DNA of 35,711 nucleotides from a virus. The DNA lies in IMG/VR virus record IMGVR_UViG_3300035670_000724, positions 1-35,711 of that record; one strand, given 5' to 3'. A program made the translations under genes and the position numbers. The notes below the pieces were generated by a model. That model did no database searches. It saw only the letters and a list, made by a program, of their open reading frames with translations, and had not been told where the DNA came from. Position 1 is the stretch's first letter; each line of letters opens with the position of its first letter. Of the stretch, positions 1 to 35,711 are shown piece by piece.

Positions 1-127
1 GACACGCCCCAGTTCGGGTTTGCCTTAATCAGCGCGTCTTCGCTGGTCCAGTCATCGCCCTCGTCGATGGTGTAGATGATGCCGAAGCGTTGTTCGTCTT
101 CGACGACGCCTTCCAGTATCTGTTCCA
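1..127. repeat. Terminal direct repeat, copy 1 (circular join)
   Basis: Bases 1-127 are identical to bases 35585-35711. The repeat lies inside the large terminase gene, whose reading frame continues correctly when the copies are merged. This is what a circular or circularly permuted molecule gives when an assembler leaves a k-mer-sized overlap; 127 is a common maximum k. It is therefore read as evidence of completeness (35,584 bp unique) rather than a biological terminal repeat. Confidence 0.95.
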
Positions 128-947
128 GATCCCGTTGGTGCGAATAACACGGGCCGCCGATGTCGGTGCCCGCCGTGGTGATCACCAGCAGCAGCGGCTG
201 CGACCGTGCACCCATGCCGGTGCGCATCGTGTCGAACAGGTCTTCCGTTGGGTGTTCGTGGTACTCGTCGACGATGGCCACGCTGGGTGATGCGCCGTCG
301 CCGGGCTTGCCGATAATCGGTTCAAACTTGCTGTTGCTGTCGGTGATCGACAGGTTCGATTCCCGCACCGTGATGCCGAACCGTTCAGCCAGTTCCGGCG
401 TCCGGCGCACCATCAGTTTTGCCGGTTCAAAAACTTCGTACGCTTGGTCCTGACTGGTCGCGCCGCTGTAGACTTCCGCGCCGTGTTCACCGTCAGCGCA
501 CATGCCATACAGCCCGATGCCTGCGGCAAGCGTTGATTTTGCGTTTTTCCGCGGCACGGTCAGGTCGGCCATGCGGAACCGGCGCCGCTTTGTTTCGCGG
601 TCGATCCAGCCGAACACCGACGCCACAAAAAACACCTGCCACGGCGACAGCTCAATGCGTTCGCTGCGTGCCGCCCAGTCGCCCTTTATGTGGGGCAGCA
701 GTTCGATGAAATAACAAACCCGGTCAGCCGGGCGGTACGCCTTGCCCTCGGCGGTGGTCAGCTCCGGGTTCCACTCGTATCGCCAGGCCGGAACCGAAAG
801 CCCATGGTCGTTCAAAACCGTCTGCGTTGAACGCTCTAGGTCGCGCAAGTGACGTGCACAGGCCAGCTTGACCCACTTGCACGCTAGGATGTTGCCGTCC
901 ACCACATCGCGCGCGTACTGCGTCGCAATGCCTGCGTAATCTTTCAT
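1..947 (-). CDS. terL: Terminase large subunit, N-terminal part (split by the circular join)
   Basis: Motor and nuclease that packages DNA into the prohead. This part encodes residues 1-315. The remainder is at 34786-35584, giving 581 residues when the circle is closed, a normal length for an HK97-type terminase (Terminase_1 family). The ATPase signatures are visible: a Walker A-like VPRKNAKST at about 131-139 and Walker B VAIVDEYHEH at about 223-232. The ATG at 947 overlaps the stop of the preceding 55-codon gene (ATGA), which fixes the start and implies translational coupling. Upstream in the operon are that small gene and the small terminase; downstream is the portal gene. Confidence 0.96.
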   Translation of the reverse strand, partial: MKDYAGIATQYARDVVDGNILACKWVKLACARHLRDLERSTQTVLNDHGLSVPAWRYEWNPELTTAEGKAYRPADRVCYFIELLPHIKGDWAARSERIELSPWQVFFVASVFGWIDRETKRRRFRMADLTVPRKNAKSTLAAGIGLYGMCADGEHGAEVYSGATSQDQAYEVFEPAKLMVRRTPELAERFGITVRESNLSITDSNSKFEPIIGKPGDGASPSVAIVDEYHEHPTEDLFDTMRTGMGARSQPLLLVITTAGTDIGGPCYSHQRDLEQILEGVVEDEQRFGIIYTIDEGDDWTSEDALIKANPNWGV

Positions 948-1111
948 TTTTCAGACTGGCGAATCCGGTGCAACTGGCGGCGAATGCGTTTTTGCAGCGG
1001 CAGCATCTTGAACCGGAATTTTCCAATGTCGCGCATTTCAACGCTTTCAGCGCGCCGGTGTTCCATGAGTGTGCGCCGTCGTCCGCACCACCGCGATTTG
1101 ATAATGACCAT
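944..1111 (-). CDS. Small basic protein between the terminase subunits
   Basis: A 55-residue Arg/Lys-rich protein with no family I recognise. The ATG at 1111 overlaps the terS stop by one base (TGATG) and its TGA overlaps the terL start (ATGA), so the frame is tightly embedded in the packaging operon. That linkage is the main reason to believe it. The basic composition would suit nucleic-acid binding, perhaps in packaging, or it may serve chiefly to couple terL translation to terS. Function unknown. Confidence 0.6.
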   Translation of the reverse strand: MVIIKSRWCGRRRTLMEHRRAESVEMRDIGKFRFKMLPLQKRIRRQLHRIRQSEK

Positions 1112-1710
1112 CAAAAGGCCTTAAACCCACCTTTGTCCTCAGCGGCGACAGGGAACAGCGGCAGCTGGTTGCTGCTCGGGCTGACCCGCCCGCGCGAACT
1201 CGGCGACATCCCGAACGACGCCAGGAACTTGTCGACCTGCGCCGCGTGTTTGTTTCGCGCCACCCAGTGCGGGTTGTAAGTAAATGACCCGTTCGGCGTC
1301 GGCAGCATGAACCCATCACCACCGGTCCATGCCGTCGGCGTGTAGCTTTCACCGGCTTCCGCCGCCTTCGCACTGCGTACCGACTCGGCCGCGTCGTGTT
1401 CGGCTTCCTTGGCAGCTGCCTGGTTCACGTCACGCTGCAGCAAATTTTCATGCCACACCAGCCACGCCCATTCCTGGCAGTACAGCGCCAGGGCCGGCCG
1501 GTCGATTTTGGAAATCAGGCCCAAGGCTTCCAGCTCGGGGCCGATCCGCCGCCATTCCTTTTTCGCTTCCGGCAGCAGGTGTTTCGGGCAGCCCGGAATT
1601 TCAACAGCCGGATTGACGCCGGCGGTCAGTTCAGCGGCAGATTTTTTGCTGGGGTTCCCGCGCAGAATATGCACGTTCGCCGGCATCGCCTTCGGTCCGC
1701 GTGTCCCCAT
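1111..1710 (-). CDS. terS: Terminase small subunit, P27 family
   Basis: DNA-recognition subunit of the packaging terminase, 199 residues. The N-terminus MGTRGPKAMPANVHILRGNPSKK and the following GCPKHL...AKKEWRRI...LEALGLISKIDRPALALYCQEWA pattern is characteristic of the phage P27 small-terminase family. A Shine-Dalgarno AAGGTG lies about 5 bases before the ATG. The 114-bp gap upstream (1711-1824), between this gene and the HNH gene, contains a G-rich run on the coding strand and is the most likely place for a cos site, but no cohesive end can be read from sequence alone. Confidence 0.9.
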   Translation of the reverse strand: MGTRGPKAMPANVHILRGNPSKKSAAELTAGVNPAVEIPGCPKHLLPEAKKEWRRIGPELEALGLISKIDRPALALYCQEWAWLVWHENLLQRDVNQAAAKEAEHDAAESVRSAKAAEAGESYTPTAWTGGDGFMLPTPNGSFTYNPHWVARNKHAAQVDKFLASFGMSPSSRGRVSPSSNQLPLFPVAAEDKGGFKAF

Positions 1711-1824
1711 AATTTCACCTTGCCCGCTTCAACCCACCACTGCGTTAATACCCCCCTCCCCCTAAACTCCCGCAACCGAAAATGGACCTGAGAGCACGGT
1801 CGCGGGGCAAAAGGCTGTGAAGAT

Positions 1825-2241
1825 TTAACCCGCCCCCCCGCACTTGTATTTGTTGCCGAATCCGCCGTCTTCGCGTGCTGTCTTCATGTTGTGGCAGTCG
1901 GTACACAGGGACTGCCAGTTGTCGCTGTTCCAGAACAAGTCATCGTCGCCCTTGTGGGGCACGATGTGATCGACTACATGGGCCGCTGATACACGGCCTT
2001 GCTGTAGGCACAGGCTGTGCTGATCGCTGGATCCGCGGTGACGGTCACCGCATAGCGGATGCGAACGCAGCCAGCTTTCGCGTGCCTTGCGCCATCGCCA
2101 TGTGTAGCCACGCTCTGCGCTGTTGCCTCTGGTGCTGTCAGCCTGCTGCTGTTGCTGTTTCTGGTGCGCAGCGCATCGGCCACGCTCGACCAACACACCG
2201 CAGCCCATGTGTGCACAGGGGCGTTTCGGTGTGGTTGGCAT
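1825..2241 (-). CDS. HNH endonuclease, first gene of the late operon
   Basis: A 138-residue HNH nuclease of the kind found beside terminase genes in HK97-like phages, where such proteins assist the terminase in cutting DNA for packaging. Visible features are an N-terminal Cys/His knuckle (CAHMGC...CAAH), DHIVPH at 91-96, an Asn at 108 in DNWQSLC, and CTDCHNMKT at 113-121, the last supplying zinc-binding Cys and the final His. A longer frame reaches 2355, but the family's usual N-terminus (MPTxPxRPC) matches the ATG at 2241. That ATG sits only 4 bases after the T-run of a terminator and has no clear Shine-Dalgarno. Confidence 0.88.
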   Translation of the reverse strand: MPTTPKRPCAHMGCGVLVERGRCAAHQKQQQQQADSTRGNSAERGYTWRWRKARESWLRSHPLCGDRHRGSSDQHSLCLQQGRVSAAHVVDHIVPHKGDDDLFWNSDNWQSLCTDCHNMKTAREDGGFGNKYKCGGAG

Positions 2242-2245
2242 GAAT

Positions 2246-2269
2246 AAAAAAGCCAGCCCGAAGGCTGGC
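2246..2269 (-). terminator. tR'-like rho-independent terminator before the late genes
   Basis: On the minus strand: a perfect 7-bp stem (GCCAGCC/GGCTGGC) closed by a TTCG tetraloop and followed by six T. It ends just before the HNH start, so it would stop leftward transcripts before any late gene. This position, downstream of a Q-like gene and immediately ahead of the late operon, matches lambda tR', the terminator that Q overrides. Confidence 0.85.
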
Positions 2270-2278
2270 AAGGAACCC

Positions 2279-2349
2279 TGCCACGGGAGGAGGTCGCGGC
2301 AGCGAAGGGTTAGTGCGTCATTGCTACAGAATGCCCATTTCCCGTGGCA
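2279..2349. repeat. 10-bp inverted repeat in the late leader
   Basis: TGCCACGGGA at 2279-2288 and its exact reverse complement at 2340-2349 flank a 51-base loop. The pair lies between the two terminators in the only non-coding stretch before the late genes. It could fold the leader RNA or be a DNA site for the Q-like protein or terminase. I could not identify a convincing late promoter in the stretch. Confidence 0.5.
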
Positions 2350-2382
2350 CTCCATCTGTTGACGCTTGTATCAACCACCAAT

Positions 2383-2418
2383 AAAAAAACCCCGAAATCC
2401 TTGCGGAATCGGGGTTTT
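2383..2418 (-). terminator. Terminator after the Q-like gene
   Basis: A 10-bp stem (arms 2386-2395 and 2409-2418, GGGG/CCCC core) with an inner TCC/GGA extension of the loop, followed on the minus strand by seven T. It lies 8 bases past the end of the Q-like gene and should end early leftward transcription. The opposite face carries TTTTCT and may work weakly in the other direction. Confidence 0.85.
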
Positions 2419-2426
2419 CTGACAGC

Positions 2427-2906
2427 TCACGCCATCGTGGCATGAAATGTACGAAAACTGTGCGGTAAAGTCAAACCTTTTTTACCGTGCCCTTTTTTGG
2501 CCCGCTTGGGGTCAGCTTCCGGGGTGGGCAGTTTCACGCCGGCAGCCAGGTCGTTCAGGTAGCCCAGCAGTTTGGAATACGCCAGATCCAGCCGGTCGTA
2601 ATAGGTGCGGCGTTCGATGCCCAGCTGCTTCGCCTTCATGTCGACGGTGCCGGCGCGGGTGTATTCCTCGCGGATGGTGTCGCGCAGGTAAGGCGGCAGC
2701 GCGGCGATACACTGATGCGTTTCGTAGGCTTCGGCCTCGTTGACAGGGCACTGTTCGTTTTCCTTTCCACGGCCTTGAATGTTCGGCGCCATCACCACCT
2801 TTTCATACCAGCTGACCACATGGCCGGGTTTGCCGCTGCTGCCCCAGTGAACCCAGATGGCCCACATGCCCAGGCGTTTCTGCACGTACGTGTTCAGCTG
2901 CGGCAT
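2427..2906 (-). CDS. Q-like late transcription regulator (antiterminator candidate)
   Basis: 159 residues. Residues about 60-120 read as a sigma-region-4-like helix-turn-helix: ALPPYLRDTIREEYTRAG, then KAKQLGIERRTYYDRLDLAYSKLLGYL. This layout is seen in phage antitermination Q and ArpU-type late regulators. Position is the strongest argument: last gene of the early leftward operon, directly followed by a terminator, a short leader, a tR'-like terminator and the late genes. It overlaps the preceding gene by 13 bases. The exact family is uncertain, and a plain HTH transcription activator is the alternative. Confidence 0.6.
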   Translation of the reverse strand: MPQLNTYVQKRLGMWAIWVHWGSSGKPGHVVSWYEKVVMAPNIQGRGKENEQCPVNEAEAYETHQCIAALPPYLRDTIREEYTRAGTVDMKAKQLGIERRTYYDRLDLAYSKLLGYLNDLAAGVKLPTPEADPKRAKKGHGKKGLTLPHSFRTFHATMA

Positions 2907-3106
2907 TTTTGCTGTCCTTTCATGGCATTGATGACGGTCAGGCGGCGTGCCTGGGTGTAGTAGCGGTCAGGCTTGGTTCGTGGTGCCTTGGTTTTCGGGC
3001 GTCCGATGCGGGCAATCATTCGACCGATGGCCGCGGATTCCGCCAGCAGCCGTTCGATGATTTCCGCCGGGTCGCGCAGCTTCCAGCGTTCGCAGTGGTC
3101 AGACAT
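2894..3106 (-). CDS. Small basic protein of unknown function
   Basis: 70 residues, beginning MSDHCERWKLRDPAEII, with a long basic C-terminal half (RIGRPKTKAPRTKPDRYY...). The frame extends further upstream, but the ATG at 3106 overlaps the stop of the O-like gene by 8 bases and gives a compact protein. It overlaps the Q-like gene by 13 bases, so the three are probably translated together. No family recognised. Gene position between a replication initiator and Q recalls the small ninR-type genes of lambdoid phages, which is only a positional analogy. Confidence 0.55.
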   Translation of the reverse strand: MSDHCERWKLRDPAEIIERLLAESAAIGRMIARIGRPKTKAPRTKPDRYYTQARRLTVINAMKGQQKCRS

Positions 3107-3992
3107 GGGCGGTTTCCCGTTCGACGCGCTCGACGCAATCGGCACAGCACCAGCCGATGCCGGGAATGGATCGGCGGCCCTGCCGTTCAGGGTGGGTGAC
3201 GCAGCGATAATCCGCCGCCGCACCCTGCTGCCCCAGCGCACCGGCTGATGCCTTGCGCTTGATCGTCAGCGCGTCCCATTGCTTTCGCAGCTTGCCCGGC
3301 GACAGGATGTTCGTCTGCCAGAACGGGTCGGCATTCGCCCAGCCGAACAGGTCGCGGATTTCGTGCAGTGTCCGTTTGTCCCGCTGGACCATCAGCCGCA
3401 AATCCTCATGCCAGCCGCGCCACTTCGGTTCGGCGTGGTTCGGGTTCAGCGTGCGGATTTTTGCCAGCATCCATCGGGCGGTTTTGCCGATTTCCTGCAT
3501 CAACACTTCATCCGCCGGCCGTTGGTGCTCACCGGTTTGGGGGGATAAAGGGGGGTTAGCTTTTAAGTTCTGTAGTTGTTCGGGTGACACAGCTGTGTCA
3601 CCGTTTGGGGCCGGCTTTGTCACCGTTTGGCCATCCGTAACGGTGACACCATCGTGTCGGGGTTTGACTTCTAACGGTGTCAATTTGTCACCGTTTGGCC
3701 GCCACGTTTCCGGGTTCGCAATCCAGTCCGGATTGATCTGATAGCGGCTCGGGTTTCCCTTCCCGCCTGGGCTGCGCTTCACACACACCAGCCAGCCGGA
3801 ATCCTCCATCGCCCGCAGCTGGCGCTGGACGGTACGCTCAGACTGCCGGCTGTTATGGGCCAGCGTCGGGACCGACGGCCAGATCGATTGCCCTTCGGGG
3901 TTTGACGCATCCGCCAGGCACAGCGCCAGCGTGTATTCGCCGCCGGCGCCGGGATAGTGGGCCATGACCATGGTGACCATTGAAACGCTCAT
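3099..3992 (-). CDS. Replication initiator, lambda O-like, with internal origin
   Basis: 297 residues. The N-terminal 90 residues form a winged helix (LCLADASNPEGQSIWPSVPTLA, then SERTVQRQLRAMEDSGWLVCVKR), as in phage replication proteins that bind origin iterons. The middle (about 95-145) is low-complexity and is encoded by an iteron cluster. The C-terminal half has a conserved-looking WMLAKIRTLNP...WRGWHEDLRLM segment and ends in a Cys/His knuckle (CVTHPE...WCCADC) that may bind zinc. It starts on an ATGA overlap with dnaB, so initiator and helicase are co-translated and probably load together at the origin. In lambda the initiator gene precedes the helicase-loader gene; here the helicase gene comes first. 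Confidence 0.75.
   Translation of the reverse strand: MSVSMVTMVMAHYPGAGGEYTLALCLADASNPEGQSIWPSVPTLAHNSRQSERTVQRQLRAMEDSGWLVCVKRSPGGKGNPSRYQINPDWIANPETWRPNGDKLTPLEVKPRHDGVTVTDGQTVTKPAPNGDTAVSPEQLQNLKANPPLSPQTGEHQRPADEVLMQEIGKTARWMLAKIRTLNPNHAEPKWRGWHEDLRLMVQRDKRTLHEIRDLFGWANADPFWQTNILSPGKLRKQWDALTIKRKASAGALGQQGAAADYRCVTHPERQGRRSIPGIGWCCADCVERVERETAHV
3583..3698. other. Candidate replication origin: iterons inside the O-like gene
   Basis: Three direct copies of TGTCACCGTTTGG lie at 3596-3608, 3618-3630 and 3686-3698. Inverted core copies lie at 3639-3648 (exact) and 3673-3682 (two-base variant). A perfect 20-bp palindrome at 3583-3602 shares the GGTGACA/TGTCACC core. The first two direct copies are 22 bp apart. 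A stretch richer in A/T (about 3541-3580) adjoins the cluster and could be the unwinding element. The arrangement matches lambdoid origins, where initiator-binding iterons sit inside the initiator gene. Confidence 0.78.
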
Positions 3993-5353
3993 GCCTGCGA
4001 ATCCTCCAACCCACTGAACCGTGTGAAATCACCCCGAAAATTCAGCGGAACAATTCCGGTCGGCCCCATGCGTTGCGCGCCGATAATCAGTTCCGCCATG
4101 CCTTTGTTTTCGGATTTCGGGTGATAGACTTCATCCCGATAAATGAACAGGATCAGGTCGGCGTCCTGCTCGATGCTGCCGCTGTCGCGCAGGTCGGACA
4201 TCACCGGGCGTTTGTTCGGGCGGCTTTCCAGTGAACGGTTTAGCTGCGACAGGGCCATCACCGGGATGTTGAGCTCGCCGGCCAGATTTTTCAGGCCGCG
4301 GGTGATTTCGGTGATCTGGCTGACGCGGTTGTCATCCTCGCTGGCGCCCGACATCAGCTGGAGGTAATCCACCACCAGCATCGACAGCCCGCCCATTTCC
4401 CGCGCCGCCCGACGCGCCAGGGCGCGCAGTTCGGTGATCGTCAGGCCACGGATGTCACTGAAAAACAGCGGCACCTTGTCCAGCCGTGCCACCGCCTCTG
4501 GAATGCGCGGCCATTCCTGTTCATACACGCGCCCGCTGACCAGCCGCTGCACGTTGACTTTCGCTTCGCTCGACAGCGTCCGCAGGCCCAGTTCGCGGAG
4601 CGTCATTTCCATGCTGACGAACGGCACCGCCTTGCCTGATGACCGTGCCACATGCTCGGCGATATTCAGCGCCATGGCCGACTTGCCCATCTTCGGACGC
4701 GCCGCCAGCACGATCAGCTGACCCGGATGGAAACCCGTGGTCATTTCATCCAGATCGCGGAAACCGGTGGAAAGCCCCGCCAGCGCCGTGCCCTTGCCGG
4801 ACTTGTGCTTTTCATGCTGTTCGTCGACAAACGCCACCACATCCCGCACCACATCAAACGCGCTGCGGAACTCGTTGGCCTTCCGGCGACCGTCACCGAT
4901 CTGCATCATCAGCGACTGCGCATGGTCGATCAGATCCCGCGCACTGCGGCCCCGTGTCGTGCGGCAGGAATCCATCACCGCCTGGGCAGCCGCGTGCAGC
5001 TGGCGGAACGTCGAACGCTCGGCGACAATTTCCGCATACCGCCGGATATTCGCCGCGCTCGGCGTGTTCAGCGACAACCCGCCCACATAGGTCAGCCCGC
5101 CGACATCGTCCAGCTGCTTCATCGAATGCAACCGGTCGCACACCGTCAGCGAATCCGCACCGTGGCCGGCGTTGATCAGGTCAAAAATGGCGCGGAAAAT
5201 TTTGCGGTGGTCGTTGCTAAAAAAATCCGCCTCGCGCACCACATCGGCGACCACGTCAAACGCCTTGTTGTCCAGCATCAGGCCGCCCAGCACCGACTGT
5301 TCAGCCTCGGGCGAATGGCCCCAGGTCAGCGCATCGCCGTGGGGTTCGTTCAT
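3989..5353 (-). CDS. dnaB: Replicative DNA helicase, DnaB family
   Basis: Hexameric 5'-3' helicase that opens the fork and recruits primase. At 454 residues it is full length. The N-terminal domain begins HSPEAEQSVLGGLMLD (14-28). The RecA-like domain has Walker A ARPKMGKSA at 218-226, Walker B LVVDYLQL at 326-333, the SQLNRSLE/RPVMSDLRDSGSIEQDAD motifs at 369-399 and AQRMGPTG near 426, where most relatives have KQRNGPTG. The ATG at 5353 overlaps the preceding stop (ATGA), which favours it over upstream in-frame ATGs. Encoding its own helicase suggests the phage need not capture the host DnaB. Confidence 0.95.
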   Translation of the reverse strand: MNEPHGDALTWGHSPEAEQSVLGGLMLDNKAFDVVADVVREADFFSNDHRKIFRAIFDLINAGHGADSLTVCDRLHSMKQLDDVGGLTYVGGLSLNTPSAANIRRYAEIVAERSTFRQLHAAAQAVMDSCRTTRGRSARDLIDHAQSLMMQIGDGRRKANEFRSAFDVVRDVVAFVDEQHEKHKSGKGTALAGLSTGFRDLDEMTTGFHPGQLIVLAARPKMGKSAMALNIAEHVARSSGKAVPFVSMEMTLRELGLRTLSSEAKVNVQRLVSGRVYEQEWPRIPEAVARLDKVPLFFSDIRGLTITELRALARRAAREMGGLSMLVVDYLQLMSGASEDDNRVSQITEITRGLKNLAGELNIPVMALSQLNRSLESRPNKRPVMSDLRDSGSIEQDADLILFIYRDEVYHPKSENKGMAELIIGAQRMGPTGIVPLNFRGDFTRFSGLEDSQA

Positions 5354-5514
5354 CGTGCCCATTTGCGCCCATCCAGCAACCGTGAAGGCAGCGTAAACAG
5401 CCGCCACAGCGCCGCCAGTGTAAATCCCAGCACGGCCACGACCACGCAGGCCAGCATCACCAGGATCACCACAGCGGCGCCAGATAACGCATCGCACAGA
5501 TCGGAAAGTTTCAT
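5350..5514 (-). CDS. Small single-span membrane protein in the replication operon
   Basis: 54 residues with one long hydrophobic segment (about residues 11-36, AAVVILVMLACVVVAVLGFTLAAL) followed by a basic tail. The ATG at 5514 overlaps the stop of the upstream winged-helix gene, and its own stop overlaps the dnaB start, both as ATGA. No family recognised. The coupling suggests co-expression with the replication genes, and the hydrophobic segment suggests inner-membrane location. Confidence 0.6.
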   Translation of the reverse strand: MKLSDLCDALSGAAVVILVMLACVVVAVLGFTLAALWRLFTLPSRLLDGRKWAR

Positions 5515-5798
5515 TGCACGGCCTCCATTTCCGCCACCGGAAATGCCCGCCGCCAACACTGACCAAGCAGAAACGGCCGGCGGCTCACGGCGCGGCGGTA
5601 GCAAACAAACCGCGAATCATCGTTCATGCGGATTACATCGATTTCGCCGTCCGTTATCAGCTTGTGGATGATCGAACGCACCGCCGAATCTGACAGATCC
5701 GGCACCGTTTCACGAACTTCACCGAATGAACGCACAGCGCAGTCATCCAAATAAGACAGAATCGCCTTAATAGCCTTAACATTTGTCGGTGGCGGCAT
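5511..5798 (-). CDS. Winged-helix protein
   Basis: 95 residues. NVKAIKAILSYLDDCAVRSFGEVRETVPDLSDSAVRSIIHKLITDGEIDVI reads as a winged helix-turn-helix in which the second Ser/Ala/Val-rich helix would contact DNA, followed by a short wing (RFVCYRRA). It probably binds DNA, but neither target nor family is known to me. It lies 2 bases after the similar-sized winged-helix gene at 5801-6130, and the two may have related roles. Confidence 0.65.
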   Translation of the reverse strand: MPPPTNVKAIKAILSYLDDCAVRSFGEVRETVPDLSDSAVRSIIHKLITDGEIDVIRMNDDSRFVCYRRAVSRRPFLLGQCWRRAFPVAEMEAVQ

Positions 5799-5800
5799 GA

Positions 5801-6130
5801 TCAGCGCCCAGCCATCGCCAGTTTCTGATGCTCAAACGGATCACGGCGCAACACACCCGCCATGTCCGGCACATAACGCGGCCCCGCGACGTTCTCGCGC
5901 AGCGCCCGTGATTTCGGCACATCATCCCGGCCGGGAATCCCGTAGATGATCGAATGCCCGATCTTGCCCACCCGCACCGCACCGCCGAATCGCGTGAGCA
6001 TTGCACCGATAGACACCCGCACCACCTGCGTCGGCAGCCCGGCAGTCTCGGCAATCTCGGCGGCCGTCAACGGCCCGCGCTTTGTCAACGCATCGACGAT
6101 CGCTTGTTTTGTTGCGCCTCGCGCTCTCAT
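5801..6130 (-). CDS. Winged-helix protein
   Basis: 109 residues. KQAIVDALTKRGPLTAAEIAETAGLPTQVVRVSIGAMLTRFGGAVRVG is a clear MarR/DprA-type winged helix at about 8-56, followed by a basic, unstructured-looking tail. A Shine-Dalgarno (GGGGGAG) lies 7 bases before the ATG, within the end of the preceding gene. It may regulate early genes or assist replication. Paired next to another winged-helix gene. Confidence 0.7.
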   Translation of the reverse strand: MRARGATKQAIVDALTKRGPLTAAEIAETAGLPTQVVRVSIGAMLTRFGGAVRVGKIGHSIIYGIPGRDDVPKSRALRENVAGPRYVPDMAGVLRRDPFEHQKLAMAGR

Positions 6131-6131
6131 G

Positions 6132-6299
6132 TCAGCTCCCCCGCAATGTGAGTTTGTGCAACGGATGGCTGCCGTCAGCCTTCGGCGGCAGGATTAAATA
6201 CAGCGCATCCAGGCAACGCCGAATGCAGGATTGCTTCCCCGCCTTCGTCCGTTCCTTCGGGATGCGCCTGGCCCAGCGTTTGGCGGTTTTCAGGCTCAT
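6132..6299 (-). CDS. Small basic protein of unknown function
   Basis: 55 residues beginning MSLKTAKRWARRIPKERTKAGKQ, with a basic N-terminal half and a Leu-rich middle (CLDALYLILPPKADG). The ATG at 6299 overlaps the previous stop (ATGA), and the gene ends one base before the next start. No family recognised. Evidence for a gene is the gapless packing and good spacing, not similarity. Confidence 0.5.
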   Translation of the reverse strand: MSLKTAKRWARRIPKERTKAGKQSCIRRCLDALYLILPPKADGSHPLHKLTLRGS

Positions 6300-6472
6300 T
6301 TCAGCACCACGAATTGAGGCGCAAATTTATTGTCGATCGACAAAACCTCGCTGATCTTGGTGAGGCTTTCGCCCGGCAATAAATGATCATTGCCATCGTC
6401 GTATCCGTAGGCGGCGACCTCGGCCTCTTGCGGCATCGCGCGCAGATGCGCCATCAGTTCCCAGACCTTCAT
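6296..6472 (-). CDS. Small acidic protein of unknown function
   Basis: 58 residues, starting MKVWELMAHLRAMPQEAEVAAYG. Start and stop both overlap their neighbours by ATGA. The N-terminal M-x-V-x-E-L-x-x-x-L-R-x-x-P-x-x-A-E-V pattern recalls small phage and plasmid proteins that begin with a helix followed by an acidic beta-hairpin (DDGNDHLLPGES), but I cannot assign a function. Confidence 0.55.
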   Translation of the reverse strand: MKVWELMAHLRAMPQEAEVAAYGYDDGNDHLLPGESLTKISEVLSIDNKFAPQFVVLK

Positions 6473-6936
6473 CGCGCCACCTTTAACACCGACGCGCCCG
6501 CCTCAACGCGCGCATCCAGCCCCTGCCCCAGCTGCGCAGCCGCGCTGATCAATTCATACAACTGTTTGGCGACACGATCACGTTCCCGTGAAGTAAGCCG
6601 GTTATCGCGCACACTGTCATGCACCGCACGCGCCACATCACCGAATTCAGCAGCCAGCGTCACCATCTGACCGGAAACATCAGCCAGCGGCCCCTGCGCA
6701 GCGCCAACCGGCACAAACACGCCACCAGCCAGCGCACAGATCGCCTGCACGATCCGCTGATCACCCGTGAACACCATCACCTGTTCCAAACGCTCACGCG
6801 GCCAGTCGTGCGATGAATCATTCGGGTTCGCCATCGAATAAAGGCTGGACGCCGCCAACCCCATGCGTGCGGCCAATGCCGCCACACCGCCGGGGTATTC
6901 ATGGACCGCGTGATATAGCGCGTCTTTCAGGTTCAT
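6469..6936 (-). CDS. CII-like regulatory protein (CP76 family)
   Basis: 155 residues. The N-terminus MNLKDALYHAVHEYPGGVAALAARMGLAASSLYSMANPND with HDWPRERLEQVM matches the phage regulatory protein CII (CP76, Phage_CP76) family. Members bind DNA by a helix-turn-helix near residues 16-37 and form oligomers through the C-terminal helices. Likely role by position (after cro, before replication genes): activates lysogeny promoters and helps set the lysis-lysogeny choice. The Shine-Dalgarno AGGAGG is excellent. Between it and cro lies a small gene on the opposite strand. Confidence 0.8.
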   Translation of the reverse strand: MNLKDALYHAVHEYPGGVAALAARMGLAASSLYSMANPNDSSHDWPRERLEQVMVFTGDQRIVQAICALAGGVFVPVGAAQGPLADVSGQMVTLAAEFGDVARAVHDSVRDNRLTSRERDRVAKQLYELISAAAQLGQGLDARVEAGASVLKVAR

Positions 6937-7015
6937 TCGGTAAATCCTCCTAAAAATTGCCGTTTTAAGATGTACTGCGGCAAACTATGATTTGATCAAT
7001 CACAGGGGAAACAAC

Positions 7016-7234
7016 ATGACGCACATTTTGTTTTTGATATTCAGCGCCAGCACCGCATCCGGCCCGACGCATGTGGGCATGCACAGCATGGAATTTGCGA
7101 CCCGCGAAGCCTGCGTCGCTGCCGCAAAAGAGGCCGAAGACCTGACGCGCACATATCGCGTGTCCTGGTCGAAAATGGACTGGAAATGTCTGCCCAAAGG
7201 CAACGCCCCGACGGAACCGTCGGGAGCGCGATAA
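7016..7234 (+). CDS. Small, probably exported Cys-pair protein, opposite to the early operon
   Basis: 72 residues. The first 15-16 (MTHILFLIFSASTASG) resemble a short signal peptide. The rest has two Cys (in REACVAAAKEAEDL and WKCLPKG), which could form a disulphide in the periplasm. AGGGGA lies 6 bases upstream of the ATG. It is transcribed rightward inside the leftward early unit between cro and the CII-like gene, so expression probably belongs to the lysogenic state, when the leftward promoter is shut. The overlapping leftward frame looks like a shadow. A TATGAT hexamer at 6986-6991 is a weak promoter hint. Function unknown. Confidence 0.55.
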   Translation: MTHILFLIFSASTASGPTHVGMHSMEFATREACVAAAKEAEDLTRTYRVSWSKMDWKCLPKGNAPTEPSGAR

Positions 7235-7236
7235 CG

Positions 7237-7297
7237 CACCCGGCGAATTGCCGGTGAATGCCGCCATGGGCGCAGTCGTCAAAACTGGAATGGCGGC
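7237..7297. other. Two inverted repeats between converging genes
   Basis: CACCCGGC/GCCGGTG (7237-7256, one bulge) and an exact 8-bp pair GCCGCCAT/ATGGCGGC (7260-7267 and 7290-7297, 22-base loop) fill the gap between the end of cro and the end of the rightward small gene. This is where lambda has tR1. No T-run follows, so they are at best weak or Rho-assisted terminators. Confidence 0.4.
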
Positions 7298-7299
7298 GC

Positions 7300-7533
7300 T
7301 CAAGCGGCAACCTGCCCCGACGAACGCACAAAATGCCAGTCAACGTCAGGCAGCAATTCTTCGCAGGTCACCGTGTTGCCGGACTCACGGGCAATCCGCA
7401 CCGCCAGCTCCACCTTGGGGCGGCGGTGCGAATAACATAGCTGCATCAGGTAATCGACACTGGTGCCGCAACGCTCCGCAAAATCGCTGCGTTGCGACCG
7501 TTCCAGCCCGAAAAAATAGTCTTTTAACTTCAT
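7300..7533 (-). CDS. Cro-like repressor (YdaS-type HTH)
   Basis: 77 residues beginning MKLKDYFFGLERSQRSDFAERCGTSVDYLMQLCYSHRRPKVELAVRIARE, a single helix-turn-helix typical of the YdaS/Cro proteins of phages from beta- and gammaproteobacteria. It occupies the cro position: divergent from the repressor and first in the early leftward operon. It should bind the same operators and shut the repressor promoter. The ATG is only about 10 bases from the -10 box with no Shine-Dalgarno, so the mRNA is probably leaderless or nearly so. Confidence 0.8.
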   Translation of the reverse strand: MKLKDYFFGLERSQRSDFAERCGTSVDYLMQLCYSHRRPKVELAVRIARESGNTVTCEELLPDVDWHFVRSSGQVAA

Positions 7534-7543
7534 AATGACCGAA

Positions 7544-7572
7544 ACTTTAGCAATTGCTTTAGAAACAGTCAA
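7544..7572 (-). promoter_or_regulatory. Early leftward promoter (lambda PR analogue)
   Basis: On the minus strand: TTGACT at 7572-7567, a 17-base spacer, TAAAGT at 7549-7544, preceded by TGC (extended -10). Expected transcription start is about 7537-7536, only a few bases before the cro ATG at 7533. The -35 overlaps one palindromic operator and the spacer contains the other. Confidence 0.85.
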
Positions 7573-7583
7573 GCATTTGCTTG
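7549..7583. promoter_or_regulatory. Candidate immunity operators
   Basis: AGCAATTGCT (7549-7558) is a perfect palindrome. CAAGCATTTGCTTG (7570-7583) is symmetric except at its centre. They share the AGCA/TGCT half-site and their centres are 23 bp apart, about two turns, so the dimers would sit on the same DNA face. They cover the spacer and -35 of the early promoter and are the expected targets for the repressor and Cro. Confidence 0.7.
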
Positions 7584-7618
7584 TTTTCAAATCGTCCGGT
7601 CAAGGGGAACATCCGCGC

Positions 7619-8086
7619 ATGGACGTTCATGAAGTCAGGCGAACCAACCTTATTGCCTTGATTAGAAAACGCTTTAACGACAACGCTGCCGCATTTGCGC
7701 GTGCTGTTGCGCGTAGCGATTCCCAAATATCCCAGCTGATCAAGGGCACCCGTAAGATGGGCGAAAAGCAGGTCCGCCGCTTTGAACGCGAACTGCATCT
7801 CTCAAACGGCGTCATGGATCGGGTGGACATGGCCGAAATCAACACCGCCAGGCAAACCCCGCCGGCCTATCTCTCCCAGCACATAGATCCGGAAACTCAG
7901 TCCAGACTGTTACGGCTTTTCGGCAACCTCACCCGCCGACAGCAGGCCACGTTCATCACTGAAATCGAAGCTGCTGTCCGCGCAAATGAAATCATCGTCC
8001 GCGAAGTCGGGCGCCGGCTCTGCCCGCCTGACGACGCCACCGTCGCCAAACACCTGCCGCCACCACCGGGCATAATCAAAAAATAA
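7619..8086 (+). CDS. CI-like prophage repressor without a peptidase domain
   Basis: 155 residues. The N-terminal HTH (NLIALIRKRFNDNAAAFARAVARSDSQISQLIKGTRKMGEKQVRRFERELHL, about 10-60) should bind the operators and keep the early promoter off. The C-terminal part is short and helical (SRLLRLFGNLTRRQQATFITEIEAAVRANEIIV) and has no S24 Ser/Lys autocleavage domain, unlike lambda CI. The frame extends upstream to 7535, but that start would leave no room for promoter and operators. The ATG at 7619 is preceded by AAGGGG at 11 bases. Confidence 0.8.
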   Translation: MDVHEVRRTNLIALIRKRFNDNAAAFARAVARSDSQISQLIKGTRKMGEKQVRRFERELHLSNGVMDRVDMAEINTARQTPPAYLSQHIDPETQSRLLRLFGNLTRRQQATFITEIEAAVRANEIIVREVGRRLCPPDDATVAKHLPPPPGIIKK

Positions 8087-8096
8087 AGGTCAAATC

Positions 8097-8279
8097 ATGT
8101 CCACCACCAGCGGCCTGGCGGTCGCCCTCATGTTCCTTGGCTTCATCGTCGCCATCCTCTGGATATTTCTGCCCTTCGCCGTGTTTTCGATCAAAAACAA
8201 AATCGACAAGGCCATCGACGAACTGCAAAAAACACAGAAACTGCTGACCGAAATCCGCGACAACACCACCCCGAAGTAA
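8097..8279 (+). CDS. Small membrane protein with cytoplasmic coiled tail
   Basis: 60 residues: one membrane segment (about 6-30, GLAVALMFLGFIVAILWIFLPFAVF) then an amphipathic Lys/Asp/Glu helix (IKNKIDKAIDELQKTQKLLTEI). AAAGGTC precedes the ATG. It follows the repressor by 10 bases and precedes a terminator-like hairpin, so it is probably co-transcribed with the repressor in the lysogen. A role in superinfection exclusion is possible but unproven. Confidence 0.65.
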   Translation: MSTTSGLAVALMFLGFIVAILWIFLPFAVFSIKNKIDKAIDELQKTQKLLTEIRDNTTPK

Positions 8280-8301
8280 CCCCAGCCAGCCCGTTCCGAC
8301 A

Positions 8302-8323
8302 CCCGGCAAAATGCCGGGGTTTA
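8302..8323 (+). terminator. Probable terminator after the repressor transcript
   Basis: CCCGGC (8302-8307), an AAAAT loop and GCCGGG (8313-8318), followed by GTTTATC. The stem is strong but the T-run is short, so efficiency is uncertain. It separates the repressor unit from the next promoter. Confidence 0.5.
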
Positions 8324-8331
8324 TCATTTGA

Positions 8332-8360
8332 TTGACTTTTACTTTATCAGTTGATAAAGT
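8332..8360 (+). promoter_or_regulatory. Strong promoter overlapped by a perfect inverted repeat
   Basis: TTGACT (8332-8337), a 17-base spacer and TAAAGT (8355-8360): the same hexamers and spacing as the early leftward promoter. The spacer and -10 are covered by ACTTTATCA-GT-TGATAAAGT (8341-8360), a perfect 9-bp inverted repeat that would be an operator. TTTATCATTTGAT just upstream (8320-8332) resembles a degenerate second copy. The site differs from the immunity operators. It drives the genes starting at 8392. Confidence 0.85.
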
Positions 8361-8391
8361 TGCCCCCGTTACTTCAAAAACGGAGGGCAAC

Positions 8392-8868
8392 ATGCAAACC
8401 CTGCTGGACATCCTCGATTCACTGCAGGCGCACCACTGGGTGCTGGTCATCCTGTGCCTGATCTCGCTTTGCTTCTGCGCCGCCATCATCGTTGCCCTGC
8501 GCCGCAGCCGCGACCCCTTGATCGGCGCCGCCCGCCGCGTCCAATCTGGCGACAAACCCGACTGGCTTCAAGGCACTGCCCTTGCCGTCGCCGTGCTGGG
8601 CCTGTTCACTTGGCTGAACATCCGCGACGCCCGCGTCATCGACCAGACCATCGCCGAACAGCAGCGCATTGATGCCGGTTATCTACCCACCGACCGCGCC
8701 CGCCTCAACGTCAACCTGAACGACTGCCCGCCCCGCACCGACGGCATGACCGACCAGATCGTCATGACCATCGCCACCCACGCCGACCACGGCCCCGTGG
8801 TCACCGGCTGCAGCCGCATCGGGCAGCGGATGTATCAGACGAAACCGCGGGAACAGGTGCGGGGATGA
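8392..8868 (+). CDS. Two-span membrane protein with exported Cys-containing tail
   Basis: 158 residues. Hydrophobic segments lie at about 16-36 (HWVLVILCLISLCFCAAIIVAL) and 61-75 (GTALAVAVLGLFTWL). The C-terminal half is hydrophilic with two Cys (LNDCPPRTDG and VVTGCSRIG). The Shine-Dalgarno GGAGG is 6 bases before the ATG. First gene after the operator-covered promoter, so the transcript should be tightly regulated. The stop overlaps the next start (ATGA). No family recognised. Confidence 0.7.
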   Translation: MQTLLDILDSLQAHHWVLVILCLISLCFCAAIIVALRRSRDPLIGAARRVQSGDKPDWLQGTALAVAVLGLFTWLNIRDARVIDQTIAEQQRIDAGYLPTDRARLNVNLNDCPPRTDGMTDQIVMTIATHADHGPVVTGCSRIGQRMYQTKPREQVRG

Positions 8869-9056
8869 ATGCCGCCTTTGCTTTGTTTTTAATGCTGACC
8901 CTTTGCATTGCGTCAGCCTTGGCAGGCATCGGCGTGGACAATCTGCGTTTTGAATCGCGCAGAAGTTTTGCGGCATTCCTTTTGTGGATGTCCGGCATCG
9001 TATTCGGTGCTATTGCCGCGTATTCCTTGCAGCTGATCGTGGACCGACTGCAATGA
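8865..9056 (+). CDS. Small two-span membrane protein
   Basis: 63 residues: hydrophobic 1-24 (MNAAFALFLMLTLCIASALAGIGV) and 35-56 (AAFLLWMSGIVFGAIAAYSLQL), with a short basic loop (NLRFESRRS). Start and stop both overlap neighbours by ATGA. No family recognised. A membrane partner for the adjacent membrane protein is plausible from the coupling. Confidence 0.6.
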   Translation: MNAAFALFLMLTLCIASALAGIGVDNLRFESRRSFAAFLLWMSGIVFGAIAAYSLQLIVDRLQ

Positions 9057-9292
9057 CCGCCACCGTCACCCGCATCAACGGCCACGACGCCGCCCACGCC
9101 TTGCAACAGCTGCGCCAGGCCCGCGCACAGGTCGCCAGCGCACTGATGCTGGCCGGGCAATACCTTGAACTGGCCCACAAGGTCAGCGCAGTCAACGCCA
9201 TGCCCTATGACATCCCCAGCGGCAAAGCCATCGCCGAAGCCCTCGACACCATAAACCGCGACCTGAACGGCAACCCGCCGCGTCAGGCATAA
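9053..9292 (+). CDS. Small helical protein of unknown function
   Basis: 79 residues, mostly predicted helix (AAHALQQLRQARAQVASALMLAGQYLELAHKVSAV, then SGKAIAEALDTINRDL). Coupled to the preceding gene by an ATGA overlap. Upstream in-frame start codons exist, but the ATG at 9053 gives the overlap. No family recognised. Confidence 0.6.
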   Translation: MTATVTRINGHDAAHALQQLRQARAQVASALMLAGQYLELAHKVSAVNAMPYDIPSGKAIAEALDTINRDLNGNPPRQA

Positions 9293-9309
9293 AACGGACG
9301 AACGCCGAC

Positions 9310-9645
9310 ATGGGAAACATCACCGCCTTGCCCGACGAAGCCGCCGCCCGCAAAGCCATCCCCGTGGCCACCGGCTTCGTTGACTACTTCCCCGACGCCA
9401 TGGCCGCCGTCGCCGAACTCAGCCGCATCGGCAATGATCAGCACAACCCCGGCAAACCACTGCACTGGGATCGCAGCAAATCCGGCGACGAATCCGACGC
9501 GTTAATGCGCCACTTTTTGCAACGCGGAACCATCGACACCGACGGCGTCCGCCACAGCGCAAAGGTCGCCTGGCGGGCGATGGCCATGCTGCAAAAGGAA
9601 ATTGAACAGGCGCGCATCGACGCCAATCATTGCGACACCGACTGA
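9310..9645 (+). CDS. DUF5664-like dATP/dGTP diphosphohydrolase-type protein
   Basis: 111 residues. The pattern FPDAMAAVAELSRIGNDQHNPG...W.R.KSGDESDALMRHFLQRGTIDTDGVRHSAKVAWRAMAMLQKEIE resembles the DUF5664 (dATP/dGTP diphosphohydrolase, N-terminal) family of phage proteins, helical and MazG-like in style, with conserved Asp, His and Glu for metal and nucleotide. Family knowledge suggests a role in nucleotide pools, but activity is not shown by this sequence. It is one of a rightward run of small accessory genes. Confidence 0.65.
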   Translation: MGNITALPDEAAARKAIPVATGFVDYFPDAMAAVAELSRIGNDQHNPGKPLHWDRSKSGDESDALMRHFLQRGTIDTDGVRHSAKVAWRAMAMLQKEIEQARIDANHCDTD

Positions 9646-9646
9646 C

Positions 9647-9976
9647 ATGACCGAAATCACATTATTTTCCAGCACGTTTTTGTTAGTAATGCTGCTGGGG
9701 GTCCAATCCCTCAACGTCAACAACGGCCACCACTGGGCCGCGTTCTGCACCAGCTTCGGCATCGGCGCCAGCAACCTAGTGCTGTTCAAACTTGCCCCCG
9801 AAGCCAACACCACCGAAATGCTGGCCTACCTGCTCGGCGGCCCCTTCGGCATCCTTGCTGCAATGTGGCTGCACCCGCGCCTGGCGCTGTGGTTCAAACG
9901 GCGGGAATGTTCCCGAAAATTTTGCAAGGCCACACTGCGCGGCGGGAACATGAACTGCGGGGCGGATAGGCCATGA
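9647..9976 (+). CDS. Small membrane protein
   Basis: 109 residues. Two hydrophobic stretches lie at about 5-20 and 28-48, and a Gly-rich one at 60-76 (MLAYLLGGPFGILAAMW), then a basic Cys-containing tail. The motif QSLNVNNGHHWAAFCTSFGIGASNLVLFKLAP looks like a conserved phage membrane protein I have seen in other temperate phages without a known role. One base separates it from the previous stop; its own stop overlaps the next start. Confidence 0.65.
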   Translation: MTEITLFSSTFLLVMLLGVQSLNVNNGHHWAAFCTSFGIGASNLVLFKLAPEANTTEMLAYLLGGPFGILAAMWLHPRLALWFKRRECSRKFCKATLRGGNMNCGADRP

Positions 9977-10254
9977 CTGACCACACATGCAGCCACCACT
10001 GCGACCGGCCTCAATGTATCAAGGCACAACGGGATGAAATGCGGGAACGATTGGCTGTGATCGATGGTGGATGGATCAGCGTTACAGTCAATTTGCCTGA
10101 CGATGACCTCTGCGTTCTGATCGCACTCGATGATGGTGAAGTCTGGACCGGATACATCGATGGCGACGGCTGGCGCTATGTGTCCGGCGACAGCATGGAA
10201 TCCAAGGTCACGCACTGGATGCACGTCCCGGAACATCCTGCGGTTGGATTATGA
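9973..10254 (+). CDS. DUF551 domain protein
   Basis: 93 residues. The C-terminal 60 follow the DUF551 pattern: GGWISVTVNLPDDDLCVLIALDDGEVWTGYIDGDGWRYVSG...VTHWMHVPEHP. These small proteins are common in lambdoid phage early and accessory regions; their function is unknown. The N-terminus holds a short His/Cys stretch (CSHHCDRPQC) that may bind metal. It overlaps both neighbours by ATGA. Confidence 0.8.
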   Translation: MTDHTCSHHCDRPQCIKAQRDEMRERLAVIDGGWISVTVNLPDDDLCVLIALDDGEVWTGYIDGDGWRYVSGDSMESKVTHWMHVPEHPAVGL

Positions 10255-10733
10255 CCACCCTGACCCTACAATCCGCCGCCAAGATGCTGAACGTCCACCG
10301 GGAAACCGTGCGCGAACTCGCCGCTGCTGGTACTATCCCCGGCGCGAAGGTCGGGCGGGCGTGGGTCTTCATCGAACAGGATCTGCTGGCCTACATCCGC
10401 AGCCAATACAAAAACAGAGGGAACCGGGAATGCGCCTCTACAAACGCGGCACCATCTGGTGGGCGGATTTCGGACGCGGCCGTCGCCAAAGCACTGGCAC
10501 GGACGACAAGGCCCAGGCCAAACGCTGGGCCGAACATCGTGCCGTTCAACTCTGGGAATCGGAAAAACTTGGCATCGCGCACCACACATGGCGCGAAGGC
10601 ATGCTGGCCTACCTCGACGAATCCCAGCACCTGCGCAGCCTCAATGACACCAAAGACCGGCTGCGCTGGCTCGACGCCGAACTCGGTGAAACTCCACTCC
10701 GTGCCATCAACCAGCAGCGCATCGAACAGCTGA
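10251..10733 (+). CDS. Excisionase-like HTH protein with a long out-of-frame overlap of int
   Basis: 160 residues as an open frame. The first 55 (LQSAAKMLNVHRETVRELAAAGTIPGAKVGRAWVFIEQDLLAYI) are a MerR/excisionase-type helix-turn-helix, fitting a directionality factor just upstream of int. From residue 60 on the frame runs 304 bases inside int in another frame and encodes a Ser/Thr/Pro-rich tail that looks like a translated shadow. The functional protein may be the N-terminal domain with an incidental tail. The start overlaps the DUF551 stop (ATGA). Confidence 0.7.
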   Translation: MTTLTLQSAAKMLNVHRETVRELAAAGTIPGAKVGRAWVFIEQDLLAYIRSQYKNRGNRECASTNAAPSGGRISDAAVAKALARTTRPRPNAGPNIVPFNSGNRKNLASRTTHGAKACWPTSTNPSTCAASMTPKTGCAGSTPNSVKLHSVPSTSSASNS

Positions 10734-11602
10734 TCGGCAACCTGCAAATTACCCGCGCACCCGCCACCGTCAACCGTTACATGGCCGCGCTGGGCGTTGT
10801 CCTGCGCGTCGCCGTCCGCAAAGGCTGGCTGGATGCCGTGCCCCACATCCGCAAACTGAAGGAACGCAACCAGCGCACCCGCTGGATCACGCCGGAACAG
10901 GCCGCCGCGTTATTGAAGGAACTGCCGCCGCACCTGAACACCATGGCCGCATTCGCCCTGATGACCGGCCTGCGCGCATCCAACATTCAAAACCTGCAAT
11001 GGGGCCAGGTCAGCATCGAACGCCGCGTCGCGTGGGTCGCTGCTGATGATTTCAAATCCGGCAAGGCGCACAGCGTGCCGTTGAACGACGCCGCCATCAC
11101 CGTCCTCAACAATCAGCGCGGCGCCCATGATCTGTGGGTTTTCCCCTACGATGGCAAACCAGTCAACAAAGTCAGCACCAGGGCATGGCACAACGCCTGC
11201 CAGCGCGCCGGCATCACCGACCTGCACTTCCATGACCTGCGCCACACCTGGGCCAGCTGGCACGTCCAGCGCGGCACGTCGTTGCAGGAACTGATGATCC
11301 TGGGCGGCTGGTCATCCATCGACATGGTGTTGCGGTACGCACACCTTGCACCGGGCCACGTTGCCAGCCGCGCTGACGCTCTGTGCGGCAATCAGGCCAA
11401 AACCGCGCACAGTGAAAATTCAGCGAAAATGAACAACGCCGACAGCGCAGAAAATAAGAGTGATAACAGTGGGTTAGTGGGGTGGCTGATGGGACTCGAA
11501 CCCACGACAACCGGAATCACAAACCGCAGTCGTTTGAAGCGTGTATGTAGGATATTGATTTTAAAGGCAGAATTTCAGAATGAAATCGCCAAGGCAGCGT
11601 AG
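10430..11602 (+). CDS. int: Tyrosine integrase
   Basis: 390 residues. Catalyses site-specific recombination between attP and a tRNA-His gene. An N-terminal arm-binding region (RLYKRGTIWWADFGRGRRQSTG) and a core-binding domain (about 55-140) precede the catalytic domain. Catalytic residues are visible: R182 in TGLRASNIQNL, K212, H268-D-L-R271-H, W294 in GGWSS (in place of the second His) and nucleophile Y303 in LRYAHLAPGH. AGAGGG lies 9 bases before the ATG. Residues 350-364 (WLMGLEPTTTGIT) are encoded by the attP core, so integration replaces everything after about residue 364. Confidence 0.95.
   Translation: MRLYKRGTIWWADFGRGRRQSTGTDDKAQAKRWAEHRAVQLWESEKLGIAHHTWREGMLAYLDESQHLRSLNDTKDRLRWLDAELGETPLRAINQQRIEQLIGNLQITRAPATVNRYMAALGVVLRVAVRKGWLDAVPHIRKLKERNQRTRWITPEQAAALLKELPPHLNTMAAFALMTGLRASNIQNLQWGQVSIERRVAWVAADDFKSGKAHSVPLNDAAITVLNNQRGAHDLWVFPYDGKPVNKVSTRAWHNACQRAGITDLHFHDLRHTWASWHVQRGTSLQELMILGGWSSIDMVLRYAHLAPGHVASRADALCGNQAKTAHSENSAKMNNADSAENKSDNSGLVGWLMGLEPTTTGITNRSRLKRVCRILILKAEFQNEIAKAA
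11478..11522 (-). other. attP: attP core: 3' half of tRNA-His(GTG)
   Basis: Read on the minus strand, these 45 bases are the tRNA 3' half: anticodon loop TTGTGAT (anticodon GTG), anticodon 3' stem TCCGG, variable loop TTGTC, T-arm GTGGG-TTCGAGT-CCCAT, acceptor strand CAGCCAC, discriminator C and CCA. The C73 discriminator and GTG anticodon identify tRNA-His. Beyond the loop (from 11523) the match to a tRNA stem stops, so this is an attachment core that restores the host gene on integration. Confidence 0.92.
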
Positions 11603-11604
11603 AA

Positions 11605-11656
11605 CAGGCACAAATCACGCACAGACAGCCTGAAACCAGGCACAAATCACGCACAG
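11605..11656 (+). repeat. Tandem 20-bp repeats, candidate integrase arm sites
   Basis: CAGGCACAAATCACGCACAG occurs at 11605-11624 and again, exactly, at 11637-11656 (period 32). A related GCGCACAGTGAAAA lies at about 11404-11417 on the other side of the attP core. Paired short repeats flanking a core are expected as arm-type binding sites. The rest of the gap to 11769 shows no gene or clear terminator. Confidence 0.6.
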
Positions 11657-11769
11657 TTAAAAATCAACGGGTGGCGCGTCGTGCAGCGCGGTCTATGGCT
11701 AGTCTGCCTATGCTTAACACCGTCGCTGCGTCAAGGCCAGGCAGGCTTCAGGCGATTACGACAGCACGT

Positions 11770-12048
11770 TCAATTCGTGCCGCCACCCACCCCCAGCTGC
11801 CCCCTGACCCACTCCTGCAACGCATCCAGCCGATCCCCGCAGCGATGGTGCCGTCCATAATTCGCGGTAACGGTCGCCAGCGCGTCAGCGGCGGTCGGTG
11901 ATGCCGAACCCTCGGCCAGCGCCCGCGGGCGCTCGCAGGCCACCAGCAGGGCTTCGGGCGGGGTCGGGAACGGGGTTAAGGGCTGCACGGTCGTGCACCC
12001 GGCGCCAGTCAGGATCAAGGCACAGGCCAGCAGGGTTCGTTTCAGCAT
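11770..12048 (-). CDS. Rz1: o-spanin lipoprotein (Rz1-like), nested in Rz
   Basis: 92 residues. Signal peptide MLKRTLLACALILTGAGC with lipobox LTGAGC gives a mature lipoprotein anchored in the outer membrane, followed by a Pro-rich segment (TTVQPLTPFPTPPEALL) typical of Rz1. It begins inside the i-spanin gene in another frame and runs past its end, the usual nested arrangement. With the i-spanin it fuses inner and outer membranes in the last lysis step. It is the final gene of the late operon. Confidence 0.85.
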   Translation of the reverse strand: MLKRTLLACALILTGAGCTTVQPLTPFPTPPEALLVACERPRALAEGSASPTAADALATVTANYGRHHRCGDRLDALQEWVRGQLGVGGGTN

Positions 12049-12337
12049 AGTCGGCGACCTCGCGTTCGATGTATTCGGTGTGGATCCGGGTGGCACCGGC
12101 AACCTTGATGTACCGGGTGACCACCCGTTCGGTGACCTTGGCCTGCCGCGCCTTGATCGACTGGGCGGCGGTGAACTGCTCGACCTTGTACGCGTCCAGC
12201 CTGGCCGCCCCCAGCCGATACCCCTGCCAGCCGGTAAACAGCGCCACAGCGGCCACCAGCGCCCCCACAGCCAGCAAAATCGACGGATTGAACAGCGGCA
12301 GGAATGACGGCAGAAACCGCCCGATCAGGGACAGCAT
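11885..12337 (-). CDS. Rz: i-spanin (Rz-like)
   Basis: 150 residues. An N-terminal membrane anchor (about 15-38, FNPSILLAVGALVAAVALFTGWQGY) precedes a periplasmic helical stretch (AARLDAYKVEQFTAAQSIKARQAKVTERVVTRYI). The second half is encoded where Rz1 overlaps it and is low-complexity. Its ATG overlaps the preceding stop (TGATG). Forms the inner-membrane half of the spanin complex. Confidence 0.8.
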   Translation of the reverse strand: MLSLIGRFLPSFLPLFNPSILLAVGALVAAVALFTGWQGYRLGAARLDAYKVEQFTAAQSIKARQAKVTERVVTRYIKVAGATRIHTEYIEREVADYAETNPAGLCLDPDWRRVHDRAALNPVPDPARSPAGGLRAPAGAGRGFGITDRR

Positions 12338-12534
12338 CAGGACTCCGCCCCCGCCACATCCACCGGCACGCAGGACAAGGCATAACCCTGCCCGGATGGC
12401 AGGTTTGATTTTGCATTAGGCGCCAGCCGGTCCTGCTCGGTGATGCAGGTCAGCATGTTGTCAAAGGGCTGCACCGCCATCAGGTGCGCGCCGTCGTTCG
12501 TCACAAAAACCAGAATCAGCAGGGCTTTGATCAT
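12337..12534 (-). CDS. Small exported-looking protein of unknown function
   Basis: 65 residues. The first 12 residues are hydrophobic (MIKALLILVFVT). Two Cys (MLTCITEQDR and ALSCVPVD) could form a disulphide outside the cytoplasm. It is coupled to the i-spanin and sits in the lysis region. No family recognised. A lysis-accessory role is only positional inference. Confidence 0.55.
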   Translation of the reverse strand: MIKALLILVFVTNDGAHLMAVQPFDNMLTCITEQDRLAPNAKSNLPSGQGYALSCVPVDVAGAES

Positions 12535-12554
12535 GTGCTCACCTTTTGGGTTGT

Positions 12555-13739
12555 TTATGCCGCCCTCAACATCGCCACATCACACCGGTGGCGCTCCACT
12601 TCGCCGAAATCCTTGTGATGCACCAGCAGGCGCATGTCGCGGCCGGCGCGGTAACCCTGCCCCGCGTGCCAGGCGTCGCGGCCCGCCAGCGTGCGGAACG
12701 CTTCGACCACGCAGCCGGGGAATTCCTCGCGGTGTTCGTGGTGAATGTGCCCCTGATACCAGTACCGGAACCGGGTTTCACCCCAGTCGCTGGGCTGGTC
12801 GCAGGCCATGATGCCCGGCAGCGCCTTCATTTTTGACGTGTCGCCATGGGTGGCGCCGATCAGCACTTTGCCGAACCGGTAATACCAGAACACGTTGGGC
12901 GACAGATCGACCTGCACCCGCGGGTTGTTGCTGAAATACGCATCCAGCGCCAGCGCCAGCGCAAAACTGGCGTGCGGGTCGTGGTTGCCCTTGACGATGC
13001 GCACCACCACCTGCCGGTGCTTCGCCAGCGCCCGTTTAATGGTGTAGACCATCGCCCGCAGCCCGATCTGCATCACCCGCGACCAGCGCGTGTCGACATC
13101 CAGCGCGTGGCCGGATTGCAGCGTCATGTTGCTGCTGTTGTCCGTATGAAAAAAGTCACCCAGTTCCAGAATGATGGCTGTGTGTGCCGGCGGCGCACTG
13201 TTCACCAGCCGGTCGATGGCTTCGCAGGTCATGCGCTCGGCGATGTCGGTGTCGAAATCATCACCGGTTTCCGCCGCCCACGAATACATGCCGAAATGCG
13301 GGTCGCCCATCGGGTACACCGCCAGCAGGTCGGCGTTCGACAACGCCGGTGCCGGGATGATCGGCGACTGCCCCTTCGCGCCTTCGGCTAGGTGTTCGAT
13401 GAATTCACGGATCGCCGCTTCGGCCTGTTCGTGGTCCAGCTGTGATTTCACCCACTGGCCGGCCCGTTCGCCGTCCTTGTTGTAGTAGGTGGAAATGCCC
13501 TTCACGCGGAACGGTGACGGCACCACATGGTGCATGTCGTGTTCCGGGCTGTAACCGGCCAAAGCCGCTTTTTTCTTGCAGCTGGCAATGGCGCGGCCGA
13601 CGTTGGTGTCAGCGCATTTTAATGCGCGACCGGCGGCCCGAAAACTGCCATGCTCGTTCACGGCATCGATGTATCGGGCCTGCATCGGTGTGGCCCACCG
13701 TTTAAGTCCGGGGTCAACCAGATCGACGGGTTTTGTCAT
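12555..13739 (-). CDS. Phage metallophosphoesterase with N-terminal HTH
   Basis: 394 residues. The calcineurin-type phosphoesterase motifs are complete and in order: GDPHFG (145-150), LELGDFFH (191-198), GNHDPH (251-256), ATHGD (296-300) and GHIHHEH (330-336), which bind two metal ions. Residues about 15-65 look like a helix-turn-helix (MQARYIDAVNEHGSFRAAGRALKCADTNVGRAIASCKKK). A likely activity is nuclease or phosphatase on DNA, but the substrate is unknown. It starts at the ATG at 13739, after the SprT-like gene with a 4-base gap. Its place amid lysis genes is unusual for a DNA enzyme. Confidence 0.85.
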   Translation of the reverse strand: MTKPVDLVDPGLKRWATPMQARYIDAVNEHGSFRAAGRALKCADTNVGRAIASCKKKAALAGYSPEHDMHHVVPSPFRVKGISTYYNKDGERAGQWVKSQLDHEQAEAAIREFIEHLAEGAKGQSPIIPAPALSNADLLAVYPMGDPHFGMYSWAAETGDDFDTDIAERMTCEAIDRLVNSAPPAHTAIILELGDFFHTDNSSNMTLQSGHALDVDTRWSRVMQIGLRAMVYTIKRALAKHRQVVVRIVKGNHDPHASFALALALDAYFSNNPRVQVDLSPNVFWYYRFGKVLIGATHGDTSKMKALPGIMACDQPSDWGETRFRYWYQGHIHHEHREEFPGCVVEAFRTLAGRDAWHAGQGYRAGRDMRLLVHHKDFGEVERHRCDVAMLRAA

Positions 13740-13743
13740 GGCG

Positions 13744-14190
13744 TCAGCTTTTGATGTTGAAAAGGCCCAACGCCAGCCGCAGTTCGCCTTCATCAAAACC
13801 GGCGTATTCGACCAGCAGTTCGACATACTTGCGAACGAATCCACGCCCGTGCGTGCTGTAGCCGATAGCATGCGTCAGCTCATGCAGCAAAACGTCGATA
13901 GTGTTGTGTTTGAACCCGCCGCGCGCCTTGCCTGAAATACTCAATTCAATCAGGCTAAAACCGATGCACCACGACATGTCAATGTCTGCCCGCAACCGGA
14001 TCAGCGGAACGCGCTGCCCCTTGCGCCCATGCTTTGCCCACACCTTGCTGGCAAATTCCTGCAGGTAGCGTTGCGACCGGTATTTGATGGCCCCTTTCGG
14101 CACCACCGACCGACGCATGAAGACCTGTTCAAACTGATACAACCGCCGCGTTTCGACCATTTCGCGGGCTGGTTTTTCAGGCTTCGGCAT
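13744..14190 (-). CDS. SprT-like zinc metalloprotein
   Basis: 148 residues. HELTH at 103-107 with a further His at 114 (IGYSTHGRGF) is a zincin active site (HExxH...H) as in SprT-like phage metallohydrolases. The remainder is basic and helical. The family's phage members are not assigned a firm role. Adjacent to the phosphoesterase and overlapping the DUF5675 gene by 14 bases. It might cut protein at lysis or virion maturation, or process DNA-protein adducts as cellular Spartan does; the sequence does not decide. Confidence 0.75.
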   Translation of the reverse strand: MPKPEKPAREMVETRRLYQFEQVFMRRSVVPKGAIKYRSQRYLQEFASKVWAKHGRKGQRVPLIRLRADIDMSWCIGFSLIELSISGKARGGFKHNTIDVLLHELTHAIGYSTHGRGFVRKYVELLVEYAGFDEGELRLALGLFNIKS

Positions 14191-14584
14191 TGCGCACCTC
14201 TAGCCAAACATCTTCCCCCGCCTGCAACGCCGCCGCGATTTCCGGTTTCAGTTCGTCCAGCGCCGCCCGTGACCGCAGGATCGACCCATCCGCCCGCACC
14301 TGGCCCACCAGCGGGCAGCCCTCGGTGTCGGCCTCGGTGTTGCCGGCGTGGATCCGGACCCCGCTGAACCCCGGCACCTTGTTCACGGTGATGGTGTTCG
14401 GCCCGAACCGCGGGCTGTGTTCCATGGTGATGCGGTAGGTGCCCGCCGGGATCGCGGTTTCGCCCTTGATTTTGACATCACGGACAACGTCTTCCAGTGT
14501 TACGCAGCACCACTGGCCGTCGATGTACAGGTCGCCGTGCGTCCGGTGTTCGTCGGACGGCAGGCGTTGCAGTAACAGGTTCAT
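14177..14584 (-). CDS. DUF5675 family protein (possible cell-wall enzyme)
   Basis: 135 residues. The pattern TLEDVVRDVKIKGETAIPAGTYRI...FGPNTITVNKVPGFSGVRIHAGNTEADTEGCPLVG is the DUF5675 signature. The invariant H79, GNT 81-83 and D-T-x-G-C 86-90 arrangement resembles the His/Cys active site of L,D-transpeptidase-like enzymes. It sits immediately downstream of two holin-like membrane genes, in the endolysin position, and no classical lysozyme, amidase or transglycosylase is present elsewhere. Endolysin function is therefore a reasonable inference, not shown. Confidence 0.7.
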   Translation of the reverse strand: MNLLLQRLPSDEHRTHGDLYIDGQWCCVTLEDVVRDVKIKGETAIPAGTYRITMEHSPRFGPNTITVNKVPGFSGVRIHAGNTEADTEGCPLVGQVRADGSILRSRAALDELKPEIAAALQAGEDVWLEVRNAEA

Positions 14585-14862
14585 TTGCGGGCCGGTTTCC
14601 AGTCATTGCGGCCATTGGCCCGAATCAGGAACCGGTACACATGCCGGGTCAGGAACAGCGCGAAGCAAACATTGATGCCCACGGTCGACGGCAGCACATC
14701 GTTCGGCACGCCCTCAACCAGCCATTCATACACCACCGAAAACTCGATCACCCACAAACCACCCAGGGCAAACCGCCCGACGATGCCGTCTTCATATTCG
14801 CAATGGAATGTCAGGAAAAACGCCAGTGCGCCCACCACCATCGCGCTGATCACATAAATCAT
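14581..14862 (-). CDS. Small membrane protein, holin or antiholin candidate
   Basis: 93 residues. Hydrophobic segments at about 1-19 (MIYVISAMVVGALAFFLTF), 33-49 and 64-75, with a basic C-terminus (RANGRNDWKPARK). Coupled to both neighbours (ATGA overlaps). Its size, topology and position before the DUF5675 gene suit a holin-module component. I cannot name the family. Confidence 0.5.
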   Translation of the reverse strand: MIYVISAMVVGALAFFLTFHCEYEDGIVGRFALGGLWVIEFSVVYEWLVEGVPNDVLPSTVGINVCFALFLTRHVYRFLIRANGRNDWKPARK

Positions 14863-15179
14863 TGACTACCCCCGATGCGGCTGGCGATGGTTTTGCCCCA
14901 CTCGGTTTCGCTGATCGCGCGCAGAATCGCCTGCGCCACGGTCATGCCGAAATACCCCAGCAGGAAACCGATGCCGCCACTGTATTTGTCTGGTGACAAC
15001 GCCAACAGGTCCAGCGCCGGATCGGTCAGGAACAGCGACGCGCAAAACCCGAAAATGAATTCAATCGCCCGCAACGCCCGTGACCGCTGCGGTCCGGTCA
15101 ACGCCGCCAGAAACGCGCCCAGCAGCCCCGGCACAAACGGTTTGAGTTTTGCCGCAATGGCTGCCAGCGTTTCAACCAT
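14859..15179 (-). CDS. Holin candidate (three-segment membrane protein)
   Basis: 106 residues with an amphipathic N-terminus (MVETLAAIAAKLKPFVPGLLGAFLAALTG), a central hydrophobic helix (IEFIFGFCASLFLTDPALDLLAL), a Gly-rich third segment (GGIGFLLGYFGMTVAQAIL) and a basic tail. This matches LydA-like/superfamily III-type phage holins, which make holes in the inner membrane at lysis time. It lies next to other small membrane genes in the lysis region. Confidence 0.6.
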   Translation of the reverse strand: MVETLAAIAAKLKPFVPGLLGAFLAALTGPQRSRALRAIEFIFGFCASLFLTDPALDLLALSPDKYSGGIGFLLGYFGMTVAQAILRAISETEWGKTIASRIGGSQ

Positions 15180-15504
15180 TTTTCAATCCTTTTAAAATCA
15201 ACATCACGCGGTAATTGTTCAGCGCCACCCAGCCATACAAGACGATCAGCACCAGCAACAGCACCAGCCCCACCGGGCTGCTGAATGAACCCCGCGCCCA
15301 GGCAAAAACAAGGAAAACGGCAACAGCCAGTTTTGCCGACCACAACCAGGTGAACTCCCCCGGCACCCCGATGCGGTCGAGTGCGTCGCGGTAATACATC
15401 AGCACGACATTCACTTCGCGCCCGCCGCGTTCGATGATGGTGCGGGTGGTGTAGTAATCGACGCCCTGCAATGCGACCAGCAGCAGGATCAGCAAATCCG
15501 CCAT
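15172..15504 (-). CDS. Membrane protein in the lysis region
   Basis: 110 residues. N-terminal hydrophobic helix (MADLLILLLVALQGVDYYTTR), then two more at about 55-70 (AKLAVAVFLVFAWA) and 75-95 (SPVGLVLLLVLIVLYGWVAL). The Asp after the first helix (GVDYYTTRTII) recalls DUF5658-like membrane proteins. Overlaps the holin-candidate start by 8 bases. Function unknown. Confidence 0.6.
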   Translation of the reverse strand: MADLLILLLVALQGVDYYTTRTIIERGGREVNVVLMYYRDALDRIGVPGEFTWLWSAKLAVAVFLVFAWARGSFSSPVGLVLLLVLIVLYGWVALNNYRVMLILKGLKNG

Positions 15505-15506
15505 GG

Positions 15507-15848
15507 TCAGCAGTGCTTGCCTTTGGGATCAAACTGGTTCAGCAAATGCGTGCACAGCCAGCACGCCGCGACCTCGCGCCAAGACCCGAACGGCTCGGTG
15601 TTGCGGATGCGTTTTAACGTGCCGGTCAGCAGCCAGTCCCGCGGCCGGCGCATGAAAATCGCGCAGGCCAGCAGGTTCAGCAGCGCGTCGGCGACATAAC
15701 CGATGGGCAGCACAATCAGGTACGCGTTGAACTTGGCAAACGGGTGCAGGTCATGCCGCACGCGGGCGATGTTCATGATCGCCAGATAAAGCACCCAGCA
15801 CACGACAAACAGCGCATAACAGGCGGCGGCCAGTTTGAGAGTGATCAC
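15507..15848 (-). CDS. Membrane protein with Cys-rich C-terminus
   Basis: 113 residues, GTG start overlapping the previous stop (GTGA). Hydrophobic helices at about 4-25 (LKLAAACYALFVVCWVLYLAIM) and 43-67 (AYLIVLPIGYVADALLNLLACAIF), then a basic cytoplasmic loop and an end containing CWLCTHLL...HC that could bind metal. No family recognised. Confidence 0.6.
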   Translation of the reverse strand: MITLKLAAACYALFVVCWVLYLAIMNIARVRHDLHPFAKFNAYLIVLPIGYVADALLNLLACAIFMRRPRDWLLTGTLKRIRNTEPFGSWREVAACWLCTHLLNQFDPKGKHC

Positions 15849-16309
15849 AGTTTGGCCCTTTCGGCTTTGATGGCGTCGTCCACGGTTTTAATCACCGCAA
15901 TCATGTACGTCACCGGGATGTTCGGCAGCGGGGCCGGTGTGCGGTTGGTCAGCGTGGCGATTTCCGCGTCCAGCGCGTTGATCTTGGCGTGCAGCTGGCG
16001 CAGGACCGTGTCAATGAACAGCGGGAATTCACGCCCGTGACCGCGATGGGTCATCGGGTTCGACTGCTCGATGGAAATGATCACTGCCTGCGGCGTGGGC
16101 GTCGGCCGCGGTATCGCTGTGAACGACACGCCATCAAATAGCGTGCCATCACGAATCTGCGGAAGTTGCAGGAATGCCGATTTTTGCTCCGCAGTCAGCG
16201 CCACCACGGTCAACGCTTCGCCATCAATTTCGCGCGGCATCGTTTGTGTATTCAAACCACTGCCGACCATGCGCACTTTGCCGTTGATGTCATAGGCAAT
16301 AATCATCAT
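15845..16309 (-). CDS. Tail-fibre-associated protein of unknown function
   Basis: 154 residues, begins MMIIAYDINGKVRMVG and ends with a long helix (VLRQLHAKINALDAEIATL...). The short N-terminal beta segment followed by a helical end, directly after a fibre-type gene, resembles small fibre-assembly or tail-tip accessory proteins. Position is the main evidence. It overlaps the fibre gene by 4 bases (ATGATG with TGA). Confidence 0.5.
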   Translation of the reverse strand: MMIIAYDINGKVRMVGSGLNTQTMPREIDGEALTVVALTAEQKSAFLQLPQIRDGTLFDGVSFTAIPRPTPTPQAVIISIEQSNPMTHRGHGREFPLFIDTVLRQLHAKINALDAEIATLTNRTPAPLPNIPVTYMIAVIKTVDDAIKAERAKL

Positions 16310-17142
16310 CCGATCCTTATGGCTGACAGCGTGCAGTCTTTACCAGTGCCGGATTGGTTATATGTCATCAGACCGCCGGTACTGGATACGTCTTTAACTG
16401 AAATACGAATGTTTCCGGCCGGTGACGCCAAGTAACCAGACAGCGAACAGGTGGCCAGCAGATTAGCCCCCGGCGAAACCACAACAGCACTTGCAATAAC
16501 GGTTGTTCCGTCCCACAGCTTGACTTCAAACGTGCCGGAAGTTGTGCTGTCGTAAAAAGTCACCGTGCCCGATGCGAACCAGGTGCCTGCTGTGCCCTGC
16601 GCAATCGTCGGACCAGTAAAAAATGCACCAGTGTCGTTCAGCGTGACGTTTGATCCCAGCGAATTTGTGATCTGACTGAACGGGGGGAAACCACACTGCC
16701 CGCTGCGCTCGTCGGTGATCATGCTGTTCAGCACCGCCGTGCTGGCATCCGTGAACCGGATCTGGCAGCAGGGCAATTTTCCTGCGGGGATGTCCGGCGC
16801 GACCGCTGACGGACTCCCGGACGCCGCCGTGCCGGCCACACGGCTGGCCACGCCCGTGGTGGCATCGATCACCACCCTGTCGATGCGCTCTTGCCCGGCG
16901 CTGGGCACGGTGAAGCCAGTCACCGTTTGCGCTGAAACCTCGGTTAATGCGCCGTTTGTAAAAATGAAACCGGCATCCACCCGCATCGACAGCTCGGGTG
17001 CCGGGCTGCCGACATCCTGTTCATGCGGCGCGAAGGCACCGGCCACGCGGTCGTGCACGGCGGTGATGCCGTCAATCGCGGCCTTATAGGCGGCGGCCTG
17101 TTGCGTGGTGTAGTTCGGCTGCAGTTTTGTTGCGACGGTCAT
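16306..17142 (-). CDS. Tail fibre or minor tail protein
   Basis: 278 residues. N-terminal helix (TTQQAAAYKAAIDGITAVHDRVAGAF) with a linker, a beta-rich middle (MRVDAGFIFTNGALTEVSAQTVTGFTVP) and a Ser/Thr/Gly-rich C-terminus with jelly-roll character (GTWFASGTVTFYDSTTSGTFEVKLWDGTTVIAS). It begins one base after the stop of the J-like gene. Likely an accessory fibre contacting the host surface. Confidence 0.65.
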   Translation of the reverse strand: MTVATKLQPNYTTQQAAAYKAAIDGITAVHDRVAGAFAPHEQDVGSPAPELSMRVDAGFIFTNGALTEVSAQTVTGFTVPSAGQERIDRVVIDATTGVASRVAGTAASGSPSAVAPDIPAGKLPCCQIRFTDASTAVLNSMITDERSGQCGFPPFSQITNSLGSNVTLNDTGAFFTGPTIAQGTAGTWFASGTVTFYDSTTSGTFEVKLWDGTTVIASAVVVSPGANLLATCSLSGYLASPAGNIRISVKDVSSTGGLMTYNQSGTGKDCTLSAIRIG

Positions 17143-17143
17143 G

Positions 17144-20100
17144 TCATGCCCCTGTTGCGGTATAGCTGGCGGTGCCTGCACCTGCGGCGCCGCCGGTTTT
17201 GAAATAGCCGGTGAACCCGGTGCCGGTCAGTGCTGAATAACTGGCGCTGACATCCCCCGAACCCTGCGGGGTGACTTGCAGCACCGGGGTGTTGTGGAAC
17301 TCGCTGGCAAAACTCACCGCCACGGATCCGCCGGCCGGCGTGGTAAACGTGCCGGATTCCTCGCGGCTGGCCGCATCAATCTGCAGGTTGAATCCGCTGA
17401 TCACCGGCTTGCCGATGGTGGTGTCGACGTGAATGCGGCCTTTCACATAGCGGAAATTGGCATTGCCGATGGTCCACTGTTCAAAGCCATCAAACGATCC
17501 GGCAGCCAGCCGGGTGTCGATTTCCAGCGCGGGGTTGGCCACGCCGGTGGTTTCACCTGGCCCCAGCACGCTGATGATGTCGGCATAAATGCGCGCCGAC
17601 GCATCGATGCCCTTGTCGACCACGCCCGCTTCAAAATAGCAGTCGGCGTAAGCGTTCGGCACAAACTGGTCGAACACCTCCCAGTCCAGCGCACTGGCCA
17701 GGCTTTGCGATTCCGGCGTCAGCACCCCGGTCCAGTGCTTGACCATGTTGGTGAATGCACCCTGCCAGTCCGGTGCGGATTGCTGCGCATCAATGGCGGT
17801 GTAGCCGTCGGCGGTGACGGTCAGCGTCACCCGCGCGGCGGTGGTGCTGTAATTGCCGGACGTGTCGCGGTTTTTGGCCAGCAGTTCCCAGGTGCCCGGC
17901 GGGATGGCGGCGCTGGTCGCCGTCTGCCCGCGCAGGATGTTGGTGACCGGGCTGGCGTCATCCCAGTTGGTTTCGCCTTCGTCATGCAGCCGGATTTCGA
18001 TGGCATCCAGATCGGCGTCGTCGCTGGTGTTCGCGCCGAACACCACCACCGCACCCGACTGTGTCGCCGAAAACCCGGTGACATCGCTGGGCACTTCGGT
18101 TTTGCCGATGACCGTGTGGCCGTAGACATAGGCCCAGTCCCCGGCATTGCCCAGCGTGGTGACCAGCCGCACCCGGCAGTCATAGCTGACGGCATCATTG
18201 ACCGGCAGCAGGAACCCGCTGGTGGCCGGCGCCAGCACCGGCGGCGCATCACGCCATTCCTGCGGGCTGCCGCTGGCCTGCGCGAATTGCAGTTCGTAGC
18301 GTTTGGCGAAGGCGTTGCCCGGTGCCGTCCAGGTCAGTTGAATGCGCGGCACCACGGTGCCATCGCCCTGCAACAGCAGCTGCGCGGTGCCAGATGCTGC
18401 GGTCAGCCCGGTGATGGTCAGGTCGGTAAACGGGCTGGGCAGGTCGGTGTCCGGCGCGGCGTCGTAGGTCGTGGCGTCACCACCGGCCCAGTCGTACACG
18501 GCGCTGGCTTCCTCTTGCAGTTCCAGATCGATGCCGCCCGCTTCGCTGAACTTCCAGCCGGTGACAATAAACACCTTATTCACCCAGCCCAGCCGTTCGA
18601 TGGACAGGCGCACCGTGTCCCATACCGCCACCTTGAACGCCGTATATTTGCACGGCATCAACACCGTGATGCCCTGGCGTGATTTTTCCAGGTGGATTTT
18701 GGCGATGCGCTGGGCGCGGATGCTGTTGGTGGTGAACGGCAGTTCGATGTCGCGCAGGATCTGCTGGCCACCGTCCTGCGTTTCATAGGTCGAATTCGTC
18801 ACCGCCGGGAAATCGGTGGGCTGCCAGAACTTGCTGGGGTCGGCGTAGGTGCCGCGCACCCCGTTGTACAGTTCACGGCGCGGCCGGCGCGGCTGCACCT
18901 GAATGCCACCCCGCAGGTCGGATTCATCCAGATCCACGGTCGGTGTGCGATACGCCCCGGCAAACACCCGATACTGCCCCTGCGAATACACGCAGGCACC
19001 GGCGGCGGCGGACATCAGCTGGCGCATGATGTCCAGCGGTTTGTCGGCCAGATTGATGGTGCCATTGCAGGTGTACCGTGCCTGATCGGCGGAGGGCGAA
19101 CCGGCCACCGTGGCGACCATTTCGTCGCAGATATTGGCGGCGGCGATCAGCGCCTGGTCATCGACTTCGCCTTCGGCGGGCGCCACCAGCGAAGCCGAAC
19201 CGTTGATCGTCCAGGTTTCACCGGTACGCGATGACACGATGCTGGCGTCACCGTTTTCACCGTCTTCGGCGTCAAAGGCGGCGACAACGGTGCCGTCGAT
19301 CCCGTTGCGGATTTCGGCGGAGTAGATTTTGCCTGTCAGCGGGCTATTGGTTCCACCAATGCCAGCGCCAAGTTCAACCGCATCAGCGGTGTCATTTAGT
19401 GGCCCGGTCACACTGTCTATTGACGATCCAAGCAAGTTCCATGCGGCCCCGTCGTCCGACCAGTAAAAACTGGTCAGACCACTGCTGGCCACTCTGGTGA
19501 CCCTGACCCACTTGGTTAAACTCGCAGCCCATGCCGGAAGGCTCGCTGTCGGCCACGGTGATGACGACGTATAAAACTGAATAACGCCGCTTGCTATAAA
19601 CAGTTGAAAGCAATCAGCGGAATTTCTCTTGACAATAATATTTCCGGTTCCGGCCCAGTCCGCAGCCGCAGCCTTCACCCGTATATCAATATCCCCCGCC
19701 ACCGACACCGCCGACGAATCAGGCGTGCTGGCATAACTCCCCGACGTGCCCGGCAGGCTCAAATAATGCGGCGCGTGCGCGTCTTCGCACTGCAGGCCGT
19801 AATCTGCAGTCAGGTAGTCCCGAACACAAAGCGCCCAGTTGTCCGACCACGCGGTCGTGCCGTCGCGCGGGTCATACAGTTTTTTGCCCTTGACCACGGC
19901 CTTTACGTTCGGAATGCCGTTCGGGAAAATGTCGGCGCTGTAGGTCAGCCGGATATACAGGTAACAGATCCCGCGCAGCCGGTGGGCGGTGGTCCAGGTG
20001 CCGCCGCTGTCGATGATCAGCTGCGAATCCGCGAACTGATCAGCCGCCCCCAGGTGTTTGTTGATAAACGCATAATTCGCGAACCGGCCCGTGGTGACCA

Positions 20101-20566
20101 GCCCGCCATCAACGCCACTCAGGGTGCCGACCAGCTCGTCGTTGAAATAAATATCGCCTATTTCCTCGCACTCATGCCCCGCCAGCGCGATGACCATGCT
20201 GAGATATTGGTTTGCATCGCCCGTGCTTTGCGCGTAGACCAGCGGACCGGACACCATGACCTGCCCATAAATGATGCGGCGGGTGTCCACCGCAGAACGG
20301 ATGACCTGCAGGCGGTCGCGGGCTTCGGCCTGATAGCTGGGCTGCGACTGTTGCTTGCCGGGTTTCGACAACAGCCCCGAAATGGCGGTGACAATAAACG
20401 CCTTTGCAAAGGCCGTCGCAAACGCGGTCCAGGTAAATGCTGCAGTCGACAGCGCCGTGGTCGCCGCTGCGCTGATCGCCGCGGCGACAATAGCCTGCGG
20501 CTGCGCCATGCTCTCGGGCGCGATAAACGCCAGGAACAACGCCAGGCTGAGTTTTAAACGTGCCAT
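17144..20566 (-). CDS. Tail-tip host-specificity protein (lambda J-like) with inserted LamG-like domain
   Basis: 1140 residues. The start (ATG at 20566, overlapping the peptidase gene by 13 bases) gives a hydrophobic, signal-like N-terminus ending PESMAQ. Residues about 80-260 and 466-700 form the J-type hub (YLSMVIALAGHECEEIGDIYFND; RYTCNGTINLADKPLDIMRQLMSAAAG; QPRRPRRELYNGVRGTYADP). Between them, about 266-466, lies a LamG/concanavalin-like beta domain (YLSLPGTSGSYASTPDSSAVSVAGDIDIRVK...KIYSAEIRNG). Fibronectin-III-like repeats follow (about 700-930). The protein should bind the receptor and initiate injection. Nucleotides 19320-19680 look poorer in GC than their flanks. Confidence 0.85.
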   Translation of the reverse strand: MARLKLSLALFLAFIAPESMAQPQAIVAAAISAAATTALSTAAFTWTAFATAFAKAFIVTAISGLLSKPGKQQSQPSYQAEARDRLQVIRSAVDTRRIIYGQVMVSGPLVYAQSTGDANQYLSMVIALAGHECEEIGDIYFNDELVGTLSGVDGGLVTTGRFANYAFINKHLGAADQFADSQLIIDSGGTWTTAHRLRGICYLYIRLTYSADIFPNGIPNVKAVVKGKKLYDPRDGTTAWSDNWALCVRDYLTADYGLQCEDAHAPHYLSLPGTSGSYASTPDSSAVSVAGDIDIRVKAAAADWAGTGNIIVKRNSADCFQLFIASGVIQFYTSSSPWPTASLPAWAASLTKWVRVTRVASSGLTSFYWSDDGAAWNLLGSSIDSVTGPLNDTADAVELGAGIGGTNSPLTGKIYSAEIRNGIDGTVVAAFDAEDGENGDASIVSSRTGETWTINGSASLVAPAEGEVDDQALIAAANICDEMVATVAGSPSADQARYTCNGTINLADKPLDIMRQLMSAAAGACVYSQGQYRVFAGAYRTPTVDLDESDLRGGIQVQPRRPRRELYNGVRGTYADPSKFWQPTDFPAVTNSTYETQDGGQQILRDIELPFTTNSIRAQRIAKIHLEKSRQGITVLMPCKYTAFKVAVWDTVRLSIERLGWVNKVFIVTGWKFSEAGGIDLELQEEASAVYDWAGGDATTYDAAPDTDLPSPFTDLTITGLTAASGTAQLLLQGDGTVVPRIQLTWTAPGNAFAKRYELQFAQASGSPQEWRDAPPVLAPATSGFLLPVNDAVSYDCRVRLVTTLGNAGDWAYVYGHTVIGKTEVPSDVTGFSATQSGAVVVFGANTSDDADLDAIEIRLHDEGETNWDDASPVTNILRGQTATSAAIPPGTWELLAKNRDTSGNYSTTAARVTLTVTADGYTAIDAQQSAPDWQGAFTNMVKHWTGVLTPESQSLASALDWEVFDQFVPNAYADCYFEAGVVDKGIDASARIYADIISVLGPGETTGVANPALEIDTRLAAGSFDGFEQWTIGNANFRYVKGRIHVDTTIGKPVISGFNLQIDAASREESGTFTTPAGGSVAVSFASEFHNTPVLQVTPQGSGDVSASYSALTGTGFTGYFKTGGAAGAGTASYTATGA

Positions 20567-20964
20567 GCCGCCTCGCAATCCTTGACCGGCACAAACACCA
20601 GCCCCGCCGGCCCGACAAACGCGCCGCGGTCATCGATGCACACGCCGATGGTGTCGCCCCGTTTGGGCTGGCACCACAACAGCAGGTCACCGCGCCGTGC
20701 TGTGGGTGGCGGCACTTCAGTGCCCAGCACCCCACCAACAGTGGCGCGCAGCGTTCCCTTGCCCTGTTTGCGCAAGGCCCGCGCCGCCCCTTGCGCCGTG
20801 TGATAGTTGCCACGGTAGGCGCTGGCGTAATCGATGCCGGTCAGATCGCGCACGATGTTGAACGCAAACAGCGCGCAGTCATGCGTGCCCCACTCAAACG
20901 GGCGATCACGGGCGGCGTCGATGGCGGCATTCAGCCGGATCGGCCAGTCTTCATGCCGGGTCAT
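20554..20964 (-). CDS. NlpC/P60-like tail-tip protein (DUF6950 type)
   Basis: 136 residues. DRPFEWGTHDCALFAFNIV carries the WGxxDC motif of NlpC/P60-type Cys peptidases (Cys about 30), and GDLLLW follows near 92-97. Located immediately before the J-like gene, as lambda K, where such proteins help the tail tip open the cell wall. The usual downstream His is not obvious in my reading, so activity is uncertain. Confidence 0.75.
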   Translation of the reverse strand: MTRHEDWPIRLNAAIDAARDRPFEWGTHDCALFAFNIVRDLTGIDYASAYRGNYHTAQGAARALRKQGKGTLRATVGGVLGTEVPPPTARRGDLLLWCQPKRGDTIGVCIDDRGAFVGPAGLVFVPVKDCEAAWHV

Positions 20965-21518
20965 CCGCGCCCCCAGATCAGCTGTTTTTCGACCATCTGT
21001 TCAACAAACTGCAGGCCCAGATCGCCGGGGTATTCGGCCTGCTGGTCGGCGTCGTTGTAACGGCGCACCCGGGCACGTTCCCAGTCCACCAGCCGCGATT
21101 CCAGGTTCAGGGTGATTTCTCCGGTTTTGCCCATGGCGATGGGCATGGTGTCCATGCGCCCCTTGAACACGATCACGGGGTCAACAATGATGCGGTGTTC
21201 GCTGTCTAGCGGGGCCGCCCAGATCGTGGCGGCGCGGCCCTGATAATCTTCATCCAGCGCGATGGCCAGCTGCGCGGTCGGGATGCCGGACAGTTTTAGT
21301 GCCAGCCCGAAGGCTTGCAGGTCGGCACCCTCTTGCACCGGCTCAATGCTGCCCAGTACCCCCACGCCGGTCCAGGTGTAGCCGTTCCAGTCGATGTCGA
21401 ACGCATTGTTGGTGACGCGGCTGGTACCGCTGTCGAATTCCATCTGCAGAAACAGGACCAGCGGGACGTTCTCGCCCGCGAAGGCCGTGTCGACGGCGCT
21501 GGTCGTGGTGCGGCTCAC
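20961..21518 (-). CDS. Tail-tip hub protein, DUF2163/phage BR0599-like
   Basis: 185 residues, GTG start with GTGA overlap. The pattern PLVLFLQMEFDSGTSRVTNNAFDIDWNGYTWTGVGVLGSIEPVQEG...IDPV...FKGRMDT matches DUF2163-like minor tail proteins, which sit at the tail tip in the place of lambda L. It precedes the NlpC/P60-like gene as in many GTA-like and HK97-like tails. Confidence 0.75.
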   Translation of the reverse strand: MSRTTTSAVDTAFAGENVPLVLFLQMEFDSGTSRVTNNAFDIDWNGYTWTGVGVLGSIEPVQEGADLQAFGLALKLSGIPTAQLAIALDEDYQGRAATIWAAPLDSEHRIIVDPVIVFKGRMDTMPIAMGKTGEITLNLESRLVDWERARVRRYNDADQQAEYPGDLGLQFVEQMVEKQLIWGRG

Positions 21519-22153
21519 GCGAACACCTCGGTGAACGACAGCGTAAAATCGGTGTGCCCGTAGTTCGGAGTGCCGTTCGGCTTGATCGACCAGCGCACAT
21601 GCGGGTCATCCAGAATGGCCGTGGGCAGCACCGGGTCGGTGCTGATCAGCAGGGTGTTGTCGGCGGGTGCGCTGCGGATGGGCGGCTGCACGGACAGCGT
21701 GGCATTGCCGCTGCCGTCGGCGGTCACGTCATCGGTGACCATCACCAGCTGCCCGGCACTGCCAATGTTGAACCAGTCGCCGGCCTTGATGGTGGCGCCC
21801 GCGGTGAAACCATCACACACCAGCGTGGTGCCGGTCTGTGACAGCGTCGGGCTGCCGGATTCATTGTTGACCCGCGGCGTGCCCGCCCAGGTGCCGCGCG
21901 GTGCGCGACGCCCGAACAGCGGAATTTGCGCCCGGTTGGCCTGCCCGCGCAGCTTGGCGATGAATGCTTCCATCTGGGCCGCGTCGGCGCGTTCCAGCGG
22001 GGGCAGGCGCATGGAACAGGTAATCCGCGCGCCGGGCAGCTCGACCGTCTGCACGCTGCCGTTCAGTTCGGATGCGAACACTTGGGTGTTTGCCTTGATG
22101 CCCCATTCCACGCTGGCGGGGACGATGCCCGAAGGCCACACGATGGTGGTCAT
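21515..22153 (-). CDS. Distal tail protein
   Basis: 212 residues. MTTIVWPSGIVPASVEWGIKANTQVFASELNGSVQTVELPGARITCSMRLPPL is a beta-rich N-terminal domain of the distal-tail type. A second beta domain (ATIKAGDWFNIGSAGQLVMVTDDVTADGSGNATLSVQPPI) follows. It lies between tape measure and hub genes, fitting a distal tail ring protein. Overlaps the tape-measure stop by ATGA. Confidence 0.75.
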   Translation of the reverse strand: MTTIVWPSGIVPASVEWGIKANTQVFASELNGSVQTVELPGARITCSMRLPPLERADAAQMEAFIAKLRGQANRAQIPLFGRRAPRGTWAGTPRVNNESGSPTLSQTGTTLVCDGFTAGATIKAGDWFNIGSAGQLVMVTDDVTADGSGNATLSVQPPIRSAPADNTLLISTDPVLPTAILDDPHVRWSIKPNGTPNYGHTDFTLSFTEVFA

Positions 22154-23916
22154 GCGCGCCCCGTAGCGCGGGCAAACTCACCGCCGCGATTCAAACTGGC
22201 CATGATGTCGTTTTTTGCACGCTCGGCGGACATCGCCATCGCCTGCATGATGCTGGCCTGGTCGCTGCGGCTGTCGATGTTGATGTTCTGCACCACCGTG
22301 ACTCCGCCGCCGCCCATGGCGTGGTTCGGCACGATGCTGCCGCTGACGCTGGGCACGAACATTTCCGGGCCTTGTTCGCCGACGATGTACGACGAACCCG
22401 CCGTCACCGGCCCGCCTTCAGCACGGAATATGCCTTCCAGAAAACTGCCGGCGGCAGATGCCAGTGGTTCCGTCACGGCTTTGCGCAACATCATTTTGGC
22501 GATGTCTTGCGCCAGGCTGCGCAACACGTCGCTGAATTTCTTGCCGGCGATGACGGCGTCTTCAAACGCGCTGGTAAACGACAGCCCCAGGTCACGCGCC
22601 CATTCGCTGTTTTTCTTGGCGGATTCCCCGATTTTTTTGCCGGATTCATCGAAGCCATTGACCATGCGGGTGCGTTCTTCGCTGATCTGCTCCATGGCAT
22701 CGATTGCAGCGAATTTTCGTTTTTCCCATTCCTTGATTTCAGCCAGGGTCATGTTGGTGAATTCCTGCCCCCACTTGAATTCAAGGCGTGCCCGTTCTTC
22801 CAATGCATCACTGGCCTGATTGTTGGCGTCAGCAGCTTCCGCCATTTCCTTGGCGCGTTCCTTGGCCATGCGGCTGCTTTGGCTGGCCATCCATTCTTGC
22901 GACTGGCGGCCTGCCAAGTTGTCATCGCGGACAGACCTGCCGCCTTTACCGACCCTGCCGCTGGCGCCGGAACGGGACAGCGCGGCGCGCAGCTTGGCCT
23001 GGTCAACCGTGGGCGCGGGCGCAGGGGCGGCACCGCCGGCAGGCTTGATGGTCATCGATGCGAACGATTTCGCCGCTTCGTCAACCACTTTTTCATCACC
23101 GAACAGCGCCGCAATGCCACCCAGAACCGCCGCGCTGGCGCGGCCCATTTCATACAGCACCCCGGTGAAAAACTGCCCCTTGGCGGCGGCATTCACCAGC
23201 TGGTTCGACATTTCGGCCAGCACCGACACCGTGCCCGACAGGCTGTTGCGCACCAGCGCCGACAGTCCGGCGCCCAGCGTGGTCATGGCGTCGTTGAATT
23301 TTTCGGAATCGCGGGCCATGTCTTCGGACAGGGTCAGGCCCAGGCGGCGGGCTTTTTCGGTAGCGTCGTCCAGGCCGGCCAGCATCGGGATCATCGCGTC
23401 GCCGGCCCTGCCAAACGCCGCGCGCATGGCGGCGGCCTTGGTTTCGCCGTCCGGCAGACTGTTGATGGCCACGGCCATTTGCTCGAACGCGACCTGCGGG
23501 CCTTCGGTGACGCTGACGCCCAGGGCTTCAAACATCTGCTGGGCTTTGCCGCCGTCCTTGTCGGCATCTACCAGCGCCTTGTTGAACTGCGCCAGCCCGG
23601 CCGATACCTGCCCGATGGACACATCCGCCAGATCGCTGGCGAAGGCGATTTCCGACAGCCGCCCCACCGCCATGCCGGTGCGCTGGGACATTTTTTGCAT
23701 CTTGTCGCCGAACATGACGGCTTCTTTTGCCGCACGGCTCAGGGCGACGACCACATCGCCCATGACATTACCGATCAGCGCACCGGCAGCCGCGGCCTTG
23801 GTGGCCATGGTCTGCATGTCGCGCTCGATCTGGTGCGCGGCCTTGCCGATGTCGCCGGTGGCTTCACCGGTGTCGGCGGTCAGCTTGATCAGCAGATTGC
23901 CCAATGCACCCGACAT
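22150..23916 (-). CDS. Tail tape measure protein
   Basis: 588 residues. N-terminus MSGALGNLLIKLTADTGEATGDIGKAAHQIERDMQTMATKAAAAG, hydrophobic central segments, and a C-terminus (FEDAVIAGKKFSDVLRSLAQDIAKMMLRKAVTEPL; GGPVTAGSSYIVGEQGPEMFVPSVSG) characteristic of tape measure proteins. It spans the tail lumen and sets tail length. By the usual 0.15 nm per residue this predicts a tail of about 90 nm, an inference. It follows the frameshifted chaperone gene by 14 bases. Confidence 0.95.
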   Translation of the reverse strand: MSGALGNLLIKLTADTGEATGDIGKAAHQIERDMQTMATKAAAAGALIGNVMGDVVVALSRAAKEAVMFGDKMQKMSQRTGMAVGRLSEIAFASDLADVSIGQVSAGLAQFNKALVDADKDGGKAQQMFEALGVSVTEGPQVAFEQMAVAINSLPDGETKAAAMRAAFGRAGDAMIPMLAGLDDATEKARRLGLTLSEDMARDSEKFNDAMTTLGAGLSALVRNSLSGTVSVLAEMSNQLVNAAAKGQFFTGVLYEMGRASAAVLGGIAALFGDEKVVDEAAKSFASMTIKPAGGAAPAPAPTVDQAKLRAALSRSGASGRVGKGGRSVRDDNLAGRQSQEWMASQSSRMAKERAKEMAEAADANNQASDALEERARLEFKWGQEFTNMTLAEIKEWEKRKFAAIDAMEQISEERTRMVNGFDESGKKIGESAKKNSEWARDLGLSFTSAFEDAVIAGKKFSDVLRSLAQDIAKMMLRKAVTEPLASAAGSFLEGIFRAEGGPVTAGSSYIVGEQGPEMFVPSVSGSIVPNHAMGGGGVTVVQNINIDSRSDQASIMQAMAMSAERAKNDIMASLNRGGEFARATGRA

Positions 23917-23930
23917 GGCGTTCCCTTTGC

Positions 23931-24571
23931 TTATTTCCGGCGGCTGAAAAACGCCGCGATTTTGTCGTGAAGGTCCGGCGCTTCCTGCACTTCGACTTCA
24001 TCCGGCGCGTCAAACCGCGGCACAAAATCCTGTGCGGTAAACGGTTCCGGTTTGCGCCTCACGTCCCGGTTGACGTTGGCGATGACCGACGCGACGATGC
24101 CGCTGCGCAGGTCGTCACGCACTTCGCCCCACGGGTCGATGCGATACAGCGCCAGCCACTCGCCCAGGTGATGCGGGCGCATTTCCGCCAGCATCCGGTC
24201 GGGGTTTGCGTACCCCAAATTTAAGGCCAGCCGCAGGATCAGCTGGCGGCGGGGCTGGCCTCGGAGTTTTTTGCAGCTTCGTCCGGCAGCAGTCCGTTGA
24301 CACGGAACACCGCCGTCAGCAGCGGCATGAGCTTGGCGCGGGCGGTCTGTTTCAGCGCCGGGATCTGGGCGTCGGTGAAGACCGGTTCCCCTTTTGCGGT
24401 GAAGGTGCAGCGCACCAGCCACTTGTAGTCGGCGTCGGCACCGTCGCGGAACCCTTCGACATCGGCGGCGCTGGGTAACTCGCGCACGACGATGTCGAAC
24501 CCGTTGAACTGCAGTTTTTCTTCCCGCGGCGCCAGGGCCGCGAGAATGCCGTCACTGATGGACTTGGTCAT
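23931..24571 (-). CDS. Tail assembly chaperone, frameshift product (gpGT-like)
   Basis: 213-residue fusion made by a -1 frameshift at codons 101-102 of the upstream frame. The second half begins LRGQPRRQLILRLALNLGYANPDRMLAEM and contains the DUF4035-like motif GEWLALYRIDPWGE. As with lambda gpG/gpGT, the longer form is made at a low ratio and helps load tail tube subunits on the tape measure. No start of its own is evident for the second frame, which supports frameshifting over a separate gene. Confidence 0.9.
24225..24272 (-). promoter_or_regulatory. Programmed -1 frameshift site with stem-loop
   Basis: The slippery heptamer A AAA AAC (24272-24266) is in the correct phase (zero-frame codons AAA AAC). 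Five bases later begins GGCCAGCC (24260-24253), which pairs perfectly with GGCTGGCC (24232-24225) across a 20-base loop. The zero frame stops 11 residues after the slip, while the -1 frame runs on for 111 residues. Confidence 0.92.
24239..24571 (-). CDS. Tail assembly chaperone, short form (gpG-like)
   Basis: 110 residues, the zero-frame product. LQFNGFDIVVRELPSAADVEGFRD...YKWLVRCTFTAKGEPVFTD...IPALKQTARAKLMPLLTAVFRVNGL is the usual gpG-type pattern. It is abundant relative to the fusion and coats the tape measure before tube assembly. It is 3 bases after the major tail protein gene. Confidence 0.88.
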   Translation of the reverse strand: MTKSISDGILAALAPREEKLQFNGFDIVVRELPSAADVEGFRDGADADYKWLVRCTFTAKGEPVFTDAQIPALKQTARAKLMPLLTAVFRVNGLLPDEAAKNSEASPAAS

Positions 24572-24574
24572 GGA

Positions 24575-24991
24575 TTACGCCCAGACCGCCCGGCCGGTGA
24601 TCGCCAGCGTGACCGGCGTGGTGATCTTGTCGTTGAACGGTGCGTTGACCGGGAAGTTGACGACGTACGCGAAAAACGTGATCGTCACCGGCGTGCTGCT
24701 GGGAATGGTGATTTTCCATTCCAGCTTGTCGCCATCATAACGGGCATCGCGCAGGGCCTGGTGCACAGCGTTGTTCGGGTTCAGTTTCAGCGTGAACGTG
24801 GCGTTGCCTTCGTCAACCAGCCCGGCGATTTTCTCGGCGGCGGTCGAGTCCAAGTCACTGGAATCGATGATTGACAGCGCGCCGTCAAGGCCGTTGATGT
24901 CGATGATATTGCCGACCAGCGTGAACGACGTGGGGCTGCCCGCCGGGGAATAATGCAGGGTGGTGCCTTGGGTTTTGATGGCGTCAGACAT
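24575..24991 (-). CDS. Major tail tube protein
   Basis: 138 residues. The family resembles small tube proteins of HK97/lambda-type tails: MSDAIKTQGTTLHYS...SFTLVGNIIDINGLDGALSIIDSSDLDSTAAEKIAGLVDEG, then FTLKLNPNN and a beta-rich C-terminus (TITFFAYVVNFPVNAP). Hexamer rings of this protein form the tail tube. Its location directly before the G/GT gene is standard. Confidence 0.88.
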   Translation of the reverse strand: MSDAIKTQGTTLHYSPAGSPTSFTLVGNIIDINGLDGALSIIDSSDLDSTAAEKIAGLVDEGNATFTLKLNPNNAVHQALRDARYDGDKLEWKITIPSSTPVTITFFAYVVNFPVNAPFNDKITTPVTLAITGRAVWA

Positions 24992-25006
24992 GGTTGTCTT
25001 GCTCCT

Positions 25007-25387
25007 TTACGTTGTGCTGCGGTACCAGATTGAAAAATCCCTGTAATGCCCGAACCGTTTGGTGTCGGGTTCATAGACGTCTTGCCCGGATGGTTCGGGC
25101 ATCGCGGCGAATGTCGCCGCCTCGGTTTGAAAACGGATGCGCACCAGTTCGGCCAGCGCCTTGGCTTGCGTGTAACTCCCCGCCCAGACGTTGATCTGGA
25201 ACCGGTAGCGGATCAGGTTGCTGTCATCGCCATCCAGCCCGCTGGCCGGGTCATCGCTGACTTGCTGATAAGTGATAGCCGGCAGCGTGCTGGCGTGTAA
25301 CAGCATCGGGTGAATGCGGTCTTGAACCAGTGCGGCGATGTTGCTGTCGCTTTGCAGATGGGCTTTCAGGTCGGCTTCGATGGTCAT
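25007..25387 (-). CDS. Tail terminator/completion protein, DUF3168
   Basis: 126 residues. MTIEADLKAHLQSDSNIAALVQDRIHP...LPAITYQQVSDDPASGLDG...YRFQINVWAGSYTQAKALAELVR matches DUF3168 tail completion proteins, which cap the tail and join it to the head. The ATG at 25387 overlaps the previous stop by ATGA. Confidence 0.85.
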   Translation of the reverse strand: MTIEADLKAHLQSDSNIAALVQDRIHPMLLHASTLPAITYQQVSDDPASGLDGDDSNLIRYRFQINVWAGSYTQAKALAELVRIRFQTEAATFAAMPEPSGQDVYEPDTKRFGHYRDFSIWYRSTT

Positions 25388-25905
25388 GCCGCCACCCGGA
25401 TGTTCTGCACGTTTTTGACGATCACATCAAGCCCACGGCGCAGGCTGTTGAACACCGCGGTGACTGCCGCCGCTTTCTTGCCGTCAAACGCCGGACGCAG
25501 GAACGGCTGCGCGGCCATCTTGCTGGTGCCGAACTCGACCAGCCACCAATAATTAGGGTTTCCTTTGCGGCTGCTCGACTTCGGATTGCGTCGGCTGTCC
25601 GGGCCTTCGGCGAAGATATAGCCACGGCTGCGGACGCGCACATAAACCGTGCCCCATTCTTCGCGGCTGGCGTGTTCGACGATGTTGCCTTTCAGTTCGC
25701 CCGGATACCGGCGCGGGTCCGGTTCGCGCAACACCGGCGCCAGGCGTCTGGCTTCGTCGCGGATCACCCGCGCGCCGTCGTGCAGGCCGCGCATCATCCA
25801 TTTCGTGGCGGGCACGTTGGCCACGCCGATTTCACGCTGCAGGGCAACCATGCGGGCGTTCAGTTCTTTCAGCCCTTTAACCTGAAAATTGACGACGTCG
25901 CCCAT
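25384..25905 (-). CDS. HK97 gp10-like neck/tail completion protein
   Basis: 173 residues. VVNFQVKGLKELNARMVALQREIG, KWMMRGLHDGARVIRDEARRLAPV and WWLVEFGTSKMAAQPFLRPAFD follow the HK97-gp10 family, connecting head and tail. It lies between the head-closure and tail-terminator genes. Confidence 0.9.
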   Translation of the reverse strand: MGDVVNFQVKGLKELNARMVALQREIGVANVPATKWMMRGLHDGARVIRDEARRLAPVLREPDPRRYPGELKGNIVEHASREEWGTVYVRVRSRGYIFAEGPDSRRNPKSSSRKGNPNYWWLVEFGTSKMAAQPFLRPAFDGKKAAAVTAVFNSLRRGLDVIVKNVQNIRVAA

Positions 25906-25907
25906 GG

Positions 25908-26243
25908 TCAGCCCTCGTTCGCGCCCTGCTCGACCAGCAGCAGCACTTCGCGGTTGCGTTCGTTCCAGTTCAGCACGGCTTTGATGTCGAAATAGCGGCC
26001 ATCAAAACTGATGCGCTGGGCGGCTTCAATGCCGTCGCGGTGGCGCAGCCGCACTTTGTGGCTGACCACGCTTAAGTGTTCCTGCGCCAGATACGGTTCC
26101 TTGCCGGTCACCGGGTCGACGCTGGCCCAAACTGTCAGCCAGTTGGTCCAGGTCACCGCCGGTTCACCGGCCGCGTTCTGCTGCGGGCTGCCGGCGACCT
26201 TGCGCTGGATAATGATGCGGTGCCTCAGTGTTCCTGCGCGCAT
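25908..26243 (-). CDS. Head closure (head-tail adaptor) protein
   Basis: 111 residues. MRAGTLRHRIIIQRKVAGSPQQNAAGEPAVTWTNWLTVWASVDPVTGKE is typical of the SPP1 gp16-like head-closure family, and the family's I-x-Y-D-G-R-Y-type motif appears as ISFDGRYFDIKAV. It plugs the connector after packaging. Its usual neighbour, the gp6-like connector gene, is 4.2 kb away because the glycan cassette has been inserted between them. Confidence 0.9.
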   Translation of the reverse strand: MRAGTLRHRIIIQRKVAGSPQQNAAGEPAVTWTNWLTVWASVDPVTGKEPYLAQEHLSVVSHKVRLRHRDGIEAAQRISFDGRYFDIKAVLNWNERNREVLLLVEQGANEG

Positions 26244-26428
26244 CGGCCTGCCCTCAAAAATGCCATCAGTTCACCGTGATTCTGCGGTTTCCAGCCGGCG
26301 GCCATACGTTGGCAGCCGTCACATTCACAGGCTTTTGCGCAATCCGGATCGCGTTGTGCGTCAACCCAGCATTTGCAGTGTTTACAGCGCACAAAATCCG
26401 CGCTGTCACCACCCGAGGATGTAGTCAC
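26225..26428 (-). CDS. Cys-rich mini-protein, probable zinc binder
   Basis: 67 residues, GTG start. CKHCKCW...CAKACECDGCQRM contains eight clustered Cys in CxxC-like pairs plus one nearer the C-terminus, consistent with one or two zinc sites. It overlaps the FkbM gene by 23 bases and the head-closure gene by 19. It is the last member of the glycan block; whether it belongs functionally to it or to the head genes is unknown. Confidence 0.6.
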   Translation of the reverse strand: MTTSSGGDSADFVRCKHCKCWVDAQRDPDCAKACECDGCQRMAAGWKPQNHGELMAFLRAGRCAQEH

Positions 26429-27053
26429 CGGACATCACCGACAGCAGGTTCGCGCCCAGGCTTTTCAGGTAATCCACCGCTTCCGTTTCCTGCAATCCGA
26501 ACTTTTGCGCGCGGCCCGGTTTCTGCTCGACGCACACGATGGGCCTGCAGCGTTTCAGCATGGCTTCGCCACCGCGCAGGGCGAACAGCTCAAACCCTTC
26601 GCAGTCCAGTTTCACAAAATCCACATCGGGCAGGTCGTAGTCATCCAGCCGCACCAGCGGGATTTCGCCTTCACCATTGACCCATGAATCGCCGCTGCTG
26701 GTGTCGCTGGTGTGGATCGACACCGTGCCGGCCTTGTCACCCAGCGCCACCGGATACAGCAGCACACCGTCGCGCATGTTGACATTGCGCGTGAAGCATT
26801 CGCGGTGCACGGCCACCGGCTCAAAGGCGTGCAGGAACTGGAACCGCTTTTCCAAGTGCATTGACCACAGCCCGCAATGGCCACCCACATCGATGGCGGT
26901 GCGGAAGTTGCGGACGAACGACAGCGCCTTCGTCAGTTTGTGGTGCTGATAGGTTGGCTTGCCGTCGACGATTTCATTTTTCTGCTGCATCCAGTCGATC
27001 AGGTGCGTTTCATGTTCAGGCAGCCACAGCCCGCGCCACTGTTTGATGTCCAA
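26406..27053 (-). CDS. FkbM-family methyltransferase
   Basis: 215 residues. SAM-binding motif I AIDVGGHCGLWS (53-64), an acidic EP at 78-79 and the FkbM signature VDFVKLDCEGFELFALRGGE (about 144-163). FkbM enzymes O-methylate sugars and polyketides and are common in surface-glycan loci. The likely start is TTG at 27053 with GGGGGA just upstream, overlapping the GT9-like gene by 38 bases. Likely substrate: a hydroxyl on the glycan made by the neighbouring transferases. Confidence 0.88.
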   Translation of the reverse strand: MDIKQWRGLWLPEHETHLIDWMQQKNEIVDGKPTYQHHKLTKALSFVRNFRTAIDVGGHCGLWSMHLEKRFQFLHAFEPVAVHRECFTRNVNMRDGVLLYPVALGDKAGTVSIHTSDTSSGDSWVNGEGEIPLVRLDDYDLPDVDFVKLDCEGFELFALRGGEAMLKRCRPIVCVEQKPGRAQKFGLQETEAVDYLKSLGANLLSVMSGDYILGW

Positions 27054-27810
27054 TTAAATCCCCCAATGCCAAGGCCACCGCCTCTGGTTTGATCGCCGCC
27101 ATCGCGGCCTTGCAATGCTCACAGGCCACCCGCATGCCACAGCCCAGCGGGTGCTCCGCACTCTCTACATAAAACGCCCGCTGCCCGGCGTATCCGGTCA
27201 CAGCGGGGCTGATGTATCCGCCATAAATCACCACCGCCGGAATACCAAACACCGCCGCGGTGTGGTGCATGCCGCCTTCCGGCAATACTGCTGCGCGTGC
27301 GTTGGCCATCACCGCAGCCGCGTGGCGGATGTTGCGGGTGACTATGAATTCAGCGCCTTCCAGCACCGGGGTGTTGTTCGGCCCCAGCTGCGTCACCGTG
27401 ATGCCGCGCTGGCGCAACAGCCAGGCCAGTTTGTTCCAGTTGACCCAGCCCCATTGTTTGTTCGGGCTGGCGCCGGGCTTGATGTGCGGTTCAAGAATGA
27501 CGCGGCCGGCATATTGTTTGCCGAACGCCTGTTCGTGGTCGCTCAGATAAATTTCACCCAGCGGCGGGGTGTAAGCCCGCCACGTCCAGCGGTCGCCGGC
27601 CTTGCTGACGGTGTAGGCCCGCAGGTGGTCGACCCGCGCATGCACCACCTGAAAATCGCCCTGTTCCCCCGGCTGCGCCAGCCGCGGATTGTTGTAATAC
27701 GCATCCGACCAGCGTTCACCATTTTCCAGCACCAGCCGGACACGGCGGGGGTCGGTTTTCTGGGCCTCCCGCGCCATGCCGGTGGCCATGATGTCGTCAC
27801 CCCAGCCCAT
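27016..27810 (-). CDS. GT9-like glycosyltransferase (heptosyltransferase fold)
   Basis: 264 residues. The N-terminal MGWGDDIMATG loop and C-terminal LPEGGMHHTAAVFGIPAVVIYGG (about 176-198) match the nucleotide-sugar-binding half of GT-B, GT9-type enzymes such as LPS heptosyltransferases. Three Cys near the C-terminus (GCGMRVACEHC) recall GT9-like proteins of phage and polysaccharide loci. It is shorter than cellular heptosyltransferases (about 330-350), so the N-terminal domain is reduced. Sugar donor unknown. Confidence 0.85.
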   Translation of the reverse strand: MGWGDDIMATGMAREAQKTDPRRVRLVLENGERWSDAYYNNPRLAQPGEQGDFQVVHARVDHLRAYTVSKAGDRWTWRAYTPPLGEIYLSDHEQAFGKQYAGRVILEPHIKPGASPNKQWGWVNWNKLAWLLRQRGITVTQLGPNNTPVLEGAEFIVTRNIRHAAAVMANARAAVLPEGGMHHTAAVFGIPAVVIYGGYISPAVTGYAGQRAFYVESAEHPLGCGMRVACEHCKAAMAAIKPEAVALALGDLIGHQTVARAVAA

Positions 27811-28406
27811 CAGCGAACCCAGTGCTGCACCAGCTCCCCGCGCGGGCCGTCACAAACCTGCTCTAGCCGCATCCCGGCGGCAGGCAATATCTGTCGGCTG
27901 TCGCAGGACACGCTGCGGTTTTGCTTGTACGGGATAACACCTGTCGACCCTATTGGCAGCCGCAACACTAGGCGCTGCCGGGCAAGGCTGGCCATGTTTG
28001 CCAGCGCAGTTCCGGGGTCCGGCAGTTTGTGCACTATGGCCAGCGCCAAAACGATGTCTGCCTGACCCTTCCAGAAAACTTTAAAATCCTCGGGCACTTC
28101 AGGATTTACGAATCCTGCCAAGTCATAACCGACAAAACCACAGCGCGATGCAATCCCGGCAAGTTGCGCCTGTTCGTTAGCGGTTTTCACAAACCGGTCT
28201 TGTAGTTCAAAACCCAGCACATGGGCGCGGTGTTTCGCAAACTCGATGCCGATCAGCCCTTCGGCACAGCCGAAATCGATCACCGTTTTTCCAGCACACT
28301 CCGCCAGCGCGGGTTCCAGCCCCATCATCTGTTCGGCCAGTGTGCGTTCGCCACGCTGCACGCCGGGAATGGCCAGCCAGCCTTTTAGCGGTTCATTGCC
28401 TGACAT
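27810..28406 (-). CDS. Class I SAM-dependent methyltransferase
   Basis: 198 residues. Motif I TVIDFGCAEGLIGIEFAKHRAHVLGFEL (about 41-68) and a following ADIVLALAIVHKLPDPGTAL segment show a Rossmann methyltransferase of the small-molecule/glycan type. Its stop overlaps the next start by TGATG, and it overlaps the upstream gene by 22 bases. It looks poorer in GC than its neighbours, which suggests separate acquisition. Substrate unknown. Confidence 0.82.
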   Translation of the reverse strand: MSGNEPLKGWLAIPGVQRGERTLAEQMMGLEPALAECAGKTVIDFGCAEGLIGIEFAKHRAHVLGFELQDRFVKTANEQAQLAGIASRCGFVGYDLAGFVNPEVPEDFKVFWKGQADIVLALAIVHKLPDPGTALANMASLARQRLVLRLPIGSTGVIPYKQNRSVSCDSRQILPAAGMRLEQVCDGPRGELVQHWVR

Positions 28407-29131
28407 GCCATTCCCTGTTCAATTTCGGGCAGCGTCCACTGCTGGTCAGCCAGTACATTCGCCCAGGCTTCGCGGAACGGCGGCTGGATCCCGTGCGCCG
28501 CCGATTGCGGGCTGGTCCATACCGGCACACCAAACAGCAGGGCTTCGACCGCCGCGGAACTGGCCCAGGTGACCAGCAGTGCGGCGTTCATCAAATCGTT
28601 GTGCAGCGTGGCCGCCATGCGGGCCTTGTCGGCATGCCAGGGGCGCACGATGATGCGTCGCACCGGCTGAGTGCCCAGATACTGCTGGACCTGCCGCTGC
28701 CAATCGTCGGGGCTGACTCCGGCGACGGTTTCCATGAACAGGTCGGACTGCAAACACACCACCACGTTTTGCCCGACGCCTTCGCGCCACGGCCTGACGC
28801 GCACGCCAAGGGCTTCACGCCGGTGGCCATCGGAACAGCCTTGGCCATCGTGCTGCAGCCGGTTTTTGGTGATGCGGTAATACGCGCCGCGCCCGGCGTC
28901 AAAATAGCCGTTGTCAATGTAGTACCAGTCCCGCCCTTCGGCCTTGGCTTGTTGCCACAGGTGGGCGGTTTCCGGCGTCACGCCATAAAACACCGCCGCG
29001 CCGGGCAGCAGCTGCGCCGGGATGTAGCTGGCGACACAGGCTTCATGCCCCTGCCGCTTGGCACCCTCGGCGAAGGCTTCGCACAGCCTGGCGGCTTTAA
29101 CCTTGCCGGGTGTGCTGTAACAGGTGAACAA
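28385..29131 (-). CDS. Glycosyltransferase-like protein (capsule-type GT-B), paralogue of its neighbour
   Basis: 248 residues from a TTG at 29131, preceded by GGGGGTG; longer starts would run deep into the previous gene. The C-terminal half has IIVRPWHADK (about 160-169) and LLVTWASSAAVEALLFGVPVWTS (about 185-207), typical of capsule-type GT-B enzymes that place a nucleotide or phosphate in a cleft below the WASSA helix. The same motif order occurs in the adjacent gene, so the two are paralogues. Donor and acceptor unknown. Confidence 0.75.
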   Translation of the reverse strand: MFTCYSTPGKVKAARLCEAFAEGAKRQGHEACVASYIPAQLLPGAAVFYGVTPETAHLWQQAKAEGRDWYYIDNGYFDAGRGAYYRITKNRLQHDGQGCSDGHRREALGVRVRPWREGVGQNVVVCLQSDLFMETVAGVSPDDWQRQVQQYLGTQPVRRIIVRPWHADKARMAATLHNDLMNAALLVTWASSAAVEALLFGVPVWTSPQSAAHGIQPPFREAWANVLADQQWTLPEIEQGMACQAMNR

Positions 29132-29903
29132 AGGGCACCCCCGCGGCAATTTCGTCAACCGTCCACTGCGACCAGGCCAGCCGTACGAACGCGGCCTGCC
29201 GGTCATCGTGTTCGGGCAGTCGTTCAACCGCGGCCAGTTGCGTGGCGGCGGCGCTTTTGCAGATCCAGTGCGGCCCGGTGCAGATCACCGGAATCCCCGC
29301 AGCCAGGGCATGAACCCCGGCGCTGGATGCCCAGATCACCACCGCCCAGGCGTTGGCCAGATCGTCGGCCAGCGGCGTTTGCGGTGCCTGCGCCTGCCAG
29401 TTACCTGGGTGCGGTCGCACGCGGATCGGGCGCCGGGTGTACTGGCGCAACGCGGTCAGCGTGTCATTCACCCAGTGCACGGGCATTTCAAACCCGCGCA
29501 TGCCAAACGGGCGGTTTGGGCACAGCAGCACATGGCTGCCGTCCTGCCGCCACGGTTTCAGCTCGAGATTCAAACCAGCCCAGCGTTGCCCATCACCCAC
29601 CGGCCAGCGCCCGCTGCCGTTGTGGCCATGCTCGGCGATAGCGTAATGCTGACGGCCCTGCGGGTCGCGCCCGATATAGCCATTTTCGGCAACCAGCACC
29701 CGCCCGCCTTCGGCTTCAAACCGGTCGGCCAGCTGTTCGTTGCTGCCGTAACGGTTCCAGATCACCAGCACATCACCCGGCTGGGCCTTGTTGACGCTGT
29801 GTGCGCCATGCGGGATGACGGTATAACCCGCCGTCTTCAGCCCGGCAATGAAGGCTTCATGCCGGTAATGCGGCAGCGGCCGGATCAGGCAGTAGGCTTT
29901 CAA
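29097..29903 (-). CDS. Glycosyltransferase-like protein (capsule-type GT-B)
   Basis: 268 residues from a TTG at 29903 preceded by GGGAG. It begins MKAYCLIRPLPHYRHEAFIAGLKTAGY and contains RVRPHPGNW (161-169) and VVIWASSAGVHALAAGIPVICTG (188-210), as in the next gene, and both end with a W-T-x-x-E-I motif (QWTVDEIAAG; QWTLPEIEQG). Similarity is to CDP-glycerol/capsule-type transferases by fold only; no exact family is claimed. It overlaps the upstream gene by 47 bases and the paralogue by 35. Confidence 0.75.
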   Translation of the reverse strand: MKAYCLIRPLPHYRHEAFIAGLKTAGYTVIPHGAHSVNKAQPGDVLVIWNRYGSNEQLADRFEAEGGRVLVAENGYIGRDPQGRQHYAIAEHGHNGSGRWPVGDGQRWAGLNLELKPWRQDGSHVLLCPNRPFGMRGFEMPVHWVNDTLTALRQYTRRPIRVRPHPGNWQAQAPQTPLADDLANAWAVVIWASSAGVHALAAGIPVICTGPHWICKSAAATQLAAVERLPEHDDRQAAFVRLAWSQWTVDEIAAGVPFVHLLQHTRQG

Positions 29904-30501
29904 GCGGCTCCCGTTTGAAACAGGTCAGTGCGGTGTCGGGCGAACAGTTGATGACTTCGATGCCGCGTTGCTCTAGCTGCGGCGCCACTTCATCAAACAG
30001 CCGTGCCCACTCGGCGACCGGCTGTTCGCTGCGGTTCGGGTGTTCGCCAAACCAGTGTTTTTGCCCGTTTTTGCCTCGTTTGCAGTCAAAACCCAGCAAT
30101 AAAATGCGCGAAACGCCAAGGTGCACAGCCATGTGCAGCGCCTGGTATCCGCTGCCCCGACCAGTCATCACGCCGTCCCGCGCTTCGACCAGGCCTTTTT
30201 CGCCGTAGCTTTTCAGCACGCGGACGCGCGGGTCGCCGCCGTCGTGTTCCGGCGATTCCAGCCGCACAATGCGGTCTTCCCAGCCCTTCAAGGCATCGCG
30301 GTGCCACGACCACCAGATCGGGTCGCAGAAGTACAGCAGATCAGCCCACGGGGCCAGTTTGTAGTTGTCATTGACCACAATCGTGCGCAGCCCGGCGATG
30401 CGCGTGCGGATCACTTGAGACGCGCCCACGCTGGGGCCGCTGCCGATGATCACGCACGTCTGACCGGCCCATGCCGGTTCGATCCACCAGAAACGGTTCA
30501 C
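29857..30501 (-). CDS. MptE/DUF115-like protein (putative glycosyltransferase)
   Basis: 214 residues, GTG start overlapping the connector stop (GTGA). CVIIGSGPSV at 16-25 and later SRILLLGFDCKRGKNGQKHWFGEHP match the DUF115/6-hydroxymethylpterin diphosphokinase MptE-like fold, which also includes flagellin-modifying and glycan-linked transferases. First gene of the block and coupled to the gp6-like connector gene, so it shares the head-gene transcript. Confidence 0.8.
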   Translation of the reverse strand: MNRFWWIEPAWAGQTCVIIGSGPSVGASQVIRTRIAGLRTIVVNDNYKLAPWADLLYFCDPIWWSWHRDALKGWEDRIVRLESPEHDGGDPRVRVLKSYGEKGLVEARDGVMTGRGSGYQALHMAVHLGVSRILLLGFDCKRGKNGQKHWFGEHPNRSEQPVAEWARLFDEVAPQLEQRGIEVINCSPDTALTCFKREPLESLLPDPAAAALPA

Positions 30502-31118
30502 AGTTGCAGGTTGCGATAATTCCAGATCAGTGAGTCAACCGCCATCGGCAGCGGTTTCAGGTTCACAGCGCCGACGGCTTCGCGGTTTTCATACCAGTGC
30601 CCCACCAGCAGCTTGATCGCGGCTTTCAGGGCTTGCGGCACGTTGGCGGCATAGTCCGTGGGGCTGCCGCTGCCGACGGCATAGCCGGCGACATACGTGA
30701 CCGTCACCGCGTTTATTTGTTCCCGCGCAATCGGCCAGCTGCCGTTGTATGCCGGGGTGATGCGGCCGGGTTCGTCGCTGCTGTCGACCAGGTATTCCGA
30801 TGCACTCAGGGTGGTGCTGTCGCCGTTCTGGTCGACGTAGACAATCGACGACACTGACTGCAGCGGCGGGTTCGGCACGATGATGGCCGTGCCGCCGCAG
30901 GATGCCTTCGGGAATCCATCAAGGCGCAGCACTTGCGTTTGCGTGACCAAGGCGCGGCGCGTTTCGATTTCGATTTTTTGCCGGGCCGCAGTGATCAGCG
31001 CGCTGATCAGGCTGTCATCGGCAGTGATGTCATCGTCGACGCGCAGGTGCAGTTTTGCTTCGGACAGGCTGACCGGTTCGACGGTCGGCTCGACGCTGAC
31101 GGTCACCGAACGGTTCAC
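30498..31118 (-). CDS. Head-tail connector, gp6-like (phiE125 gp8 type)
   Basis: 206 residues, GTG start. PVSLSEAKLHLRVDDDITADDSLISALITAARQKIEIETRRALVTQTQVLRLDGFP is the signature of phage gp6-like head-tail connectors, which add a ring below the portal. It follows the small connector-region gene by a GTGA overlap and is directly followed by the glycan block. Confidence 0.92.
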   Translation of the reverse strand: MNRSVTVSVEPTVEPVSLSEAKLHLRVDDDITADDSLISALITAARQKIEIETRRALVTQTQVLRLDGFPKASCGGTAIIVPNPPLQSVSSIVYVDQNGDSTTLSASEYLVDSSDEPGRITPAYNGSWPIAREQINAVTVTYVAGYAVGSGSPTDYAANVPQALKAAIKLLVGHWYENREAVGAVNLKPLPMAVDSLIWNYRNLQL

Positions 31119-31360
31119 GACAGCACCCGGCCAAACGCGCCGCCACGCTGGCGACGGTTGCGCACAGCAGCAACGGCAGGCTGCACCACGGCGGCGGTTT
31201 CAAGGCCTTGCGCAACCGGCTGGCCAGTCACTGCCACCAACGGTTCGGCCTGTTTGCGTTCAATCAGTCGGCGCGCCAGGGCGTCCGGCAGATCCTGCAC
31301 GGATCCATGCTGATAGGCGAAATTGACGCCGGCCATTGATGTCAACATGCGCACTTTCAT
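31115..31360 (-). CDS. Small head-associated protein
   Basis: 81 residues, MKVRMLTSMAGVNFAYQHGSVQDLPDALARRLIERKQAEPL. The pattern (Mk-x-R-M-L-x-S-x-A-G, then A-x-x-L-I-x-x-x-x-A-E) occurs in small proteins encoded between capsid and connector genes in many HK97-like phages. Role uncertain; the position suggests a head-tail joining or capsid-stabilising protein. It is separated from the capsid gene by a terminator. Confidence 0.7.
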   Translation of the reverse strand: MKVRMLTSMAGVNFAYQHGSVQDLPDALARRLIERKQAEPLVAVTGQPVAQGLETAAVVQPAVAAVRNRRQRGGAFGRVLS

Positions 31361-31399
31361 GGTGTCTTCCCTTTTTCCTGGCATCGCCCGCGACGCCCG

Positions 31400-31425
31400 A
31401 AAAAAGGGCCGCCCGAAGGCGGCCC
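31400..31425 (-). terminator. Terminator after the major capsid gene
   Basis: On the minus strand: perfect GGGCCGCC/GGCGGCCC stem, TTCG loop, then six T. It should lower transcription of the connector and tail genes relative to the capsid gene unless antiterminated, a way to make capsid protein in excess. Confidence 0.88.
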
Positions 31426-31444
31426 ATTCTTGAAAGCCGGCGAA

Positions 31445-32827
31445 TTAGGCCGACTGATGCACCAGGTGCTTGATGGGGCGGGTGCCGGCATCCAGCAGGT
31501 CGGTGTCGGCGCGCATCCACGCCTGGAACGCGATCTGGTAGTAGTCGGCGTAACGCTCGACCAGCCGCATCATCGTGATTTCCTGCACGGTGCGCACGAC
31601 GAACTTGCCAAGGTCGCCGAACAGCACAGATTTCGCGCTGGCACCGATGGCTGCCATGTCCTGGTTGATGTAGTAACGGCTGCCGTCGATGGTGTCCGGT
31701 TCGCCGACCGCGTAACCCGCTTGCCACAGCGCGCGGTTTTCCGAATCCTTGAGCTTTTTCAGGGCTTTCAGGGTGGAATCGTTGAACATGAAACCGGACG
31801 ACGGACGCTTGCGGTAGGCCGGATCGACGCTGTGTTTCAGGTCGATGATGTCGTCGATGGTGATCGACGCGGCGGCGGAACCGGTGACGCCAGCGGTGGA
31901 TGCCGTCACGATGCCGTTCGGCTGGCTGGAACCGGTGCCGGTGGTGCCGTACTGGTTCAGGATGCGGCCCAGACGTTCGGCCAGCGCGGTCGTCATGAAC
32001 GCATCGAGGTTGAACGCGGAATCCTGCATCAGTTCGATGGGGACCAGCACGTTTTTCGACGTGAACTTGTAGGCGTTGAACGTGACCACACCGAACGTGA
32101 AGGTCTGTTCCGATTCCTGCGTGTTGATGCCCAGCAGCGCACCCTTGTTGCTGGTGTCGTTGACGGTCGGCCACGGCAGGTCATTGCCGGTGTCCGTGCG
32201 CATCTTCATCGTCGGGGCTTCCAGGATGCCGGAGTAGTCCAGCATCGCCGTTTCCAGCTGGTTGCTGAAGCCGGTCGGGATCAGGTAGCCACCGCCGGTG
32301 GTGGTCACCGTCTGGGCGCGTTTTTCAAGGATGGCGCGCTGTTCGGCGGTGATACCGTCTTTTCCGCCTTTCAGGAACGCACGGAACGCGGCGCTGTACT
32401 GCTTTTCACGGGCTTCGTGATCGTCACCCGCTTCCGGCATTTCACGGCCGCTTCGGCGCTCGTTCAGGGGTGCGCCGGCTTCACTGGCCAGTTGCTCCTG
32501 CCGTTCGGCACGGGCAATTTCACTGGTTTTGCGGACGATGTCGGCGTCGCGCTTGTCCCACTCGGTTTCGAGTTCGCGCCGACGCGTTTCGTCTTTTTCG
32601 GCGCCGATGCGCTCCAACAGGGCGCGGTTTTGCTCGACCAGTTCGCCGCGTTCCTGCCGCAGTTTTTTACTCTGGAACAGGTCAGCTTCGGCCACGGCCA
32701 GGATGGAAAACGCGACGGCAACGCCGCCCAGGGTGGACACTTCAAGGATGGCCGCTTGTGCGACAGGAATCGCCAGCGCGGCCACGATGGCAATCAGTGC
32801 TGCTACTGCAAATTGCTTGGTTTTCAT
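31445..32827 (-). CDS. Major capsid protein, HK97 fold, with N-terminal signal-like segment
   Basis: 460 residues. Residues 180-460 are the HK97-type shell domain (GGGYLIPTGFSNQLETAMLDYSGILEAPTMKMRT; LPWPTVNDTSNKGALLGINTQESEQTFTFG; DAGTRPIKHLVH). Residues 50-145 are a charged coiled coil typical of the delta scaffold removed by the protease. The first 48 residues are unusual: MKTKQFAVAALIAIVAALAIPVAQA then another hydrophobic stretch to 48. GGAG lies 8 bases before this ATG and no good internal start exists. Confidence 0.95.
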   Translation of the reverse strand: MKTKQFAVAALIAIVAALAIPVAQAAILEVSTLGGVAVAFSILAVAEADLFQSKKLRQERGELVEQNRALLERIGAEKDETRRRELETEWDKRDADIVRKTSEIARAERQEQLASEAGAPLNERRSGREMPEAGDDHEAREKQYSAAFRAFLKGGKDGITAEQRAILEKRAQTVTTTGGGYLIPTGFSNQLETAMLDYSGILEAPTMKMRTDTGNDLPWPTVNDTSNKGALLGINTQESEQTFTFGVVTFNAYKFTSKNVLVPIELMQDSAFNLDAFMTTALAERLGRILNQYGTTGTGSSQPNGIVTASTAGVTGSAAASITIDDIIDLKHSVDPAYRKRPSSGFMFNDSTLKALKKLKDSENRALWQAGYAVGEPDTIDGSRYYINQDMAAIGASAKSVLFGDLGKFVVRTVQEITMMRLVERYADYYQIAFQAWMRADTDLLDAGTRPIKHLVHQSA

Positions 32828-32881
32828 AAAAATCTCCGTTTTAAAAAATGCCATTGGCCGCGACGAAACGCCGCGGGTGCT

Positions 32882-33502
32882 TCAGTAGCCGTTGACGCGG
32901 GCGCGCATGATGCGATCCCGCGGGATGGTGGGTTGTTCTTCGGTGCCGGTCGGCGGGGTTTGGGCCTTGCGGTATTGCTCAAGGCTACGCAGGCCGACAT
33001 CGGTGGTCGGATAGGCCGGGAACGTGACCGGACTGATGTCGAACAGCTCGACGTCGGTGATGGTGCGCAGCCAGGTGCCGTCGGCGCGTTCCTCCCAGGC
33101 TTCACCCTTGACGCGGAACCCGAACGACATCTGGCTGATGTCGCCTCGGTCGATGCTGATCTGCAGGTCGCGGGCAAACTGGGTGTCGGGCGGGATGGTT
33201 TCGGTCAGCAGGCCGGTTTCATCTTCGCGCAGGATCAGGGTGCCGGACTTGGTGCGGCCCAGCACGAAATTCGCGTCGTGGTTGAACAGACTGCGGACAT
33301 CGTCTTCCTTGATGGCGCGGGTAAACGCGCCTGGCGCGACGCGCTCAAAAAACAGCCCGGCGATGTCCGTGTCGGTATTGAACACGGCGGCATGGCCGAC
33401 GATGCGTTTTTCTTCGCTGTCACCGGTTTTGCGGGCCTCGACCTGCATGCCGTTGACGGTGTAGGCGCGGCGCTCAAAATCAGGGGTTTTCGGTTGTTTC
33501 AT
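32882..33502 (-). CDS. Prohead protease, HK97 family (S78)
   Basis: 206 residues. Catalytic features are His at LFNHD (72-76) and Ser in ISQMSFGF (122-129), followed by ELFDISPVTFPAYP. It cleaves the capsid delta domain and itself after prohead assembly. AGGAG lies just upstream of the ATG. It stands between portal and capsid genes as usual. Confidence 0.95.
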   Translation of the reverse strand: MKQPKTPDFERRAYTVNGMQVEARKTGDSEEKRIVGHAAVFNTDTDIAGLFFERVAPGAFTRAIKEDDVRSLFNHDANFVLGRTKSGTLILREDETGLLTETIPPDTQFARDLQISIDRGDISQMSFGFRVKGEAWEERADGTWLRTITDVELFDISPVTFPAYPTTDVGLRSLEQYRKAQTPPTGTEEQPTIPRDRIMRARVNGY

Positions 33503-33511
33503 GGGGAACTC

Positions 33512-34789
33512 CTACGGCTGCGAGGTCGGCGCCGGTTCATTGGTCGGCGGCTCTGCGCCAACCGCCATATTCATCGGGGTGATCACTTCGTCCATGCCCT
33601 TGTCGGTTATGGTGTTCCAGTCTTCCAGCCGGCGGGCTTCGTTGCGCGTCAGGAACGGTGCGCCGACGGCGATGCGGTAGCCATCCATGCGCGACTTGAA
33701 ATCGCCGCGCATCAGGCCGTCCAGGTTGAATTTCGCGTAGATGCCGGAACCACGCCCGAACAGCTTGCGGTTGATTTCCTGTTCGATGCGCACGCACCAC
33801 GGGGTGATGGTGTGTTTTGCATAACCGATGTCCTGCTGTTCGATGCCGGTGCCCCAGCTGGTGCTGCGCTCGGTGTCACCACCCAGGTGCGGCGGTACGC
33901 CATACCAGCCAAGGATTTCGCTGCGCTGATACTTGCGGGTTTCCAGGAACTGCGCGTCCTGCAGCGGCATTTGCACGGTGTGCAGTTTTGCGCCTTCTTC
34001 CAGAACCATGGCGCGGAATGCGTTTTCGCCGGTGAATTTTTCGTTGACCGACTGCGCCAGTTTTTTCTGCGCGTCTTCCTTCATGCGCCCCGGCACTTCC
34101 AGCACGACACCGGGCCGCGCACCGTTGGCGAAAAACTTGCTGCCGAATTCTTCGGCGGCCTTGGCCAGCCCTGCGCTGTCGCGCATTTTGCTGATCACCG
34201 ACACGCCCTTGATGCCGTCATACATCAGGCCAGGGATGTGCAGGATTTCGTCGGACGGCAAAGTCTCTTTGCCGCCGCCAGCCAGTTGCACGTCATAGAC
34301 CTGCGCACCAGAAGTCAGGCGGCGCGGCGTGACGTCCCAAGGCATCAGCGGATAAAGGTTTCGCGCGGATCCGTTGCCGATCCATTCGATGCGGTTGTAA
34401 GCGTTACCCCACAGCAGCAGGTGCGCCATCATCAGTTCGCGCCAGATGATGCTGGTGTGGTACTCGTTCGGGCTGTCGCGCAGCAGCGCGTATGCCCAAT
34501 GGCTGGTGGCGAATTCGCGGCGGTCGTTGCTGTCTCGACGGTACACATGCAGGGGCAGTGAACCGATGGTGCCACTGAGAATTCGGACGGCGGTATAAAC
34601 CGCGCCGATGCTCAAGGCCTTGCTTTCGTTCATCGAAATGCCAGCAGCGGAACGGCCGCCGGTCATCCAGTCGATCAGCCAGGAATCCGGGTTCGACAGT
34701 GACGTCGACGGATTTTCAGGGCTTGCCCGCAAAATCCAGCCGGCAACCTTGGATCGTGCCCAGACACCCAGCGCGTCGGTTAGTTTCAT
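33512..34789 (-). CDS. Portal protein, HK97 family
   Basis: 425 residues. SIGAVYTAVRILSGTIGSLPLHVYRRDSNDRRE, HWAYALLRDSPNEYHTSIIWRELMMAHLLLWGNAYNRIEW and TSWGTGIEQQDIGYAKHTITPWCVRIEQEINRKLF are standard HK97-type portal motifs. The dodecameric ring is the DNA entry channel. The ATG at 34789 overlaps the terL stop by ATGA. Confidence 0.96.
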   Translation of the reverse strand: MKLTDALGVWARSKVAGWILRASPENPSTSLSNPDSWLIDWMTGGRSAAGISMNESKALSIGAVYTAVRILSGTIGSLPLHVYRRDSNDRREFATSHWAYALLRDSPNEYHTSIIWRELMMAHLLLWGNAYNRIEWIGNGSARNLYPLMPWDVTPRRLTSGAQVYDVQLAGGGKETLPSDEILHIPGLMYDGIKGVSVISKMRDSAGLAKAAEEFGSKFFANGARPGVVLEVPGRMKEDAQKKLAQSVNEKFTGENAFRAMVLEEGAKLHTVQMPLQDAQFLETRKYQRSEILGWYGVPPHLGGDTERSTSWGTGIEQQDIGYAKHTITPWCVRIEQEINRKLFGRGSGIYAKFNLDGLMRGDFKSRMDGYRIAVGAPFLTRNEARRLEDWNTITDKGMDEVITPMNMAVGAEPPTNEPAPTSQP

Positions 34790-35711
34790 AACATCAGCAC
34801 TCCGCGGTCTTCGTACACACTCGGCCCCTGCCCTTCGCCAATCATGGCGCGGGACACTGCCAGAATCAGGGCGATGGCCGGGTCGGTCTTTTTGGCGCGT
34901 GACTGCTTGCGCGGGAACCAGTTGTCGTTCTGGTCCGGTTTAACTTCGACGTTGTTGACCGCCCAGGCTGCCACCGCATCACCGTTGTGATGCAGCCGCC
35001 CGGCTTTCAGCAGTCCGTCGATCCACTTCATGGGTGCCGACAGGTGCCGCGCTTGCAGCGCAACAGTCAGCACTTCAAAACCTTCATTCTGCAAATTGGC
35101 GATGATGCCCGGCGCACCCCACGGGTCGAACGCGATTTCCTTGATCTGCACCTGCTCGGCAGCGGTCAGGATGTCCGCTTCGATGCTGCCCTGGTCGATC
35201 ATCGAACCAGATGTCGCTGTGATCAAACCTTCGCGCACCCAGCCCTGGTAATGCTTGTTTTCCGGTTGTTCGGTGACTGATTCCGGCAGGTAGTGCCGCC
35301 AGAATGCGAAAAAGTGTTCGACGCCATCGATGTCGCATTTAAACACGCTGCACACGCTGGCGATGTCCGTGGTGTTCGCCAGGTCAACACCCAGCCAGCA
35401 TTCCTGCCCTGCAAAATCCTCAAACTTTAGCGCCTTGTCCGTGCCTTTGCGCCACGCTTCCATCGGCACCCAGGGGCTGGCGCTGGCCACCCACATGTCC
35501 AGGTGTTTCGTCTGGAACGTCGACTGCTTCCGCGCGTCGCGGATTGCCGCAGCCTGCTGTGCCAGCAGGAATTCTGGCAGGATGGACACGCCCCAGTTCG
35601 GGTTTGCCTTAATCAGCGCGTCTTCGCTGGTCCAGTCATCGCCCTCGTCGATGGTGTAGATGATGCCGAAGCGTTGTTCGTCTTCGACGACGCCTTCCAG
35701 TATCTGTTCCA
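34786..35711 (-). CDS. terL: Terminase large subunit, C-terminal part
   Basis: Continuation of the gene at 1-947 over the join (no start of its own is implied). This part contains the nuclease domain: CWLGVDLANTTDIASV with a metal-binding Asp, EIAFDPWGAPGI in the middle, and a C-terminal Asp in KKTDPAIAL. The stop overlaps the portal start. The full gene encodes 581 residues. Bases 35585-35711 duplicate the terminal repeat. Confidence 0.96.
   Translation of the reverse strand, partial: EQILEGVVEDEQRFGIIYTIDEGDDWTSEDALIKANPNWGVSILPEFLLAQQAAAIRDARKQSTFQTKHLDMWVASASPWVPMEAWRKGTDKALKFEDFAGQECWLGVDLANTTDIASVCSVFKCDIDGVEHFFAFWRHYLPESVTEQPENKHYQGWVREGLITATSGSMIDQGSIEADILTAAEQVQIKEIAFDPWGAPGIIANLQNEGFEVLTVALQARHLSAPMKWIDGLLKAGRLHHNGDAVAAWAVNNVEVKPDQNDNWFPRKQSRAKKTDPAIALILAVSRAMIGEGQGPSVYEDRGVLML
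35585..35711. repeat. Terminal direct repeat, copy 2
   Basis: Exact copy of bases 1-127; see copy 1. Merging the two gives an uninterrupted terminase gene. Confidence 0.95.

Follow-up and report, generated by a model that had tools for sequence, protein, structure and literature searches.

A cassette of putative glycosyltransferase and methyltransferase genes among the head-neck genes of a phage: a possible pathway for late glycosylation of a structural protein

Genes associated with the transfer of sugars and methyl groups are found within the late structural operon of the virus represented by IMG/VR record IMGVR_UViG_3300035670_000724, studied here as a stretch of 35,711 nucleotides (the window). 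Six such genes, A to F, lie on the minus strand between the genes for a gp6-like connector and a head-closure protein, and the cassette that they form recurs in dozens of unrelated phages and prophages, where the subset of genes and their order are variable. We regard it as somewhat probable, by a small measure, that the cassette encodes a pathway which glycosylates a structural protein of the phage late in infection, in the cytoplasm. A sequence-only reading of this DNA had described a glycan synthesis and methylation cassette embedded in the late structural operon, a description that the gene content supports, with the making of a glycan being what we infer from it.

Organisation of the locus

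The seven genes of the sequence-only reading (A to F and a mini-protein gene, G) and both of their flanks are present on the minus strand at approximately the positions it had assigned. The flanks are the gp6-like head-tail connector gene (30498..31118, minus strand; PF05135 Phage_connect_1, 2.9e-13; phrog_442, 1.3e-28) and the gene for the head-closure protein Hc1 (25908..26243, minus strand; PF05521 Phage_HCP, 3.8e-26; phrog_25 Hc1, 3.1e-21). The major capsid protein gene (31445..32854, minus strand), recognised from the gene order portal-protease-major capsid-connector, provided an anchor for locus comparison and its product is a candidate acceptor for the glycan. It is separated from the connector and cassette segment by a terminator-like hairpin (31406..31425, minus strand), a consensus match with 8 G-C pairs, a UUCG loop and a T tract.

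Every junction within the locus overlaps, as had been noted: by 4 bases between the connector gene and A, 47 for A/B, 131 for B/C, 22 for C/D, 1 for D/E, 38 for E/F, 23 for F/G and 19 for G/Hc1. The value for B/C is based on the longest open reading frame of C, starting at 29227; a TTG at 29131 is the more likely start, since a G-rich stretch lies upstream of it and the relatives begin there, and this would reduce the overlap to 35 bases. The unusual start codons are likewise as described, with GTG for A and G and TTG for B, C and F, while D, E and Hc1 begin with ATG. The GC content of the cassette is 0.624 compared to 0.620 in the flanking structural genes, and GC3 is also similar to these flanks but lower in D and G. 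As overall GC and most GC3 values match the flanks, recent acquisition, judged from composition, is not supported.

Gene A and the Maf/GT42 fold

Gene A (29857..30501, minus strand, 214 aa) encodes a Maf/GT42-like putative glycosyltransferase. It matches the PHROGs family phrog_4603, 'alpha-2,3-sialyltransferase', at 6.6e-42, and CstII is the top PDB match of its family profile (5e-5). In the VIA comparison of the predicted model (pLDDT 91.4) the best match is Maf 5mu5, with a Z of 16.2 over 185 residues at 3.2 A, followed by CstI/CstII at Z ~12, which places the modelled fold within the Maf/GT42 sialyltransferase superfamily. The match to Maf appeared only in a second-look alignment and not in the initial fold search; Foldseek alone ranked ST8SiaIII first at a modest E of 8.8e-5, with many Rossmann dehydrogenases close behind. 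The protein had earlier been called MptE/DUF115-like, and here the family match to MptE is weak while the fold is indeed similar to that of the MptE kinase (Z 11.7). Further searches of the PDB, with the profile of a tighter alignment of the family (A3) and with phmmer for single members, gave no useful match, and flavodoxin-like and ferritin matches were judged to be chance.

The conserved motifs of the A family, GPS, N, D, GxNSGYQA and HWFGxHP, look enzymatic from their sequence. In an hhalign comparison with CstII the GPS and N motifs align. His149 (H149) and H154 are invariant and lie in the region of the catalytic histidine, which in GT42 is His188, and the alignment to CstII is ambiguous there. 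On the strength of the model, A is proposed to be an initiating protein O-glycosyltransferase. Could A instead be a virion or assembly protein that has reused a glycosyltransferase fold at the neck, with the other genes as an attached moron? The gene sits among connector genes, sometimes alone, the pmg genes of P1 are named morphogenetic, and the homologues in PAJU2 (ORF010) and Klebsiella phage Eowyn are annotated as 'structural protein'. These latter labels are known from database records alone, however, and the enzyme-like motifs, the changing position of A and the non-essential nature of the homologue in P1 all make this quite unlikely.

Genes B to G

Gene B (29097..29903, minus strand, 268 aa) encodes a GT-B protein and gene C (28385..29131, minus strand, ~248 aa) its paralogue, the two sharing a family HMM. 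Their earlier designation as capsule-type glycosyltransferase-like paralogues thus stands with respect to paralogy, whereas the matches to Capsule_synth and DUF6716 are weak. With the predicted model of B (pLDDT 92.6), KpsC, WbbB and KrkA fill the first 28 Foldseek matches (4e-7) and the comparison with KpsC gives a Z of 13.1, such that the model adopts the fold of the retaining Kdo transferases (GT99/107/140). The same fold may be expected for C. Within these transferases the QXXXD motif carries the nucleophilic Asp (PMC10148158, PMC12887879). This motif is absent from both B (NRPFG) and C (QSDLF), and is kept in only 3 of the 35 members of the B/C family. The (K/R)XHP motif for CMP binding is found as RPHP in B, while C has RPWH instead, and HP is present in 13 of the 35. 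The column of the KpsC general base Glu66, aligned with KpsC LEDGF, is D or E in all 35 members, as ENG in B and DNG in C. Because QXXXD is mostly lost from the family and C is without HP, it is uncertain which donor sugars B and C would use, and C may have no activity.

The assignments previously given to D, E and F hold, as each reaches its Pfam cut-offs. Gene D (27810..28406, minus strand, 198 aa) belongs to the class I SAM-dependent methyltransferases (PF08242 Methyltransf_12, 31.9 bits, cut-off 30; PF13847 Methyltransf_31, 31.1 bits, cut-off 27). Gene E (27016..27810, minus strand, 264 aa) is a heptosyltransferase-like member of GT9 (PF01075 Glyco_transf_9, 25.8 bits, cut-off 22), whose family profile matches WaaF (1psw, 4.7e-6) and WaaC (2gt1, 1.9e-5) in the PDB and which scores under the NCBIfam equivalog cut-offs. 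Gene F (26406..27053, minus strand, 215 aa) is an FkbM-family methyltransferase (PF05050, 1e-12, 48.9 bits, cut-off 22.7; TIGR01444, 73 bits, cut-off 37.7). Finally, gene G (26225..26428, minus strand) encodes a zinc-ribbon-like CxxC...CxxC mini-protein of 67 aa with no family match in Pfam, PHROGs or NCBIfam scans. Its relatives share 34% identity and adjoin the connector in the close relatives L051 and L052. The Cys-rich mini-protein is thus a real gene but its membership of the pathway is not supported, and it is probably a neighbour of the cassette rather than a pathway enzyme.

Recurrence, hosts and selection

In diverse siphophages and prophages the usual site of the cassette is between the capsid and head-tail-joining genes, and 18 of the loci collected with A as query are strictly bracketed by head or neck genes. 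All 9 independent clusters of loci collected with E contain B/C genes, and 7 of them A and F; loci collected with F contain E in 14 of 15 clusters and B/C in 12. This co-occurrence bears out the expectation that related phages conserve the genes together as a set. A constant place between the connector and head-closure genes is not supported, as the order in L051 and L052 is F-G-connector-Hc1 compared to connector-A...G-Hc1 in the studied virus. A moves between genomic positions among phages, and solitary A genes exist that adjoin connector genes. Caulobacter jumbo phages, to judge from their sequences, keep the cassette gene order, as A-BC-BC-GT-MT-GT9 in a late module between tail and endolysin genes. 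At the DNA level, the complete cassette as query gave no match in the phage collection. Across the 75 phage records with A, once algal-associated and uncultured entries are set aside, all the named bacterial host genera are Gram-negative; a portal query of the same collection returned many Gram-positive phages.

In pairwise comparisons with L051, L052, L054 and L055, D, E and F give dN/dS values of 0.22-0.38, and B and C, each compared with its closest paralogues, mostly 0.24-0.57; these genes are under purifying selection. That unrelated phages have the families at one and the same genomic site, together with the low dN/dS, argues that the cassette is more than a chance assembly. The idea that these are tolerated sugar genes, a selfish or decaying pool that shares no product, would account for the variable set and order, for the 23 of 70 clusters that hold one cassette family only and for the motifs lost from C, but sits so poorly with purifying selection, repeated co-occurrence and a recurring position that we consider it very unlikely.

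A proposed pathway and its target

In the pathway that we favour, A, as a stripped-down Maf/GT42-type transferase, would link an acidic sugar, the first of the chain, straight to Ser/Thr in a late capsid, neck or tail protein. This sugar would come from CMP-activated Kdo or nonulosonic acid already made by the Gram-negative host. B and C, as GT-B proteins with the Kdo-transferase fold, and E, as a GT9 enzyme of the ADP-heptose type, would then extend the glycan, which D and F would methylate. This would yield a short, methylated virion glycan with sugars resembling the LPS inner core, and the benefit may be particle shielding or the tuning of adsorption. A clostridial Maf can place Kdo from CMP-Kdo on flagellin Ser/Thr in E. 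coli (PMC11339370), and so a Maf-like enzyme could use a donor found in LPS-making hosts. Flagellin glycosylation islands also pair glycosyltransferases with FkbM/SAM methyltransferases (PMC4875605). Several points count against the pathway. A is without the extra domains of Maf and its modelled fold also fits the MptE kinase; pmgO, the A homologue of P1, and its neighbours pmgP and pmgQ are non-essential (PMC10695390); and genes can lie in a late operon without their products acting on the virion.

What, then, is modified? The sequence-only reading had left a choice between decoration of the virion and alteration of host LPS, and protein decoration is favoured here because the best structural match of A is Maf and because solitary A genes occur beside connector genes. 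Remodelling of the host envelope late in infection, through the LPS core or a lipid-linked intermediate, would block superinfection or the trapping of released progeny. The fold of B and the GT9 family do belong to capsule- and LPS-building enzymes, and relatives of phage D3 are known for O-antigen conversion. Nevertheless, Maf is a protein O-glycosyltransferase, the existence of A on its own fits poorly with an envelope role, and a change made only late leaves little time to act. The overlaps bind the cassette to neck genes and not to a lysogenic conversion unit, and the sole promoter-like match within 24500-33600 is on the strand opposite to the cassette. As had been stated before for flippase and polymerase, neither turned up in the window proteins that were scanned, nor did genes for sugar-nucleotide synthesis, membrane export or other membrane functions. 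Envelope remodelling is therefore improbable. Hypermodification of phage DNA has a precedent in that phage glycosyltransferases can decorate DNA (PMC12619734), but with neither a base hydroxymethylase nor a gene like it seen in the window genes scanned, a cassette in the late structural operon, and A and E resembling protein and LPS transferases, it is scarcely credible.

A broader version of the protein glycosylation pathway is decidedly speculative. It holds that many phages of Gram-negative bacteria draw on host CMP-Kdo and ADP-heptose to build an LPS-inner-core-like, O-methylated glycan of Kdo-type sugar and heptose directly on a protein of the capsid or neck, with a minimal Maf initiating and a nucleophile-less, Kdo-fold GT-B family extending the chain. 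If true, virion glycosylation would be a widespread trait among phages of Gram-negative bacteria, and genes long annotated as 'morphogenetic', 'alpha-2,3-sialyltransferase' or hypothetical would acquire a function. The cassette would also be a source of compact protein O-glycosyltransferases and of a family in which the Kdo-transferase fold carries altered catalytic residues. Since relatives occur in cultivable phages (D3, PAJU2 and the Caulobacter jumbo phages), the proposal is testable at once by mass spectrometry.

Comparison with known systems

No earlier description of the cassette was found in a literature search of partial coverage. The Maf flagellin glycosyltransferases, which mediate cytoplasmic O-glycosylation of Ser/Thr, have the fold closest to A, but they are bacterial, act on flagellin and, in the case of 5mu5, are around three times as long, A aligning only to residues 259-512 of the 632-residue chain. 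The flagellin glycosylation islands include methyltransferases of the FkbM type, as does the cassette, and carry sugar-synthesis genes, none of which turned up in the present virus among the window proteins scanned. The retaining Kdo transferases WbbB, KpsC and KrkA (GT99/GT107/GT140) have the fold and the acidic base column in common with the B family, with their nucleophile motif finding no counterpart in B or C. E resembles the LPS heptosyltransferases WaaC and WaaF by family profile, and is shorter and phage-encoded. The pmgO-pmgP-ppp-pmgQ region of P1 and orf7/orf12/orf13 of D3 also combine A homologues with other sugar- or methyl-transfer genes, but these are smaller sets without the B/C/E/F array and carry no annotation beyond morphogenetic, sialyltransferase-like or hypothetical. 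In the parts of the literature covered, protein glycosylation of phage particles is described for mycobacteriophages only, where the subunits of capsid and tail tube bear glycans that affect antibody recognition, according to Freeman et al. 2023 as cited in PMC12691614 and PMC12619734. As far as those citations go, the likeness lies in particle-borne glycans, established by experiment for phages of mycobacteria and proposed here from genes alone for phages of Gram-negative hosts, where the cassette occupies the head-tail joining region and combines a Maf/GT42-like protein with Kdo-transferase-fold, GT9 and methyltransferase partners.

Genome and cassette layout

The window, an IMG/VR viral record of 35,711 bases, most probably represents a whole genome (~35.6 kb), since a 127-base direct repeat lies at its ends (1-127 and 35585-35711) and the large terminase frame runs on through the terminal-repeat junction. 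The virus is a temperate siphophage, and its genes include an integrase, an excisionase-like protein, a CII-like activator, an O-like replication protein, a DnaB-like helicase, a tape measure and a J-like central fibre. The protein at 9310-9645 matches a dATP/dGTP diphosphohydrolase N-terminal domain.

On the minus strand the genes run major capsid, a small gene (31115-31384), the gp6-like connector, the cassette genes A to G, head closure (Hc1), gp10-like, tail terminator and major tail protein. A gene-by-gene check bore out the connector-to-head-closure order claimed by the sequence-only reading and also its claim that every junction overlaps, which holds from connector through head closure. 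For gene C, TTG at 29131 is a better start than that of the longest ORF. Directly after the major capsid gene and before the connector lies a terminator-like hairpin (31425-31406, minus strand), a consensus match with a UUCG loop and T tract, which possibly lowers expression of the neck/cassette segment. Only one promoter-like match turned up within 24500-33600, and it lies on the strand opposite to the cassette. The cassette's GC content is in line with that of the flanking genes. The scanned window proteins, which cover most, not all, of its ORFs, include no recognisable sugar-nucleotide gene. The mini-protein G (26225-26428) keeps its CxxC...CxxC pattern in relatives at loci L051/L052, which adjoin the connector, at an identity of only 34%.

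The cassette enzymes

Gene A alone gives a weak MptE-like Pfam match below the cut-off; the match appears in 19 of 21 A family members (best 9.4e-9), and the family profile places the GT42 sialyltransferase CstII first in the PDB (5e-5). With the AlphaFold model of A (pLDDT 91.4), the VIA comparison puts Magnetospirillum Maf clearly first (Z 16.2), followed by CstI/CstII (12), MptE pterin kinase (11.7) and mammalian sialyltransferases (9-10). Maf enzymes mediate flagellin O-glycosylation in the cytoplasm. A clostridial Maf accepts CMP-Kdo (PMC11339370). Compared with Maf, gene A is short and is without the other domains; its invariant H149 and H154 are candidates for the catalytic His.

Genes B and C form one family by family HMMs, and the model of B (pLDDT 92.6) has only retaining Kdo transferases as its top structural matches. 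In published work the hallmarks of that group are an acidic base and the motifs QXXXD (PMC10148158, PMC12887879) and HP. Within the BC family the base is D/E in 35/35, HP is present in 13/35 and QXXXD in 3/35; B keeps base and HP, and C only the base. Thus, B (by its model) and C (by family membership) are assigned the retaining-Kdo-transferase fold but, given these motif states, are not filed as Kdo transferases; C could be inactive. Gene D is a class I SAM methyltransferase, E a GT9 protein nearest WaaF and WaaC, and F an FkbM methyltransferase.

Against L051, L052, L054 and L055, dN/dS is 0.22-0.38 for D, E and F, and mostly 0.24-0.57 for B and C versus their closest paralogue. The identity of F to L054 and L055 is 64-66%, and its 62% in L059 compares with 25% for the major capsid and 30% for head closure, which suggests stronger constraint or a modular exchange.

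Recurrence in related loci

Relatives comprised IMG/VR loci L002-L072 (queries A, B, C, E and F), eight added GenBank phage regions (L073-L080) and 23 bacterial-genome loci found by A, some relatives being copies of the window's own phage; all loci were drawn with family HMMs trained on window genes and merged at 85% identity into 70 clusters. Among nine E-query clusters, BC occurs in 9, the GT-A-like family in 8, and A and F in 7 each; the 15 F-query clusters hold E in 14, BC in 12, GT-A in 9, and D and A in 5 each. The GT-A-like family, matching phrog_28018 ('unknown function'), has 40 proteins in 39 cassette loci (for instance L010:11303-12040 and L073:12323-13138), including those of Caulobacter jumbo phages. 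The loci also hold more SAM methyltransferases and two other families, one matching a glycosyltransferase PHROG and one GT9-like.

Two layouts are usual. In one, the major capsid gene, sometimes with a small gene after it, is followed by A, then by other glycosyltransferases/methyltransferases, and finally by connector and head closure; in the other, to which the window belongs, A and the genes after it stand between connector and head closure. Caulobacter jumbo phages keep A-BC-BC-GT-MT-GT9 flanked by tail and endolysin genes, and in Detrevirus phages the genes kept around the connector genes are A, one that is GT9-like and one for a methyltransferase. In 18 loci fetched by A only, A lies strictly between MCP/connector/head-closure and connector/head-closure/gp10 genes. 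With the window's own cluster set aside, 33 loci remain, several truncated and some related; over these, the head/neck bracketing has P ~1e-5 to 2e-10 against an assumed 10-20% junction share, to be taken as a rough guide. A adjoins connector genes with no recognised cassette partner in L083, L084 and L102.

Several loci show variants. L020-L023 (L021:2778-3551) carry a cytidylyltransferase-like domain fused to a cupin of the mannose-6-phosphate isomerase type, which may be a sugar-nucleotide step encoded by the phage. A TPR domain is fused to a GT9-like end in L065:4925-6253 and relatives (L066-L068, L070, L071), upstream of E-F-BC. The gene that follows BC in L063 has a match to a family of virion structural proteins, and the A homologues L076:4986-5555 (PAJU2 ORF010) and L104:4986-5558 (Klebsiella phage Eowyn) are recorded as 'structural protein'.

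Proposed function and known systems

In the proposed mechanism A would start a glycan on a late protein by attaching an acidic sugar from a CMP-activated donor, B, C and E would extend it, and D and F would cap it by methylation, with host metabolites (CMP-Kdo or a nonulosonate, plus ADP-heptose) as donors. The host range of A-bearing phages agrees with such a supply: besides Tetraselmis-associated and uncultured entries, the named host genera of 75 GenBank phage records with A are Gram-negative; a portal query of the same collection returned many Gram-positive genera. LPS as the target would fit as well, and the Gram-negative restriction, suiting both, does not alone separate them; what favours a protein target is A's resemblance to Maf, together with the neck location and the occurrence of solitary A genes. 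The benefit of the cassette is probably ecological (shielding, adsorption, stability), since P1 retains laboratory growth when pmgO (its A homologue) or the neighbouring pmgP or pmgQ is knocked down (PMC10695390).

Virion glycosylation is known in mycobacteriophages, as cited in PMC12691614 and PMC12619734, and bacterial flagellin glycosylation islands resemble the cassette in gene set (PMC4875605). Within the part of the literature that could be searched, no description of its combination, enzymes and position turned up. The cassette would represent a variant of phage virion glycosylation that appears new in gene combination, enzymes and position.
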